Source of the DNA: Weissella diestrammenae
GTDB lineage: Bacteria; Bacillota; Bacilli; Lactobacillales; Lactobacillaceae
Assembly (NCBI RefSeq): GCF_014397255.1
Contig: NZ_CP060724.1
Location: 372,001 to 436,000 of the forward strand
Reading direction: 5' to 3'
DNA length: 64,000 nucleotides
Numbering within the stretch: the stretch's first letter is position 1; every line of letters starts with the position of its first letter. A program made the translations under genes and the position numbers. Of this stretch, positions 1-64,000 are shown in pieces. Below the pieces are notes generated by a model. The model had not been told where the DNA came from. It saw only the letters and a program-made list of their open reading frames with translations, and did no database searches.

Positions 1-123
1 TAGTTTCGTACATAAATATACAACATTATGGGGAAAATTAACAGTTATTTTAATGTAATATTCATTTTATCAACGGAACATTCATATAACGTTCATAAAA
101 ATGATTATAATCTCTATTTTATC

Positions 124-1590
124 CTATCCTTGACGTTCCGATTGTGCCATTCGTCGCTCAAACAATCCCAGAATTCGTGACAAACCAAACGTTAAGATAA
201 AATAAATTAATGCAGCAATTAATAATGGCACAAATGGCTTAAACGACGTTCCTTGCACCAATGACGTTTGGAATGTCAATTCGCCAACACCAATTACCGA
301 GACAACCGATCCTTCTTTAATCACTGTCACAAATTCGTTTCCGAGTGCGGGTAAAATATTTTTTATTGCTTGTGGCAAAATTACGAAACGCATGGTTTGC
401 TTCTTTGAAAGGCCTAACGAACGTGCTGCTTCCGTTTGTCCAGCTGCAACAGAATTAATACCAGAACGAATAATCTCAGCCACATATGCTGCAGAATTGA
501 TTGACATCGCGATGGCACCTGCCAAGAATCCAGCAATATTTAGGCCAATAACCTGCGTCCCAAAGAAAACGATAAAGACTTGAATCAGCAATGGTGTCCC
601 ACGAACAAACTCAATATACACATTTGCAATCACTTTAAACAACCAAAAACTAGATAGCTTCATCAATGCTAATAATGTACCAAACACTGCACCAAAGAAG
701 ACACCGACTGCTGCAAGTCCCAGTGTATAAACTGTACCTTGAACAAAATATGGCCAATATTTCTGGAAGAAACCTTCTTTCTTATTCATAATTTGAATTG
801 CTTGTTTCTTCCACTGCTCAAACGGCTTTCCAATCACATGTTGTTTAATCACTTGATTAATTTTAGCTTTCAAAACAGGTGAGTTTTTAGGCATTACGAT
901 CGTTGAGCCTTGTGCCCGACTTAATTTTGCATCTGAAATTGCAAATTGATTACTTTGTGCCACATATGATTCAGCCGTCGTGGATGCGACAACAACACCA
1001 TCAACTTTCTTTTGCGTCAGTTGTGTCGCCATATCCGGAATTTTTTTCAACGCAGTGACGGTCGTATCATCAATCTTCTGTGCCTCATCATATTGAGTCG
1101 AAGCCACCTGTGCAGCTAATTTATGTCCTTTAAAACTAGCAACCGTTTGAAATTTCTTTTTATCGGCTTGTCGAATCATGACCACATTATCATCTGTAAA
1201 ATAAGGGACTGAAAAATCGACTTGAGCGGCCCGTTCGGGTGTATTGGTCATACCTGCAATGACAACATCAACTTTTCCAGTCATCACCGATCCAAGCAAA
1301 GCATCGAAGCTCATTTCTTTAATGACTAACTTAACATGAAGTTGCTTAGCAATTTCTTTTGCCATCGACATGTCAAAACCCACAATTTTATCCTTACCAT
1401 GCTCAGTTGTGTGGAATTCATATGGTGCATAATCAGCAGACGTACCAACCACTAACTCACCACTTCGTTTTACTCTCTGCCATGTTGGATCGGTGGTTGC
1501 CGCATCAACACCCAAAGTGCTTATTCCTGTTACCAATGCACTACCCAAAACAACTACAAGCAGCATGATCGAAAAAATCTTTTTAATCAT
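124..1590 (-). CDS. Amino-acid ABC transporter, binding protein fused to permease
   Basis: Polar amino-acid importer in which the extracellular binding domain and the inner-membrane permease form one polypeptide (488 aa). Seen: an N-terminal signal or anchor segment, a type 3 periplasmic-binding domain at about residues 35-270 (GTSADYAPYEF start, GFDMSMAKEI motif), then a HisM/GlnP-like permease at about 280-485 with an EAA-type loop (TEAARSLGLSKKQ). No lipobox cysteine is present; the permease half would anchor the receptor. An upstream in-frame GTG at 1593 lies only 4 nt from the GTGAGG ribosome site, so ATG at 1590 is preferred. No ATPase gene is adjacent, so the partner must be encoded elsewhere (past the left edge, or the glnQ at 51864-52598). 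Family call firm; substrate (Gln, Arg or other) unknown. Confidence 0.9.
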   Translation of the reverse strand: MIKKIFSIMLLVVVLGSALVTGISTLGVDAATTDPTWQRVKRSGELVVGTSADYAPYEFHTTEHGKDKIVGFDMSMAKEIAKQLHVKLVIKEMSFDALLGSVMTGKVDVVIAGMTNTPERAAQVDFSVPYFTDDNVVMIRQADKKKFQTVASFKGHKLAAQVASTQYDEAQKIDDTTVTALKKIPDMATQLTQKKVDGVVVASTTAESYVAQSNQFAISDAKLSRAQGSTIVMPKNSPVLKAKINQVIKQHVIGKPFEQWKKQAIQIMNKKEGFFQKYWPYFVQGTVYTLGLAAVGVFFGAVFGTLLALMKLSSFWLFKVIANVYIEFVRGTPLLIQVFIVFFGTQVIGLNIAGFLAGAIAMSINSAAYVAEIIRSGINSVAAGQTEAARSLGLSKKQTMRFVILPQAIKNILPALGNEFVTVIKEGSVVSVIGVGELTFQTSLVQGTSFKPFVPLLIAALIYFILTFGLSRILGLFERRMAQSERQG

Positions 1591-1624
1591 CACAATACCT
1601 CACCCTTTTTTAATCATGATATTG

Positions 1625-1653
1625 AGTATAGGCTTAAATGTAAATTTATGCAA
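1625..1653 (-). promoter_or_regulatory. Promoter of the fused amino-acid transporter gene
   Basis: On the minus strand TTGCAT (1648-1653) and TATACT (1625-1630) are separated by exactly 17 nt, about 35 nt upstream of the start codon. This is a good sigma-A type match. Confidence 0.7.
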
Positions 1654-1676
1654 TACTTTTTGCTAAAATTGCATAA
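1646..1676. promoter_or_regulatory. 9-bp inverted repeat over the -35 box, candidate operator
   Basis: TTATGCAAT and ATTGCATAA are perfect inverted copies separated by 13 bp. The left arm covers the -35 hexamer of the promoter at 1625-1653, a geometry typical of repressor binding. The regulator cannot be named from the sequence. Confidence 0.4.
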
Positions 1677-1798
1677 AACAACCATTACTCGCATATTTTA
1701 AAATGACTAAAGTTATGAATCCCCTAATTACGTTAGCATGTATGGATATATTAACTTGATGCATAATTTTCATTAAATGCATATTTTTCCAATTAAAC

Positions 1799-1824
1799 AA
1801 AAAAACAGGCAAAAGCCTGCTTTT
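1799..1824 (-). terminator. Intrinsic terminator after the sugar porter gene
   Basis: Minus-strand hairpin AGCAGGC-TTTT-GCCTGTT followed by a T run, about 35 nt after the stop codon of the sugar porter. Confidence 0.85.
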
Positions 1825-1857
1825 CCATGTCAATATTTAAGTTGGGGCTAACTTTCA

Positions 1858-3309
1858 TTAAACTGCCGGTTCCCCGGCTTCTGAATGTCCCTTGGCGTGC
1901 GCTTTAGAACGCAAATCAGCTTCAAGCGATTCAAGCGTCCGATTACGTGTTTCAATCGTAAACTTAGCAATAAACCAGATGGCAACGAAACACAAAACAC
2001 CATAAATGATGAACAACTTAGCAATTCCTTGACCTTCAGCATTAACCGCATGGTGTGGTGTAAAGGCGACAAGCAACATTGGGAATGATTGTGATACTGC
2101 AAAGTTAGCAGTCCAGTTAACAACCGCACCAAATGAATTTCCAAGGCCACGGATATTCAATGGGAAAGCCTCACCAATCATCACCCACATAACTGGTCCC
2201 CAAGTTGCAGAGAAGAATGCGATGTATAACGTTAAGGCAATCACGCAGACCCATGATCCTAAGTTACCATTTCCTGCTTTCAAAACCAACATAGCAGTTG
2301 ACATCAATAACAATGAAACACCCATACCAATTGCACCATAAGTTAACATCTTCTTACGATCAATCTTATCCATAATTTTAACTGCCACAACAGTCACTAA
2401 CACGTTAAAAATTCCAATAATAATATGTGATTGTAGCGCAAAGTGCTCACTAAAACCAGCTGAAATAAAGATTTTTGGCGCATAATACAGAACCGTATTA
2501 CATCCCATAACTTGTTGGAAAATTGCCAATCCCATAGCCATAATCAATACTGGACGAGCCATAACACCAAATAATTCTTTAAAGCCACCTGATGGAATTG
2601 AGGCTTGCAATTTAATATCATGCAATTCCTCGTCGACAAGTTTTTCGTCTGAATTAAATTGTGTCAAGACGTGATGGGCCTCATCAATCTTACCTTTTTT
2701 CACCAAGAAACGAGGTGATTCGGGCAATGTAAGACCGCCAAAGAACAAAATAGCGGCTGGAATAGCAGCCAAGCCAAGCATCCAGTGCCAACCAACATTT
2801 TCACCAAGACCAAACAATCCGTGTGGTGAAAGCCATTCATTTGAGACATAAGCTAAGAAAATTCCGGTCATAATCATGAGCTGGAATAGCGTTCCAACAC
2901 CACCACGTTTCTCAGCAGGTGCTAGCTCAGCCAAATAGGTTGGGATCAATGCTGAAGCAGCACCAACCGCCACACCTAATAGAACACGAGAAGTCACTAG
3001 GACTTCATAATTGATTCCAATTCCAGACCCTAATGCACCAATAAAGAAAATAATTGATGCGGTCAACAATAATTTCTTACGTCCAAACTTATCAGACATT
3101 GGTCCAATAATTGCAGCACCTAAAATGGCACCTAATAGAACTGAAGCTGTGATGAAACCGTCCTCAAACGATCCCGCTTTAATTCCCAACTCTTTTCCAA
3201 TGAATAACATTGCGCCAGAGATAACACCTGTATCGTACCCGAATAGTAAGCCACCCAAGGCACCGAAGAAATAAATAAAATTCGTTGACATGTGCTTTTT
3301 ATTAGCCAT
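1858..3309 (-). CDS. MFS sugar porter (proton-coupled sugar symporter)
   Basis: A 12-helix major-facilitator sugar transporter, probably H+-coupled uptake of a pentose, hexose or polyol (XylE/AraE/IolT group). Seen: GYDTGVISGA in helix 1, the GPMSDKFGRKK loop 2-3 motif, PESPRFLVKKGK after helix 6, and the IDRKK loop 8-9 motif, over 483 aa, normal for the family. The chosen ATG at 3309 has GGGAGG 9 nt upstream; the alternative ATG at 3315 is too close to it, and the longer frame to 3360 lacks a ribosome site. It has its own promoter, cre site and terminator, so it is probably monocistronic and under glucose repression. Exact sugar unknown. Confidence 0.9.
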   Translation of the reverse strand: MANKKHMSTNFIYFFGALGGLLFGYDTGVISGAMLFIGKELGIKAGSFEDGFITASVLLGAILGAAIIGPMSDKFGRKKLLLTASIIFFIGALGSGIGINYEVLVTSRVLLGVAVGAASALIPTYLAELAPAEKRGGVGTLFQLMIMTGIFLAYVSNEWLSPHGLFGLGENVGWHWMLGLAAIPAAILFFGGLTLPESPRFLVKKGKIDEAHHVLTQFNSDEKLVDEELHDIKLQASIPSGGFKELFGVMARPVLIMAMGLAIFQQVMGCNTVLYYAPKIFISAGFSEHFALQSHIIIGIFNVLVTVVAVKIMDKIDRKKMLTYGAIGMGVSLLLMSTAMLVLKAGNGNLGSWVCVIALTLYIAFFSATWGPVMWVMIGEAFPLNIRGLGNSFGAVVNWTANFAVSQSFPMLLVAFTPHHAVNAEGQGIAKLFIIYGVLCFVAIWFIAKFTIETRNRTLESLEADLRSKAHAKGHSEAGEPAV

Positions 3310-3345
3310 GACCATTTTCCTCCCAATGCGACGATTATCGTCAAA

Positions 3346-3374
3346 ATAATAATATGACAAAAAGATGAGTTCAA
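3346..3374 (-). promoter_or_regulatory. Promoter of the sugar porter gene
   Basis: TTGAAC (3369-3374) and TATTAT (3346-3351) with a 17-nt spacer on the minus strand, roughly 37 nt upstream of the chosen start at 3309. Confidence 0.7.
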
Positions 3375-3382
3375 TTCAGCAA

Positions 3383-3396
3383 TGAAAACGTTTCCA
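3383..3396. promoter_or_regulatory. cre box (CcpA site) upstream of the sugar porter
   Basis: TGAAAACGTTTCCA departs from the cre consensus TGWAANCGNTNWCA at one position and is close to palindromic. It begins 8 bp upstream of the -35 hexamer at 3369-3374. CcpA with HPr-Ser-P would regulate the transporter here; repression is the usual outcome for sugar uptake genes, though an upstream site can also activate. Confidence 0.7.
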
Positions 3397-3491
3397 TTAC
3401 CACAAAACATATCTTACTCCAGTTAGTTGATTCGCGCAACCAACTTTTATTATTTTTCACAGGTTTATCACAAATTATCAAAGAAAGCATC

Positions 3492-3532
3492 AAAAAATCC
3501 TCGACGTTCACGTTGATGTGCCATCAAGGATT
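3492..3532 (-). terminator. Intrinsic terminator after the cytosine deaminase gene
   Basis: Minus-strand arms AATCCTTGATG and CGTCGAGGATT (G-U pairs included) followed by TTTTT, about 35 nt beyond the stop codon at 3567. Confidence 0.75.
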
Positions 3533-3566
3533 AATTTAACTTGTCTTCATGATCTCGAAATGTTAT

Positions 3567-4802
3567 TTAAAAATTCAAAATCGTTGTCATGGGGGTATTT
3601 TCTACTAAGATCCGCCCATTTCGAATTGAATATAACAACTCAGCGCGTGTATTCAATACGTCATAGAAATTTGGCGCGTTAAAGATCAAAAACGACGCTG
3701 GCTTTCCCACTGCAATCCCATATTGATCTGTCACTTGAAGGGCACGTGCCCCGTGCGTTGTCACAAATTCATACGAATTTAAAATCTCGCTGTAGCCCAT
3801 AATTTGAGTGGCGTGTAGCCCCATATGCAGCACATCCAGCATATTGCCATTTCCCATTGGGTACCAAGGATCCTTAATATCGTCTTCACCAAAGGCCACA
3901 TTAATCCCTTCAGCAGTCAATTCCTTAACCCGAGTCAACCCTCGCCGCTTAGGATAGGTGTCAAAGCGCCCACCTAAATACATATTAATCAATGGATTGG
4001 CGATAAAGTTCAAGTCAGCCATTTTCAATAATCGCATCAACTTATACATATAAGCATCATTATACGACCCCATCGCAGTCGTATGTGACGCTGTAACACG
4101 TGCCTTCAACCCTGTTTCCAACGCCAATGTCGCCATCGTCTCTAGACTTCTTGACGCAGGATCATCAATTTCATCAGTATGCGCATCGATTAACAAGCCA
4201 TATTTTTGCGCTAACTCAAAAACAAAGCGCAACGATTCGACACCATATTCTCGGGTGAATTCGAAGTGTAGAATCGCACCTAACGCATCAACCCCTAGTT
4301 GCGCTGCCTGTTCCATTAATTCACGCCCTTGGGGAAAGGATAGAATCCCTTCTTGCGGAAAAGCAACTAATTGTAGTGTCATCCATGGCTTAACGATTTC
4401 TCTTACTTCGATCAACGCTTTGAGTGCTGTCAAATCAGGATCCGTGACGTCAACATGTGAGCGTACAAACTGCAACCCATGTTTGGCTTGTAAGCGAAGT
4501 GTTTTTAATGCCCGCGTCTTAACATCTTCATAGGTCAAATCCTGCTTACGAGCAGACCAAATTCGAATACCATCGAATAATGTTCCCGACTCATTCCATT
4601 CTGGTTGTCCCGCTGTTTGCGTTGCATCCAAGTGAACATGTGGGTCAACAAATGGTGGAATTGCTAATAGTCCACTCGCATCAATCACCTGTTCATCTGA
4701 ACTTTGTTCAATCTTTGCTGCAATAGCAGTAATCACACCATCTTTGATTTGAATATCCTGCCGTTGTGTTTGATTTTCAATCAGTACTTGTTTAATTAAC
4801 AT
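3567..4802 (-). CDS. codA: Cytosine deaminase (amidohydrolase family)
   Basis: Hydrolyses cytosine to uracil and ammonia for pyrimidine salvage, in the cytoplasm. Seen in the 411-aa product: metal ligands in DPHVHLD, DAHTDEIDDP and ASHTTAMGSYND, and the GEDDIKDPWYPMG block, which matches the CodA-type HDD..DPWYP signature with Glu in place of the usual His; the family also includes N-isopropylammelide hydrolases, so the substrate is less certain than the fold. ATG at 4802 is chosen over the longer frame (to 4874) because AAAGGAG lies just upstream and homology starts there. No cytosine permease (codB) is adjacent. A palindrome sits between the probable -10 box and the start. Confidence 0.85.
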   Translation of the reverse strand: MLIKQVLIENQTQRQDIQIKDGVITAIAAKIEQSSDEQVIDASGLLAIPPFVDPHVHLDATQTAGQPEWNESGTLFDGIRIWSARKQDLTYEDVKTRALKTLRLQAKHGLQFVRSHVDVTDPDLTALKALIEVREIVKPWMTLQLVAFPQEGILSFPQGRELMEQAAQLGVDALGAILHFEFTREYGVESLRFVFELAQKYGLLIDAHTDEIDDPASRSLETMATLALETGLKARVTASHTTAMGSYNDAYMYKLMRLLKMADLNFIANPLINMYLGGRFDTYPKRRGLTRVKELTAEGINVAFGEDDIKDPWYPMGNGNMLDVLHMGLHATQIMGYSEILNSYEFVTTHGARALQVTDQYGIAVGKPASFLIFNAPNFYDVLNTRAELLYSIRNGRILVENTPMTTILNF

Positions 4803-4817
4803 GGTCTGGCTCCTTTG

Positions 4818-4842
4818 TATGCGCTTGCATATCCTGATTTTA
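4818..4842 (-). promoter_or_regulatory. Extended -10 box and palindrome in front of codA
   Basis: An extended -10 TGGTAAAAT (TAAAAT at 4837-4842) is followed by an imperfect palindrome TATGCGCTTGCATA (4818-4831), 16 nt before the codA start. Arms TATGC/GCATA placed at the transcription start suggest a LacI/PurR-type operator; the regulator is not identified and no good -35 box is visible. Confidence 0.35.
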
Positions 4843-4917
4843 CCACGTTTTCCTTTCGAGAAAAATCCATTCATGATGAACTCGTTTAAAATGATAGTTT
4901 GCCGTCATAAGCAATTT

Positions 4918-4960
4918 AAAACCCTCAAGATTCGCCTGATTGCACCAATCTTGAGGGTTT
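4918..4960 (-). terminator. Hairpin terminator after the flavin oxidoreductase gene
   Basis: Perfect 14-bp arms AAACCCTCAAGATT / AATCTTGAGGGTTT with a 15-nt loop, 18 nt past the stop codon. The downstream T run on the minus strand is short and broken. Confidence 0.7.
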
Positions 4961-4977
4961 ATTTCATTTCAATCGTT

Positions 4978-6126
4978 CTAGTGCCATGGCATTTGTGGAT
5001 CAAAGCCGGCATCAGTCGTCATCACCAAGCCATTTTTAAATCGGGTTAGCAACCATTGACGAAGTGGCTTTGGAATTTTCAACAAGTCAAAATCTAATGG
5101 CGACAAGGCATAGCGCAAGCCTAATTCGTCACCAGCCATGACTTTTTGGACCCAATTTGGTTCAATAATGAGCTCACGCCCAATGGCTGCACCGGCTATG
5201 CCAGCTTGAACCAAGGCTTCAACTTGGGCGGGTGTCCGAATTAAGCCTGCAACAACCAATGGCACGGCACCAAGTACTGATAGATACTTCTCAAATAATG
5301 GTTCCTTGTCTTCCTTAGCCATAAAAGGCGACTGGCTGGCCGATTTTAATGATAAATGGAAATAATCAATCGGACGTTGGGCAATTACTTCTGCCATTTG
5401 TACTGCCTCAGGGAAGCGAATACCTGGTGTCGTAGGTTCTTCGGGTGACTGACGGTAGCCCACGATAAATGATGGACTACCATATTGATCACGAGTGGCT
5501 ATGATTTCATCTAAGACGGCTAATCCGTATGCCATTCGTCGCTCCAATGAACCACCCCATTGATCTTGACGTTGATTGGCATGGGGTGAAAAGAACTGTT
5601 GAATCAAATACATATTAGCACCATGAATCTCAACCCCCGCAAAGCCAGCAGCAATTGCCCGTTGCGTTGCCAAACCAAAATCAAGCACACCTTGTGCAAT
5701 TTCATCAGAAGTGAGCGCTCTTGGAATAGGCATACCGGCGTGATGATCCGGCACTTGACTGGGCGCAACAAGCTGACCGTCCAAAACAGCTTCTTGCTGA
5801 GCAATACGACCTCCAAATGACAATTGTAAAATAGGAAGTGCACCTTGCGCTTTAATGACATCCGCAATTTTCTTTAGCCCATCAATCTTATCATCTGAAT
5901 CTGCACCAATTTGTCCAACGTATGATTTACCTAACTTTGAAACATAAGCCATTTCAACAATGACCATTCCTGGTCCACCAGACCGTAACCGATAAAAATC
6001 TACTTCGGCATCTGTCACGTCCCCTGTCGCATATGATGATCGTAAAGTCATTGGTGGTAAAACAATTCGATTTTTTACGATAACACCATTAGGTAACTGA
6101 AATGATTCTAAAAATTTATATCGCAT
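4978..6126 (-). CDS. NAD(P)H-dependent flavin oxidoreductase, old yellow enzyme family
   Basis: FMN-dependent ene-reductase-like TIM-barrel protein (382 aa). Seen: N-terminal NRIVLPPMTLRSSY, the HGANMYLIQQFFSPHANQRQD block typical of YqjM / 2,4-dienoyl-CoA reductase N-terminal domains, GGSLERRM, and the C-terminal phosphate-binding VVAGLIRTPAQVEALVQAG. It lacks the C-terminal FeS and NADPH domains of true dienoyl-CoA reductases. A GTG at 6133-6135 is also in frame, but it is part of the AAAGGTG ribosome site 6 nt before ATG at 6126, so the ATG is chosen. Physiological substrate unknown; redox housekeeping is plausible. Confidence 0.85.
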   Translation of the reverse strand: MRYKFLESFQLPNGVIVKNRIVLPPMTLRSSYATGDVTDAEVDFYRLRSGGPGMVIVEMAYVSKLGKSYVGQIGADSDDKIDGLKKIADVIKAQGALPILQLSFGGRIAQQEAVLDGQLVAPSQVPDHHAGMPIPRALTSDEIAQGVLDFGLATQRAIAAGFAGVEIHGANMYLIQQFFSPHANQRQDQWGGSLERRMAYGLAVLDEIIATRDQYGSPSFIVGYRQSPEEPTTPGIRFPEAVQMAEVIAQRPIDYFHLSLKSASQSPFMAKEDKEPLFEKYLSVLGAVPLVVAGLIRTPAQVEALVQAGIAGAAIGRELIIEPNWVQKVMAGDELGLRYALSPLDFDLLKIPKPLRQWLLTRFKNGLVMTTDAGFDPQMPWH

Positions 6127-6173
6127 ATTTTTCACCTTTTTGATTGCACAAACTACTAAATTGCTACGATTTT

Positions 6174-7205
6174 TTAAAGTACTTCAATGTCTGAACGTGA
6201 AAAACGGTGTACATTTAAGACATCTAACAAGAACGACACAATTGGCACCCCTAAAATCAAGCCCCATGCACCTAACAACCGCTCCATGATAATTAACGCT
6301 GCAAATGTGACAAAAATTGGTAATTCTGAACGCGACGCCATCAATTTTGGATGTAAGAAGTACGCCTCGAAAGTATGGATAATCAAAATAAAGGCCACTA
6401 ATTCAACCGCCAACCAAATACCTCCGGCCGAAAATGCAATAATCACTAATGGTACTAATGAAATTAATACCCCGGCCACTGGTATCAATCCCAAAACAAT
6501 AACTAAACTACCTAGGACTAATGGCGATGGCATGCCTAACAAAGTGAAACCAATTATTGAAAGTACGGTGTTGATAACATCAATCACCAATTGTACTTGT
6601 ATGATTTGACCCAAAATATAAATAAATTTATCGGCCAAATAATAGATATTTTTAAAGAAGCGTGGGAAGTCAGAATGCATGAACTGTTTACCAAATCGTT
6701 GAATTGAATTCAATGATATGGCGTACACAAAACTCAAAATCAATGCAATGACGATTTCAGTTAGTACTGCCCAGACATTTTGCAAAGTTACTAAACTGGT
6801 ATGTAAAACCGTTGTCAGCCCATTAGTTATTTTATCGTCCAATTGCGTATTAGCTAAGTATTTATCAACTTGGCTTGCAACTTGTGGATACTTATCAATC
6901 CCATGCAACATGGCCTTAACCAGTGCAACACCTTCTTGATAAAACATTGGTGCAATAAATGACACAATGGCAACCAATGCCAAGATGACACTGATATAAA
7001 ACACAATAACTGCCAACGCATAGGGTATTCGTAAATATTTTTGAATAAACCGACCACCATTAATTCCTAATGATGCAAAAATGATCATCAATAAGACCAT
7101 CGGCATAAAGCCACGAATCAGATAAACAACCACCACTAAAAATAGTAATGTCAAATACAACTGCGTTTTATCTTTCAACCACCAAGCAACAATCTTATCA
7201 AGCAT
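6174..7205 (-). CDS. AI-2E family transporter (PerM/YhhT-like membrane protein)
   Basis: Integral membrane protein of 343 aa with about eight hydrophobic segments. Seen: paired N-terminal helices, the long central soluble stretch (about residues 80-130), and the C-terminal signature region with LGLIPVAGVLISLVP and EAYFLHPKLM that defines the family. Members are annotated as AI-2 exporters or Na+/H+ antiporters, but function is proven for few of them, so none is assigned here. ATG at 7205 follows TTGAGGGAA; the longer frame to 7268 has no ribosome site. It stands alone, 48 bp upstream of the oxidoreductase start codon, and may be co-transcribed with it. Confidence 0.85.
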   Translation of the reverse strand: MLDKIVAWWLKDKTQLYLTLLFLVVVVYLIRGFMPMVLLMIIFASLGINGGRFIQKYLRIPYALAVIVFYISVILALVAIVSFIAPMFYQEGVALVKAMLHGIDKYPQVASQVDKYLANTQLDDKITNGLTTVLHTSLVTLQNVWAVLTEIVIALILSFVYAISLNSIQRFGKQFMHSDFPRFFKNIYYLADKFIYILGQIIQVQLVIDVINTVLSIIGFTLLGMPSPLVLGSLVIVLGLIPVAGVLISLVPLVIIAFSAGGIWLAVELVAFILIIHTFEAYFLHPKLMASRSELPIFVTFAALIIMERLLGAWGLILGVPIVSFLLDVLNVHRFSRSDIEVL

Positions 7206-7531
7206 ACGAATTCCCTCAATTCTATTAATATAGTCATTATGCCACAAAATTAGCCTTTTTGTTGCCATTTTTTGCTGATGACTGATTGGTCATAACTTGA
7301 TTTTTAATCTTAACGTTAAGCATATTTTTTATGGGCATACCGTTACTCATTAAAATTGCATGATGTCCATCCAAACACATTGATGCAGATAGGATAAAAC
7401 AACCGTTATCTTTCATGCCCCAAAATTAAAATATACTACTTGTTTACCTTAAAAAAACAAATTCGTGTGATTAATTCGATTGCAGTAAAGTATAATAAAT
7501 GAAATAAATAGATAATCAGTGAGGAACATAT
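7206..7531. other. Divergent intergenic region, AI-2E gene / arsenate reductase
   Basis: No gene is visible. It holds a perfect 12-bp palindrome CTTAACGTTAAG at 7309-7320, a candidate operator shared by the two divergent genes, and a plus-strand -10 box TATAAT at 7491-7496, 36 nt before the arsenate reductase start. No convincing -35 box was found for either direction. Confidence 0.4.
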
Positions 7532-7951
7532 ATGCAACTTTATTTTTTGTGTACCGGCAACGCTTGTCGCAGTCAAATGGCCGAAGGATTTGCAAAAAAA
7601 TATGCCCCAAGTGACTGGCATATTAAAAGCGCCGGTGTGGAACAACACGGCTTAAATCCAATCGCAGTTACCGTCATGGCTGAAGCTGGAATTGATATCT
7701 CTGCAAACACTTCCGATCTAATTGATAATCATTTTCTTGCTTCAAGTCAATATGTCATTACTTTATGTGGTGATGCCAAGGATAAATGTCCGATGACGCC
7801 CACAAGTGTTAGCCGTTATCATTGGCCCTTAGCCGACCCGGCCCAAGCCACCGGTTCAAACGACGAGATTCAAAACGTTTTTCGTACCACTCGAGATGAA
7901 ATTAAAACGTTAGTTTATCAACTTATTCAAGATATCACCACCCCGTCGTAA
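7532..7951 (+). CDS. arsC: Arsenate reductase, thioredoxin-coupled (LMW-PTPase fold)
   Basis: Reduces arsenate to arsenite using an intramolecular disulfide cascade resolved by thioredoxin. The 139-aa product has the P-loop CTGNACRS with nucleophile Cys7 and the relay cysteines Cys79 and Cys86 (CGDAKDKCP). The spacings 72 and 7 are the same as Cys10/82/89 in the Staphylococcus aureus plasmid enzyme (known), and the general acid Asp102 lies in LADPAQ. GTGAGGA precedes the ATG. It is the only full-length plus-strand gene here and has no arsR or arsB beside it, so it is an orphan detoxification gene; a protein tyrosine phosphatase role is unlikely given all three cysteines. Confidence 0.9.
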
Positions 7952-7987
7952 CGCATTAAAATTCCCATTTAAAACGGATACGAGATC

Positions 7988-8032
7988 ACCACTAAACTGC
8001 TATGCCTTGGCCATCAGTTTGGTGGTTTTTTA
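7988..8032 (+). terminator. Intrinsic terminator of the arsenate reductase gene
   Basis: Plus-strand arms ACCACTAAACTG / CAGTTTGGTGGT followed by TTTTTT, about 40 nt after the stop codon. Confidence 0.85.
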
Positions 8033-8201
8033 GTCATCATATTTAGCCTTTCTAAGAATAATCCATCATTAAGAATGATTGCGTCCCTTTGATAACAAAT
8101 AACGTCCATCTATTGATATCTTAAGAAGCTAAGTTAACAGCTAAAAAACACACTCAAGTACACCGGCAAAGCCACCAGACATTTCCATGACAGATGATTC
8201 A
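8033..8201. other. Non-coding stretch between arsC and the tmRNA repeat block
   Basis: No credible ORF. The right half (about 8115-8201) is weakly similar to 25060-25131 next to tRNA-Leu, so the homology of the two loci probably extends into this stretch in degraded form. Confidence 0.3.
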
Positions 8202-8287
8202 GTACGATTGTATACCATTGATAAGCACAAAGAAACCCCGCCGTATCAACATCATTGTTGATACGGCGGGGTTTCAAAAATATAATA
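8202..8287. repeat. 86-bp dispersed block, copy 1 (tmRNA 3' flank)
   Basis: Aligns without gaps to 25132-25217 over 86 positions, about three quarters identical by eye. Both copies begin GTACGATTG, contain the terminator palindrome, carry TTCAAAAATAT, and end exactly at the 3' end of an RNA gene. Confidence 0.75.
8232..8275 (-). terminator. tmRNA terminator, perfect 19-bp arms
   Basis: Arms 8232-8250 and 8257-8275 are perfect inverted copies (GAAACCCCGCCGTATCAAC) with a 6-nt loop, 12 nt past the tmRNA 3' end. Very stable; the U tract is interrupted (TTTCTTTG). Confidence 0.8.
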
Positions 8288-8644
8288 TGGAGCCGAGGGG
8301 AGTTGAACCCCTGTCCTAATATTTCGCCACTAATACATCTACGTTCATAGTTGATTGATTTAATTTTCGCATCATGCACGCTAATCAACGTCGCGATCAT
8401 TTCTGCTAACCTGATTATCCTCTTTGCAACCACTCCAGGTGGAAGAGTTACACGCAAGTCACATTATGATGACTAATCGACATTTGTGACTAAAACGCCA
8501 ACTAGTTAGGTGTGCTGGTTTTTAAGCAGCGACAGCCATATTGTTTGAATTTTTTGCAGTTAATTCGTCTGAGTGGATTATAGGGCCACAACCCCTAAAC
8601 GCAGTACTAGCTCGAACAATACCAGTCGATTCCGTAACGACCCC
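8288..8644 (-). ncRNA. ssrA: tmRNA (SsrA)
   Basis: Transfer-messenger RNA for ribosome rescue, 357 nt. The 5' end GGGGTCGTTACGGAATCGAC and the 3' end with the T-arm GGGGTTCAACTCC and encoded CCA form the tRNA-like domain. The tag frame lies at 8522-8557 (minus) and decodes as AKNSNNMAVAA followed by TAA, with the hydrophobic-AA ending that targets proteins to ClpXP. A -10 box TATAAT at 8660-8665 (minus) overlaps no gene, but the expected -35 region falls inside the end of the DUF1002 gene. Its 3' flank carries the repeat block shared with tRNA-Leu. Confidence 0.95.
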
Positions 8645-8678
8645 GATACGGTATCTACTATTATAGTTGAATCAAGCA

Positions 8679-9683
8679 TTAATTGCCACTATTGCTAAAA
8701 ATCCCTTTAAACCAATTAACAACTGGCGTCCAGATGTTTTCAACGAACCAGTTAGCTGCTTTTTTAGCATCTTCTGAGTTAGCAAAATTTTCTGCCTTTG
8801 CCATGATATCACCAACCGAATTTTTCAATTTGCTACCAAGCTTCTTGGCATTATCAACATACGCTGCTGAATTTGAAATCGGCGCTTCGTTGACAGCTTG
8901 CAAAGCAGTTGCAATGGTTTTTGTCTGTGCACTTGTCGTTTGATCATCAATTCCTTGTTTTTGTAAATTAATCGTCAGTTGATCAATAATCACATTAATC
9001 GTAATATTTTGACCAGCCTGCTTTTTTTCAGCTAATTGACCAGAAGTTGTCGTCACAGCCGAGGTCAATTTACCAGCGTAACTACTGTCATCTTTATTGG
9101 CATCGATCGCGCTTGAAGTTGCTGACATCACTGAATTGGCCGCTTCAGTATTTTGTGAATTCACTTGAATACCATCTGTATCTAACGCCTTATAAACACC
9201 AGCTAATGCCGCCTCACCCGAAACTGGTTGATTTGCCGTAACAGTAATTATCACATCTTGTACCCCGGCCATAGTTGCGGCCATGGCGTATTGTTGTGAT
9301 GTAATTTTAGTAATATTATCTTGTCCGTTAAATTTTTTAATATTAACTAACGTCCCTGTTCCTGGCTCTGCTGGTGCCAGAGCAACCGAACTAATCATGG
9401 CACTATCAGAAATACCGCTCAAGCCAATATAACTTGCATCAGAGCCCGTTGTGGTCAATTTAGCATAAGAATTTGTTACACCTAACGTTGTCGCAACCTG
9501 GCTCGTGTTTGATGCGGCTGCCCCATATACAACATACGCTTTAGACAAAGCTTTATTCGTCGTGCTACTAGCGGCAGAGACGGTTCGATTAACTGGTAGA
9601 ATCGCAACTGACGCCAATGACATACTACCGCCTAATGCAACCGCAACCATGACGCCAATGAAACTTTTTTTGAATTTTGACAT
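8679..9683 (-). CDS. Exported DUF1002 domain protein
   Basis: Secreted or wall-associated protein of 334 aa with a signal peptide (MSKFKKSF basic start, hydrophobic core, cleavage likely after VSA near residue 37). The mature part is rich in Ala, Ser and Thr and matches the DUF1002 pattern: YVVYGAAASNTSQVATTLGV near the start, QDVIITVTANQPVSGEAAL in the middle, and a C-terminal WFVENIWTPVVNWFKGIF segment that may associate with membrane. Proteins of this family are common in lactobacilli; function unknown. It stands alone between tmRNA and the penicillin-binding protein gene. Confidence 0.85.
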   Translation of the reverse strand: MSKFKKSFIGVMVAVALGGSMSLASVAILPVNRTVSAASSTTNKALSKAYVVYGAAASNTSQVATTLGVTNSYAKLTTTGSDASYIGLSGISDSAMISSVALAPAEPGTGTLVNIKKFNGQDNITKITSQQYAMAATMAGVQDVIITVTANQPVSGEAALAGVYKALDTDGIQVNSQNTEAANSVMSATSSAIDANKDDSSYAGKLTSAVTTTSGQLAEKKQAGQNITINVIIDQLTINLQKQGIDDQTTSAQTKTIATALQAVNEAPISNSAAYVDNAKKLGSKLKNSVGDIMAKAENFANSEDAKKAANWFVENIWTPVVNWFKGIFSNSGN

Positions 9684-9814
9684 ATTCTTCTCCTAGACAC
9701 ACCTATATTTTTATCCACATTATATTTCTATTTTGTTACAAATACTATTTAAGCGATTGTACCTTAAACAAAGCTTTGTGATTTAAAATCTCAAGCATCG
9801 ATTTAAACCGTTCA

Positions 9815-9850
9815 AAAGGACGGATACATCGCTATATCCGCCCCCCTTTT
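9815..9850 (-). terminator. Hairpin terminator after the PBP / glycerate kinase operon
   Basis: Minus-strand stem CGGATA / TATCCG (9821-9840), extended by GG / CC pairs and followed by TCCTTTTG. It lies directly after the PBP stop codon at 9857. Confidence 0.6.
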
Positions 9851-9856
9851 TGATTA

Positions 9857-11839
9857 TTAATGGTTTTCTAGATAAGAAATAGCCTGTTTTGCTACTTTAT
9901 CTGCTGTTGGATTATGTTCTTGCCCATTAAGAACTGAATTTTCAACAATAAATAAGGCACTAAATTTTTTATTCTGAGCGTCATGGACTGACACCAGTGC
10001 ATTTTGATTGCCATTGCCGGTTTCAGCCGTACCCGTTTTAGCTGCTAATTTGTAATTTTCTGCATACAATTGATGTGCATACCCATCCGCATTAGCCACC
10101 ACACCAATTTCATCGTTTAAAATTGTTTTCGCATGGTCTGCTTGAACAACATTCTCGATTTTCTTAGTTTTATCAGACATCAACAATTTAGGCATCACAA
10201 TCGTCCCATCATTATCGATAAAATTATACATCGTGACCATTTGAATTGGATTGACGGACATCTGACCTTGTCCATAAGCGGTATCCGCTAATTGTTTATC
10301 AGTCTTTAATTGTCCATCGTTACTAAAACTTGGCGGTGTCATTGTAATTGGCAGCTGATACTTGGTACCAAATGTAAATTTCTCTTGTAACGCTTTTTGG
10401 AATTTATCTCGGCCAATCTTTAATGCTTGCTTAGCAAAATAAATGTTATCTGAATGACTTAACGCTGTTTGTAAATTAACTTGAGTATCTGAATTCACAC
10501 GCGTCACACTATATGCATCCCATTTCTTTCCTTCAATCGTTAGAACCTCATTTGGATCTAACGTGCCTTGATCTAATCCGATTGCAGCCGTCACTTGCTT
10601 GAAGGTCGAAGCTGGCGCATAGCCCTTAGCATATCGAGCAATGAAAGGGGCATCAGCATTATTTGCCACACTCGCATAATTCTCAGATAAAGTGTTTGGG
10701 TCGTAAGAAGGCGATGATGCCAACGCTAATAATTCACCAGTTCCAGGATTTTCAATCACAGCTGCACCTGGTACATTATTAAATCCTTCATAGGCATTTT
10801 TTTGAACCTCGGCGTCAATGGTTAACTTAATATCCTGACCCTTTTTAAATTTTTGCGACAATAATGTTTTTTCAACTTGCCCCTTACTATCAAGTAGCTG
10901 ATACTGAATTGATTCTTGTCCTCGCAATTGCTGATCCAAGCGTAATTCTAATCCAGCACGTCCAATGATATCCTGACTACTTAGCAGTGCATTCTTATCA
11001 ATATCCTCTTTCGTCACAGTCCCAGTATACCCAATTAATTGGGCTGCTGCTGCTCCCAATGGATACGTCCGTTTATAATTGGCAACGACTGACGCACCAT
11101 CCCCATCATCATCCTTTTGGTAGTCATCAGCGGTTAGTGTTTTCACTGGATAACCCCAATCGGAGTGTGCTTTGTAAGCTTGAATTCCTTGATTAATCGT
11201 ATCAGCGCTTGCATTGTATTTTTTTGCAATTTCATTCACTTTGTCACTATCAATTTGACCATCGTCAGTTAAAAAGTACTTTGGGACAATTTGTAACACT
11301 TTAGTTTCTTCTGATCCTGCAAGCACTTGACCATTCCGATCTAATATTTGTCCACGCTCGCCACCATTTTTTGCAACATGCACTGTATTTGTTGCCGTCA
11401 AATCCGGCAAAATTAAGCTAGGGGCGTATTGAATCTTGGCTTGACCATTAATCATCTTAATTTTCATTCGATAGACTTGATGCGTCAATTTCCCAATCGC
11501 CGTCTTTAAAGTGACTTGATATTGCATCTCATATTGATTAAGCCCCGTTTTGTGAAGCGATGATTTAATCACATCCACCTTGGTCACACCGAGTTGCTGG
11601 TAGACTGTTTTCATTCGTTGATCTGGGTGCTTTCTCTGCGTTGTTTTCAAACTGGTTTTATCAACCGCTTGAAACATCTGCTTGTAGTCTAATTTTTTCA
11701 AATTTTGAAGATATTGCTGTCCAACTTGACGTGCTTTCCCTGTATCAGATTGCATGGTGACATAGTACGTTACGCCAGCAATCAGCACTAAAGCCATTGC
11801 TACGCTAGCACCGATTATCCACATCATTTTCTTTGTCAT
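9857..11839 (-). CDS. pbp: Class B penicillin-binding protein with MecA_N domain (PBP3 type)
   Basis: Membrane-anchored peptidoglycan transpeptidase (660 aa). Seen in order: N-terminal membrane anchor (7-28), an NTF2-like MecA_N domain (about 30-145), a PBP dimerisation domain (150-310), and a transpeptidase domain with Ser411 in STFK, S463-D464-N465, and K601-T602-G603. All three active-site motifs are intact. Resembles Bacillus subtilis PbpC and enterococcal PBP5-type low-affinity enzymes; whether it confers beta-lactam tolerance cannot be read from sequence. Its start overlaps the glycerate kinase stop by 4 bp (ATGA), so the two are translationally coupled. Confidence 0.9.
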   Translation of the reverse strand: MTKKMMWIIGASVAMALVLIAGVTYYVTMQSDTGKARQVGQQYLQNLKKLDYKQMFQAVDKTSLKTTQRKHPDQRMKTVYQQLGVTKVDVIKSSLHKTGLNQYEMQYQVTLKTAIGKLTHQVYRMKIKMINGQAKIQYAPSLILPDLTATNTVHVAKNGGERGQILDRNGQVLAGSEETKVLQIVPKYFLTDDGQIDSDKVNEIAKKYNASADTINQGIQAYKAHSDWGYPVKTLTADDYQKDDDGDGASVVANYKRTYPLGAAAAQLIGYTGTVTKEDIDKNALLSSQDIIGRAGLELRLDQQLRGQESIQYQLLDSKGQVEKTLLSQKFKKGQDIKLTIDAEVQKNAYEGFNNVPGAAVIENPGTGELLALASSPSYDPNTLSENYASVANNADAPFIARYAKGYAPASTFKQVTAAIGLDQGTLDPNEVLTIEGKKWDAYSVTRVNSDTQVNLQTALSHSDNIYFAKQALKIGRDKFQKALQEKFTFGTKYQLPITMTPPSFSNDGQLKTDKQLADTAYGQGQMSVNPIQMVTMYNFIDNDGTIVMPKLLMSDKTKKIENVVQADHAKTILNDEIGVVANADGYAHQLYAENYKLAAKTGTAETGNGNQNALVSVHDAQNKKFSALFIVENSVLNGQEHNPTADKVAKQAISYLENH

Positions 11840-12993
11840 TTTTGATCCCTTTCAACTACGATATTAATCAATCGGCTCACATTTTCAGCTGTCGCCGTTA
11901 ACAGCCTATCAGCTTGTTGCATGGCATATTCTTGCGTTAACACGCCCGAAGTAATTGAGAAAACAGTATCAATGCCTTGTGTATACAAGGCCGTGACGTC
12001 TCCAATGTGACCAGCCAAACCAATTACTACAATCTGCGGGTTAACCTTTTTGGCAGCACACGCCGTCCGTACCGGACTCTTTCCAAATTGCGTTTGATTA
12101 TCTAGTGAGCCTTCACCAACAAACAAAATATCAGCATCACTGACGATTTCATTAAAGTGCGACATTTCAATCACTAATTGCCCACCTGAAATCAATTCAT
12201 GGCGATTAAATAAGTTCAATAAAACAAATCCTAGCCCACCGGCAGCCCCTGAACCCACTTCAAGCGAATAATCTGTCCCCGTTGCAACGGTTAATTTTTC
12301 AGCATAGTGTTCTAAACCAATCGTCATCCGAACCATTTGATTATCAGTTATTAACCCCTTTTGTCGACCAAAGACAAAAGTTGCTCCTTCAGTACCTAAA
12401 AATGGATTCGTAACATCGGCGGCAATTTTGAGGTCCACTTCATTTAAGCGCTGATCAAGCGCTGACAAATCAACGTATGCAATATCTCGCATATAGTGGG
12501 GTAGTGGCTGAATTGTTTCGTGCCGTGCGTTATAAAAACGTGCGCCTAAAGCTGTTGCTAATCCAATCCCACCATCATTGGTTGCAACACCACCTAATCC
12601 AATAATCATGCGACGATAACCTTGATCAAGGCATGCACGAATCATTTGGCCTAACCCGAATGTATTTAATTGAAATGGGTTAGATGTACTGGCGTTCACG
12701 TATTGCATACCGCTTGTTTCAGCACTCTCAATAACGACGGTTTGTTGATCGGGCAATAAACCATAGTGAGCTGACACCATTTCACCATCAGGTCCTTGGA
12801 CACGCATTTGTTTTATTTGTCCATTAGTGGCTTTCACGATGGCGGTAACCGTACCCTCGCCCCCATCTGCCATGGGTACTTCAATAGTTTCAGCTGTCTG
12901 GAAGACTTTTTGAATACCACGGACTATTGCCGCGGAAGCCTCATTAGATTTTAAACTACCTTTAAATGAATCTGGTGCCACCACTATCTTCAT
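11836..12993 (-). CDS. glxK: Glycerate kinase, GlxK/GarK type
   Basis: Phosphorylates glycerate to phosphoglycerate, feeding it into glycolysis; cytoplasmic. The 385-aa product begins with the family signature KIVVAPDSFKGSLKS, has ADGGEGTV near residue 45, LGGVATNDGGIG near 130, and GSGAAGGLGF near 250, with the expected family length. It is the first gene of a two-gene unit with the PBP (4-bp overlap), although the products have no obvious functional link. No glycerate uptake gene is nearby. Confidence 0.9.
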   Translation of the reverse strand: MKIVVAPDSFKGSLKSNEASAAIVRGIQKVFQTAETIEVPMADGGEGTVTAIVKATNGQIKQMRVQGPDGEMVSAHYGLLPDQQTVVIESAETSGMQYVNASTSNPFQLNTFGLGQMIRACLDQGYRRMIIGLGGVATNDGGIGLATALGARFYNARHETIQPLPHYMRDIAYVDLSALDQRLNEVDLKIAADVTNPFLGTEGATFVFGRQKGLITDNQMVRMTIGLEHYAEKLTVATGTDYSLEVGSGAAGGLGFVLLNLFNRHELISGGQLVIEMSHFNEIVSDADILFVGEGSLDNQTQFGKSPVRTACAAKKVNPQIVVIGLAGHIGDVTALYTQGIDTVFSITSGVLTQEYAMQQADRLLTATAENVSRLINIVVERDQK

Positions 12994-13051
12994 TTTGCCA
13001 CTCCTTCACCCCAAATATTTGTCTCTAACATACCACATTATCATAGAAAAT

Positions 13052-13087
13052 AAAAAGGCAAACTGAACCCACTCAGCCTGCCTTTTT
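13052..13087 (-). terminator. Intrinsic terminator of rny
   Basis: Minus-strand stem AAAAAGGCAGGCTGA / TTCAGTTTGCCTTTTT with a 5-nt loop and flanking A/T tracts that would work in both directions. Confidence 0.85.
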
Positions 13088-13128
13088 ATATACTTATGAT
13101 ATCAATCATATGATTTAATACTTATCAA

Positions 13129-14691
13129 CTATTTTGCGTATTCAACTGCACGTGATTCGCGAATAACCGTCACTTTGATATGACCTGGATAATCAAGGTC
13201 ATGTTCAATTTGATTTTTAATATCGCGAGCCAATACTGTTGCTTCAACATCAGATAATGCAGCCGGTTCAACCATAACCCGCACTTCGCGACCAGCTTGA
13301 ATTGCAAACGACTTTTCGACACCGTTAAAGCCATTAGCAATACCTTCAAGCTGCTGTAAACGCTGAACATAATTTTCCAGTGATTCTGATCGCGCCCCTG
13401 GTCGAGCTGCCGAAATCGAATCGGCAGCCGCAACCAACACCGCAATAATTGATTCTGGCTCAACATCGCCATGATGTGATGCAATGGCATTAATGACCGT
13501 TGCACGTTCGTGATACTTAGTAGCCAATTCAACCCCTAATTCCACGTGTGACCCATCAACTTCATGGTCTATCGCCTTACCTATATCGTGTAATAATCCT
13601 GCGCGCTTTGCAAGTGTAACATCTTCACCTAACTCGGCAGCCAACATGCCAGTTAGTTTTGCAACTTCAATTGAGTGAACCAAAACATTTTGTCCATAAC
13701 TTGTTCGATAATTCATTCGGCCAACAGTTTTAACCAAATCAGGGTGTAAATTATGGAGTCCCAAATCAAAGACGGTTTGTTCCCCGACTTCACGAATATG
13801 TTCATCCATTTCTTTACGTGCCTTTTCAACCATCTCTTCAATCCGAGCAGGATGAATGCGACCGTCAGAAATTAGTGACTCCAAAGCTCGTTTAGCAATC
13901 TCTCGACGAACAGGATCAAACCCACTTAACACAACTGCTTCTGGTGTGTCATCAATGATTAAATCAATCCCTGTTACCGTTTCAATTGCCCGAATATTGC
14001 GACCTTCACGTCCAATAATCCGGCCTTTCATGTCATCATTAGGTAACGTCACAACGGAAACCGTTGTTTCTGCTACCATATCTGCTGCTGAACGCTGAAT
14101 TGCTTGTACAACTAAATTCTTTGCACGCTTATCAGCTTCGTTAGCGGCCGTTTCTTCACTTTCTTTAATTAACATTGCCCGTTCAGATACGAGTGCTTCC
14201 TTAGTTTCAGTCAAAATCAAGTCTTGCGCATCTGCACGACTCATTCCTGCAACCTCAACCAATTTAGCTTCACGCTCATCGATCAATGTTTCTGCCCGAG
14301 TTTGTTTATCTTTCACACTTTGTTTTTGTTGCTCAATCTTTGTTTCTTTCTCTGAGATACTTTCTTCACGTTTTTGTAACGAAGCATCTTTTCGATCCAA
14401 AACAGACTCACGACTTACCAAGCGTTCTTCTTGCGTTTTAACTTCACGGCGTCGTTCCTGAAGTTCACGTTCAACATTAGCTTGGTATTGTTGGCTTTCA
14501 TCACGCGCTTCAACAAGAGCACTCTTTTTCATCGTCTCTGCTTCAGTCCGTGCTTGATTAGTGATATCTGTAGCGGTTTGGCGTGTCTGCTTTAATTGGT
14601 TCTCAATTTTCGTCTTTGTGAAAACCATACCAGCAACACTACCGATTACAATTGCAACAAGCGACACAAGAATGACCATTGTGATGTTCAT
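13129..14691 (-). CDS. rny: Ribonuclease Y
   Basis: Membrane-bound endoribonuclease that starts bulk mRNA decay in Gram-positive bacteria. The 520-aa product has an N-terminal transmembrane helix (1-24), a long charged coiled coil (about 25-190), a KH domain (about 205-270, [15 protein letters not shown]), and an HD domain with [15 protein letters not shown] and SHHGDVEP, the metal-binding set. Length and order are those of the family. It has its own strong promoter about 75 nt upstream and its own terminator. Confidence 0.97.
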
Positions 14692-14768
14692 CTCTGTCTC
14701 CTGTTCAATCAGCTAATATGCATCAACTGATTTGTTTCTTATTTATTTGCGTTTTTAACACGTCTTTA

Positions 14769-14797
14769 ATTTTATCGTTTTTACCCGCGCGTGTCAA
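14769..14797 (-). promoter_or_regulatory. Strong promoter of rny
   Basis: Consensus TTGACA (14792-14797), a 17-nt spacer and TAAAAT (14769-14774) on the minus strand, leaving a leader of about 70 nt before the start codon. Confidence 0.8.
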
Positions 14798-14881
14798 TGA
14801 AAGCGATACGCATTCAACAATGATAAATCAGCTTAACGACCGCATTCAATGCATACATTTGACACGTAAAAAGATGTCATT

Positions 14882-16414
14882 TTATCGTTGACGCAAATTC
14901 GCTATTACCCCAATGACAACGATTATCAATGGCATCATAACAAAGTAACGACCAACCAAAAAGATAATGATTAGTAGTATGAGCGGTATTAGCCCTGCGA
15001 TGAGACAATCAACCCATAATTGGCGGTGATTAATGCGATGCCATTGGGCTGCTGCGTCAAATAGTTGGCCTAAAGCACCAATCCCGGTAATTTGAGCGGT
15101 AACAAAAGGTAAACTATCCCCGGCTTCAACCACAACTCGTTTTGGCATCTGGCTTGGAATCTGCTGATTCGTTAATAACATCGTCTGTGGGTCACTTAGT
15201 AAATCAACCTGCCGTTTGATTTTTTCTTGCGGACTGACATCTGACACCAACAAATCTGCTGAGTGCAGTAATGAGGTTAGCGCCTGTAAGGCACCTGAAG
15301 TATCCGTCGAAATCACCTGCGTCTTAATTTGGCGGCGAATTAAATCACGATCCATATCAATCATGTCGTAACTCAGAGGCAAACTATAATTCACCACACC
15401 AATCACTTGAACGCTGTCAATGACATAAACGACGGAATTGCCAATTTTTTCAAACGTGTCTAAATATGACGCACTAACGGCATAATTTTTCAACGCTTCT
15501 TTAGCTGACACAACGGCAAAACGTTCTTGATGAATAACGCCCGCAATACCCACTAACTGCATCTTATCTGGCTCTGAAACCGTACTGGGCACCACTTTAT
15601 TTTGTCGCGCATACTGCAAAAACCCTCGTGATAAGGGGGTTGCAAAATTTTCAAGCAAGCCAGCGACAATTCCTGTGACATCATGGTCACTGTACCGATC
15701 ATCAACACTTTTAACTGAATGAATCACCGCGGTGGGTTCCGTTAAAATCCCACTCTTTTCAATCACGATATTTTTAATCTGATTCAATTGATCGAATTTA
15801 GTCCAATCAATTATCTTAATCTGTGCTAATTGTAATTGTTGCTTTAACGCGATTCTCTTTTGTTGGACATGTCGAATTGGCCCGCTCGCATCGCTTGCCA
15901 GCAATACGACTAGCGTACTAACCATTCCCATCAGAAAACTCGTCGTCAAACTAAAGAAAATTGCCGCATAAATGGCTAATAGAATTAACCAATAATTAAG
16001 TGTCCGAATATGCTTCCAATCATCATTTTCAACGACACTCAGTTGTCGTTGTTGAAGGCCTAATATCAGCAGAATACCTACTAATCCCAACAACATACTT
16101 GGAAATGACAGTAATAAATGCCCTGATTGTCGCGTTAGTTCGATATAGATTGTCATTAATGGCCAAACTGCAAAGGCCACCGTCAGTGGCAAAAATAGCG
16201 CGCTCCCGTTAATTTGATGTTGATGATAATTTTGACGCCCCATTTGTAACAGCAACCAGATGATGAGAGCCCCGCTACTGCCATACCCGCCTAAAATTAA
16301 CCATCTGCTAAGATTTGACGATATTTGGGTTTGCACCTGATTGATTGACAGAATACCACTTAATATCGACAACACTGCCATCACCAGAGCGTATCGAAAA
16401 TAATGTACTTTCAT
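14882..16414 (-). CDS. P-type-ATPase-like membrane protein lacking catalytic residues
   Basis: A 510-aa membrane protein with paired N-terminal helices, helices before and after a large cytosolic part, and two C-terminal helices. The cytosolic part follows a P-type ATPase layout but the diagnostic residues are gone: where DKTGTLT should be, the sequence is EKSGILT (residues 219-225), the phosphorylated Asp replaced by Glu; the late SPQEKIKRQV segment matches the SPxxK region before the hinge; and the GDGxND position reads TNQQIP. This implies an ATPase fold without phosphoenzyme chemistry. ATG at 16414 is preferred (AGAGGA upstream) over TTG at 16441. Monocistronic, between rny and the tRNA pair. 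The homology is inferred from motif order, not from a search. Confidence 0.6.
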   Translation of the reverse strand: MKVHYFRYALVMAVLSILSGILSINQVQTQISSNLSRWLILGGYGSSGALIIWLLLQMGRQNYHQHQINGSALFLPLTVAFAVWPLMTIYIELTRQSGHLLLSFPSMLLGLVGILLILGLQQRQLSVVENDDWKHIRTLNYWLILLAIYAAIFFSLTTSFLMGMVSTLVVLLASDASGPIRHVQQKRIALKQQLQLAQIKIIDWTKFDQLNQIKNIVIEKSGILTEPTAVIHSVKSVDDRYSDHDVTGIVAGLLENFATPLSRGFLQYARQNKVVPSTVSEPDKMQLVGIAGVIHQERFAVVSAKEALKNYAVSASYLDTFEKIGNSVVYVIDSVQVIGVVNYSLPLSYDMIDMDRDLIRRQIKTQVISTDTSGALQALTSLLHSADLLVSDVSPQEKIKRQVDLLSDPQTMLLTNQQIPSQMPKRVVVEAGDSLPFVTAQITGIGALGQLFDAAAQWHRINHRQLWVDCLIAGLIPLILLIIIFLVGRYFVMMPLIIVVIGVIANLRQR

Positions 16415-16671
16415 CTTAAAAAATTCCTCTAATCTGTCCAAATAACTTGAATTTTATTTTTTTACTTGTTTCTCTTAGGGCAAATTATATCAGAAAGCAT
16501 CAAATTGAATGCTCGCTTTGACTAATTTTTAAACAATTTTAGCTAAGATAATTGTTTAAAAAACGGATACTCATGCCATGACGTCGCCTGCTTCTGTTCA
16601 GTATGCCTGCCTGGACAAATAATCAATCAGACTTAATTTTCGATTGATACCATAATCAATCCTTTCGATAC

Positions 16672-16696
16672 AAAAAAACCGATGCTCACATCGGTT
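16672..16696 (-). terminator. Intrinsic terminator of the tRNA-Ser / tRNA-fMet unit
   Basis: Minus-strand stem AACCGATG / CATCGGTT with a 4-nt loop and seven T's, 6 nt past the tRNA-fMet 3' end. Confidence 0.9.
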
Positions 16697-16702
16697 TAAC
16701 AA

Positions 16703-16776
<74 letters not shown>

Positions 16777-16785
16777 ATAATAAAA

Positions 16786-16875
16786 AGGAGAATGTGGGAT
16801 TCGAACCCACGCGCCGGTTTCCCGACCTGACGGTTTTCAAGACCGTTCCCTTCAGCCAGACTTGGGTAATTCTCC
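16786..16875 (-). tRNA. tRNA-Ser (TGA)
   Basis: 90 nt with a long variable arm; the anticodon loop CTTGAAA gives TGA, reading UCA/UCG. Acceptor GGAGAAT/ATTCTCC pairs fully. CCA is not encoded, and the base after the stem is T, so the discriminator reads U73 rather than the usual G73. Confidence 0.93.
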
Positions 16876-16904
16876 AAATAAATTGTTTATAAACAACATG
16901 TATA

Positions 16905-16933
16905 ATGTTACACGCAATTAATTCATCTGTCAA
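16905..16933 (-). promoter_or_regulatory. Promoter of the tRNA-Ser / tRNA-fMet unit
   Basis: Consensus TTGACA (16928-16933), a 17-nt spacer and TAACAT (16905-16910) on the minus strand, 29 nt upstream of tRNA-Ser. The next 148 bp (16934-17081) show no feature. Confidence 0.6.
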
Positions 16934-17081
16934 CACGTTCCTTCGACAATCAACAAAATTCAAAGCGGTCCCTCACAAAATACGTTAAACCTGCTCCCTT
17001 TTTGCAAAATTTTCGATACATAATACGCTGATCACCAGATGACACGTCATATAGGCCAACAAAATTGACCTATCCATATTA

Positions 17082-17456
17082 TTAGTCGTCTAAAATATCG
17101 TACTCATGCTTTAGCATATCATCTGATATGTCAACGTAATCGACATAGCTTTGGTGTTTACAATAACCCGGATATGTGTGTCCATCCATCTTTTGCAAGT
17201 CATTCATATAAATAGTTATCAACTACCTCAGGAAATATCTCGCCAAAAAAAAAAATTTTGCCTTCCCAATCATAATAAATTGACAATGATGTAGCACACC
17301 ATTAGGTTCAATCGCCGCATATGTGTCAATTGGTCACACTTTATTTCTTAAACATCCGAACCACTAATTTTTACTCAATGTATACCATTTAAAAAACAAC
17401 TGATATTTGGGATCCTTCTTTAATATAAAAAACGATAATTTTTTACAATATTTACT
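17082..17456 (-). pseudogene. Decayed gene of unknown function at the end of the glycan cluster
   Basis: A perfect AGGAGG ribosome site (17459-17464, minus) follows the flippase stop, but no usable start codon is left. Downstream, protein-like sequence can be followed through frame changes: SKYCKKLSFFILKKDPKYQ, in-frame stops, TYAAIEPNGVLHHCQ, then IYYDWEGKIFF...GEIFPEVV, and finally a 41-codon open segment (17082-17207) ending HEYDILDD. An 11-base T run at one frame change suggests slippage. The whole is close to 125 codons. It was probably the last gene of the glycan operon. I do not recognise the family. The 41-codon 3' segment could be translated, but it has no ribosome site. Confidence 0.55.
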
Positions 17457-17481
17457 AACCTCCTGTTGATACCTGAAAAAA

Positions 17482-18873
17482 TTATTGCCGCATATTAACA
17501 TACATATCACGGATGATTTGACGTTTCTGCCAAATCAACACCAAAACAATTGCGAGGTAACTTAAAAATCCAATCACGACATTAGACATTGAGGCGCAAA
17601 TGATAAATAGAACAACAACTATTATTTCTGGTAATGTCTGACTAACAAGCGAAAACTTCATTTTCGTATGCAGATAGTAGTCCCCAAGGATACTTTTGGT
17701 TGCCATCACCACAATAATTGACGCAATCGCCAACATGAGATTGTGATACCCATAAACACTAATTACACCCAGCCCAAAACTGATAGCAAATGACACTAAA
17801 TTAATTTTTACGAGTGCAATTTCCAGCCCTAGAATTTTCATAAATGTTGTATTCAGAATTTCAAATTTTGCCTGAAAAAAAACGGCCGGGAAAATAATCG
17901 CCATATACTGAATGGATGACGTATATTTTGGAATCAAATGATCAATCATAACCCTTAACGGAAAAAAGGCCAACAAACCGCTCAATAGAATTAATTTAAT
18001 TCCCAATTGCAATACCTTAAATCCATTGAGTATTATTTGATGATTCTGGCGATTTAAACTAGGGAAAACAAGCAACGCCAATGACGATATGAACAACATC
18101 ATAATATTTGAAAAGCTTAAAGGTAATGATATTCGGGCAAATGTTGCTGTATCCCACGCTTGTTGAATGAAGAAACGGATAATGCCTATAATGATAATTG
18201 TCGATAAACTAGCGAATAAAATTTTACTACCGCGCCTGAGATGATGCTTAATTGTCTGCCACGGCACTACTACTTGTGGCTTTGAAAATAAGACGTCGCG
18301 CGTCTTAAACAATAAGCTCATCAAGCTGACCAAAATTGCCATCAAATTAGCAATGATTACTGTTTGATACGTGATTTGTTGTACTGCTAGCAATAACAGC
18401 ACCAACCCTAAATTCACGGTGGTACCAAACACATTAATTAATGAAAAGGCAGCAATACGACTAGTCGCCAATAAAATATTATTGGCATAGTTACGTAGAT
18501 TAGTGAGCAACGTCGCAATGCCTAATGCAACGACAATAAAGGCCATATCGGATTTGAAAAATAATTCTCCGATAAGGATCATCAAAACCGCTACAAAAAT
18601 GGTCCAACCACTAAATACTTTGAATTGACTAGCAATACTACGCCGATCAAGCTGTCGATAAGTTAGCCCACCATAATTGACATACATGCCTTCGCTCCAC
18701 CCAAACTGCATTAAGGTGATATAAGACATATAAAACATGTAGATTTGATACAAACCATAATTTTTAACCGAAATCAAATTCGGAATAATTAATAGAATGA
18801 CGAATTGTAAAAGTGCATAAATAAAATTGGGCAATGTCCCGTAAATGAAATTTCGAAAAAATTGCCCTTTCAT
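17482..18873 (-). CDS. Polysaccharide flippase (Wzx / MOP superfamily)
   Basis: Integral membrane protein of 463 aa with about 12-14 hydrophobic segments, typical of Wzx-type flippases that move undecaprenyl-linked oligosaccharides across the membrane. Seen: the N-terminal FRNFIYGTLPNFIYALLQF entry, conserved basic loop residues, and no soluble domain. It starts 4 nt after the preceding glycosyltransferase stop, with AGGAGAATAAAAAT before the ATG, so it belongs to the same operon and would export the glycan built by the upstream enzymes. No polymerase (Wzy) or chain-length regulator is present in the cluster, which fits a short oligosaccharide or a wall-linked unit rather than a long capsule. 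Confidence 0.85.
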   Translation of the reverse strand: MKGQFFRNFIYGTLPNFIYALLQFVILLIIPNLISVKNYGLYQIYMFYMSYITLMQFGWSEGMYVNYGGLTYRQLDRRSIASQFKVFSGWTIFVAVLMILIGELFFKSDMAFIVVALGIATLLTNLRNYANNILLATSRIAAFSLINVFGTTVNLGLVLLLLAVQQITYQTVIIANLMAILVSLMSLLFKTRDVLFSKPQVVVPWQTIKHHLRRGSKILFASLSTIIIIGIIRFFIQQAWDTATFARISLPLSFSNIMMLFISSLALLVFPSLNRQNHQIILNGFKVLQLGIKLILLSGLLAFFPLRVMIDHLIPKYTSSIQYMAIIFPAVFFQAKFEILNTTFMKILGLEIALVKINLVSFAISFGLGVISVYGYHNLMLAIASIIVVMATKSILGDYYLHTKMKFSLVSQTLPEIIVVVLFIICASMSNVVIGFLSYLAIVLVLIWQKRQIIRDMYVNMRQ

Positions 18874-18877
18874 ATTT

Positions 18878-19903
18878 TTATTCTCCTGGTTTTTTTGAAT
18901 TTGAAGTTCTGTATGTCATGAGTACCCACGCTGCGAGACCAATGTGATACCGCAACCAGTATTTCAGAGATACATCACGATGAATTAGCACTGGTATCAC
19001 AGCATTAATAATTTCTTGCCGATATAGCTGCCGATAGGCTTGAAAACTTGAATGTTTGGTTAATTTCATATACTTTAAGAGCTGAATTTTTTCGATCACT
19101 AATCTCGCTTTGGCGGTTCTTAAAGCCACTGGATCCATCAGTGTTAACAAGTCAATCATCCGATGCCACAAAAGGAACCCTTGCCGTCTTCTTTTAGCAT
19201 CAAAGATCAGAAGCTCTTTCTGGCAATGGGTTGCAGATTGCACATGTCGATAATAATCAACTAAGTAGTTGGCTTCGAAATACACAGTTTCAATATGTGT
19301 TAAATAGGTCATCACAAATAGTAAATCTTCGCCTAAAAACATCTCTTGGTCAAAGGTCACATTAAAATCGTCAATCACGTCTCGCCTAAAACATTTAGTC
19401 GTTACACCAAATAACAAAGGTTGTTTCATTATGAAACGCACCATATCGTTTCGACTATACTGACCAGATTTTTTCAAACCACTTTTCTCAATCAGTCGAT
19501 TACTCAAAAAATCAAGCTGAACAATCCCACTTATCACCATTTGCACATTTTCAGACATGTCAGCCAACATTTTTTCAATCAAATTATCGGCTACTGCATC
19601 ATCTGGATCAGCGAAAATAATCAAATCGCCACAAGCATGTGCTAGGCCTTTATTTCGTGCATGACTAACCCCTTGCTCCTCACAAGTAATAACCTGCATA
19701 TTTGAAAATGAATTGGCAAACTCATCAACAATTACCATTGAATCATCAGTTGAGTGATTATCAATAATTAGTAATTCAAAATTAGGCATTGTTTGTCTTG
19801 CAAAGCTTTCCAATGCAATCCGACATTTTTCACCTTGATTATATATCGGCATGATGACACTAACTGTTTGTTTGTTTGTTGCGCATGATAATTCACTTTC
19901 CAT
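18878..19903 (-). CDS. Glycosyltransferase family 2
   Basis: Transfers a sugar from a nucleotide donor to the growing lipid-linked glycan on the cytoplasmic face. The 341-aa product has the GT-A start VSVIMPIYNQGEKCRIALES, the LLIIDNHSTDDS motif, the HARNKGL motif and the metal-binding DPDD (DXD-like), followed by an alpha-helical basic C-terminal half (about 220-335). GAGGGTG precedes the ATG. It sits between the GT32-like enzyme and the flippase in the operon. Donor and acceptor cannot be assigned from sequence. Confidence 0.88.
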   Translation of the reverse strand: MESELSCATNKQTVSVIMPIYNQGEKCRIALESFARQTMPNFELLIIDNHSTDDSMVIVDEFANSFSNMQVITCEEQGVSHARNKGLAHACGDLIIFADPDDAVADNLIEKMLADMSENVQMVISGIVQLDFLSNRLIEKSGLKKSGQYSRNDMVRFIMKQPLLFGVTTKCFRRDVIDDFNVTFDQEMFLGEDLLFVMTYLTHIETVYFEANYLVDYYRHVQSATHCQKELLIFDAKRRRQGFLLWHRMIDLLTLMDPVALRTAKARLVIEKIQLLKYMKLTKHSSFQAYRQLYRQEIINAVIPVLIHRDVSLKYWLRYHIGLAAWVLMTYRTSNSKKPGE

Positions 19904-19925
19904 ATTGGCACCCTCAAATATATCC

Positions 19926-20618
19926 CTATTTATTACGCCACCATTCCAAATAAGTGCGTTTAATCAATGACAGATTCTTCCTTAATCGGTGTATCAATGA
20001 TTGTTTAACCCATGAACCTTCTAAATGATGAATAGCAAATGTATTATCAACCACCTGCTCACTGCCAAGAAAACGATTTGAAACGATATAAGTCGACGGT
20101 AAAATGGTAATCCCTTGAACGACTTGGTATACATTTCGTTTAGACATACCTTTTGCTAAAAGCATTTTAGACCCTAATTTTGGTAAATGCACAAAACTTG
20201 CACCGTTATCATATTCTTTAAGCATCGACCGCAAAAGCTCATCAATAAAAATATGTTCCTTTTCTGCAGCAAAAAATTGAGGCGTATTTATAACGCCCGC
20301 ACTTTCCAAAGTTAAAAGCACCTGACTGTCACCTAAAAGGTCAGGGAGTGGTTTAATCATTTCAACATCAATATCCATACCAATACCACCATGCTGGTAA
20401 ACCATATATAACTTAGCAATATCAGCTGCGAAAGCAAACTTACCTTCTAATATCAGCGCCTTAACAATTGGACATTTATTAAACAAAAAATTCCTGTCAT
20501 TAATTTCAACAATGTTAAAATCTGGAGCAAATTTTTTCCAAGTCGCCAGATAATGCAAAAGGTGCGCCGATTTTTCACTTTGTCCAAACCAAACATAATA
20601 AATTGTTTTTGGTATCAT
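19926..20618 (-). CDS. Glycosyltransferase with DXD sugar-binding region (GT32-like)
   Basis: A 230-aa protein with the start IPKTIYYVWFGQ, the FAFAADIAKLYMVYQHGGIG block and the metal-binding MDIDVE motif, the signature of the Gly_transf_sug (GT32, OCH1/capsular) group. A His-rich end of the catalytic part (AIHHLEGSW) matches the conserved distal histidine of the family. It probably adds a hexose to the lipid-linked glycan. Ribosome site GAAGGTCGGG. A 26-codon frame overlaps its ATG, but there is no sign that it is translated. Confidence 0.85.
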   Translation of the reverse strand: MIPKTIYYVWFGQSEKSAHLLHYLATWKKFAPDFNIVEINDRNFLFNKCPIVKALILEGKFAFAADIAKLYMVYQHGGIGMDIDVEMIKPLPDLLGDSQVLLTLESAGVINTPQFFAAEKEHIFIDELLRSMLKEYDNGASFVHLPKLGSKMLLAKGMSKRNVYQVVQGITILPSTYIVSNRFLGSEQVVDNTFAIHHLEGSWVKQSLIHRLRKNLSLIKRTYLEWWRNK

Positions 20619-20705
20619 GGCTTTTCCCGACCTTCTCTAATTCTGTCTAGCATTAACGACAACAATTCACCATAGTGATTAGTGACTGCCGTCATATAGT
20701 TAAAT

Positions 20706-21566
20706 CTAGCATTTTGTTCGTAATAATAATTGATATACTTTTTTCAATAACCACACAGGCATCATTGTTTTAACCAAATAAATGCCTTGCCTTCTTCGGT
20801 ATTGTCTACGTGTCATCAAAGTATGTGTCAACATATATCGCGATAAATAGGTACTACTTTGAAATAATTGCCAACCTTGTCGCCGACGCAAACTATCTTG
20901 AGTCATTCGCATTTTGACTAGCACCTCGTCCACATTACCAAATACGTGTCCTTGCTCAAAGAGCCGTACCCACAAAAAATAATCCTCATGGTGATATAAA
21001 TCCTGATAGCCACCAACTGCTTCAATCACACTTTTTTTGAAAACAACAGCTGGATGATTGATTGGATTTCGATACACCATCATTTGCCGAATTTCTGTAT
21101 TTGTTACCGGCATCTTTTTTACCAATCCTGTCGATTGACCAAAACAATCAATTTCTTCAATATTGGCAGATAGTATCTCAGTTGCCGGATACGCGACCAG
21201 ATAAGCTAATTGTTTTTCCACGCGCTCTGGAAGCGATATATCGTCGGCATCCATTCGCACAATAAGCTCATTTGTAGCATGTTGTAAGCCATAATTTAGC
21301 GCCGATCCTAGCCCCACGTTATTTTCAAGTTTTAACAATTTGATTCTGCCTTGATGTTGATCTAAAACAGCTTGTACAGTCTCTAGAATTGGTCCATCAA
21401 CAACGATTATAAATTCATCAAACGGTACCGTCTGTGCGAACATACTCGCAATCGCTCGATCGAGAAATTCAGCTTGATCGTTTTGATAGACACTCATCAA
21501 AATCGAATATTTAGGCCAATTAGTCGCTTGCTTTTTTTTATCAGTCGAGGGGTTTTTGTCAGTCAT
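20706..21566 (-). CDS. Glycosyltransferase family 2 (GT-A)
   Basis: A 286-aa enzyme with YSILMSVYQNDQAEFLDRAI, the nucleotide-binding FIIVVDGP, NNVGLGSALNYGL, the DADD metal site, and a C-terminal ED-type HHEDYFLWVRL motif, all intact. It resembles the WcaA/EpsE-type GT2 enzymes that extend the repeat unit after the priming sugar. It lies 20 bp after the priming transferase and is the second gene of the cluster. The sugar specificity is not readable. Confidence 0.88.
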   Translation of the reverse strand: MTDKNPSTDKKKQATNWPKYSILMSVYQNDQAEFLDRAIASMFAQTVPFDEFIIVVDGPILETVQAVLDQHQGRIKLLKLENNVGLGSALNYGLQHATNELIVRMDADDISLPERVEKQLAYLVAYPATEILSANIEEIDCFGQSTGLVKKMPVTNTEIRQMMVYRNPINHPAVVFKKSVIEAVGGYQDLYHHEDYFLWVRLFEQGHVFGNVDEVLVKMRMTQDSLRRRQGWQLFQSSTYLSRYMLTHTLMTRRQYRRRQGIYLVKTMMPVWLLKKVYQLLLRTKC

Positions 21567-21586
21567 TTATCAACTCACTCTCCTAT

Positions 21587-22282
21587 TTACGATTTATCTG
21601 CCTTGATTTTAATATCGGTACGACCAACACTTTGATTACCATGCATCCCCAAAACTTTATAAATCGTAATGAAAAAAATCTTTAAATCAAGATAAAAACT
21701 CAAATGATGGACATACCAAATATTCAATTCAAAGCGATCAGCCCATTGTACTTCTTTACGTCCGTGAACTTGCGCCCAACCAGTCATACCGGGTCGCACG
21801 CTAAGAACTTGTAACTGGTCCTCTGTATACTCTTCAATTGGAAATGGCATGTATGTCAATATGGGCCGAGGCCCAATCAAACTCATATCGCCTTTTAACA
21901 CATTAAAAAATTGTGGTAATTCATCCAAGCTAAACAACCGAATCCACTTGCCAATTGGCGTTAACCTTGGATCTTTATTATCGGAATAGACCCCTTGTAC
22001 TTCAGAATTAAGATACATCGAGCGAAATTTATACATTTTAAAAACGTCACCGCCTTTGGCTAAGCGTTCCTGTTGAAAAATAATTGGTCCACGACTTGTT
22101 AACTTAACTAACGCAGCAACGATTAAAAAAACTGGCGATATAAAAACAATCGCTACAGCTGAAAAACTGACATCAATTAGTCTTTTAAAATATCTACGAT
22201 ACATCCCTTTACCCGCCACTTTTAGATTCAAAAACTTTGCATTTACTCTTCTTCTCACGACTGCTTCACCCATGATTCTCAT
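21587..22282 (-). CDS. Undecaprenyl-phosphate sugar phosphotransferase (priming enzyme)
   Basis: Starts lipid-linked glycan synthesis by moving a sugar-1-phosphate onto undecaprenyl phosphate at the membrane. The 231-aa product is the short form: one N-terminal hydrophobic segment (YRRYFKRLIDVSFSAVAIVFI), then the catalytic domain with FQQERLAKGGDVFKMYKFRS, LDELPQFFNVLKGDMSLIGP, and RPGMTGWAQVHGR. The start is uncertain: the frame opens at 22282 without a clear ribosome site, and an ATG at 22204 would place the membrane segment at the N-terminus as in most homologues. First gene of the glycan operon. Confidence 0.9.
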   Translation of the reverse strand: MRIMGEAVVRRRVNAKFLNLKVAGKGMYRRYFKRLIDVSFSAVAIVFISPVFLIVAALVKLTSRGPIIFQQERLAKGGDVFKMYKFRSMYLNSEVQGVYSDNKDPRLTPIGKWIRLFSLDELPQFFNVLKGDMSLIGPRPILTYMPFPIEEYTEDQLQVLSVRPGMTGWAQVHGRKEVQWADRFELNIWYVHHLSFYLDLKIFFITIYKVLGMHGNQSVGRTDIKIKADKS

Positions 22283-22310
22283 TTCATCATATTTATATGT
22301 CTAAAATATG

Positions 22311-22340
22311 AAAAAACAGTCACTAAACCATGATGACTGT
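22311..22340 (-). terminator. Terminator-type hairpin just upstream of the glycan operon
   Basis: Minus-strand arms ACAGTCA / TGACTGT with an 11-nt loop followed by TTTTTT, 29 nt before the first gene of the operon and downstream of a second, separate terminator for copB. Its position suggests leader attenuation of the glycan operon, or simple insulation. Confidence 0.6.
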
Positions 22341-22406
22341 AGCTGCACTTGCCTTTTCATCACCCCATCTCCTCGCTTCTTCAATCACAAATTCTAACTT
22401 GTCCAC

Positions 22407-22437
22407 AAAAAAAGGGATAGCCACAGCTATCCCTTTT
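22407..22437 (-). terminator. Intrinsic terminator of the copper ATPase gene
   Basis: Minus-strand stem AAAAGGGATAGC / GCTATCCCTTTT with a 4-nt loop and a T run, 21 nt after the copB stop codon. Confidence 0.9.
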
Positions 22438-22457
22438 ATCAATACATTTCAGCTAGT

Positions 22458-24725
22458 TTATAAACGAAGGCGCATCGCGTTAATCGCCACAATAATCGTT
22501 GAAAACGACATCACCACCGCCCCTACCATGGGACTAAGCGTTATACCAATTGGCGCCAATATTCCGGCTGCTAATGGTAACGCGATAACATTATAACCTG
22601 CTCCCCACCAGAGGTTCTGCACAATTTTTCGATTTGATTGCCGAGCTAATTTCAAAAGTGCAATCACATCAATTGGATTTGAGCGCATCAAAACGACATC
22701 GGCGACACTCACTGCGACATCGGTTCCAGAACCAATAGCGATTGATAGATCTGCTGCTGCCAACGAAGGGCCATCGTTCACACCGTCACCGACAAACATC
22801 ACACCACCGTGCTTTTGATATTCATGCAACATTTGTAGTTTATCAGCTGGTTTTAAATCAGCGGCAATCACGTCAATCCCTAATTGATGACCAACACTAT
22901 GTGCAACACTATCATTATCCCCCGTCGCCATAATGGTTACGATTTTCTGTGTATGCAAGTAATCAATTAATTGCAAGGCTTCTTTTTTAATTTGGTCACC
23001 TTGTGCAACCGCAGCAATAATTTGCGTATCATTTTGAACTAAATAACTCATTGTCAAACCATCAATTTTAACAATACCATCTAGTTGCAACTCGCTGACA
23101 GCTGCTCGACTCAACAATGCATACTTGACCCCATCGATAATTCCACTCACACCAGCCCCAGGAATGCCTGTAATATTCGTTGCCTGCGGGATAGTGGCTT
23201 CAAGTTGTTGCGCATATTTTAAAATACCTGACGCCAACGGATGTGAACTTCCCTGCTCCAAGGCAGCCATAATCGCAGTGACCTTTTGTTCTGACTTATC
23301 TGCAGTGGCAATTAATTTCTGGACTTTAAAGACACCCTCCGTTAAGGTTCCTGTCTTGTCTAAAATTGCATATTTAATTTTACCAACCTGTTCTAAAGCG
23401 GTTCGGTTTTGAATAAGTAAGCCATTTTTAGCACCAATCCCAGTTAAACGTGCAACAACCAATGGTACTGCCAATCCTAAAGCATGTGGACACGCAATAA
23501 TCAAAACTGTAATGACCATTGGTAATGCCACATTAATGCCGCGTAATGCTGTCCAGATGATAAGGGTCATCATGGCTACAATTAACGCCGCATAAAATAA
23601 CCAACCAGCAACCCGATCCGCTTTATTTTCAACCGCGGATTTTTGATTTTGTGCTTTGGTCACCATTTGTTTAACTTGTGACACAAAGCCCTCATCTGCA
23701 GCATGTGAGACGCTCATTGTAAACGCAGTCTGACCATTCAATGCGCCACCAACAACTGCATCACCAATTTGCTTTTGGACTAATTTTGTTTCACCAGTTA
23801 GAAGTGACTCATCAATCGCTGGCTGACCAACCGTCACTTGACCATCCAATGGAATCCGTTCATTTTCTTTGACGATAACCAAGTCATTTGTGTGCAATGT
23901 CTCAACTGGGACATCATGCACCATCGTCGCCATTTGCATATGTGCCACGTCTGGTATCAGTTGTGTTAAAGCGTCGACAGCTGACCCAGCTCGCATCACG
24001 GCGTTCATTTCGATCAAATGTCCAATCAACATAATGTCAATTAGGGTAGCCAGTTCCCACATGAAACTCATTGTCATCGTGTGGGGGTGTAAGGTACTTA
24101 ATACCGTACCATACAAGCTATAACCAAAAGCCACCGTAATGCCCATACTAATTAGGGTCATCATTGCCGGCTTTTTGGCTGATAATTCACCAACTGCACC
24201 TTGGTAAAAAGGCGCCCCACCATAAATCAAAATGATCGCCCCAATTAACATGACTAGCCATGATTGATAAGGCAATCCTTCAATCATAAATGGTAAATGA
24301 ACGCCCATCATCGGTGACATCAAAATAATCGGAATCGTCAAAATCAATGAAACGATAAGCTTCCGTTTCATATTCCCCATATGCATCATATGACCACCAT
24401 GCATCATTTGATCGTCGTGTCCGGCCCCCATATCATGCATGTGATGTCCCATCGACATATTTGAATGGTTCATTGCCATCTCCATATGGTCGTGATGTGC
24501 ACTCATCGTAGGTTCTGTCATCTTCATCGGCTGATCGTCATGCGACTCAGTCATTGATGCCATGTGATTTGCATGGTGCTCATCATGCGCCATAGTCATT
24601 GGCTGATCAGACTTATCAGTGGCTGACATCATCATCGAATCCGACATATTCATCTGTTGTTCATCAATTACTGGCTCATTATCATGTGCATGCTGCATTG
24701 TCGGTTGCTTACTTTTTTCTGCCAT
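22458..24725 (-). CDS. copB: Copper-exporting P1B-type ATPase, CopB type
   Basis: Exports copper or silver across the membrane with ATP. The 755-aa product starts with about 125 residues extremely rich in His, Met and Asp (repeated MxxxH and HHxH patterns), a copper-collecting tail typical of CopB, instead of CxxC domains. Then: eight hydrophobic segments, actuator TGE in ESLLTGETKL, the transmembrane metal site CPH (CPHALGLAVP), phosphorylation site DKTGTLTEG, HP locus (SSHPLASGI), and GDGVNDGPSLAAADL. All are intact. ATG at 24725 has GGGAG upstream; a longer frame to 24740 does not. No copY, copZ or CsoR gene and no TACANNTGTA operator is visible nearby, so regulation is unclear. Confidence 0.93.
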   Translation of the reverse strand: MAEKSKQPTMQHAHDNEPVIDEQQMNMSDSMMMSATDKSDQPMTMAHDEHHANHMASMTESHDDQPMKMTEPTMSAHHDHMEMAMNHSNMSMGHHMHDMGAGHDDQMMHGGHMMHMGNMKRKLIVSLILTIPIILMSPMMGVHLPFMIEGLPYQSWLVMLIGAIILIYGGAPFYQGAVGELSAKKPAMMTLISMGITVAFGYSLYGTVLSTLHPHTMTMSFMWELATLIDIMLIGHLIEMNAVMRAGSAVDALTQLIPDVAHMQMATMVHDVPVETLHTNDLVIVKENERIPLDGQVTVGQPAIDESLLTGETKLVQKQIGDAVVGGALNGQTAFTMSVSHAADEGFVSQVKQMVTKAQNQKSAVENKADRVAGWLFYAALIVAMMTLIIWTALRGINVALPMVITVLIIACPHALGLAVPLVVARLTGIGAKNGLLIQNRTALEQVGKIKYAILDKTGTLTEGVFKVQKLIATADKSEQKVTAIMAALEQGSSHPLASGILKYAQQLEATIPQATNITGIPGAGVSGIIDGVKYALLSRAAVSELQLDGIVKIDGLTMSYLVQNDTQIIAAVAQGDQIKKEALQLIDYLHTQKIVTIMATGDNDSVAHSVGHQLGIDVIAADLKPADKLQMLHEYQKHGGVMFVGDGVNDGPSLAAADLSIAIGSGTDVAVSVADVVLMRSNPIDVIALLKLARQSNRKIVQNLWWGAGYNVIALPLAAGILAPIGITLSPMVGAVVMSFSTIIVAINAMRLRL

Positions 24726-24819
24726 TTTACCCACTCCCATCTTGCTATCTACTTAATTTAATTGTACCATTCTCAAAATAAAGCGCTTAGTTCACAGATT
24801 GTGATTTAAAAAAAGGAAA

Positions 24820-24853
24820 AGGCACCGCTAGGAATATCCCTAGTTAAGTGCCT
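24820..24853. terminator. Hairpin upstream of copB, terminator-like
   Basis: AGGCAC / GTGCCT outer stem with CTAGG / CCTAG nested inside, followed on the minus strand by TTTTCCTTTTTTT. No intact gene ends here on the minus strand, so it may be the terminator of a gene lost from this region, or part of the copB leader. Confidence 0.45.
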
Positions 24854-24922
24854 ACAAAATTATTTTAATTATAATACAAATTAATTCTAACATGCTTGTC
24901 AAGCTATCTCGTAACATTGATT

Positions 24923-25072
24923 ATGTTTATTTCAGGGCATGATGATGTTAAACAAATACAATATCCACTTGGGCATGATGATGTACAAACCACCCTATCA
25001 ATCTATACGGCCGTCACACAGGAGATGAAAGATACCACCGCAGATATATTTACGAGCTTGATAAACTTCTAA
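24923..25072 (+). pseudogene. C-terminal fragment of a phage-type tyrosine integrase
   Basis: A 49-codon plus-strand frame contains LGHDDVQTTLSIYTAVTQ and ends KDTTADIFTSLINF. This is the C-terminal end of a phage integrase: the His of LGH and the catalytic Tyr of IYT are both present (TAV replaces the usual THV), and the ending resembles the KDETAEKFANYM tail of such proteins. Upstream residues GHDDVKQIQ are compatible with the preceding DVKxIQxxLGH helix. The rest of the integrase (N-terminal, core and catalytic Arg regions) is missing. It points toward the 3' end of tRNA-Leu 146 bp away, the usual position of an integrase at its attachment site. A relic of an excised or deleted element; no function expected. 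Confidence 0.75.
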
Positions 25073-25131
25073 AATTAACGGTCTCAAATACACATGTAAA
25101 TACACATCTAATATGTATCTGAGACTATTCG

Positions 25132-25217
25132 GTACGATTGAATCCATTTGGTACACACAAAGAAACCCCACCATATCAACATCGTTGCTGATATAGTAGG
25201 GCTTCAAAAATATATAA
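25132..25217. repeat. 86-bp dispersed block, copy 2 (tRNA-Leu 3' flank)
   Basis: Gap-free counterpart of 8202-8287 by eye. It contains a diverged form of the same terminator palindrome and ends at the tRNA-Leu discriminator base. Weaker similarity continues leftwards to about 25060, next to the integrase relic. Confidence 0.75.
25162..25205 (-). terminator. tRNA-Leu terminator, imperfect version of the tmRNA terminator
   Basis: Arms 25162-25180 and 25187-25205 pair with several mismatches and G-U pairs (GAAACCCCACCATATCAAC against GCTGATATAGTAGGGCTTC), the same layout and 6-nt loop as 8232-8275. Confidence 0.65.
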
Positions 25218-25301
25218 TGCGGTCGGCGGGGGTCGAACCCGCACGGTATTTCTACCACAGGATCCTTAGTCCTGCGCGTCTGCCAATTCCGCCACGACCG
25301 C
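25218..25301 (-). tRNA. tRNA-Leu (AAG)
   Basis: 84 nt with a long variable arm. Acceptor GCGGTCG/CGACCGC, discriminator A73, anticodon loop CTAAGGA giving AAG (reads CUU, and CUN after A34 modification). CCA is not encoded. Its 3' end is the junction with the dispersed repeat and the integrase relic. Confidence 0.94.
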
Positions 25302-25304
25302 TTA

Positions 25305-25361
25305 TTGTCTATGTGGTAAACCAACATAGACAATGATACCAAAACTGAACACATATTTCAA
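25305..25361 (-). promoter_or_regulatory. tRNA-Leu promoter with a hairpin leader
   Basis: TTGAAA (25356-25361), a 17-nt spacer and TATCAT (25333-25338) on the minus strand. Between it and the tRNA lies a perfect 10-bp inverted repeat, TTGTCTATGT / ACATAGACAA (25305-25333), which would fold in the pre-tRNA 5' leader. The promoter starts only 4 bp from the pflA stop codon. Confidence 0.65.
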
Positions 25362-25365
25362 TACT

Positions 25366-26135
25366 TCAGCGAGTTAAGTAATTTTGATAATCATCAGTAT
25401 GCAATAACCGATTCGCGTTTGCCACCCGATCGGCACTCGGTTCTGCTACACCAGCCAACGCATAATCACGATTTAATGCCTCCCATTTATATTGTCCCAT
25501 CGTATGATATGGCAACACCTCTACCCGGTCAACATTTTTCAATGTTTGAATGAAAGCGTCTAGTTCAATTAAATCCTCATCAAAATCAGATAATGTCGGT
25601 ACTAAAACATGACGAATCCAAACTGGTTGCTGCTGATCACTCAAATATCTGGCTAAATCTAAAATGTTATCATTACGCCAACCCGTTTCTTTTTTATGAC
25701 GCTGGTTATTGATTTCCTTAATATCCAGTAGAATTAAATCCGTCACTGCTAACAACTTTTCAAATTGTACCAACCAATCAGACCGTCTGGAGAATGGTTG
25801 ACCGGAAGTATCAAGCGTCGTGTGAATCCCTCGTTGTTTAGCTTTAATAAATAAATCAATAACAAAATCCATCTGTAACAATGCTTCGCCACCTGAAATC
25901 GTAACCCCCCACGTTCACCCCAGTACGCTCGGTAGCGACAAGCTTCATCAAGTAATTCATTGGCCGTCATTTCTTGCATCGTATCAGTCGTTAAATCCCA
26001 TGTATCAGGATTATGACAAAATTGGCAACGCATGCGACAACCCTGTAAAAACGCAACAAATCGAATACCAGGACCATCAAAGGTTGCAAAATTTTCAGTT
26101 GAATAGACCCGACCAATCAGGTTTGGTTCTGTCAT
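25366..26135 (-). pseudogene. pflA: Pyruvate formate-lyase activating enzyme, frameshifted
   Basis: Radical SAM enzyme that installs the glycyl radical on PflB. The N-terminal part (from ATG 26135, after AAAGGG) carries GPGIRFVAFLQGCRMRCQFC, which holds the CxxxCxxC cluster motif, and runs to YWGERGG. The frame then breaks at a run of six G's (C's at 25905-25910 on the plus strand); the rest (LLQMDFVIDLFIKAKQRGIHTT... to NYLTR) continues in the next frame. A seventh G would restore VTISGGEAL and a normal 256-aa protein. As read, the SAM-binding GGE motif falls in the wrong frame and the product is inactive. It lies directly after pflB, the usual order. Either a real inactivating deletion, slippage in the G run, or a sequencing error. 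Confidence 0.85.
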
Positions 26136-26158
26136 GTTCACCCTTTCATACCATCCAA

Positions 26159-28450
26159 TTAAACTGTCAAATGTGCATGTGCTGTACGCAACATCACATC
26201 GTTTTGTTGCTCTGCCGTTAAGTCGCGGAATTTAACAGCATAACCTGACACGCGAATCGTCAAATTCGGGTATTTTTCTGGATGAGCTTGCGCATCTTTT
26301 AATAACGATTGGTCAAACACATTGACATTCAAATGATAGCCACCTTGGTTAAAATAACCATCTAGCACATGACATAAATTAGTCACAATCTCAGTCTGGT
26401 TTTTACCAAGCGCACTGGGATTAATGATTTGGGTATTTGAAATGCCGTCCAGCGCATTACCATAATTCAAACGCGCCACAGAATTTAATGAAGCTAATAA
26501 ACCATGTTTTTCACCTAAAAAGTGCCCGTCATCATAGGAAGGATTGGCACCGGGCGATAATGGCACCCCAGCCCGTCGTCCGTCTGGCATATTACCTGTA
26601 GCTTTTCCATAGACAACATTTGAGGTAATGGTTAACAATGACGTCGTTGGTTTTGCCTCACGATAGAAATGTTGCCGTCGAATTTGGGTCATAAAATAAT
26701 CAATAATTTGATTTGCCATCGCGTCAGCTTCAAGATTATCATTCCCATATGTTGGGAAGCCATGTTCGGGCACATAATCAGTGGCTAATCCCGTAACATC
26801 TCGAATAACTTTCACATGCCCATGTTTAATTGCCATCAGTGAATCTGTTGCTTGTGATATACCCGCTATTCCAGTGGCAAATGTTCGTTCAAGATGCGAA
26901 TCCATCAACGCTAACTGAACCGCTTCATATGCATACTTATCGTGCATATAATGAATCACATTTAGTGTGTTGACATACAAATTAGCCAAACAATCTAAGA
27001 TACTTTTGTATGCTGCCCAAACATCTTCATAGTTTAGGTATTCGCCGGTTAACGGCCGTAATTTAGGTCCAACTTGAACCCCGCTTTTTTCATCAATTCC
27101 GCCGTTAATGGCATACAACAAGGCCTTTGCTAAGTTAGCACGGGCACCAAAGAATTGCATATTCTTCCCAATCACCGTGGCTGAGACACAACATGCAATC
27201 CCGACATCGTCAAATCCCCAATAATCGCGGAGTAACTGTTCATTTTCAAATTGTAGGGCATGTGATTCTTCCGCTACTTTTGCCGCATACTGTTTAAATC
27301 CTTCTGGCGCTCGAGATGACCAAAGGACAGTAATATTAGGTTCAGGCGATGGTCCCATGGTTGATAGTGTACTCAAAAATCTAAAATCCGTCTTGGTCAC
27401 TAAAGAACGACCATCACTACTCATACCACCAACTGATAAAGTTGCCCAAATCGGAAAGCCTGAAAACAAGTCGTTATACTCTGGTGTCCTTGCAAAACGT
27501 ACCATGCGTAACTTCATCACAAGATGGTCAATGAGTTCTTGTGCATCATTTTCATCAATCAAACCACGTTTCAAATCACGTTCAAGATAAATATCTAAAA
27601 AGGTTGAAATACGTCCAATCGACATAGCCGCGCCATTTTGAGCCTTAATGGCCCCCAAATAACCGAAGTATAGCCATTGAATCGCCTCTTGTGCTGTTTT
27701 GGCTGGCAATGAAATGTCAAAACCATAGCTCGCTGCCATCGTCTTTAATTCCTCAAGCGCCCGATGCTGTTCCTTAATTTCCTCACGAAGTCGAATCACC
27801 GATTCGGTCATCGCACCTGCACCAACATTTTCCCAATCACGCGCTTTTTCCTGCATCAAGCGTTCGATACCATACAAAGCCACCCGCCGATAATCACCAA
27901 TAATGCGGCCACGGCCGTATGCATCAGGTAATCCTGTCAATATTTTATTTTTACGAGCTAAGATCATTTCAGGCGTGTAGGCGTCAAAAACACCTTGATT
28001 GTGCGTTTTACGCCACTGATTGAATACTGTATGCATCAATGGATTGGTTTCATAGCCATTTGATTCCAATGCGCTTTCTGCCATTCGAATCCCACAAAAT
28101 GGCATAAATGCTTGTTTAAGTGGCTGGTCTGTTTGTAAGCCAACAATTTTTTCTGCTGATTGAATTAAGTACCCCGGTTGATGTGATGTTAAGGTTGATG
28201 GCACATCATTTTCCATTGCCAAAACACCACTATGCTCGTGCTCCACTTCAAACAAATCATTGAGGCGCACCATTAATTCATTCGTTGCCGATGATGCACC
28301 AGATAAAAAATCAGCATTTCCGACATACTCAGTATAATTACGCTGAATAAAATCACGTGTGTTTATTTCATCTTGCCAAAGACCTACGGCAAAGCCTTCC
28401 CATGCGTGTGCCGATGCATTCGGTACTGATTGTTTTGTTTCGGTCGACAT
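26159..28450 (-). CDS. pflB: Formate acetyltransferase (pyruvate formate-lyase)
   Basis: Converts pyruvate and CoA to acetyl-CoA and formate by a glycyl-radical mechanism under anaerobic conditions; cytoplasmic. The 763-aa product is full length, with the catalytic Cys-Cys pair in [10 protein letters not shown], and the radical site Gly736 in RVSGYAVKF near the C-terminus. GGAGGAATTGGGTT precedes the ATG. The activating enzyme is encoded 23 bp downstream but is frameshifted, so activation depends on that frame being restored or on another activase. Its leader contains a terminator-type hairpin and a palindrome, both described separately. Confidence 0.97.
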
Positions 28451-28476
28451 AACCCAATTCCTCCATTAAACGACAT

Positions 28477-28509
28477 AAAAAAAGTGCACCTGTTTATCCC
28501 AGTGCACTT
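28477..28509 (-). terminator. Intrinsic terminator within the pflB leader
   Basis: Minus-strand stem AAGTGCAC / GTGCACTT with a 12-nt loop followed by seven T's, ending 27 nt before the pflB start codon and close to its ribosome site. It may end tex transcription, or act as an attenuator if the pflB promoter lies upstream of it. Confidence 0.8.
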
Positions 28510-28548
28510 ATCTTACTCTCACAAAAAAGTCAAAAAATGGCGTTTTTG

Positions 28549-28565
28549 TGAACATTTTATGTTCA
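28549..28565. promoter_or_regulatory. Palindrome upstream of pflB, candidate redox operator
   Basis: Perfect 7-bp arms TGAACAT / ATGTTCA with a TTT centre, just after the tex stop codon. The flanking GTGAAC and GTTCAT resemble Rex-type half sites (TTGTGAA) but the spacing is not canonical. A TTGACT at about 28529 on the minus strand could be the -35 box of pflB. Confidence 0.35.
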
Positions 28566-28577
28566 TTTCATCAGTGG

Positions 28578-30773
28578 TTATTGATTTTCTGTTACTTGAT
28601 CTTGAAATAACGTCAACCCAATCCGTTCTCTGGCAACATCAACATTTTTCACCCAAACAGTGACAACATCGCCAACTGCGACGTGCTGATGTGGATCAAC
28701 CTTCAGATTTCTTTGACGATGTTCAACCATATTATTTACGTGGACTAAGCCATCTTCATGAACACCGACATCAACAAAGGCCCCAAAGTCAACTACATTT
28801 CTAACCGTGCCCTGTAATTCCATACCAGGTTTCAAGTCTTTCAAAGTTAACACGTCAGAACGCAATACTGCACCTTGCGTGCTATCACGTAAGTCACGAC
28901 CAGGATGGGTCAAAGAATCAATCACATCAGTTAACGTTGGTAAGCCAACATTAAAATGGTCAGCCATTTCTTGAGAAATCATAGGTTGCAACTGCGCACT
29001 ACTGTTTGCGCCAATCGCTGCACCAGTTTCTTTCAAAATCGCCTTAGCCAAAGTGTACGATTCTGGGTGAATGTCCGTATTATCAAGCGCATTTTTACCA
29101 TTTGGAATACGTAAAAATCCAGCAGCTTGCTCAAAGGCTTTTGGACCTAACTTTGGCACTTTTTTCAACTCATTTCGAGTAGTAAATGCGCCATTATCAT
29201 TTCGATAAACGACAATGTTATTAGCAGTTGTTTTGGTTAAGCCAGCGATATGCTGCAATAATTGTGGCGAAGCAGTATTCAAATTAACACCAACTTGATT
29301 GACCGCACTTTCTAATACCGTATCAAGCTCTTGTGTCAACTCCTTAGTTGGTAAATCATGTTGATATTGGCCGACACCCACGGCTTGCGGATCAATTTTG
29401 ATCAACTCTGCCATTGGGTCCTGTAACCGACGTGCGATTGAAATCGCTGAACGTTCCTCAACATGCAAATCTGGAAATTCTTCTCGTGCTACATCAGATG
29501 CTGAATAAACCGAAGCCCCAGATTCATTGACCACCACATACTGTAAATGCGGTAAATCAGTCTTAATGATATCAGCAATGAATGCCTGAGATTCACGTGA
29601 AGCGGTCCCGTTTCCAATCGCAACTAAACTCACATGATACGTATTGACTAAACGAATAATTTCTCGTCGAGCGCCCGCAGGATCATATTTTGCTGCACGA
29701 TGTGGATAAATGACGACCTTATCCAAGAATTTTCCATTTTCATCGACAACAGCTAACTTTGAACCAGTTCGAATCCCTGGATCGAATCCTAGTACCACGC
29801 GCCCACGTAATGGAGAACCCATGAGTAAATGATATAGATTGGTCCCGAAAACTTTAATCGCATCCGTTGCTGCCTTTTCTGTGAGTTCATGCCGCATTTC
29901 TCTGGCGATGGCTGGGCCAATGAACCGCTTATAGGCATCACTAGCTGCTGCTAATAAGACGTCCTTTGATTCGCCAATTTTTGAGCCAATCAACCGGAAC
30001 TTTAAATAGCGAAGAATGGCCTCAGTATCAACATCGATACTTACCGTTAACACTTGTTCGTTTTCACCACGATTAATCGCCAACACTTGATGGTTAGCTA
30101 GATTTTTAAATTTTTGATCAAAATCATAATATAACTCAAAGACATGTTTTTCATCCTTAGTCTCACCATCGCGTTTAAGCTTGGTGACTAACCGACCATT
30201 ATCGCGCGTGTACCGTCGTATCCAATCACGCAAGCCCGCATTTTCGCCAATTACTTCAGCAAAAATTTCATGAACCCCAGCCATCACCGCATCAACGTCT
30301 GGTAAGCCACGCGCCTCGTCAACGTAAGCTTGCGCTGCTTTACGGAGACTTTCAGCTGGAAAACGCTGAACAAGTTGTGCAAAAGGCATAAGCCCCGCCT
30401 CTTTAGCAACGGTCGCCTTTGTTCGACGCTTTTGCTTAAAGGGTAAATACAAATCTTCCACTGCTTGCATATTATCAGCTTGCGCTAAATTTTTAGCAAT
30501 AGTTGCTTGCCACGCACCTTGTTCAATTAATGCCTTTTGAACCGTCACTTTTCGCGCCTGCAAATCAGTTAATCGTTTAGTTGCAGTTTGGATATCACGA
30601 ATTTGAACTTCGTCTAGGTTGCCAGTAGCTTCTTTTCGATATCGTGCAATAAAAGGCACTGTATTGCCTTCATCTAGCAATTCAGTCGTTGCTGCAACTT
30701 TTGTCTGTGGTAGATTGAGCATTTCGGCAACATCATGCACCAAATCAATTTCAGGTAATTTAATTTCCATCAT
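28578..30773 (-). CDS. tex: Tex family RNA-binding transcription accessory protein
   Basis: Conserved S1-domain protein of 731 aa that affects transcription and stress responses; cytoplasmic. Domains in order: N-terminal helical Tex region (1-190), central part to about 320, a YqgF/RNase-H-like domain (FDPGIRTGSKLAVVD near 340), helix-hairpin-helix segments (VGVNLNTASPQLLQHIAGL near 490-560), and a C-terminal S1 domain (LQGTVRNVVDFGAFVDVG to IGLTLF). It starts 2 bp after the upstream small gene's stop, with GGTGAT before ATG, so the two form one operon. Confidence 0.95.
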   Translation of the reverse strand: MMEIKLPEIDLVHDVAEMLNLPQTKVAATTELLDEGNTVPFIARYRKEATGNLDEVQIRDIQTATKRLTDLQARKVTVQKALIEQGAWQATIAKNLAQADNMQAVEDLYLPFKQKRRTKATVAKEAGLMPFAQLVQRFPAESLRKAAQAYVDEARGLPDVDAVMAGVHEIFAEVIGENAGLRDWIRRYTRDNGRLVTKLKRDGETKDEKHVFELYYDFDQKFKNLANHQVLAINRGENEQVLTVSIDVDTEAILRYLKFRLIGSKIGESKDVLLAAASDAYKRFIGPAIAREMRHELTEKAATDAIKVFGTNLYHLLMGSPLRGRVVLGFDPGIRTGSKLAVVDENGKFLDKVVIYPHRAAKYDPAGARREIIRLVNTYHVSLVAIGNGTASRESQAFIADIIKTDLPHLQYVVVNESGASVYSASDVAREEFPDLHVEERSAISIARRLQDPMAELIKIDPQAVGVGQYQHDLPTKELTQELDTVLESAVNQVGVNLNTASPQLLQHIAGLTKTTANNIVVYRNDNGAFTTRNELKKVPKLGPKAFEQAAGFLRIPNGKNALDNTDIHPESYTLAKAILKETGAAIGANSSAQLQPMISQEMADHFNVGLPTLTDVIDSLTHPGRDLRDSTQGAVLRSDVLTLKDLKPGMELQGTVRNVVDFGAFVDVGVHEDGLVHVNNMVEHRQRNLKVDPHQHVAVGDVVTVWVKNVDVARERIGLTLFQDQVTENQ

Positions 30774-30775
30774 GC

Positions 30776-31219
30776 TTACATCACCATTTGAAAGGCACGT
30801 CGCACTTGTTTCATAAAGTCCTCAATCAACCGATCTTGATCTTGTTCAGATTGTTCAAAAACTGGCAAATCAACCGTTTGTTGCTCAACATTCAAAGCAT
30901 TCGCCATCACAATCGTAGCCTCATAATATTGATGGAAGGTATTGACCAATGAGCCATGCACACCAATCAAACGAACTGGTGCCTTTAAATCGTTTAACGC
31001 TTGGTCGGCATTTTTATAAACTGCAACAACATCATCAAACTCTGCTGAAATTTCTTCAAATTCAGCTTTTGGTAACGCTTTGACACGGTCCTCATCAATT
31101 GCTGATCGTAGCTTCTCAAAATAATCAGCAACGGCTGTCCCAGCATCCTCTGTCGTTTGAATAATTTGTGACAACTTCAACGCATAATCGCGTGGATTTG
31201 CAAATTGCTTTTTTACCAT
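30776..31219 (-). CDS. Conserved-looking protein of unknown function
   Basis: A 147-aa soluble protein with no signal or membrane segment, mostly helical and acidic (many Glu, Asp and Gln). Nothing in it matches a motif I know; VRLIGVHGSLVNTFHQYYEA in the middle is the most distinctive stretch. TTGAGGAG lies 9 nt before the ATG, and the stop is 2 bp from the tex start. The close coupling with tex suggests a shared role in RNA or stress biology, which is inference only. Confidence 0.8.
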   Translation of the reverse strand: MVKKQFANPRDYALKLSQIIQTTEDAGTAVADYFEKLRSAIDEDRVKALPKAEFEEISAEFDDVVAVYKNADQALNDLKAPVRLIGVHGSLVNTFHQYYEATIVMANALNVEQQTVDLPVFEQSEQDQDRLIEDFMKQVRRAFQMVM

Positions 31220-31335
31220 TTCTTATCACTCCTCAATTAACTATTACTAGCTATAATCCATTTTTCTTACTACATTTCAACTCATTATGACCGGCATTCA
31301 AATATGTCTCCAATCATGTTTTTACTCAATTGAAC

Positions 31336-31363
31336 AAAAAAAGAGCTGAACATTTTCAACCCT
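31336..31363 (-). terminator. Intrinsic terminator after the Ca/Mn-type ATPase gene
   Basis: Minus-strand stem AGGGTTGAA / TTCAGCTCT with a 4-nt loop and G-U pairs, followed by a T run. Confidence 0.75.
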
Positions 31364-31378
31364 TTCTATTATACATGA

Positions 31379-34060
31379 TTACTTTTGCTTCATCACCAGC
31401 CGTTGCACCAATTTAACGATTTCAACCAATGGTACGATCGCAAACGATGAACCTAATACAATGAACCATTGATAACTATCTAAGTGCGTAACGTGGAACA
31501 TATCATTCAAGCCTGGAATCAAAATTGTTGCTGCTAACGCCAAACCTGCAATAAGGATTGACCAATTAAACATCTTATTTTTGAAAATCCCCACTGTGAA
31601 AATCGATTGATAAATTGATTTTGTATTGAATGCGTGGAACAGTTGAATCAATCCCAACGTAGCAAATGCCATCGTTAGTGCATCAGCATGCGCAGCTGCA
31701 CCAGTATGCACTGGGAAAGTAATACCAAACCAGTACACACCTAGCGTAATGAGACCTTCAAGCAGTCCTTGATAAACAATCGCTCCACCAAGACCGTTGC
31801 CAAGGAAGTCGCTATTTCGTCCGCGCGGCTGACGTTTCATGATTCCCGGTTCTGTTGGCTCCATCCCCAAAGCAATGGCAGGGAGCGTATCAGTAATCAG
31901 GTTAATCCACAGAATATGCACTGGTGCCAAAATATTCCAGCCAGCAATGGTCATAACGAAGAGCGTTAAGACTTCACCCAAATTGGCAGATAGCAAATAT
32001 TGAATTGATTTTTGAATATTGGTGAATACTTTTCGACCCTCTTCAACCGCGTTCACAATCGTCGCAAAATTATCATCTGCCAAAACCATATCTGCCGCGC
32101 CCTTGGAAACCTCGGTACCAGTGATTCCCATGGCAACACCAATATCAGCTGTTTTCAAGGCTGGGGCATCGTTGACCCCATCACCAGTCATTGCCACAAC
32201 CTTATTTTGAGCTTGCCAAGCTTGTACAATACGCACCTTATGTTCTGGGGCAACGCGGGCATACACACTATATTGAGCAACATTGGCTTTAAATGTTGCA
32301 TCATCTAATTGGTCTAATTCGGCACCCGTGATAATTGCCTCGGCGCCTTGTTCATCACTCAAAATACCTAAACGACGAGCAATTGCCTCAGCTGTAATCT
32401 TATGATCCCCAGTAATCATTAATGTTCTAATCCCAGCACCACGCGCTTCAGCAACTGCGCCAGCAACTTCTGGGCGTTCAGGATCAATCATACCAACTAG
32501 TCCGACAAACGTCAGATCTTGTTCCACTAATTCAGACGACATCTCCAACGGCATCGCATCAACCTTTTTAAAGGCGAATGCCAGGACACGCAAGGCATCT
32601 TTGGCTAAAGTCATATTCACTGACGCAATATGCGCCAAATCGGCATCGGTCATCGGAACACGTTCGCCTCCTTGCAGGCGCGTCGTTGTTCGGCGTAACA
32701 ACTCATCTGGTGCACCTTTCACGGTGATTATAAATTGCTCCCTGTCCGGATGTACCGTGGTCATTAATTTACGTTCTGAATCAAATGGAATTTCACCGAC
32801 ACGTGGATATTTAGCATATAAAGCTGCCAAATCCCGATGCTGTTTCTCATTAAAAGTAATCAGCGCTGTTTCAGTTGGATCACCTAATTTTTCACCATCA
32901 ACGGTTATCTTTGTATCATTGTTTAAGGCCAACAAATCAGCTAATTGACCAGCTGACCCAACAACTGGCGTCTCAGCTGCAATTAATGTTTCGTCAACAT
33001 AATACTTTTCGACTGTCATTTTATTTTGGGTTAACGTACCCGTTTTGTCTGAACCGATGATTTCAGTTGATCCAAGCGTTTCAACAGCCGGTAATTTTCG
33101 CATCAACGCATGTTTCTTAGTCAATTGCTTAGTACCCAAAGCAAGCGTAATGGTCACAATGGCTGGTAAACCTTCCGGAATTGCGGCAACGGCCAACGAA
33201 ATTGCGGTTAATAACATATCAATGACGCGGTTACCAGTTTGCCCTTCAGGTGCTCGAAACATACCCACGATAAAGACAATGACTGCAATCACTAAAATCA
33301 AATACGTGAGTGATTTACCTAACTTTGAAAGGTTTTCCTGCAGTGGCGTCTTTGTTGTTTCAGTCGTCTCTAACATCTCAGCAATGTTACCAACCTCAGT
33401 TGACATTCCTGTACCAGTTACCACCCCAAGGCCACGACCATATGTGACATTTGAATTCATAAAGGCCAAGTTAGTCCGATCACCCAATGGTAAATCATCA
33501 GCATAAAGCGTTTCCGAAATTTTCTCAACTGGGACTGATTCGCCCGTCAAGGCAGCCTCTTCAATTTTCAATGATGCCGATTCTAACAAACGCATATCTG
33601 CGGGAATCACATCACCCGCTTCAAGCAAAACAATATCACCTGGTACAAGATCATTGGCTGGTAGCGTGACAACTTCATTATCTCGCCGCACATTTGCATT
33701 CGGTGCTGACATTTTTTTCAAAGCTGCAATGGCTTCATCGGCTTTATATTCTTGATAAACCCCAAAAACTGCATTTAATACAACAACAGCCAAGATGATG
33801 ATTGCATCAACCGTCTCACCTGTGGCAGCAGCAATCAAGGCCGCTACGATCAAGACAATAATCATGAAGTCTTTAAATTGATTCACAAATTTTTGGAAAA
33901 TAGTTGATTGTTCTGCTGCCTGCAATTCATTTTTTCCATACTGCGCTAACCGATTCTGCGCTTCAGTAGTTGTTAAACCATTCGCTGCATCAGTTTTTAA
34001 TGTTTTCAATACGTCCTGTTTATCCTGTTGATACATTCGCACTTTCAGCTTGTCAGCCAT
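31379..34060 (-). CDS. Cation-transporting P2-type ATPase (Ca2+/Mn2+ exporter)
   Basis: Pumps a divalent cation out of the cytoplasm with ATP. The 893-aa product has the cation ATPase N-terminal domain, actuator TGES (EAALTGESVPVEK), helix 4 AAIPEGLPAIV, phosphorylation site SDKTGTLTQNK, KGAPDELL nucleotide site, MITGDHKITAEAIA and TGDGVNDAPALKTADIGVAM, then a C-terminal helix bundle with NLITDTLPA. This is the SERCA/PMR1-like group. GAGGAG precedes the ATG. It has its own leader with a predicted manganese riboswitch, which points to Mn2+ as a cargo or signal; Ca2+ is the usual annotation. Confidence 0.93.
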   Translation of the reverse strand: MADKLKVRMYQQDKQDVLKTLKTDAANGLTTTEAQNRLAQYGKNELQAAEQSTIFQKFVNQFKDFMIIVLIVAALIAAATGETVDAIIILAVVVLNAVFGVYQEYKADEAIAALKKMSAPNANVRRDNEVVTLPANDLVPGDIVLLEAGDVIPADMRLLESASLKIEEAALTGESVPVEKISETLYADDLPLGDRTNLAFMNSNVTYGRGLGVVTGTGMSTEVGNIAEMLETTETTKTPLQENLSKLGKSLTYLILVIAVIVFIVGMFRAPEGQTGNRVIDMLLTAISLAVAAIPEGLPAIVTITLALGTKQLTKKHALMRKLPAVETLGSTEIIGSDKTGTLTQNKMTVEKYYVDETLIAAETPVVGSAGQLADLLALNNDTKITVDGEKLGDPTETALITFNEKQHRDLAALYAKYPRVGEIPFDSERKLMTTVHPDREQFIITVKGAPDELLRRTTTRLQGGERVPMTDADLAHIASVNMTLAKDALRVLAFAFKKVDAMPLEMSSELVEQDLTFVGLVGMIDPERPEVAGAVAEARGAGIRTLMITGDHKITAEAIARRLGILSDEQGAEAIITGAELDQLDDATFKANVAQYSVYARVAPEHKVRIVQAWQAQNKVVAMTGDGVNDAPALKTADIGVAMGITGTEVSKGAADMVLADDNFATIVNAVEEGRKVFTNIQKSIQYLLSANLGEVLTLFVMTIAGWNILAPVHILWINLITDTLPAIALGMEPTEPGIMKRQPRGRNSDFLGNGLGGAIVYQGLLEGLITLGVYWFGITFPVHTGAAAHADALTMAFATLGLIQLFHAFNTKSIYQSIFTVGIFKNKMFNWSILIAGLALAATILIPGLNDMFHVTHLDSYQWFIVLGSSFAIVPLVEIVKLVQRLVMKQK

Positions 34061-34135
34061 ATATCATTTCTCCTCAAAAAATTAATTAAAGTTTTAGAAC
34101 AAGCATTGATGATATATCCCATTGCTCTTTTTGAT

Positions 34136-34305
34136 AAAAAAAGGCCCATGGTGACATTCATCAGCATCGCCAATGAAAATAGCATTCATTAATACTATTT
34201 TTTCAATGTCACCATGAGTCTCACTGTTTAAGGACCACCGGAACACGCATGCTTGCTCTTGCTGACGGTGGGACCACGGATAACCGCTGTTACTCCCTCA
34301 TGATT
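34136..34305 (-). promoter_or_regulatory. yybP-ykoY (manganese) riboswitch with a terminator
   Basis: Minus-strand leader of the cation ATPase. Seen: P1 arm CATGAG (34297-34302) pairing with CTCATG (34213-34218), conserved core sequence GGGAGTAAC close to the 5' end, CCGTCAGCAAGAG and GTTCCGGTGGTCC in the middle, GTGAGACTC at the 3' side. A terminator follows: arm CATGGTGACATT (34205-34216) pairs with AATGTCACCATG (34147-34158), then seven T's (34136-34142). The P1 3' strand and the terminator 5' arm share 34213-34216, so they exclude each other: metal binding would block termination. The family call rests on the conserved blocks plus the P-type cation ATPase downstream. Confidence 0.8.
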
Positions 34306-34394
34306 CGTTCTAAACTTTATAGTTTTATTTTATCATAGTTTGCTAAAAATACGAAGAATATGCCTAATTATTTTTCAATGTTCACGAAGATACC

Positions 34395-34425
34395 AAAAAA
34401 GCCACACATCATTGTGTGACTTTTT
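34395..34425 (-). terminator. Intrinsic terminator of the cold-shock gene
   Basis: Minus-strand stem AAGTCACACA / TGTGTGGCTT with a 4-nt loop and TTTTTT, 17 nt past the stop codon. Confidence 0.9.
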
Positions 34426-34441
34426 GACTAAAAACTAAAAA

Positions 34442-34642
34442 TTAGTCCTTAGTAACGTTAACGGCTTGAAGTTCGCGGGCACCTTCTTCAACTTCGAAAG
34501 AAACCTTTGCACCTTCGTCCAATGACTTGAATCCATCAGTTTGGATAGCTGAGAAGTGTACGAATACATCTCCACCATTTTCGCGTTCGATAAATCCGAA
34601 TCCCTTGTCTGCGTTAAACCACTTTACTGTTCCTTGTTCCAT
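34442..34642 (-). CDS. csp: Cold-shock protein, CspA family
   Basis: Small nucleic-acid-binding RNA chaperone (66 aa, the usual size). Both RNA-binding motifs are present: KGFGFI (RNP1) and VFVHF (RNP2), with a starting [13 protein letters not shown] at 34642 is used because AAGGAGG lies 9 nt upstream; a longer frame adds seven unlikely residues. Monocistronic with a leader of about 100 nt, as expected for cold-responsive translation. Confidence 0.95.
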
Positions 34643-34754
34643 GTTATGAAACCTCCTTGGCACATGCCATAAATACTAAATCAAAAATCAACGTGCCGTA
34701 CATTTGGAAAACATAAAACAAAATTGCTTTTTAACTCTGTGAATTAGTATACCA
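34643..34754 (-). promoter_or_regulatory. csp leader and extended -10 promoter
   Basis: TGGTATACT (-10 at 34746-34751) is an extended -10 with no good -35 box. The A/T-rich leader of about 100 nt down to the ATG is typical of cold-shock mRNAs. No further element was recognised between here and the next gene at 34921. Confidence 0.5.
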
Positions 34755-34920
34755 CCTTATTTGAAATAAAGATACTAAAACGTCCAATTTTTTTAATTTT
34801 AATTTAACTTTCTAATTAAAACCGCTTTCAAAGTCTTTAAGAACATCATTTAATCTAAGGCTAGCCGATATCGATTAAGATACATTGCTGATCACTTAGT
34901 CCGGTGTACTTTGGCATCAA

Positions 34921-35322
34921 TCACGACTGTTGCCAAAAAATCTGCACTTCACCATCAGTATGGTACGCATGTTCGAATTCCGAAGCATCCAAAATATTGT
35001 CCAATTCCAATTGCACAATTGTATTAAACACAGAGGTTGGCATATTATCAACCATAATTAATTCGTCACGCAATTCATGATGTTTACGATAATCGTGTTG
35101 ATAATCTTCCATGGTTTCCTCACGGACAAAAGTCGCCAAATCATGCAAATTAATGGTTGCTGTCCGATAACCAAAATCAGCAACCAATTGAACAATCGTT
35201 GATACGCGGCCAGAAATTGAAACTTCGATGGCCTTGCGAATATTTTGATGTGCCATTGAAGGCTGCCAATCGGCTGGCTTATTCAACTCAGCTTGGGTAA
35301 TGAATGCATAATCGGTTGTCAT
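34921..35322 (-). CDS. Protein of unknown function
   Basis: A 133-aa soluble acidic protein, no signal or membrane segment, His-rich centre (DYQHDYRKHHELRDEL). CGAGGATTAATTA precedes the ATG, a good site. It stands alone between the ribosomal protein genes and csp. No family recognised. The codon pattern and ribosome site make it a real gene. Confidence 0.75.
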   Translation of the reverse strand: MTTDYAFITQAELNKPADWQPSMAHQNIRKAIEVSISGRVSTIVQLVADFGYRTATINLHDLATFVREETMEDYQHDYRKHHELRDELIMVDNMPTSVFNTIVQLELDNILDASEFEHAYHTDGEVQIFWQQS

Positions 35323-35419
35323 TAATTAATCCTCGTATTAGTTTAATTTAGTAATTCTAGTATAACAGACTCAACAACACTTTCAACGGCGTGTTTACTC
35401 GGCCTGATCCACATGCCAA

Positions 35420-35453
35420 CAAAAAAGTCACCTATTAATTATAGATGACTTTT
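35420..35453 (-). terminator. Intrinsic terminator of the rplU-rpmA operon
   Basis: Minus-strand stem AAAAGTCATCTAT / ATAGGTGACTTTT with a 5-nt loop, followed by a T run. Confidence 0.85.
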
Positions 35454-35461
35454 CTATATTA

Positions 35462-35773
35462 TTACTTTGCAATAATTTCTTTGTACTCTTCACGAGATAC
35501 AACTGATACTTGGCGCTTGTCACGGCCCAAACGACCGAACTTTACCACACCATCAGCTTTTGCATACAAAGTATCGTCATTTCCACGACCAACGTTCACA
35601 CCTGGGTAGATGTGTGTACCACGTTGACGGTAAATGATTGATCCTGCTTTGATGTCTTGTCCATCAGCACGCTTCGTACCAAGACGACGTCCTGCTGAGT
35701 CACGTCCGTTAGAAGATGAACCGCCACCTTTGTGGTGGGCAAGCATCGTCAAGTTAGTCAAATTCAATTGCAT
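35462..35773 (-). CDS. rpmA: 50S ribosomal protein L27
   Basis: Ribosomal protein at the peptidyl transferase centre, 103 aa. The body is standard: [36 protein letters not shown], and [10 protein letters not shown]. The N-terminal extension of Firmicute L27, normally ending in FF before AxKKG and removed by the Prp protease, reads [12 protein letters not shown] here, so the usual FFA cleavage motif is absent (TMLA). AGGAGGATAAAATC precedes the first ATG, so the extension is translated. It lies 26 bp after rplU, with no prp gene between them. Confidence 0.95.
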
Positions 35774-35799
35774 GATTTTATCCTCCTATATTCGATGGG

Positions 35800-36102
35800 T
35801 TAAGCGATTGTGTCAATGACAACCTTAGTATAAGGTTGGCGATGACCTTGCTTACTGTGTGAATGCTTCTTTGGCTTGTACTTGAAAGTCACAACTTTCT
35901 TTTCCTTACCATGCTTTTCAACAGTTCCTGAAACCGTAACACCGTCAACGTAAGGTGCGCCAACTGTTCCGTTAGCAAAAACAACCTTATCGAAGACAAC
36001 CTTGTCACCTTCAGCAGCGTCCTTCTTTTCGACGTAAATTACGTCACCGGCAGAAACTTTGTATTGCTTTCCACCATCCTCAATAATTGCATATGATGCC
36101 AT
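35800..36102 (-). CDS. rplU: 50S ribosomal protein L21
   Basis: Large-subunit ribosomal protein, 100 aa, with the family start [31 protein letters not shown] and a C-terminal [19 protein letters not shown], all typical. First gene of the rplU-rpmA pair; translation may be controlled by the L21 leader directly upstream. Confidence 0.97.
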
Positions 36103-36224
36103 GAGTCTGTAGACCTCCTATAAAAATATTATTAAACAACTTAGACTCACCTTGTCCGCAGAGCTAATCTTTAAAACGGATGTCGAGTGGTTGCAGTTTG
36201 TGAAATCCACAAACACAACAAAGT
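36103..36224 (-). promoter_or_regulatory. Ribosomal protein L21 leader
   Basis: Structured 5' leader of rplU. It has GTTTGTG / CACAAAC near the 5' end, ATCCGTTTTAAAG and CTGCGGAC-containing stems, and GAGTCT pairing with AGACTC directly at the start codon around the ribosome site AGGAGGTC. This follows the Firmicutes L21 leader family, which mediates feedback by L21. Confidence 0.7.
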
Positions 36225-36225
36225 T

Positions 36226-36254
36226 ATTTTACAGTATTTCAATAATAAATTCAA
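36226..36254 (-). promoter_or_regulatory. Promoter of the rplU operon
   Basis: TTGAAT (36249-36254), a 17-nt spacer and TAAAAT (36226-36231) on the minus strand, with TG before the -10 box. Confidence 0.7.
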
Positions 36255-36279
36255 GCCCAACCTGCCAACCATTATCATA

Positions 36280-37455
36280 TTATTGAATCATCTGATAAAT
36301 TGTTTCAGCTGTTTTTTGATTAAGCCTTGGAATTGGCGCATTAGAGCTATCCGAATTATGATTACTCAATAGAATGACCATATTTTTCGCGTCATACGAC
36401 GTATAAACAGTCGGTTCATACCCCATGATATTACCATGTAAGTAATAGCGATTGGCGAAACGCTGCCAATATAAGCCACCACTAAAGTCTGAACCCGCTG
36501 CTGGTTGTAACATTTGTTTAAATAAATCAGGTTGAATTAATTGTCCTGTCATTTCGTCAACCAGGTATCGATAAAATTGTGAATCGGTTAACGCGAGATT
36601 GCCAGTCCCGACTTCGCGCTCAAACATCAAGGCACTATCCGCATAAACATGATTGTCCTTGGCATCATAACCATGCGTTCGGGCATCAGATGCCAAAAAA
36701 GCCTGGTAATCTTTAAATTGATAATGATGTTTTTTGATGAAATAGTCATTAAATAACGTTTGATATGATTTACCTGACGTTTTTTGAATGATGCCGACTA
36801 AAATTGAATAATTAATGGCGCGATATTTCCAACTTGTGTAGCCATCATCAAGTACATGATTCACGTCATAATTGATATAATCATCAGCTGACATACTTGT
36901 CGTCGCGGAATTGGTTTGACGATAGCCCGTACTCATATTTAATAGCTGCAATACTGTTATTTGACTAGCACGTGGTAATTGCGGATAAAACACATCAATA
37001 TGTTGGTTTAATGATAGCCGTCCTGCTCGAACCTCATTCATGACAAGAATTGCTGTCATATTCTTCATCACAGATGCAATTTGAAACAAACTATCCGTCG
37101 TGTTTAACTTTTTTTGATCTTGATCAGCATAGCCGTATGCTTGATGAAAGATTGGTCGACCATTTTTAACGATCAACGCTGTACCGGAATAATTAATACT
37201 TGTTAATGTCGTCTTAATTTTTTGACCTAGTGCATCGGTTGGCGGTATGCCTGGTACACTTTTAATGCTTTGATACTTAGAGCTAATCTGTTTGTGTGGT
37301 TGTTTAACATGTTGTGCCTTCTGATTCTGCACAACCTTTTTTGCCTGTTTTTGCCGTTGCAGTTGCCCAAGACCAAGTATCGACACAATTGCTACCATGA
37401 TGACTCCAACTAAAATACAAAATCGTCGATAACGTCTAGCCTTTTTCGAACTCAT
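36280..37455 (-). CDS. Membrane-anchored serine hydrolase, beta-lactamase/PBP family
   Basis: A 391-aa exported protein with an N-terminal anchor (ARRYRRFCILVGVIMVAIVSILGL) and a basic linker, then a class-C beta-lactamase-like domain. The nucleophile motif is SVMK (SxxK). The second motif, usually YxN, is altered: the aligned residues are KYRAIN instead of KYSN. The third motif is HGNIMG in place of KTG, as in many esterase-type members. It could be a D-Ala-D-Ala-acting or esterase-like enzyme; a true beta-lactamase is unlikely. ATG at 37455 has GGAGG just upstream. Confidence 0.8.
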   Translation of the reverse strand: MSSKKARRYRRFCILVGVIMVAIVSILGLGQLQRQKQAKKVVQNQKAQHVKQPHKQISSKYQSIKSVPGIPPTDALGQKIKTTLTSINYSGTALIVKNGRPIFHQAYGYADQDQKKLNTTDSLFQIASVMKNMTAILVMNEVRAGRLSLNQHIDVFYPQLPRASQITVLQLLNMSTGYRQTNSATTSMSADDYINYDVNHVLDDGYTSWKYRAINYSILVGIIQKTSGKSYQTLFNDYFIKKHHYQFKDYQAFLASDARTHGYDAKDNHVYADSALMFEREVGTGNLALTDSQFYRYLVDEMTGQLIQPDLFKQMLQPAAGSDFSGGLYWQRFANRYYLHGNIMGYEPTVYTSYDAKNMVILLSNHNSDSSNAPIPRLNQKTAETIYQMIQ

Positions 37456-37489
37456 AATGCCTCCATGTAATACACAATATATTATTATA

Positions 37490-37503
37490 TGTAATTCATT
37501 ACA
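37490..37503. promoter_or_regulatory. 14-bp palindrome in the serine hydrolase promoter
   Basis: Perfect TGTAAT-TC-ATTACA. Just downstream on the minus strand is TATAAT (37485-37490 region), and the diverged half site ATGTAATACACA lies near 37465. The palindrome occupies the spacer before the -10 box, a repressor geometry. Regulator unknown. Confidence 0.5.
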
Positions 37504-37550
37504 CTTAGAATACACTATCCGTCATACTTTGAACAGTAATAATGCCCAAA

Positions 37551-37580
37551 GAAAAAACCACGTGTCTTCGCACGTGATTT
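37551..37580 (-). terminator. Intrinsic terminator after dnaB
   Basis: Minus-strand stem AATCACGTG / CACGTGGTT with a 6-nt loop and TTTTTCTTT, starting 2 bp after the dnaB stop codon. Confidence 0.85.
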
Positions 37581-37581
37581 T

Positions 37582-38985
37582 TTATGCAAAAGGATTATCG
37601 TCTTCAGAATGAACATAATCATAATTTGAAAATTTACTGTACGCTTTTTGAAACAGCATTTTGGCCGTTCCACGAGCACCCGAACGATTCTTCTCAAGGA
37701 TAATCTCAATTGGCCCGTCCTCATCTTGCTGACCGGCGCCGCTACCTTCACCATCATCCTCTTGACGATAATAATCTTCACGGTATAAGAAGCCAACGAT
37801 ATCCGCATCTTGTTCGATTGAACCAGAATCACGAATATCAGACAGCACTGGTCGTTTGTCTTGCCGTTGTTCTACGCCACGTGATAACTGAGCCAAAGCA
37901 ATAATTGGCACTTGCAACTCCATTGCCATCTTCTTGATGTTTCGTGAAACCGACGAGACAGCCTGTTGCTGTGATTCATTCGTGGTTCCTTCAACCAATT
38001 GTAAGTAATCAATAATTACCAGTCCCAATTCACCTTCTTGCTTCTTTAAACGCCGCAATTTTGATCGAATTTCAGTTATTTTAATACCTGCCGTGTCATC
38101 AATATAGATTTTTGTCCCACTTAACGACGCCATCGCTACCGTCAACTTGCGCCACTCTTCATCTGTTAATGAACCAGTTCGCATATTTTGTGAATTAATA
38201 TTCCCTTCAGATGCTAACATTCGATTCACTAACGATACAGCCGGCATTTCCAATGAAAAAATCACAACTGGTAATTTTTTATTTGCAACCGCAACCTTTT
38301 GGGCAACATTCAAAACAAAAGCAGTTTTTCCCACTGCTGGTCGTGCCGCAACAATAATCATTTCACCTGCGTGAAAGCCAGTGGTTAATTCATCCAATTC
38401 TCGAAAACCAGACGCAACACCCGTAACTTTTTCACTGGTACGAGAATTTCGTTCAATCTGCTCAAATGATTCATTCACAACCTGTGCAATTTCTTGAAAG
38501 TCCGCATCTCCAGTTTCAGTATCAATACTGTCTAACTCACCTGACATGCGCGCGATCAGGTCGCCCACCGGTTCCATATCAGTATAACCAGCTTCAGTTC
38601 CACCAGCTAACACATCTAACAATGCACGCCGTTGCGCCTTTTCTTTCACAATCGCTGCATATGTCGCTGCATTACTGGCAATTGGAACAACTAATCCTAA
38701 TTCAGCCAGATAGCTTGCACCACCAGAATTTTCTAGCTGATTCATGCTATTCAGTTGATCTTGCAATACCAATGGATCAATTGGTCGGCCAGCATCATCG
38801 AGCGCCAGCATTGCTTGGTAAACTAATCGATTCCGTGTTTGAAAGAAATCATTGGGAGCGATAATGCTACTAACTGTCGACAAGGTATCAATTGGATCTG
38901 TACTAATTAAAATAGACCCTAAAACTGCTTGTTCAGCAAAACCATCTTGAGGGGCACTTTTAAAATCTACAAGTTCATCTGCCAT
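37582..38985 (-). CDS. dnaB: Replicative DNA helicase
   Basis: Hexameric ATP-dependent helicase at the replication fork (known as DnaC in Bacillus). The 467-aa product has the N-terminal DnaB domain (EQAVLGSILI), a linker, and the RecA-like domain with Walker A ARPAVGKTAFVLN, Walker B VIIDYLQLV and the R-finger region (SRGVEQRQDKRP). Intact. It follows rplI by 11 bp in a dnaB-rplI-gdpP block, a common Firmicutes arrangement. Confidence 0.97.
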   Translation of the reverse strand: MADELVDFKSAPQDGFAEQAVLGSILISTDPIDTLSTVSSIIAPNDFFQTRNRLVYQAMLALDDAGRPIDPLVLQDQLNSMNQLENSGGASYLAELGLVVPIASNAATYAAIVKEKAQRRALLDVLAGGTEAGYTDMEPVGDLIARMSGELDSIDTETGDADFQEIAQVVNESFEQIERNSRTSEKVTGVASGFRELDELTTGFHAGEMIIVAARPAVGKTAFVLNVAQKVAVANKKLPVVIFSLEMPAVSLVNRMLASEGNINSQNMRTGSLTDEEWRKLTVAMASLSGTKIYIDDTAGIKITEIRSKLRRLKKQEGELGLVIIDYLQLVEGTTNESQQQAVSSVSRNIKKMAMELQVPIIALAQLSRGVEQRQDKRPVLSDIRDSGSIEQDADIVGFLYREDYYRQEDDGEGSGAGQQDEDGPIEIILEKNRSGARGTAKMLFQKAYSKFSNYDYVHSEDDNPFA

Positions 38986-38996
38986 ATACTAACTTC

Positions 38997-39449
38997 CTAT
39001 TGTTCTACCGTATGAATTCGAATGTTTGCTTCAACACCTTTATGAAGTTTAATCGTGATATTACGGTAACCTAATGCCCGAATCGGCTCTTTCATATCCA
39101 TCTTGCGCTTATCGATTTTCAATCCCAATTGCTTTTCAGCAGCCTCAACGACTTGCTTTGATGAAATGGCACCAAACAACCGCCCATCGGAACCGGCCTT
39201 AGCTTTCAACTCAAGAACTGATTCTTCGGATTCTAATTGAGCCTTCAAGGCTTCTGCAGCAGCTAATTCAGCTGCTGCTTCACGGTCGGCTGCCTTTTTT
39301 TGGCCTTTCAATGCAGACACATTCGCATTCGTTGCTGGTTCAGCTTTTTTATTTTTAATTAAAAAATTATTGGCATACCCATCAGGTACATCTTTCACTT
39401 CGCCTTTTTTACCACGGCCTTTAACGTCTTCTAAAAAAATAACTTTCAT
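38997..39449 (-). CDS. rplI: 50S ribosomal protein L9
   Basis: Large-subunit protein, 150 aa: [19 protein letters not shown] at the N-terminal beta domain, a long central helix ([14 protein letters not shown]), then the C-terminal domain with [14 protein letters not shown] at 39449 is used, with GGGAGAATTAAA upstream, instead of the longer frame starting 18 bp upstream. Follows gdpP by 18 bp. Confidence 0.96.
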
Positions 39450-39467
39450 TTTAATTCTCCCATTCAA

Positions 39468-41492
39468 CTACATCTCTTCATCTGATTGCAACAATGTCTG
39501 CAATTTAGCCCCAGCTTCTTGTGTTGTCACATCCGTAATTTGGGTCGCTGCATTGCTTAAATGACCGCCACCACCTAATTGTTCCATCAGCGTTTGGACG
39601 TTTTTTGTACCATTCGAACGTGCTGAAATTCCAATTGTCTTGTCGTCACGGCGCGCAATCACAAACGACCGTTCGATACCAACGATTTGTAATAATGAAT
39701 CAGCGGCCTGTGCTACAGAGACCGAATCGTAGAGACGGTCATCTTCAGCAACAACCAAGGCATAATCATCAATAATCGTTGCTTGATCAATCAAATGTGC
39801 GCGTTGACGATAATCTTCGACTGAATCTTTCATCAAATTTTGAATTAACTTACCATCAGCACCAATAGAACGCAAATAACTTGCTGCATCAAAAGTGCGT
39901 GTGCCAGCGCGCAAAGTAAATGATTTAGTATCTAATTGAATGCCAGCAAGCAACGCGGTGGCTTCAATCCGTGCCAATCCTTTAATCGCCCGTGGTTGAT
40001 ATTCAAATAACTCAGTTACCAATTCTGCCGTTGATGACGCATAAGATTCAATATAAACCAAAACTGCCTTATCCGGGAACTCTTCTCCCCGTCGATGATG
40101 ATCAATAATCACTAGACGATCTTGAAGGCGGTCATAAACGCTATGGCTTTCAGTAATTGAGCGTTTTGAATGATCAACCATGATTAATAAGGAATTCTCG
40201 GTAGCTTTACTTAGCACCTCGGCGGGACTGATAATCGCATCAGATGTTTGTGCATCAGCGGCCAATTCAGAATACAGCAGTTGCATATCTGTATGTGCAT
40301 TTTCTTTTGGTTCAACCACAACCCAAGCTGGTTTATTTGCCATTTTGGCTAATCGACGGACACCCAAAGCAGCACCCATTGAATCCATGTCGGCATGGTT
40401 ATGACCCATAACAAAGATTTGATCTGCAGACGCCATCAATTCCATCAACGCCTGTGAAATAACTCGGGCCCGCACACGCGTCCGCTTAGCCATCGGATTG
40501 GTTGTCCCACCATAGAATCTTGCATCCTTATTTGGTGATTTCACGACGACCTGATCCCCACCTCGGCCAAGGGCCAAGTCAAGTTGTGTCTGCGCTGAAG
40601 CAGCCATGACATTGACATCTTTTTCGTGATAGGCAATCCCTATACTCAACGTAATAGGCGTATTTTGATTAGAAGTTGTCTCCCGAATCGTATTCAAGAT
40701 ACTAAATTTATCTTGCTCCGCTTTTCTTAAAGCCTCACGATAACCGATAATCATATACTTATCAACGGCCAAACGCCGCAAATAAATATCGTAACGGCCC
40801 ATCCAATCTGTCAACGCGGTCGTTACAAATGATCGCAATGCTGAAGAATCCGAATCATTTAATCGTTCTGATATTTCGTCATAATTATCCAATGACACCA
40901 TACCAATAAATAATCGTTCATTTTCATAACGCGTTTCAATCTCTGTCGACTTTGTGGCATCCAATAGATAAACGGCACGTAATTCAGGTTGTACTTTCAC
41001 ATCAAAAATACGTCCTAACCATTCTAAACGCGAACTTTGTTTTTTCTCAGGATCCCAATGACGAACAATATTAGCTAACACTTCGTCAGCTGCGCTTAAT
41101 TGGCTTTCAACCAATGACTCAGTACCAATAAAATGCTGCAAGTATGGATTAATCCAGTCAATTTCAAAATTCTCATTGAACAAGATGACCCCTAAAGGCA
41201 TCTGAACAATCGCCTCTTGTTCACCTCGATTCACCCGATATGACAAGCTTGCGATGTATTTTTGAGTATCTTTACCAATTTTTTGTAGCGTATTAAACAC
41301 AAAAAAGAGCGCACAAAGAATAATAATCACCCAAAGTACACCAATTACCCAGCTTGACATAAAGGCTAAAACAGTTCCTATGACAGCCATTATCGTCACC
41401 CAAGCTGCCAATAGAAGTAATCGCTTGTTCTGAAAAAAATCTGGAAGTGATCGAAATACACTCATGTGTTTCATCATCAGTTTCCCTTTCAT
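39468..41492 (-). CDS. gdpP: Cyclic-di-AMP phosphodiesterase GdpP
   Basis: Degrades the second messenger c-di-AMP, which controls potassium and osmolyte balance and cell-wall homeostasis. The 674-aa product has two N-terminal membrane helices (about 25-65), a PAS-like region (about 85-150), a degenerate GGDEF domain (about 170-300; SIGIAYHEKDVNVM), and DHH/DHHA1 domains with GHNHADMDSMGAALG, MVDHSKR, IIDHHRRGEEF and the C-terminal GGGGHLSNAATQI. The catalytic ligands are present. Starts at 41492 with AAGGA 8 nt upstream; ATG at 41477 has a rival AAAGGG. First gene of the block. Confidence 0.95.
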   Translation of the reverse strand: MKGKLMMKHMSVFRSLPDFFQNKRLLLLAAWVTIMAVIGTVLAFMSSWVIGVLWVIIILCALFFVFNTLQKIGKDTQKYIASLSYRVNRGEQEAIVQMPLGVILFNENFEIDWINPYLQHFIGTESLVESQLSAADEVLANIVRHWDPEKKQSSRLEWLGRIFDVKVQPELRAVYLLDATKSTEIETRYENERLFIGMVSLDNYDEISERLNDSDSSALRSFVTTALTDWMGRYDIYLRRLAVDKYMIIGYREALRKAEQDKFSILNTIRETTSNQNTPITLSIGIAYHEKDVNVMAASAQTQLDLALGRGGDQVVVKSPNKDARFYGGTTNPMAKRTRVRARVISQALMELMASADQIFVMGHNHADMDSMGAALGVRRLAKMANKPAWVVVEPKENAHTDMQLLYSELAADAQTSDAIISPAEVLSKATENSLLIMVDHSKRSITESHSVYDRLQDRLVIIDHHRRGEEFPDKAVLVYIESYASSTAELVTELFEYQPRAIKGLARIEATALLAGIQLDTKSFTLRAGTRTFDAASYLRSIGADGKLIQNLMKDSVEDYRQRAHLIDQATIIDDYALVVAEDDRLYDSVSVAQAADSLLQIVGIERSFVIARRDDKTIGISARSNGTKNVQTLMEQLGGGGHLSNAATQITDVTTQEAGAKLQTLLQSDEEM

Positions 41493-41508
41493 TTTTAGTG
41501 TCCTTGTT

Positions 41509-41517
41509 ATTATACCA
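41509..41517 (-). promoter_or_regulatory. Extended -10 promoter of the gdpP-rplI-dnaB block
   Basis: TGGTATAAT on the minus strand (TATAAT at 41509-41514), 17 nt before the gdpP start. No -35 box is recognisable. Confidence 0.5.
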
Positions 41518-41578
41518 CGCTTAGCATTGGGACACAGCCGACGTAAAAAGATTCACGTCTACTGACACATATTTAAGA

Positions 41579-41621
41579 AAAAGCCATTCATTTGAACGTA
41601 TCAAACGAATGGCCTTTTTTG
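41579..41621 (-). terminator. Intrinsic terminator of the oppBCDF operon
   Basis: Long minus-strand stem AAGGCCATTCGTTTGA / TTCAAATGAATGGCTTTT with a TACG loop, and a T run. Confidence 0.9.
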
Positions 41622-41661
41622 ACAATATTTCTTCCCCGTAATGATTTTTAAAGTGCAAATC

Positions 41662-42621
41662 TCAATCTACAAGTAAACCAATCTCACGTGCACGTTCTTG
41701 GTACATTGGCACTTCATCGACTGAAGCCCAGACAAAATGACCCGGAACAATTTCAACCATTGATCGTTCACTCCCGTTGATTTCCATCTCAGGATCATAT
41801 TCAATCGGTTGACGTGCTAACTCAACATCGGGATCAGGAACCGGAATAGCACTCAATAATGACCGCGTATAATCATGCAGCGGTTGGTTGTAAACCTGTT
41901 CAGCAGGCCCAATTTCCAACATTTTCCCCCAATGCATGACCCCAATTCGATCGGAGATGTACTTAACCATTGACAAATCATGCGCAATGAATAAATACGT
42001 CAATCCACGCTCTTTTTGTAGTTTCTTCAATAGGTTCACAACTTGCGCTTGAATTGATACGTCTAATGCTGAAATGGGTTCATCGGCAATAATAAACTTT
42101 GGATTCACAGCTAAGGCCCGTGCAATCCCAATTCGTTGGCGTTGACCACCAGAGAACTCATGCGGATAACGCGAACTATGATCTTTATTTAGCCCAACAA
42201 CTTCTAATAGTTGTTCAACTTTTTCAACCCTGTCAGCTTCATTTTCAGCTAAGCCGTTCACATCAATGCCTTCGGCAATGATATCTTTAACTTTCATCCG
42301 CATATTCAGTGATGCTTGAGGATCTTGAAAAATCATTTGAACGGCTTGCCTAAATCGTTTTAAATCTGATTTCTTTTTAATGTCTTGCAATCTTTGACCA
42401 GCAAAATCAATTTCACCACCGGCTGGTTCATACAATTTCATAATTGTCCGACCAATCGTCGTCTTACCAGATCCTGATTCACCAACCAATCCAAACGTTT
42501 CACCCTCATAGATATCAAAGCTCGCATCTAAAACTGCCTGTGTTTCATTACGCTTGCCACGATTAAAAATGATATCCAGATTTTTTATTTCAACTAATTT
42601 TTTCTTTTCATCCGTCATCAT
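41662..42621 (-). CDS. oppF: Oligopeptide ABC transporter ATPase OppF
   Basis: One of two nucleotide-binding subunits powering oligopeptide import. The 319-aa product has Walker A GESGSGKT (47-54), signature SGGQRQR, Walker B IIADEP with the catalytic Glu, and the C-terminal oligopeptide extension ([14 protein letters not shown]). Its ATG overlaps the oppD stop by 1 bp; GGAGGATAATTA is the ribosome site. Last gene of the operon. Confidence 0.95.
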
Positions 42622-43720
42622 TAATTATCCTCCGTTGCAAGAATAGCAGACACGTCAACGGCCACCGCCTTATTTCGATCTGCTTCTGGATGTTTTTCTT
42701 GATAACGTGCCCACCGGTTAACAATTTCAACTGGTGGTTGGACTTCTGGTGCACGTTCATCTAGTAACCAAGTCGCTGCAAAATGTGTTGGCGATAATTT
42801 GAAATATGGTGGGCGTTCTTTCGTATCGGCCGCAAGCGCATAACGATTACGAGCCGCAAATGCATCACCCTGCGGTGGATCCAGTAAATCAGGTGGTGTG
42901 CCTGGAATCGCTTCTAGCTCACCTTTTTCGGTTTCCACAGTCGGCATAGAATTTAATAATCCCCATGTATATGGATGTTGGGGGAAATTAAATACTTCAT
43001 CTGTGGTTCCAATTTCCACAATTTGGCCAGCGTACATCACAGCCACCCGATCAGCCATCCCAGCCACAACCCCAAGTCATGCGTAATAAATATAATTGAC
43101 GATTGAATTTCTGCCTGCAACTTCTTCATGAGCTGTAAAATTTGAGCTTGAATTGTCACATCAAGTGCGGTTGTTGGTTCATCAGCAATCAACACCTCAG
43201 GATTGTTAATCAATGCAATCGCAATAACAATTCGTTGGCGCATCCCGCCTGAAAATTGATGTGGGTAGTCATTAATATGTGCCTCAGCATTCGGAATGCC
43301 CACTAATTTCATCATGTCGAGCGCTTTTTGCCAAGCCGATTTTTTCGATAGTTTTTGATGTTTAATCAATGGCTCAGCAATTTGTTGTCCAATTTTCATC
43401 GTTGGATCTAATGACGTCATCGGATCTTGAAAAATCATTGCAATTTCATGGCCACGCAATTGAGTCATATCATCTTCTGACTTGCCAATGATTTCTTCAC
43501 CCTTAAACTTGATTGAGCCCGATACAATTTCTGCATTGTTGGCTAACAATCCCATCAAAGACCGCGTTGTTACCGATTTTCCTGAACCAGACTCACCGAC
43601 AATCGCCAACGTTTCACCTTTATACAAATCAAATGAAATGTTACGAATAGCCTGAACTGATCCAGCGTAAGTTTTAAAATTAATTTTAAGGTCTGCAACC
43701 TCAAGTATTTTATCTGCCAT
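42621..43720 (-). pseudogene. oppD: Oligopeptide ABC transporter ATPase OppD, frameshifted
   Basis: Second ATPase of the Opp system. The first part (from 43720) has Walker A GESGSGKS, Q-loop MIFQDP, signature SGGMRQR, Walker B VLIADEP and the H-loop ITHDLG; the frame then breaks at four G's (C's at 43070-43073), and the remainder (AGMADRVAVMYAGQIVEIG through PYTWGLLNSMP) continues in another frame. A fifth G would give HDLGVVAGMADRV and a 366-aa protein. As read, the protein stops right after the H-loop and loses the oligopeptide C-terminal domain. Same type of defect as in pflA. Confidence 0.85.
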
Positions 43721-43737
43721 TTATTCAATCCCCGCGT

Positions 43738-44745
43738 TTAATCTTTTGTCCGAGGATCGAATGCGTCACGCAAGCCATCCCCTAATAAATTGAAGGCAAT
43801 CATAATGACCGACAAAATAATTGCCGGAATAATCAATTGATAAGGATAGAATTGAAATGCTTTTTGTCCATCATTCATCAATGTTCCAAGTGATGCCATT
43901 GGGACTGGAATTCCCAGTCCAATAAATGAAAGCAGGGCTTCAAAGAATATTGCTGATGGAATCGTAAACATAAGGTTAACAATAATCGTCGAACTTAGGT
44001 TAGGCACTAAATGTTTAGTGCCAATCTTAAATGCAGATTCGCCTAATGTTCGTGCAGCTAATATATAGTCCTGTTCTTTAATGGTTAGGACTTGTGCTCG
44101 AATCAATCTCGCCATAGTTACCCATGAAGTCAATGCAATCCCCAAAGCAATCGAAAACATACCTGGTTTCATAATTAAGATCAATAAGACAAAGACCACC
44201 AAATTCGGGATTGATGAAATCACTTCAACAATCCGTTGCATAATTGTATCCGTGCGACCACCACGCCAGCCAGAGACAATCCCATAGGTCACACCAAAGA
44301 AAATATCCATCATTGCCGCAAAAAGTGCGACTTCAAGGGAAATGCGCGTACCATACAAGACTCGCTTAAAGATGTCTCGACCAAATTGATCAGTACCAAA
44401 GAAATAACTTTTTTTAACCCCAGCTGTTTTATAAAGGTCTTCACCGTCTTTTTTGCCATCTAGGCCAGGAATTGGCAAAGCACCTAATTTAGGTGGCAAA
44501 TTTTGCAAAGCCACATCTTGTCTTGCAACATCTTTTTGGGTGGCAAAAGGCATTGATCCAAAGGCAACAACGAAGATCGCTAAAATAATCCAAAATGATA
44601 CAAAAGCACCTTTATTTTTTTTCAAACGGCGCCAAGCATCTTGTGCAAAAGTTAAAGATGGTTTTGAAATGTATTCAGCATCAGCATGTTGGTCAGCAGG
44701 CGTAAACTCAAAGTCAGCCACTGTTAGTTGTATTTTATTATCCAT
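43738..44745 (-). CDS. oppC: Oligopeptide ABC transporter permease OppC
   Basis: Second membrane subunit, 335 aa. The N-terminal half carries a helix (AFVSFWIILAIFVVAFGS) and an extracytoplasmic stretch; then five helices with the EAA loop (AARTLGESAFKIGTKHLVPN). AAAGGAG lies 9 nt before ATG at 44745, so the longer frame to 44787 is dropped. Sits 16 bp after oppB. Confidence 0.93.
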   Translation of the reverse strand: MDNKIQLTVADFEFTPADQHADAEYISKPSLTFAQDAWRRLKKNKGAFVSFWIILAIFVVAFGSMPFATQKDVARQDVALQNLPPKLGALPIPGLDGKKDGEDLYKTAGVKKSYFFGTDQFGRDIFKRVLYGTRISLEVALFAAMMDIFFGVTYGIVSGWRGGRTDTIMQRIVEVISSIPNLVVFVLLILIMKPGMFSIALGIALTSWVTMARLIRAQVLTIKEQDYILAARTLGESAFKIGTKHLVPNLSSTIIVNLMFTIPSAIFFEALLSFIGLGIPVPMASLGTLMNDGQKAFQFYPYQLIIPAIILSVIMIAFNLLGDGLRDAFDPRTKD

Positions 44746-44761
44746 TTGACAGGGCTCCTTT

Positions 44762-45679
44762 CTATGACAAGCGGATGCGTGGATCAATCAATCCATACAA
44801 AATATCAGTGATTAGCAAAACTACCATCAACATCATGGCATACACAATCGTGGTTCCCATAATAATCTGATAATCATTCGTTAAAATTGATGAAACGAAC
44901 TGTTGACCAATACCAGGAATTGAAAAAATTTGCTCAATCACGATTGAACCAGTCATCAAGTTAACTGCCATTGGTCCAATCAAGGTCACTAGTGGAATCA
45001 GTGAATTTCGCATGGCATGTTTCCAAACCACCTCGCGCTTTGACAGCCCTTTCGCACGGGCTAATTCAATATAATCTGACCCCATAACGTCAACCATTTC
45101 AGTTCGAATGAAGCGTGCTGAGATGGCTAAAGGCGACATTCCTAAGGCGATGGTTGGTAGAATTGTCGCTGTAAAACCTTGCCAACCAGCAATTGGCAAC
45201 CATTTTAACTGTAGACCAACGTAATATTGTAAGAGTGCAGCAAAGACGAAAGATGGTACCGAAATACCTAGCACGGCTAATACTGATAACGCCGTATCTG
45301 TTTTTGTATTTCGACGAACCGCAGCTGCTGAGCCCAATCCGACTCCGGCGACTACCCCAAATATAAGTGCTTGAATCCCAAGTTGAGCCGATGGGCCAAG
45401 ACGTTGCGCGATTAAGGTTGCCACCTGTTGATTAGCGTATTGAAATGAAACGCCAAAATTAAAATGAAGCGCATTCCAAAGATAATTGACATATTGCACC
45501 ATCAGCGGCTGATTAAGCCCATATTGGCCTTCAATCATCTTTCGTTGAGAAGCTGATAGACGTTCAGCATTAGCAAGCGGTGAACCTGGCATCAACTTCA
45601 TCAAAAAGAACGTTGCAGTAATGATTATGACTAACGTTACAGCAATAATCGCTATTCGTTTTAAAATATATTTGATCAT
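44762..45679 (-). CDS. oppB: Oligopeptide ABC transporter permease OppB
   Basis: First membrane subunit of the peptide importer, 305 aa with six helices, TATFFLMKLMPGSPL at the start, and the EAA loop (ELARAKGLSKREVVWKHAMRN). AAAGGA before the ATG. First gene of oppBCDF, transcribed after a separate structured leader behind the terminator of oppA1. Confidence 0.94.
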   Translation of the reverse strand: MIKYILKRIAIIAVTLVIIITATFFLMKLMPGSPLANAERLSASQRKMIEGQYGLNQPLMVQYVNYLWNALHFNFGVSFQYANQQVATLIAQRLGPSAQLGIQALIFGVVAGVGLGSAAAVRRNTKTDTALSVLAVLGISVPSFVFAALLQYYVGLQLKWLPIAGWQGFTATILPTIALGMSPLAISARFIRTEMVDVMGSDYIELARAKGLSKREVVWKHAMRNSLIPLVTLIGPMAVNLMTGSIVIEQIFSIPGIGQQFVSSILTNDYQIIMGTTIVYAMMLMVVLLITDILYGLIDPRIRLS

Positions 45680-45731
45680 GTGTCATGATCCTTTCTAATT
45701 TTTATCCCCAGTGTTTAACATGAGCTATCAC

Positions 45732-45790
45732 TGAATATGAGACAAACCAGATCAAATCACATTGCATTTATGAGGTTTGTCTAATATTCA
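45732..45790 (-). promoter_or_regulatory. Structured oppB leader with 17-bp inverted repeat
   Basis: Arms TGAATATGAGACAAACC (45732-45748) and GGTTTGTCTAATATTCA (45774-45790) pair over 17 positions with one mismatch and a 25-nt loop. No T tract follows, so it is not a simple terminator. The rest of the 309-bp gap (45680-45988) is A/T rich and should hold the oppB promoter; nothing else was recognised. Confidence 0.5.
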
Positions 45791-45940
45791 TTAGAATGTT
45801 ATTAATTTTAACATAGTTTTATATCTGTTTCTACATAATTTTAGATTCAAAGACACGACCTACTTTTATTATTTTTTATCATTATATTCTTCAAAGTTTC
45901 ATCAGATGTACTAGTATTTTACCCCTGATTCATTGACCAA

Positions 45941-45966
45941 TAAAAAAAGTGACAAAATGTCACCTT
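45941..45966 (-). terminator. Intrinsic terminator of the first oppA gene
   Basis: Minus-strand stem AGGTGACA / TGTCACTT with a 3-4 nt loop and seven T's, between oppA and the oppB leader. Confidence 0.85.
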
Positions 45967-45988
45967 AATTACTAGCCGTTAAATTACA

Positions 45989-47608
45989 CTATTTTTTGTA
46001 CGCATATTTGAATTCAACTGGGTTTCCAGCGGCATTCAATACAAGTTTCTTAATTTTTTGATTCTTCAAATATGGTGTTGCACGATAATAAAGTGGAATC
46101 GAACCAAGCTTTTGCTCAATGATCTTCTCAGCAACAGCATAGTCTTTCAAACGTGCTTTTGCATTAGCTGCATCTACAGTTTGTGCCTTTTTAACAGCTG
46201 TATCATAGGCACTGTTTGACCAACCACCATAGTTATAAGTTGCATTTGTTGTGTACAGGTCAAGGAATGATGATGGATCACTATAATCGGCCATCCAAGT
46301 AAAGACAACCACATCAAAGTTCTTAGCCGTCTGTAAAGCTAGACGTTGCTTTTTGGGTACCGTTTTAATTTCAACCTTCAACCCCTTGAGATGATCTTCT
46401 AATTCTGATTGAACAAATTGTACAGCTCGCTTTGATGCATCATCATCATCAGTCAAAATGGTAAATGACAAATTTTTCTTACCAACTTCCTTCAACCCTT
46501 GACTCCAAAGCTTAGCAGCTTTTTTTGCATCATAACTAATGGCTCCCTTGCTGACTGAATCCGTTGCAAAGTCTTTGCCATTAGCAGCCTTTGCAAAATG
46601 AGTCGGTGTGATGGTTGTTGCTGCCACTGCTGAACCATTCATAATCTTTTCGGCCAATGTTTTGCGATCAATGGCGCTTGAAATAGCCTGACGAAGCTTA
46701 ATATTTTTAAACTCAGGCACCTTCACTTCATTAAGTGTCAAAGCATTTGAAGCACCTAATGAACTAACACCATATTCTTTTGACGACTTTGATGCTTTAA
46801 CTTGATCCGGCGACAATCTTGTAAAATCAACTTTCCCACCCTTGAACAAATTATAACCAGTATTTTGGTCCTTAATGATTTGTGTTGTAATCTTAGGTGT
46901 TTTCACAGCTTTGGCATCCCAATAATCAGGATTTTTTACAAAACTATATTTTTGATTTGAACCATTCCAGTCTTTAACGATATAAGGACCAGATGACAAA
47001 AAGTCATTTGCAGTTGTACCATATTTAGAACCTACTTTTTCTTCAAATGCTTTTGATTGTGGGAAGAAAGCAGGCATTGTAAGCAAAGCCTCAAAGACAG
47101 CTAATGGTCGCTCTAACTCAATTTCAAGCGTTGTATCATTAACCGCCTTAATCCCTAATTCGTCCAAATTAGTCACTTCACCTTTTTGAATCGCGTCTGC
47201 ATTCTTCACACCAGACATCAAATATGCATACTCAGAGGCTGTTTTAGGATCATTTGTTCGCTGCCAACCATAGACGAAGTCATTAGCTGTTAGCTTCGAT
47301 CCATCAGACCATTTTAAATTTGGCCGGAGGGTCACGGTATATTTAAGCCCATCTGCAGATTTTTTAACGCTTTTCGCAGCATCCAAAACCGGCTGTCCAT
47401 CTTTTGTTGCGTACAATCCCACCGTCGATGATGATAGCGCAGTAATCGATGTCGAGTCAGTTGCTAAAGATGGATCCAACGTTTGCAAATCCGATATTTC
47501 TGTCCAGTTAATGGTTTGATAGCTCGCTGCTGAAATCATACCGGTACCAGCACTCGCGAGAATCACCCCGCTTGAAATTAACGTCGTGAGCTTAATCCAT
47601 TTATTCAT
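45989..47608 (-). CDS. oppA: Oligopeptide-binding protein OppA, copy 1
   Basis: Extracellular peptide receptor of the Opp system, SBP family 5, 539 aa. Seen: signal peptide (to about residue 27, ISAAS), WTEISDLQTLDPSLATDS, the LKWSDGSKLTANDFVYGWQR signature, and a C-terminal FKYAYKK end. There is no cysteine in the signal region, so it is not a classical lipoprotein. It is very similar in layout to the second copy upstream. Terminators follow each copy, so receptor and permease genes can be expressed at different levels. Confidence 0.93.
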   Translation of the reverse strand: MNKWIKLTTLISSGVILASAGTGMISAASYQTINWTEISDLQTLDPSLATDSTSITALSSSTVGLYATKDGQPVLDAAKSVKKSADGLKYTVTLRPNLKWSDGSKLTANDFVYGWQRTNDPKTASEYAYLMSGVKNADAIQKGEVTNLDELGIKAVNDTTLEIELERPLAVFEALLTMPAFFPQSKAFEEKVGSKYGTTANDFLSSGPYIVKDWNGSNQKYSFVKNPDYWDAKAVKTPKITTQIIKDQNTGYNLFKGGKVDFTRLSPDQVKASKSSKEYGVSSLGASNALTLNEVKVPEFKNIKLRQAISSAIDRKTLAEKIMNGSAVAATTITPTHFAKAANGKDFATDSVSKGAISYDAKKAAKLWSQGLKEVGKKNLSFTILTDDDDASKRAVQFVQSELEDHLKGLKVEIKTVPKKQRLALQTAKNFDVVVFTWMADYSDPSSFLDLYTTNATYNYGGWSNSAYDTAVKKAQTVDAANAKARLKDYAVAEKIIEQKLGSIPLYYRATPYLKNQKIKKLVLNAAGNPVEFKYAYKK

Positions 47609-47767
47609 ACAATTACGCCTCCGTCAGCTTGCAATATTTAATAATTTCTACTCGATTACAATATCAAGCCACACGTTCGTTGTCAACATAATTCGTTCAT
47701 TTTTCTTATTTTATTTTAATATAAGTATTTAAAATGCTTATTTTTGGTATATTCAACCAACAACTTA

Positions 47768-47797
47768 ACACAAAAAAACCACAAAATTGTGGTTTTA
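47768..47797 (-). terminator. Intrinsic terminator of the second oppA gene
   Basis: Minus-strand stem AAAACCACAA / TTGTGGTTTT with almost no loop beyond TT, followed by TTTG. Confidence 0.8.
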
Positions 47798-47820
47798 AAA
47801 ATACTGATGCGTATCTGACA

Positions 47821-49449
47821 TTATTTTTTGTATGCATACTTCCAGTCATACGGTGAACCAATTGAACTGGTAATAACGCCCTTTACTGATGAACGGAACA
47901 ATGTCGCATACGAACGGTAATAAAGCGGTGCAACCCCAGCTTCCTTTTCAATTACTTGCTCAGCCTCCTTCAAATCGGCATAGCGAGCAGAAGGATTCAA
48001 AATATCTGCGCCTTGTGCTTTAGCAACGGCAGTATCATAGGCATCATTCTTCCATGAACCATTATTAAATGATGTCCCCGCAGTATACAAGTCAAGGAAT
48101 GAAATTGGGTCTGCATAATCGGCGCCCCATGCTGAAATCACAACGTCAAACTTCTTTGTTGATGACAAATTCAAACGTTGCTTGAATGGCACCGTTTTAA
48201 CTGAGACTTTTGATCCCTTCAAGTTCTTTTCAACTTGTGATTGTAAGAACTGAGCTGTTTTCTTTGCCCCATCTGTATCATCAGTCAAAATTGAGAAATC
48301 AATCTTATCCTTCCCAATTTCTTTCAATCCCTCTTGATACAACTGACCTGCTTTCTTCGCATCATACGTGATAGCACCCTTTACTGACGCAGACTTGGCA
48401 AAGTCTTCACCGGTATTTGGATCCTTCGCCAAGTTAGCAGAAGTAAAGGACGTAGCTGGTGTAGCCGTCCCCGTCAAAATCTTCTTTGCCATTTGCTGGC
48501 GATCAATCGCATATGAAATTGCCTGACGAATCTTCACATTAGCAAATTCGACCTTTTGTTGGTTAAATTCAAGATAGAAGGTCGTCGCTTGTGGAATCAC
48601 TCGATAGTCTTTCTTCTTTTTTGAGGCATTCACTTGATCAGCACTCAAATTTGTGAAGTCGATCTTACCTGACTTATATAAATTATAGCCAGTATTTTGA
48701 TCTTTAATTGTTTGAACAACAATTTTAGGCGACTTAACTACCTTCGCATCATAGTATTTCGTATTTTTAACAAAACTGTATTTATTATTCGATCCAGTCC
48801 AGTCCTTTAAGATAAATGGTCCTGATGCCAAAGTATATTTAGCCGCAGTACCGTACTTCTTACCGGCCTTTTCAACAAACTTTTCATTTTGTGGATAGAA
48901 TGGTGCCATTGTCAAAACGGCTGCCAATTGTGGCATCGGCTTATCCAATGTGACTTCCAGGGTGGTATCGTCAATCGCTTTTACCCCTAATGAATTCAAA
49001 TCTGTATTCTTACCATTTTGAATGTCATCAGCATTCTTAATCCCTGAGAACAGGTAAGCGTATTGTGAAGCAGTTTTGGGGTTATTCGTACGTTGCCAAC
49101 CATAAACAAAATCTTGCGCAGTCAAAGCGTCCCCATTAGACCACTTTAACCCGCTTCGCAAATGAAATGTGTACTTCAATCCATCGTCTGATTTATCGAC
49201 AGACTTCGCCAATGCTAGCGCAGGCTTTTGTTGCTTATCATTTCGATAGAGTCCTTCGCCAGTTGCCTGTAACGCATCAAACGATACCACATCTGTTACC
49301 GCTGATGAATCCATCGTCCCTAGGTCAGCGGATTCTGTCCAGTTGATTGTTTGATATGATGCAGCTGAAACGGTTGCCAATGTTGATACCGATGACCCAA
49401 TAATCAACGTTGCTGATAGCAATGCCGATGTTTTCAAAACTTTATTCAT
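47821..49449 (-). CDS. oppA: Oligopeptide-binding protein OppA, copy 2
   Basis: Paralogue of the gene at 45989-47608: 542 aa with the same start YQTINWTES, LKWSNGDALTAQDFVYGWQR, and an end YDWKYAYKK. Signal peptide without cysteine. ATG at 49449 with GGGAG upstream is preferred; the frame opens four codons earlier at a GTG. The two copies probably arose by tandem duplication and may bind different peptide sets. Confidence 0.92.
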   Translation of the reverse strand: MNKVLKTSALLSATLIIGSSVSTLATVSAASYQTINWTESADLGTMDSSAVTDVVSFDALQATGEGLYRNDKQQKPALALAKSVDKSDDGLKYTFHLRSGLKWSNGDALTAQDFVYGWQRTNNPKTASQYAYLFSGIKNADDIQNGKNTDLNSLGVKAIDDTTLEVTLDKPMPQLAAVLTMAPFYPQNEKFVEKAGKKYGTAAKYTLASGPFILKDWTGSNNKYSFVKNTKYYDAKVVKSPKIVVQTIKDQNTGYNLYKSGKIDFTNLSADQVNASKKKKDYRVIPQATTFYLEFNQQKVEFANVKIRQAISYAIDRQQMAKKILTGTATPATSFTSANLAKDPNTGEDFAKSASVKGAITYDAKKAGQLYQEGLKEIGKDKIDFSILTDDTDGAKKTAQFLQSQVEKNLKGSKVSVKTVPFKQRLNLSSTKKFDVVISAWGADYADPISFLDLYTAGTSFNNGSWKNDAYDTAVAKAQGADILNPSARYADLKEAEQVIEKEAGVAPLYYRSYATLFRSSVKGVITSSIGSPYDWKYAYKK

Positions 49450-49585
49450 AAAATAACACACTCCCTTATCCTTTTATAATAAAATTCTTAGAATTATTAA
49501 TTATATTACCGAATAAAAATAAGTCCGTCAATCTATTTCTCATATTTTTCTAATTAAAACAATTCCAATACCAATTTTGACTAAA

Positions 49586-49612
49586 CAAAAAAACCGATTG
49601 TCATCGGTTTTA
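49586..49612 (-). terminator. Intrinsic terminator of the glutamine-type transport operon
   Basis: Minus-strand stem AAAACCGATG / CATCGGTTTT-like (AAAACCGAT...ATCGGTTTT) with a short loop and T run, 5 nt after the stop codon. Confidence 0.85.
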
Positions 49613-49616
49613 ATGC

Positions 49617-50273
49617 TTATACGGCCATCCGGCGATCAAATATATTCGCTATCTTTGACAAAGCGTAATTCAAAATGAAGTACAACAAAGCAAGCATCAA
49701 AAACATTGGAATAATTTGGGCGGGTTTTTGAGCGTAAATGATTTGTGCCCGATATGTCATTTCTGGCAACATAATAATCGTTGCAAGTGACGTATCTTTA
49801 ATCAAAGAAATGAACTGCGATACAATGGGCGGAATCATTTTTTTGTAAGCTTGCGGCAAGAGAATATACATCAAAGTTTGATAGAAACTCAGCCCATTTG
49901 ATCGGCCACCTTCTAATTGGCCTTTCGGTACTGCTACGATACCACCCCGTACTATTTCAGCTAACATTGCTGATTCAAAAATTGTCAGCGCGAAAATCGT
50001 ACTTCCCATCACACTAAAGTGAATATTTATCTTTGGCAAAGCAAAATAAGTAAAGAAAATAATGAGCAATAGCGGAAGATTACGAATAATGTCAATGATT
50101 AGCCCAACAATTGTTGAAACCACTGGTATTTTTACATACCGTAAAACGCCTAGAACTGATCCGATAATAAAACTCAAAATCACGGAAATAACGGCCACCT
50201 GAACGGTTACCCACATGCCCTCAAATAAAAAGCGCATGTTAACCCAAGAATATGCTTGTAAGAAATTTGTCAT
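49617..50273 (-). CDS. Amino-acid ABC transporter permease, second subunit
   Basis: Permease of 218 aa, HisM/GlnP type: five helices, EAA loop (GRSNGLSFYQTLMYILLPQAYKKM). It starts 4 bp after the first permease gene. Together with the gene upstream, it forms a heterodimeric channel of a polar amino-acid importer (glutamine or glutamate likely). Last gene of glnQ-glnH-permease-permease. Confidence 0.93.
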   Translation of the reverse strand: MTNFLQAYSWVNMRFLFEGMWVTVQVAVISVILSFIIGSVLGVLRYVKIPVVSTIVGLIIDIIRNLPLLLIIFFTYFALPKINIHFSVMGSTIFALTIFESAMLAEIVRGGIVAVPKGQLEGGRSNGLSFYQTLMYILLPQAYKKMIPPIVSQFISLIKDTSLATIIMLPEMTYRAQIIYAQKPAQIIPMFLMLALLYFILNYALSKIANIFDRRMAV

Positions 50274-50277
50274 TGTC

Positions 50278-50922
50278 CTAGGCCTCCTTCGCTAATTTAT
50301 TTTCAAGATGTCGCATATAGTAGCTAATCGGTAACGTGATAACGAGATAGAATAGCCCAACGATAATAAATGGATTAAAGGTATCAAATGTCAATTGCGA
50401 AATTTGATTTGCTTGATACATCAAATCAAAGCCAGCAACGAAGGCTAATACAGATGAGTTCTTAACTAAATTCACAAATTGGTTACCCAAAGGCGGAATC
50501 ACGTATTTAAAAGCTTGTGGTAGGACAATCAAACGCATGCCATCCCACCAAGATAAACCATTCGATAACGCACCTTCCAACTGTCCGGCGGGAACCGCTA
50601 GAATACCTGCACGTACCGTTTCAGATATAAACGCTGATGTATATAGCATCAATCCAATAGTTCCCGAAAAGAAACCATTCATTTTAAATATCTGTGCTAC
50701 AACAACATAGAAAAACATTGTGATGACTAGCAATGGTACATTCCGCAAGACTTCAATATATAGGCGGGCGATATAATACGTTATTTTATTTGGAATCACC
50801 TCTAAAATGGCAAAGAACGTCCCAAGTACTAACGAGCCAACTAATGCAATGAGACTTGCCAAAAGGGTCCAGCCAAAGCCGACTAAAAATTCATGACTGT
50901 GCGCACTAAATAATTCAATCAT
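50278..50922 (-). CDS. Amino-acid ABC transporter permease, first subunit
   Basis: Permease of 214 aa with the same helices and EAA loop (EGALSNGLSWWDGMRLIVLPQA). ATG at 50922 overlaps the binding-protein stop by one base (TAATG) with GGAG upstream; the longer frame to 50970 runs inside the binding protein gene and is rejected. Confidence 0.93.
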   Translation of the reverse strand: MIELFSAHSHEFLVGFGWTLLASLIALVGSLVLGTFFAILEVIPNKITYYIARLYIEVLRNVPLLVITMFFYVVVAQIFKMNGFFSGTIGLMLYTSAFISETVRAGILAVPAGQLEGALSNGLSWWDGMRLIVLPQAFKYVIPPLGNQFVNLVKNSSVLAFVAGFDLMYQANQISQLTFDTFNPFIIVGLFYLVITLPISYYMRHLENKLAKEA

Positions 50923-51752
50923 TATTTTGCCATCTCCTTCCAGTCCATACCAGGTACATTGCCAAACCATTTTTTGATTAATTTAGCATAGGTCCCATCT
51001 TGATGTAGTGTATCAATTGCATGGTTAATTTTTTTGACTAATTTTGGATTATCTTTGGCAATTGCGATTCCGTATGGTTCGTTAGTAAACGTCCCACCTA
51101 CCATCTTTAACGTATGATCTTCTTCAGCCATCCCAGCAATAATCCCAGAATCAGTTGTTAGGACATCCCCTTGTTTTGCTTTTAAAGCTGACAAGGCGGT
51201 TGCATAATCCGGTAAAGCTAAAACATCAGCTTTAGGTGCCATTTTAGAAATGACCTGAACCGACGTTGAACCAGCCACACCAACAACTGTCACGCCTTTA
51301 TGATTAACATCTTGGATATTCTTGATTGTTGAACGCTTCTCAACTAGTAGTGATTGCCCAGCCAAAAAATATGGTTTTGAAAAATCAACTACTTTTGCCC
51401 GTTCCGGATTTATCGACATAGTTGCAATAATGGCATCAATATTCCCATTTTTCAATAACGGAATGCGCGTACCAGACGTCACCTGAGTAAATTCAGCCTT
51501 AGCTTTGGGGTCAACTTTTTTGGTAATTGCTTTTGCCATATCGACATCAAAGCCTTCGATTTTGCCTGAACGAATATCCATCAACCCCATTAATCGAGTA
51601 TCCGCTTTGGTTCCCCAACGCATCACATGCGTGCGCTCAATTTGATTGATGACAGCGTTATCCTTCTTTGCAGCGTGAACCGCTGGTTGATTTATATTAA
51701 ATAACATTAGCCCCAACAAAATGGTCAGCATCACTTGTATTTTATTTTTCAT
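50922..51752 (-). CDS. Amino-acid ABC transporter substrate-binding protein
   Basis: Extracellular receptor of 276 aa, SBP family 3: signal peptide (to about residue 27, VHAAKK, no cysteine), RWGTKADTRLMGLMD, EGFDVDMAKAITKK, FSKPYFLAGQSLLV, and EPYGIAIAKDNPKLV. Close to glutamine/glutamate/aspartate receptors (GlnH/PEB1). The lack of a lipobox leaves anchoring unexplained. Confidence 0.92.
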   Translation of the reverse strand: MKNKIQVMLTILLGLMLFNINQPAVHAAKKDNAVINQIERTHVMRWGTKADTRLMGLMDIRSGKIEGFDVDMAKAITKKVDPKAKAEFTQVTSGTRIPLLKNGNIDAIIATMSINPERAKVVDFSKPYFLAGQSLLVEKRSTIKNIQDVNHKGVTVVGVAGSTSVQVISKMAPKADVLALPDYATALSALKAKQGDVLTTDSGIIAGMAEEDHTLKMVGGTFTNEPYGIAIAKDNPKLVKKINHAIDTLHQDGTYAKLIKKWFGNVPGMDWKEMAK

Positions 51753-51863
51753 AATCTTTCCCCTTCAATCATCAATCACCAGTTGGTTAACTTAACGCGA
51801 CTGTTTGTTAAAATGTGTTTTTTACCACACATAACAGTTTTCATTAAGTTAAACCAGTCATCA

Positions 51864-52598
51864 TTAATGCATGATTTGTGACAAGAATTTCTGGGCGCGT
51901 GGCTCTTTTGGATGCGCAAAGAACTCAGTGGTTGGTGCATCTTCTAGAATTTGACCATCCGCCATAAAGATAACGCGATCCGCTACCTGCTTTGCAAAGC
52001 CCATTTCGTGTGTCACGACCAAAGTCGTCATATCTGAATCAGCTGCGATTTCTTTCATAATGTTCAATACATCGTTGACCATTTCTGGATCAAGGGCTGA
52101 CGTTGGCTCATCAAAGAGAAGTGCTTTTGGTTTCATGGCTAGTGAACGTGCAATCGCAATTCGTTGTTGTTGTCCACCAGATAATGAGGATGGCATTTTG
52201 TCAGCTTTCTCTGCCAAGCCTACTCGCTCCAACAACGCCATTGCAACCCGCTTATTTTCAGCTTCATCGATTTTCAAAACCTTACGCGGTGCTAACATAA
52301 TATTTTCAAGCACGGTTTTATTGGCATATAAATTAAAATGCTGAAAAACCATACCAACGTTTTTGCGAATCCGGTTCATGTCAGTTTTCGAATCAGCTAA
52401 ATCAAACCCATTCACAATCAAATGACCCTCTTGAATCGGTTCTAACCCATTCACCGTCCGGATTAACGTTGACTTTCCAGAACCTGAAGGACCAATTAAA
52501 ACCACCGTCTCACCAGCTTCAACTTTTAAATTAATATTTTTCAACGCGTGAAAATCACCGTAGTATTTCTCGACGTCCTTAAACTCTATCATTGACAT
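51864..52598 (-). CDS. glnQ: Amino-acid ABC transporter ATPase
   Basis: ATP-binding subunit of 244 aa, GlnQ/HisP group: Walker A GPSGSGKST, signature SGGQQQRIAIARSLAM, Walker B LLFDEPTSALDPE, H-loop VVTHEMGFA. GGGGAGG lies before the ATG. First gene of the operon, behind its own promoter. It could also serve the SBP-permease fusion at 124-1590, which has no ATPase near it. Confidence 0.95.
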   Translation of the reverse strand: MSMIEFKDVEKYYGDFHALKNINLKVEAGETVVLIGPSGSGKSTLIRTVNGLEPIQEGHLIVNGFDLADSKTDMNRIRKNVGMVFQHFNLYANKTVLENIMLAPRKVLKIDEAENKRVAMALLERVGLAEKADKMPSSLSGGQQQRIAIARSLAMKPKALLFDEPTSALDPEMVNDVLNIMKEIAADSDMTTLVVTHEMGFAKQVADRVIFMADGQILEDAPTTEFFAHPKEPRAQKFLSQIMH

Positions 52599-52644
52599 AT
52601 GCTTGCCTCCCCTTATCTTTTCTGTGCCTAATATGGCTCGCGTT

Positions 52645-52672
52645 ATCTTATTTTTCCATGTTTTCTAGTCAA
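52645..52672 (-). promoter_or_regulatory. Promoter of the glutamine-type transport operon
   Basis: TTGACT (52667-52672), a 16-nt spacer and TAAGAT (52645-52650) on the minus strand. Confidence 0.5.
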
Positions 52673-52682
52673 CTGTCAAATA

Positions 52683-53249
52683 TCAATCAGTTTGATTAAC
52701 GGCAGTTTGTACAATTTGATCAATCGTATGTTTGGTTTCGGCCCAGTCATCATTAACCACCACATGTGCGACTCCAGCTAAAGCAGCTGGCAGCTCACGA
52801 TCACGTTGGTATTCATCACTCTCCAGACGTTTAGCAACATTTCCTTCATAATCACCACGTGTCACTAATCGCAACTTTAAGATATTAATGTCTGAAACAG
52901 TCATAAAAATAATGACTGCCCGTGCGCCCAAAGTTTGTGCATAAGTGATGGCACCAGCAGTGTCTAATACGATTGTAATATAACTATTTTTCTCCCAAGC
53001 GCGTGACAACCCTTCATGTGATGAGCCATATTTTTTGTGATCATATTCAACACGTTCTAAATAATGCATGGTTTCAAAACTAGTATCAGACTCAAAATAA
53101 TAGTCAATTCCATTTTGTTCCCCAGTTCGGGGTAACCGAGTTGTGTGTGTCACAACTTTAGGCATTTGATAAAAGTCCGCTAGATAATTTGCCACCGTTG
53201 TTTTACCTGTACCAGTATTCCCTGTAATAACAAAAATTTTTTCACTCAT
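52683..53249 (-). CDS. Guanylate-kinase-like P-loop protein
   Basis: A 188-aa nucleoside-monophosphate-kinase fold protein. Seen: P-loop GNTGTGKT (10-17) and the GMP-kinase-like TTRLPRTGEQNGIDYYF block (about 37-53), with an Arg-rich lid region (LRLVTRGDYEGNVAKRLESDE). It is divergent from the housekeeping Gmk, shorter, and lacks the usual VDYxFVSxEEF continuation. It follows bioY by 2 bp in the birA-bioY operon, an unexpected neighbour. Substrate not known; kinase activity on GMP is possible. Confidence 0.75.
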   Translation of the reverse strand: MSEKIFVITGNTGTGKTTVANYLADFYQMPKVVTHTTRLPRTGEQNGIDYYFESDTSFETMHYLERVEYDHKKYGSSHEGLSRAWEKNSYITIVLDTAGAITYAQTLGARAVIIFMTVSDINILKLRLVTRGDYEGNVAKRLESDEYQRDRELPAALAGVAHVVVNDDWAETKHTIDQIVQTAVNQTD

Positions 53250-53251
53250 AA

Positions 53252-53785
53252 TTAGCGTCCATCACCGATTGGGACCGTAATCGTCCGGGTCACCATGACC
53301 GTTAACGTCACCACGATACCCACCTTAACCAAGGTTGGCACAATGAAGATGACCATACCATTCATCAACCCATTGTTAATGGTAATTCCTGTTGTTGCAA
53401 TCAACCAGAACGTACCGAACAAAAGCTGACCGATAGCTGCGACAACATTACTCAACAACAGCATCGACCATTGACGCTTAATTTTTAGACCACCCCCAAT
53501 AATCAATGGGAATAGTAGCATTCCAAAAAGATAACCACCGGTGGGACCAAAAAGTATGCTAAGCCCACCGTGCCAATTTGAAAAGACCGGCAAGCCAATT
53601 GCACCTAACAATAAATACAAGACTGTTGACCACCAGCCAACCCGAAAATTGGTCAGTGAAACCACCAAAGGAATTATCAGTGTCTGTAATGTGATTGGTA
53701 CCAAGGGCAATGGAATTGAGACCGGTGCTAAAACAGCAATCATCGCAGTCATCATACCGGTTAAAGTTATTGTGCGTACGTTCAT
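53252..53785 (-). CDS. bioY: Biotin transporter BioY (ECF S component)
   Basis: Membrane protein of 177 aa with about six helices and the BioY signatures ALVPITLQTL-type (PLVPITLQTLIIPLV) and FGPTGGYLFGMLLFP. It imports biotin, with the shared ECF ATPases encoded elsewhere. Its start overlaps the birA stop by 4 bp, so uptake and use of biotin are coupled. Confidence 0.93.
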   Translation of the reverse strand: MNVRTITLTGMMTAMIAVLAPVSIPLPLVPITLQTLIIPLVVSLTNFRVGWWSTVLYLLLGAIGLPVFSNWHGGLSILFGPTGGYLFGMLLFPLIIGGGLKIKRQWSMLLLSNVVAAIGQLLFGTFWLIATTGITINNGLMNGMVIFIVPTLVKVGIVVTLTVMVTRTITVPIGDGR

Positions 53786-54540
53786 GTTTCTAATCCTTCT
53801 GCTTTCAATATTTTCGTCACTTCACCCGAGTAAAAAATTTGCTCTTGACGATCGTTTTTAACGATGATACCTCCTTGATTATCAAAACCAAGTACATATC
53901 CTGCAATTATTTGTTGATTAACTAACAACACGATTTGTCGGTGAATTAAGTTTGACAATTGATGATATTGTGGCAAATAATCAGCAGGCGCTTGTAATTG
54001 AGCGACCCAACGACTTATCACTTGGTGAGTAAAGGCCTCTCTTTGCATTATGAATTCATCTGGTCGATTAAGCGAGCGAACTCGTTGTTGCAACTCGTCA
54101 GGATAATCCGTTGCAACGATGTTAAGACCAATTCCAACAACCAGATGATTTTTTTCAACTTCTGCTAAAATACCACCAACTTTATGTTCACCCAAATACA
54201 AATCATTAACCCACTTGATTTGTAACTGAATTTGCCAGACTTTTTCAATCGTTTGAACGGCTATTACAGCTAAATTGGTTGTGATTCGACCAGGATTTAC
54301 ATCTTTTATCATTGTTATTGGTAGAACTAATGTCAAATAAATCCCTTTATCACGCGGTGAATAAAAAGCGCGTTGTTGTCGGCCATACCCAGCTGTCTGA
54401 GTATCGGTAAGAATCGCCAGCGGTCGTTGTAATTGTTTTGTTTGCACCATTTTTTTGGCATAAGCATTCGTTGAGCTAACCGTTTCAAAGTGCAGCAAAT
54501 CAATTTGGTCAGTCGCTAGTAATTGCATTAAATTTTGCAT
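53782..54540 (-). CDS. birA: Biotin-[acetyl-CoA-carboxylase] ligase
   Basis: Attaches biotin to the carboxyl-carrier protein of acetyl-CoA carboxylase. The 252-aa product begins directly in the catalytic domain (FETVSSTNAYAKK, then TAGYGRQQRAFYSPRDKG for the biotinyl-AMP loop, KWVNDLYLGEHKVGGILAE), followed by the C-terminal SH3-like domain. It lacks the N-terminal helix-turn-helix of bifunctional BirA repressors, so it cannot regulate biotin genes by itself. First gene of the birA-bioY-guanylate-kinase-like unit. Confidence 0.93.
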   Translation of the reverse strand: MQNLMQLLATDQIDLLHFETVSSTNAYAKKMVQTKQLQRPLAILTDTQTAGYGRQQRAFYSPRDKGIYLTLVLPITMIKDVNPGRITTNLAVIAVQTIEKVWQIQLQIKWVNDLYLGEHKVGGILAEVEKNHLVVGIGLNIVATDYPDELQQRVRSLNRPDEFIMQREAFTHQVISRWVAQLQAPADYLPQYHQLSNLIHRQIVLLVNQQIIAGYVLGFDNQGGIIVKNDRQEQIFYSGEVTKILKAEGLET

Positions 54541-54607
54541 CGCTATCTACGTCCTCGCTTTACGACAATACCTCTATTGTACCAAAAAATTATCATCTCC
54601 ATACGAC

Positions 54608-54632
54608 AAAAAAGAGGCCTCAGCCCCTTTTC
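54608..54632 (-). terminator. Intrinsic terminator of the surface protein gene
   Basis: Minus-strand stem AAAGGGGCT / GGCCTCTTT (G-U pairs) with T run, 7 nt after the stop codon. Confidence 0.7.
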
Positions 54633-54639
54633 GTTTAAA

Positions 54640-55530
54640 TTAACTATCATTACGGATTGTTTCTGCGCGTTGCGTCATTCGTTGAATTTTAAAAGCTTGC
54701 AGCCTTGAAATACCGTAAAAACTGGCAGCCCAAATAAATAGCGCGACAATCACCCAAGCAGCAACGACGGGTAACCAAACACTTTTTTGCATGGTAATTG
54801 ATAAGTTACCAACGCCAGCATGTTTAATTTTCGTTCCTTCCTGTGACTCGTCTACAATATTTGTATTTTCGCTCTGTTTTTCTTCCGGTCCTAATGGCGT
54901 TGTCACGTTAATTTGCGGACTTACCTGATTTTTATTAATCACTTGTCCATTAACTTGACTTTGACCATCATCAGCCGCAATCTCCAATACATCAGAACGA
55001 CTTGTCGTCTCATCGTTTTCAGAAACTGTTTGGTCGCCTTGATGATGTTCAAAAATATAATCCGATAGTCGATCATCACTGGTCTGCGACTGTGTATCAT
55101 CTGATTTCACAGGCGCTTTAGCCTCAGAGGTCGTCTGCACAACTTGATGATTCAAAACATCTGACTCATCAACAACTGGTGTTCCAATTTTAACGTCTGA
55201 GGTTTCTGGACTTTCCGTTTCGGCTGAACTTGCCGAGTTCTCTAAATCAACCACATTTTTCGAATCATTGACCTGTCCTGCCGTTTCTGGGTTGGAAACA
55301 GCGTCTGATTCAACGGTGCTATCTTCTATTTCACTTGCGCTTGTTTGGGTTGAGATTACTGTCTTATCATTTTCAGGATGAATTTGTGGGTTATCGTCGT
55401 TTTCAGCTTGATACATCGTCTGATTTGCTGTTGAAAAAGATGTTTGCTGATTCATTTCATCGGCTGACGCCAAACCACTCAACAAACCAAAGCTTACAAC
55501 AGTTGCTAATGAAAACAGCCATTTTTGCAT
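54640..55530 (-). CDS. Acidic Ser/Thr-rich surface protein with a C-terminal anchor
   Basis: A 296-aa exported protein of unknown function. Signal peptide 1-23 (LLSGLASA, cleavage before DEMNQQ), then about 215 residues of low-complexity acidic sequence rich in Ser, Thr, Asp, Glu, Gln and Val with no folded domain recognised, then one transmembrane helix (WLPVVAAWVIVALFIWAASF, about residues 254-273) and a basic cytoplasmic tail (RMTQRAETIRNDS). No LPxTG sorting signal precedes the helix. The stalk-like composition and anchor suggest an extended membrane-bound stalk. Ribosome site GAGGAAG. Confidence 0.8.
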   Translation of the reverse strand: MQKWLFSLATVVSFGLLSGLASADEMNQQTSFSTANQTMYQAENDDNPQIHPENDKTVISTQTSASEIEDSTVESDAVSNPETAGQVNDSKNVVDLENSASSAETESPETSDVKIGTPVVDESDVLNHQVVQTTSEAKAPVKSDDTQSQTSDDRLSDYIFEHHQGDQTVSENDETTSRSDVLEIAADDGQSQVNGQVINKNQVSPQINVTTPLGPEEKQSENTNIVDESQEGTKIKHAGVGNLSITMQKSVWLPVVAAWVIVALFIWAASFYGISRLQAFKIQRMTQRAETIRNDS

Positions 55531-55661
55531 TGTTATGCCCTTCCTCGCTTAATTATCTGTTTACATTCTAACTGCTTTTTCAAGCTTTCTCTAGTAAAAG
55601 GGTCTGACTTCACACAATGAACATATTTTAATTACAAAAAAGTCTTACTTTATTTCCATAC

Positions 55662-55696
55662 AAATAAAAAGCATTTCTGCAATATTGCAGAAATGC
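55662..55696 (-). terminator. Intrinsic terminator of pepV
   Basis: Perfect palindromic stem GCATTTCTGCAAT / ATTGCAGAAATGC (55671-55696) followed by TTTTTATTTG, 17 nt past the stop codon. Confidence 0.9.
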
Positions 55697-55712
55697 GAAT
55701 TTTTATCAATTT

Positions 55713-57140
55713 CTAGTCTTCGTTTGCCAAACGATAAATAGCCTCGGCGAAAATCGCCATAGCGCGTGTTAAGTCAGCAACTGGATAGAATTCATCTGGT
55801 TGATGCATTGTATCTGGCACACCTTCAAACATTGCGCCAAATGCCACACCACGCTTCAATAAACGACCAAATGTCCCACCACCAATGACTTGTTCAGTCG
55901 CTGGCATACCTGTATGTGCACGATACACATCAAGCAACGTCTTAACCAATGGATCGTCACCTGATACATAGTGTGGACCTTGACCATGACCCTCTGCCGC
56001 AACGGTTGCCTCAAAATCAGCCCCTAAAGCAGCTTTAACCGCAGCACCAATTGTTTCTGGGTTTGTATTTTGTGGGTAACGGAAATTCAAATTAATGAAT
56101 CCATCTTGCCCATCATCAAAATGTTGAATACCAATATTCATTGATAAATCGCCCATCAAGTCATCATGCTTAATCGCACCAATTTTTAATGCTACTGAAT
56201 CATCATGCACTGCTGTTCCTAAGAATGTTAAGAACCCTTTTGCGTTGCCACCAAAGTCAAATTGTTGCAAGAAATTGGCCATATAAGTCCCGGCGTTTTC
56301 ACCAGTTTCTGGTACAGCCCCATGAACTTGCTTACCAAAGAATGTCAAATCCAAGGTTTGACCAGTCACTTCAGCAGTTGCAGTCACCCGCTTTTCAGAC
56401 GCTAAGTACGTTGCTAATGCAGCTTCAATGGCAGACGTATCTGCGGTTTCAATTGTCGCTTTAGCCGTTCCAGGTACCATATTTGGTCGTTGTCCAGCAG
56501 AAAATGAAATTAACTTAACAGTTCCACCATTGGTTCCATTAAAGCGCACTACCTGTGAGACATTACCTTTTTCGCCATTGATAATTGGGAATTCTGCATC
56601 AGGTGAGAAGCCCATCGTTGGATAACCTTCCGTTTGGAAAAATTCATCCATTCCAGTCCAATCAGATTCTTCGTCAATTCCCATCACCAAACGCACACGA
56701 CGCTTCATTGGTAAATTCAAATCCTTCAGCATCTTAACTGCATAGTACGCAATCATTGATGGTCCCTTATCATCTGATGCACCACGTGCATACAATCGAC
56801 CATCTTCAATCACTGGTGTAAATGGCTCTTTTGTCCACCCCTCACCAGCTGGCATAACATCAAGGTGCCCAATGACGTCAACTGATTCGGCTGCATCATG
56901 ATCACCTAATTCAGCATAACCGACCAACCCTTTAAAGTCACCAGTCTTAAATCCATCACGTTGTGCTAATTCTTCCCACTTCAACAAAGCCTCTTTTGGC
57001 TTTGGTCCCAATGGTGCGTCAGCAGTCGCTGCTGAATCATCACGGACAGATGGTATTGCCAATAACGTTTTTAAATCTGCCACTAATGCGTCTTCGTACT
57101 TCAGTGACTCTGCCAACCATTCTGATGGTTTCTTGTTCAT
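55713..57140 (-). CDS. pepV: Dipeptidase PepV (M20 family)
   Basis: Zinc-dependent intracellular dipeptidase of 475 aa that finishes the breakdown of imported peptides. Seen: DVIGHLDVMPAGEGW, RGASDDKGPSMIAYYA, IDEESDWTGM (catalytic Glu), SPDAEFPIINGEKG, and the lid insertion domain. The final GGGTFGRLLKRGVAFG and HQPDEFY blocks carry the remaining zinc ligand. ATG at 57140 has GGAGG 8 nt upstream; the longer frame to 57200 is rejected. It works together with the Opp importer. Confidence 0.95.
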   Translation of the reverse strand: MNKKPSEWLAESLKYEDALVADLKTLLAIPSVRDDSAATADAPLGPKPKEALLKWEELAQRDGFKTGDFKGLVGYAELGDHDAAESVDVIGHLDVMPAGEGWTKEPFTPVIEDGRLYARGASDDKGPSMIAYYAVKMLKDLNLPMKRRVRLVMGIDEESDWTGMDEFFQTEGYPTMGFSPDAEFPIINGEKGNVSQVVRFNGTNGGTVKLISFSAGQRPNMVPGTAKATIETADTSAIEAALATYLASEKRVTATAEVTGQTLDLTFFGKQVHGAVPETGENAGTYMANFLQQFDFGGNAKGFLTFLGTAVHDDSVALKIGAIKHDDLMGDLSMNIGIQHFDDGQDGFINLNFRYPQNTNPETIGAAVKAALGADFEATVAAEGHGQGPHYVSGDDPLVKTLLDVYRAHTGMPATEQVIGGGTFGRLLKRGVAFGAMFEGVPDTMHQPDEFYPVADLTRAMAIFAEAIYRLANED

Positions 57141-57378
57141 ATGAATTGCCTCCATGTATAATCTACTCTCTATTTTACACTTTTTTGCATGACTTTTCAC
57201 AAGAATAAATCAGCCAATTCATCATTTGCAAGATTCACTTCAAATCAAAGCCCAGCCTGAATGGTTTGTGAACTAAAACAAATCGATTTTTTACATCTGA
57301 TACTTTAGACAAATAATCTATCTTTCCCTCAAGTTTCGCTGGTATTCTCATCATCTATACAACCACAGTTTTGACAAA

Positions 57379-57420
57379 CATAAAAACGACGCAACGCTGA
57401 ATCAGCATCGCATCGTTTTT
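57379..57420 (-). terminator. Intrinsic terminator of the MacB-type exporter gene
   Basis: Minus-strand stem AACGATGCGATGCTGA / TTCAGCGTTGCGTCGTT (a few G-U pairs) followed by TTTATG. Between this and pepV (57141-57378) no gene was found. Confidence 0.85.
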
Positions 57421-57455
57421 CATTTAATAGGCTTGAAATAAAATCAAGTACAGCT

Positions 57456-59450
57456 CTAGTCAGCCGCTAAAGCATCAATTGGATTCAAACGTGATGCACG
57501 ACGAGCAGGTGTTAACGCAGCCAAGAACGAAATCAATAATGCAATAATAATTGCAAATGCGACATTCCCCCAGGTTACTTGAATCATGTCAAACTTAGCA
57601 ATGGCATACAAAGCCTTATTCAATAAGAAACCAAAGCCATACGCCATAATCAATGACAAACCAGCTGAGATAAGACCAATAATTAATGATTCAGATGTAA
57701 ATAGCCGTCGAATATCCCGCTTTGATTCTCCTAATGCGCGTAAAATACCGATTTCTTTTGTCCGTTCAGAAACTGACATGTACATCGTCACAATGATCAT
57801 GAGTGCTGAAACCACCAATGAGATACCTGAAATAGCAGCCAAAACAGTCGTTGCTAAGCTAACAATCGTGTTAATCGTATCCAAAATCGATCCAACTGAA
57901 ATGGCAACAAATGCTCGTTGGCCATCAACTTGTACAGCATTCAAAGCCTTCGTTGCAGCTTTAACATGTTCTGTGTCTGCTACCTTAGCTGAGACAAATG
58001 TATAATCTGTATTTGCGCCCGCTGATTTCAAAGTTTTCTTCATCGTTGCAGCATTTGCTGAGACCATTGCCCCAGTTTGTGAATCAACCACCCCAGAAAT
58101 TTTAACAGTTTCTGTTACTGGTGTTGGGACATTGTCCTGATTAAACGCTACAAATGAAATTGTAATTTCTTTACCAATAACTGAACGCCAATCTTTTTTA
58201 TCAATCACTTGCGCAAATGTCTTTTTGTCAACAACTGCTTCTCCAGCTTTTGGTGCATGTCCCGCTTTAATCATTGATGATGAATAAGCGTGCGTCCATG
58301 TCTGGTATTGTGGGGTTGTTACCTTAGTATCACCATAAGCTAAAGTAACATTAGAGAATTGATAACCAGGTTCAACCGCAGCAACATATTTTGTCTTTTT
58401 AATCTCTTTTAATAACGATTCAGAAATGGTAGCTTTTTTATAATCAGTTGCCATCGTTTGCATCGTTGCTGACATGAGTTCCGTGCCCTGCTTACCTTTG
58501 GCTTCCTTATTTGGTGTCACATTTCGCAAAACCGTTGGATAGTTAGGATTAGCTAAATCACCAACCTGTTTATTAATATAAGCATTAATCCCATTTCCCA
58601 GACCTGAGAAAAGCAAAACTGCAAATAGGCCAATCGCAGTACCTAACATAATTAATGAATTCCGCCAGAAATTATGGGCAAAGTGTTTCCATGCATTTTG
58701 AAAGCTTGCCATAAATGACATTGGCTTTGAGTGAATGCCTGATGTCTCAGACTGCAATGGATAAGCCGCTTTGATGCGTTCATCATTATCAATCTTACCA
58801 TCAGCAAGATGGACAATCCGTGTCCCATGATTAGCAACTTCTTGTGAGTGCGTTACGGCAATAACCAGCTTGCCTTCTTCTGCAATTTGTTGCAGAATGG
58901 CCAAAACTTCCTTGGTATTCTGAGAATCAAGCGCACCTGTGGGCTCATCAGCAATAATTACTTGTGGATCTGGTGCTAAAGCACGCGCAATCGCAACACG
59001 TTGTTTTTGTCCACCTGACAATTGATTAGGATGTTTCTTAATCTGATCAGCTAACCCCACCTTAGCCAGCAATGCTTTTGCCCGCGCTTCACGTTCACGA
59101 TGTGTCATGGTCGTCATATCAAGTGAAATCAACACATTATCTAAGACCGTCAAATGTGAAATGAGATTATACGATTGATAAATATAACCGATGGTACCTC
59201 GACGATACTCATCTAACTTACGTTCTTTTTTATGATCGAGTTTCTCGCCATTAATCGTTACGACACCATCAAAATTACGATCTAACCCGCCAATAATGTT
59301 CATCAAGGTTGACTTACCACCACCTGATTCACCTAAAACCGAAACAAATTCACCTAATTCAAAATCAAGATCAATGCCTTTTAAAACTGGGAATTCTTGC
59401 TTACCTAAAAAATATGATTTTTTTATTTGTCGTAGCTCTAAGAATGCCAT
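57456..59450 (-). CDS. MacB-type ABC exporter, ATPase fused to permease
   Basis: A 664-aa protein: ATPase domain (1-230) with Walker A GESGGGKST, signature SGGQKQRVAIARALAP, and Walker B VIIADEP, then a membrane part with one helix near 265, a large extracytoplasmic domain (about 290-535), and three C-terminal helices with the FtsX-type cytosolic loop (SERTKEIGILRALGESKRDIRR). This is the MacB/BceAB-like mechanotransmission type, used for antibiotic peptide or toxin export or resistance. AGGAG precedes the ATG. No partner adaptor or sensor kinase is adjacent. The promoter region holds two GTAAAA-type palindromes. Confidence 0.92.
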   Translation of the reverse strand: MAFLELRQIKKSYFLGKQEFPVLKGIDLDFELGEFVSVLGESGGGKSTLMNIIGGLDRNFDGVVTINGEKLDHKKERKLDEYRRGTIGYIYQSYNLISHLTVLDNVLISLDMTTMTHREREARAKALLAKVGLADQIKKHPNQLSGGQKQRVAIARALAPDPQVIIADEPTGALDSQNTKEVLAILQQIAEEGKLVIAVTHSQEVANHGTRIVHLADGKIDNDERIKAAYPLQSETSGIHSKPMSFMASFQNAWKHFAHNFWRNSLIMLGTAIGLFAVLLFSGLGNGINAYINKQVGDLANPNYPTVLRNVTPNKEAKGKQGTELMSATMQTMATDYKKATISESLLKEIKKTKYVAAVEPGYQFSNVTLAYGDTKVTTPQYQTWTHAYSSSMIKAGHAPKAGEAVVDKKTFAQVIDKKDWRSVIGKEITISFVAFNQDNVPTPVTETVKISGVVDSQTGAMVSANAATMKKTLKSAGANTDYTFVSAKVADTEHVKAATKALNAVQVDGQRAFVAISVGSILDTINTIVSLATTVLAAISGISLVVSALMIIVTMYMSVSERTKEIGILRALGESKRDIRRLFTSESLIIGLISAGLSLIMAYGFGFLLNKALYAIAKFDMIQVTWGNVAFAIIIALLISFLAALTPARRASRLNPIDALAAD

Positions 59451-59472
59451 GCTATTCTCCTATTATTCTCAT

Positions 59473-59550
59473 GTAAAATACTTTATTTTACTAACTTATA
59501 ATCATTCATTTTAACCGTTCGTCTATCTTTTGTAAAACAATTTTACAAAA
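59473..59550. promoter_or_regulatory. Two GTAAAA-type inverted repeats before the exporter gene
   Basis: First: GTAAAATA / TATTTTAC with a CTT centre (59473-59491). Second: TTTTGTAAAA / TTTTACAAAA with a CAA centre (59528-59550). They share GTAAAA...TTTTAC half sites and lie about 57 bp apart centre to centre on both sides of a TATAAG-type -10 region, consistent with two sites for one regulator. Confidence 0.55.
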
Positions 59551-59569
59551 AAATGTTAATTATGCGAAA

Positions 59570-59646
59570 TAAAAATGGTACCCTTGCGGCCAAAGGAAAG
59601 CGTGTGACTATCTCACACTCTTAAATCCTCTAACCGCAGGATACCA
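59570..59646 (-). terminator. Long hairpin terminator of the LmrCD-type exporter operon
   Basis: Minus-strand structure of about 70 nt: outer stem TGGTATCC...GGGTACCA, CTGCGG / CCGCAA, AGAGGA / TCCTTT, and an apical GTGTGA-GATAG-TCACAC, ending in a T run (59570-59575). Far longer than the other terminators here. Confidence 0.75.
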
Positions 59647-59656
59647 ATCATGTTAT

Positions 59657-61438
59657 TTATTCAAAGACCATTTGATTTGTATATAATTCTGCATAAAAGC
59701 CTTTTTGTGCTAAGAGTTCAGCATGGGTTCCTTGCTCAATCACTTGTCCATCTTTCAAAACGACAATTTTATCCGCCGATAGAATTGTTTTTAAACGATG
59801 GGCAATCACAAAGCTTGTCCGACCAGAAATGACATTATCCATTGCCTTTTGAATTTTCGCCTCTGTCACCGTGTCGACATTTGACGTTGCTTCATCCAAA
59901 ATTAACAAATCGGGATCCGTCAAGATAGTTCGAGCGATCGACATCAATTGCTTCTGCCCCGTTGAAAAGACCGAGTTTTCATCATCAATTTTGGTGTCAT
60001 ACCCATCAGGCAATGACATAATAAAGTCATGAATGTTGGCTTGTTGTGCAGCAGCATAGATTTCTTCATCGGTCGCATCAGGTTTACCAAAAGCGATATT
60101 CGACCGTACCGTGCCACTAAACAAGACTGAATCCTGCAAAACAATCCCAACATGATCACGTAATGCCTTCAACGATATATCGCGTACGTCAATGCCGTCA
60201 AAGGTTACTGAACCTGCGTTGACATCGTAGAATCGGTTAAGTAAATTCATCACTGTTGTTTTACCAGAACCAGTTGGTCCAACCAATGCGACCATCTGAC
60301 CCTTGTCCACCGAAATCGTAATACCATGAAGGATTTCTTTATCCGCATGATACCCAAAATGAACATCATCTAATAATACCTGTTCTTTAATACCAGTAAA
60401 GTTTTGCCCATTTTCAGGTGATACCTCATCTGCTTGTTCAAAGACGCCGTTCAAGCGATGGGCACCAGTCACAGCCAACTGCAACATATTATATGTTGAT
60501 GTGATATTCGTGATTGGTTGGTAATATTGTTGTGAAAACGACATAAACATCACAATAAGTCCCAGGGCAGTGGCACGTGGCAAGTCACCATTCAATGCCA
60601 TTGACCCACCATAGAAAATCACAATCGCAGTATTAACTAAACTCATCCCCATCATCAGAGGAAACAAAATACCTGACCAAACTTGGCCCTTGAAAGTCGC
60701 CTGACGAACCTTATCATTGTGCACTAAGAACTGGTCAATCGATGCTGCTTGTAACCCATTAGTAATAATGACTTTTTCACCATTAATCTGCTCATTAATA
60801 AAGCCGTTCATATGCCCAACTTCAGCTTGTTGTAAATTAACAAATTTACGCGCACGGGCAATGACCACACCAGCAATCAGAATCGAAACGGGTGTTGATG
60901 CAATTGTCACCCAAGCCAAGTCAGTACTTTGCTTAAACATCATAATAATGATTCCAATCATCAATGCCAACTGTGAAAACAATTGGAAAATAGCTTGGTT
61001 CATCGCATTAAAGATGTTATCCAAGTCTGATGTAAAGCGGGCTAAAATTTCACCGTCTTGATGGGCATCAAAATAACGGATTGTCATTCTTTGCATTTTT
61101 GCAAAAAGACCTGTCCGCATATCATTGACCGAATAGGCCGACACTAATGACTGCAAGATGCTCATAATGAATAACCCAGCTGCCATCATAATGACAAAAA
61201 TGACCATCATTAATAAAGCATGATGAAACTTATCCAGATTTGCTGAAGCAGCAGTCATCGGATTCAATTTAACAACCAGATAATTTCCCATTTCCTGAAT
61301 GGCATTCCCCATGAACACTGGGGCTTTAACTTGGAGATAGGTTGAGATGATCGTAAAAATAGCTAGCAGTGTGAGCCCTAGTTTATAGCGTTTAAAATAG
61401 TGGGCAAAAAACTTAATTGCATTCCAAAAATCGGCCAT
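59657..61438 (-). CDS. ABC exporter half-transporter, LmrD/BmrD-like
   Basis: A 593-aa half-transporter with an N-terminal six-helix domain (about 1-320) and an ATPase (about 340-593). Walker [10 protein letters not shown], Walker [13 protein letters not shown] with catalytic Glu, and H-loop IAHRLK are canonical, but the signature reads FSTGQKQ instead of LSGGQ. Its degenerate signature pairs with the degenerate Walker B site of the partner encoded upstream, the asymmetry known from LmrCD and BmrCD multidrug exporters. Starts with a 1-bp overlap of the partner stop (TAATG). Confidence 0.93.
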
Positions 61439-63159
61439 TAGTCATTTACCTCCTGTGCTTTTTGAGTGGCATAAATCTCGCGATAAACATCAGAATTTTC
61501 AAGTAATTCTTTATGCGTCCCTTCACCAACCAGTTGTCCATTATCGAGAACAAGAATGCGGTCAGCGTTAATTACTGACGAAATTTTCTCAGCGATAATA
61601 AAGGTTGTCGTGCCATGCAAATCATGGTCAAGCGCTTCTTTAACTAGTTTTTCTGATTTCGCATCTAGTGCAGATGTCGAATCGTCAAGAATTAACACTT
61701 TTGGTTCCGCAATCACACCACGTGTAATTGAAAGCCGCTGTTTTTGTCCCCCTGAGAAATTAGCGGAACGTTCTTCAACTTGATGTTCAAACGTATCTTC
61801 ATATCGCTCCACAAATTCCGCTGCTTGGGCAATGTTTGCTGCTCGTTGCATATCAGCAGTTGATGCGTCCGCCTTTCCTTGACGTAAATTATCAGCAATT
61901 GTCCCAGAAAATAGTGTCGCCCGTTGCAAGACATACGCCACAGCCCGCCGTAATGATTTTTCATTGACGTTTTTCAAATTCACACCACCAACAGCGACCG
62001 TACCAGTCGTTGGATCAAACAAACGTGCAATTAATTGGGCTAACGTCGTCTTTCCAGAACCGGTTGCCCCAACAATACCAATCATTTCCCCTGCATTCGC
62101 TTTAAAGGAAATATCATTTAGTACAGCTTTCTCATCACCTGGATACTTGAATGAGACATGGTTAAAATCAACCGTCCCCTCTAATTCCTGATCAGGTGCT
62201 TGTGCATCATATGTCATTGATGGTTCCGTTGACAAAACTTCACCGATTCGCTTAATTGATACTGCACCACGCGCAGCAAAAGTCATCAACATACCACCAA
62301 TAATGATGGCCATCATGATTTGCATGAGGTAATTCATAAATGATGAGACACTAGCTAACATATCTGGATGTGTGCCAACATGTTGGCCAACATACCAAAT
62401 TGAAACAGCGATTGCTAATTGGCCAATCAAGGTAAATAACGGCATAATAATTGAGAAAAGATACCCAATCGTGACATTCACATGATTCAATTCACTCGAT
62501 GCAGTGTTAAAGCGCGCTTCTTCATTCGCTTCTTGATTAAATGATTTAACCACGCGAACACCTTGCATATTTTCCTTGGCTAAATTATTCGTTTTTTCAA
62601 TCAAGCCTTGAATCCGACCAAAGAGTGGTCCCATTTTACTGAAAACACCCGCTGTAATCACTAATACCAATATAACCATTAAAATGATGACCCACCACAA
62701 TTCTGGCAAAGTCATTAAAGCTAAAATGAGCGCCCCAATAAACAACATTGGCATCCGAATTAAAGCTTGAAATCCCATCATTACTAATGTTTGTACCTGT
62801 TGCACGTCATTAGTCATTCGTACAACTAAGTTTCCAACTGAAAACTTCTCAATATCAGCAAATGAAAAACTTTGAATTTTACGATACGTACTCTCTCGTA
62901 AATCAGCTGCGACATTCTGGGCAATCTTGGCCGCAAAAATAGCATTAATTGCACCAGCAATCAGACCGATGACCGCAATAATAATCAGCTGTAACCCGAT
63001 TTCGTTCACGCGTCCCATCTTATCATCTGTAATGGCTTGCATAACCCCTTGTAACAATTTTGGCTGCCACAACGAAGAACCAGCCATGATTGCAACCGAA
63101 ATAATTGCAATGAACATATCGCCTTTATATTTGCCCAAATAGGGCTTCAACAATTTCAT
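61438..63159 (-). CDS. ABC exporter half-transporter, LmrC/BmrC-like
   Basis: A 573-aa partner of the gene downstream, six-helix domain plus ATPase. Walker [10 protein letters not shown] and signature FSGGQKQR are canonical, but Walker B ends [12 protein letters not shown], with Asp in place of the catalytic Glu, and the H-loop reads IAEKISS with the His replaced. This is the non-catalytic ATPase of a heterodimeric multidrug exporter. AAGGAG precedes the ATG. First gene of the pair, with a palindrome overlapping the probable -10 box. Confidence 0.93.
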
Positions 63160-63182
63160 TTTTCTCTCCTTACATAAATAAA

Positions 63183-63198
63183 GTAATTATAATATTAC
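63183..63198. promoter_or_regulatory. Palindrome over the -10 region of the exporter operon
   Basis: GTAAT-TATAAT-ATTAC, extended by AAAG / CTTT flanks with a 1-nt offset. It overlaps the likely -10 box, 24 bp before the start codon, so a bound repressor would block the polymerase. MarR/PadR-type regulation is a guess. Confidence 0.5.
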
Positions 63199-63217
63199 CT
63201 TTATCATTAATATAAAA

Positions 63218-63254
63218 CAACTCAATTTGCATAAATAATCATGCTGAAATTGAG
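63218..63254 (-). terminator. Hairpin terminator after hflX
   Basis: Minus-strand stem CTCAATTT with GCAT / ATGC inner pairs and AAATTGAG, followed by TTGTTTT. Confidence 0.7.
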
Positions 63255-63283
63255 TCAGTTTAATATCGTATTTCTTGTTTTAA

Positions 63284-64000
63284 TCAGTCCACAATGAATT
63301 CTGCATAGCGTTTCACTTGCAGTGGGGTTAAACTCACCCGTAATTGTGTCCCATTTTCTGTATATTCAGTCGCTAAGATTGACGCTTGTTCATTCAAATC
63401 CGATACAATCTCTCCCTGATTGAAAGGGATCAAAACAGTTGCTTCACTCAAATCATCGAAGACATGTTGTTTCACAACATCAACTAATAAATCAATTGAA
63501 GCTGTGTCTTGCGCTGAAACAATCAATGTGTCCCCATCACGATCTGGATAGCTTGTGTCTGGTCGCAAGTCGGCCTTATTATAAATCGTAATCATTGGCA
63601 TGTCAGTCACACCAATTTCCTTTAACGTCTGAGCCGTGGTGGCCATCATATCAGGATAATGTTCATCAGAATAATCAACGATTTGTAACAACAAATCCGC
63701 ATTTGCCGCTTCGGCTAGAGTTGCGCGAAAGGCTGCCACTAAATTATGCGGTAATTTAGAAACAAAGCCGACTGTATCAGACAATAAAAATGACTGATTA
63801 TCTGGCAGATTAATCTTTCTGACTGCCGTTTCTAAGGTCGCAAAAAGCATATCAGCTTGAAAAACCGTTTTCGATTCATTTTCTCCAAACCGCTGAACCA
63901 ATTGGTTCATAATAGTCGATTTACCAGCATTCGTGTAGCCAACTAAGGCCACATTCTTAATGGCTTGTTTCGTCCGGTGGGCACGCCGTATTTGCTCATC
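63284..64000 (-). CDS. hflX: GTPase HflX, 3' part (runs off the window)
   Basis: Ribosome-associated GTPase that splits stalled or stressed ribosomes. The visible 238 C-terminal residues include G1 GYTNAGKST, G3 DTVGF, G4 NKAD, and the C-terminal HflX domain; upstream residues DEQIRRAHRTKQAIKNVALV continue the frame to the window edge, so the N-terminal domain is missing only because of the cut. The MALV start used by simple frame calling is an internal GTG. Confidence 0.92.
   Translation of the reverse strand, partial: DEQIRRAHRTKQAIKNVALVGYTNAGKSTIMNQLVQRFGENESKTVFQADMLFATLETAVRKINLPDNQSFLLSDTVGFVSKLPHNLVAAFRATLAEAANADLLLQIVDYSDEHYPDMMATTAQTLKEIGVTDMPMITIYNKADLRPDTSYPDRDGDTLIVSAQDTASIDLLVDVVKQHVFDDLSEATVLIPFNQGEIVSDLNEQASILATEYTENGTQLRVSLTPLQVKRYAEFIVD

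Follow-up and report, generated by a model that had tools for sequence, protein, structure and literature searches.

A putative P-type pseudo-ATPase of CopB descent, encoded next to rny and retained by selection throughout the genus Weissella

The DNA analysed here, referred to as the window, is a stretch of 64,000 nucleotides from contig NZ_CP060724.1 of Weissella diestrammenae. It contains a gene for a P-type ATPase homologue, which is followed directly by rny, the gene for RNase Y, and is preceded by two tRNA genes and, further upstream, by an intact gene for a CopB-type ATPase (Table 1). The initial annotation described the first of these genes as an intact frame of 510 codons with a good ribosome-binding site, and both features were recovered. 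Between copB and the tRNA genes lies a group of surface-polysaccharide genes (17482-22282), whose members were named from their sequences as flippase-like, glycosyltransferase-like and sugar-transferase-like; copB is close to surface-polysaccharide genes in several other genomes as well. Elsewhere in the window, the pflA gene for the PFL-activating enzyme (25366-26141) is divided between two reading frames, with the break at about 25902-25908, by a frameshift or a sequencing error; the copy in L036 is intact (265 aa).

Table 1. Positions in the window of the putative pseudo-ATPase gene, its altered motifs and its neighbours
Feature	Position	Strand	Remarks
Putative pseudo-P-type ATPase gene, 510 aa	14882..16414	-	ATG at 16414, stop at 14882; 510 codons, intact frame
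Ribosome-binding site AGAGGA of the pseudo-ATPase gene	16425..16430	-	10 bases before the ATG; read from sequence
Extended -10 promoter element TGATATAAT of the pseudo-ATPase gene	16484..16492	-	TGnTATAAT type; read from sequence
Short loop, approximately residues 121-136	16007..16054	-	In place of the TGE-bearing actuator domain, which is absent
DASGP, residues 175-179	15878..15892	-	At the position of the CopB M4 CPH metal motif; group consensus DPRWP
EKSGILT, residues 219-225	15740..15760	-	Phosphorylation loop, originally DKTGTLT; invariant (28/28) are E, K, G, L and T
DTSG, residues 371-374	15293..15304	-	Replaces TGDN; D and G in 28/28
SPQEK, residues 394-398	15221..15235	-	P-domain Lys present in 26/28
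TNQ, residues 415-417	15164..15172	-	Replaces GDGxND; T in 28/28, N in 26/28, Q in 26/28
rny (RNase Y)	13129..14691	-	Directly downstream of the pseudo-ATPase gene, same strand in 28/28 genomes
rny promoter TTGACA-17-TAAAAT	14769..14797	-	Counterpart in all 28 genomes
tRNA-Met and tRNA-Ser genes	16702..16875	-	Just upstream of the pseudo-ATPase gene
Intact CopB-type ATPase gene	22458..24740	-	

A Pfam search with the window protein gave no P-type domain. Profile comparisons, by which both common descent with the P-type ATPase superfamily and its domain order were found, place the protein among the CopB-type ATPases and not in an unrelated membrane family. When the family of homologues was compared with an alignment of Weissella CopB proteins in hhalign, 493 columns were matched with a probability of 99.9% (E 2.8e-34), and the one large gap in this alignment covers the actuator domain. 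The best solved relatives in a profile search of the PDB were the P and N domains of CopB (3sky/3skx; E 1.8e-21). The NCBIfam model for heavy-metal P-type ATPases (TIGR01525) matched the single window sequence with an E value of 2.8e-14, far below the bit cut-off of the model, and was matched by all 23 aligned orthologues. The hydropathy profile, in which six hydrophobic segments precede residue 175 and a single stretch lies beyond residue 470, fits a P1B ATPase from which the actuator domain has been removed. AlphaFold models of the full length and of the cytosolic part from a two-sequence alignment (pLDDT 39 and 37) were too poor for fold placement, and in searches of PHROGs and PADLOC the protein matched no phage or defence protein. 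Judged by the profile comparisons, the 510-residue protein is a descendant of the CopB-type (P1B) P-type ATPases.

P-type pumps require the Asp of the phosphorylation site, Mg2+ binding involving the GDGxND motif, and TGE-driven dephosphorylation. The phosphorylated Asp is replaced by Glu in all 28 orthologues, encoded by GAA in 24 and GAG in four of them and nowhere by an Asp codon, and the second Thr of DKTGT has become Ile, Val or Leu. The actuator domain with its TGE motif is absent in all 28, GDGVND has changed to T-N-Q and TGDN to x-x-D-T. Thus, the two changes on which the initial annotation was built, the Asp-to-Glu replacement in DKTGTLT (EKSGILT in the window protein) and the loss of the GDGxND hinge (TNQQIP, residues 415-420), recur across the genus. 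The losses extend beyond those two changes. Besides the missing actuator domain, the CPx motif of M4 is lost, with Asp in 27 sequences and Glu in one at the position of the Cys, and in the N domain the HP motif is without its His and GxG has no conserved first Gly. All these motifs are retained in the 16 full-length Weissella CopB proteins, and the intact CopB in the window has CPH, TGE, DKTGTLT, TGD and GDGVND. Since the nucleophile, the Mg2+ ligand and the dephosphorylation motif are all gone, the protein would be unable to autophosphorylate or to run the E1-E2 cycle, and should have no means of pumping by the established mechanism. Preservation of the membrane core and of the pocket would be compatible with a protein that still moves something, either as a passive channel or as a transporter in which Glu has altered the chemistry; however, the actuator domain, the Mg2+ motif and conserved metal ligands are all missing, and such residual transport is improbable. 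A role as a metal sensor, raised in the initial annotation, is also unlikely, because CPH has been lost and the alignment contains no conserved column of Cys or His; this suggestion was dropped.

A full-length homologue with an open frame was found in all 28 Weissella genomes. In 301 genomes from the family and 198 from the order that were searched with profiles, there was no full-length match outside the genus; the matches listed outside Weissella cover approximately positions 120-519 and lie nearly all within frames of normal pump length. Genome contigs were scanned twice, the first scan giving no match and the second a single metagenome-assembled copy (L058). A plasmid search with the protein returned only partial matches, to ordinary ATPases, and the other DNA of the window had no plasmid match. 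The dN/dS ratio of the gene is 0.04-0.15 in 14 of 15 genome pairs and reaches 0.25 in the remaining, most diverged one; as dS exceeds 1 and is saturated in several of the wider pairs, the close pairs, with ratios of about 0.05, carry the weight of this estimate. In shared genome pairs, the ratio is 0.025-0.037 for full-length copB and 0.01-0.09 for rny, and a pair of truncated copB genes (L033/L034) is looser with 0.17. Thus, the constraint on the gene is close to that on working genes, and its product therefore probably does another job. Sequence change has nevertheless been rapid: the median identity to the window copy is 33%, versus 55% for copB and 84% for rny. This could be taken to mean that the gene is in decay or that the frame is an artefact, but with a frame that is open in all 28 genomes, the low dN/dS in close pairs and the presence of invariant residues, that explanation is hardly credible, in agreement with the earlier view that the gene is not decaying. 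Conservation is concentrated at the former catalytic columns, 12 of which (out of 22) are conserved in at least 26 of the 28 sequences, as compared with 26 of 488 columns elsewhere (p 2e-9); these 12 are among the 38 most conserved columns. The catalytic parts are lost in all orthologues and the sequences are under purifying selection, as is expected of a pseudoenzyme, which argues that the family is a pseudo-pump retained by selection genus-wide, as far as sequences can tell.

In a phylogenetic tree, the family forms one clade (support 100/100) on a long branch and groups with CopB homologues of a sister genus (g36), which is probably Periweissella. These homologues are also the only proteins outside the family that contain a YSDxDIL signature, within the set that was compared. 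In the sample of five g36 genomes, the copies are graded: two look intact, one has CPHALKLA and another SPH, and one is without the CPx and TGE motifs and retains DKTGTLT and GDGQND. A recent tandem duplication of the neighbouring CopB is disfavoured by the tree, and joining of the family to the Weissella CopB clade was rejected in an AU test (p 0.018), a result that is weakened by the long branches. In seven other genomes, the first large gene upstream codes for full-length CopB, and the pseudo-ATPase might be conceived as an inactive paralogue that modulates the genuine pump. However, CopB is not adjacent in most genomes, the family falls outside the Weissella CopB clade, and four genomes without a CopB-type ATPase above 40% identity keep the pseudo-ATPase gene, two of which (G011 and G019) do not even have a truncated neighbour; modulation of CopB is, therefore, very unlikely. 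In three genomes (G012, G006 and G009), the CopB encoded beside the pseudo-ATPase gene (L032:6593-8305, L033:7454-8788 and L034:10746-12083) has lost CPx and most of the actuator-domain region and retains DKTGTLT (DKTETLT in L032), TGDND and GDGxND; apparently, this is a second pump in decay.

The pseudo-ATPase gene and rny are separated by 91-281 bp and lie on the same strand in all 28 genomes, while the gene upstream of the former and the gene downstream of the latter vary. RNase Y is a membrane-anchored enzyme, and the protein encoded here has the N-terminal region of this type (PF12072). These observations point to RNase Y as the best lead for a partner, albeit a weak one, with the protein positioning or tuning the membrane-bound RNase. 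However, rny has its own TTGACA/TTGACT-17-TAAAAT-like promoter in all 28 genomes, as the initial annotation had assumed in assigning separate promoters to the two genes, and a terminator-like hairpin follows the pseudo-ATPase gene in 21 of 28. Because of this promoter and the hairpin in between, the two genes look like separate units, and the link to RNase Y is a lead only. Moreover, the upstream tRNA-Ser/tRNA-Met pair is likewise conserved, being found near the gene in all 11 other loci scanned, so that the gene order may simply be stable. Nor does the absence of YaaT give a special hint, as only 2 of the 40 genera sampled from the family were found to have this protein. Altogether, partnership with RNase Y is unlikely, though less so than modulation of CopB. 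The idea that the protein replaces YaaT as the missing Y-complex protein was rejected, given that most of the family lacks YaaT and that all 28 genomes encode a YlbF-family protein. A 147-aa protein encoded next to tex (30776-31219), which has homologues beside tex in many neighbouring genomes, was considered as a YlbF/YmcA homologue and discarded, since it has no Pfam match. In many species (e.g., L043 and L051), tRNA-Ser is followed by a hairpin and T-run a short distance ahead of the start of the pseudo-ATPase gene, and this gene may, therefore, be expressed there by read-through from the tRNA genes.

Members of enzyme families that have lost activity often turn into regulators. A regulatory role, reached by exclusion, is the most likely one for this protein, and we consider it probable that it is a non-pumping regulatory or binding protein maintained by selection; of the roles proposed in the initial annotation, it may have that of a regulator, a scaffold or a lipid sensor. 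In this scenario, a CopB-type copper-pump gene would have lost pumping no later than the base of Weissella and would then have been kept for another job. The product would probably be a membrane protein that has about eight helices and does not transport, with the P/N-like cytosolic domain as a binding module. The clustering of conserved residues around the former pocket suggests continued use of this pocket, although it could instead reflect fold stability. Glu219, Lys220, Asp371, Lys398 and Thr415-Asn416-Gln417 may hold the former phosphorylation pocket in one fixed state, with Glu219 perhaps standing in for Asp-phosphate, or may let it bind a ligand, and the fixed or ligand-bound state might then act on a membrane partner. 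This detail of a fixed pocket is tentative, and rather less probable than the general role. Its boldest extension, i.e., a pseudo-P-type ATPase that is locked by Glu in a phosphorylated-like state and, embedded in the membrane, regulates RNase Y and thereby mRNA decay throughout the genus, is decidedly doubtful.

A search of the open-access literature yielded no bacterial P-type ATPase that is conserved in a dead state and no described bacterial pseudo-P-type ATPase. A dead pump has been retained here by an entire genus and the probable sister genus has working and partly decayed relatives, and the step from pump to non-pump is therefore open to study. The family is also a warning against automatic annotation, by which the protein would be labelled a metal pump.

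Among known systems, the CopB-type P1B ATPases, i.e., CopB of the Lactobacillaceae and the domains solved in 3sky/3skx, share with the protein the order of the helices, the order of the P and N domains and the spacing of the motifs, whereas the actuator domain, DKTGT, GDGxND, CPH and the His/Met-rich N terminus of these pumps are all lacking in it. The CopB homologues of g36 (L073-L077) have the YSDxDIL signature and the grouping in the tree in common with it, but they are full-length proteins of 710-750 aa that keep DKTGTLT and GDGxND, and their genes lie by that for a ROK-type kinase (in two genomes also by pyrH-frr), away from rny. In humans, TMEM94/ERMA has a P-type layout without TGES, and whether it is an ATPase is a matter of dispute (PMC12134183, PMC13322241). 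By analogy, it resembles the Weissella protein in combining a P-type layout with the loss of TGES, but it is eukaryotic, has ten helices and keeps both an A-like domain and Asp417.
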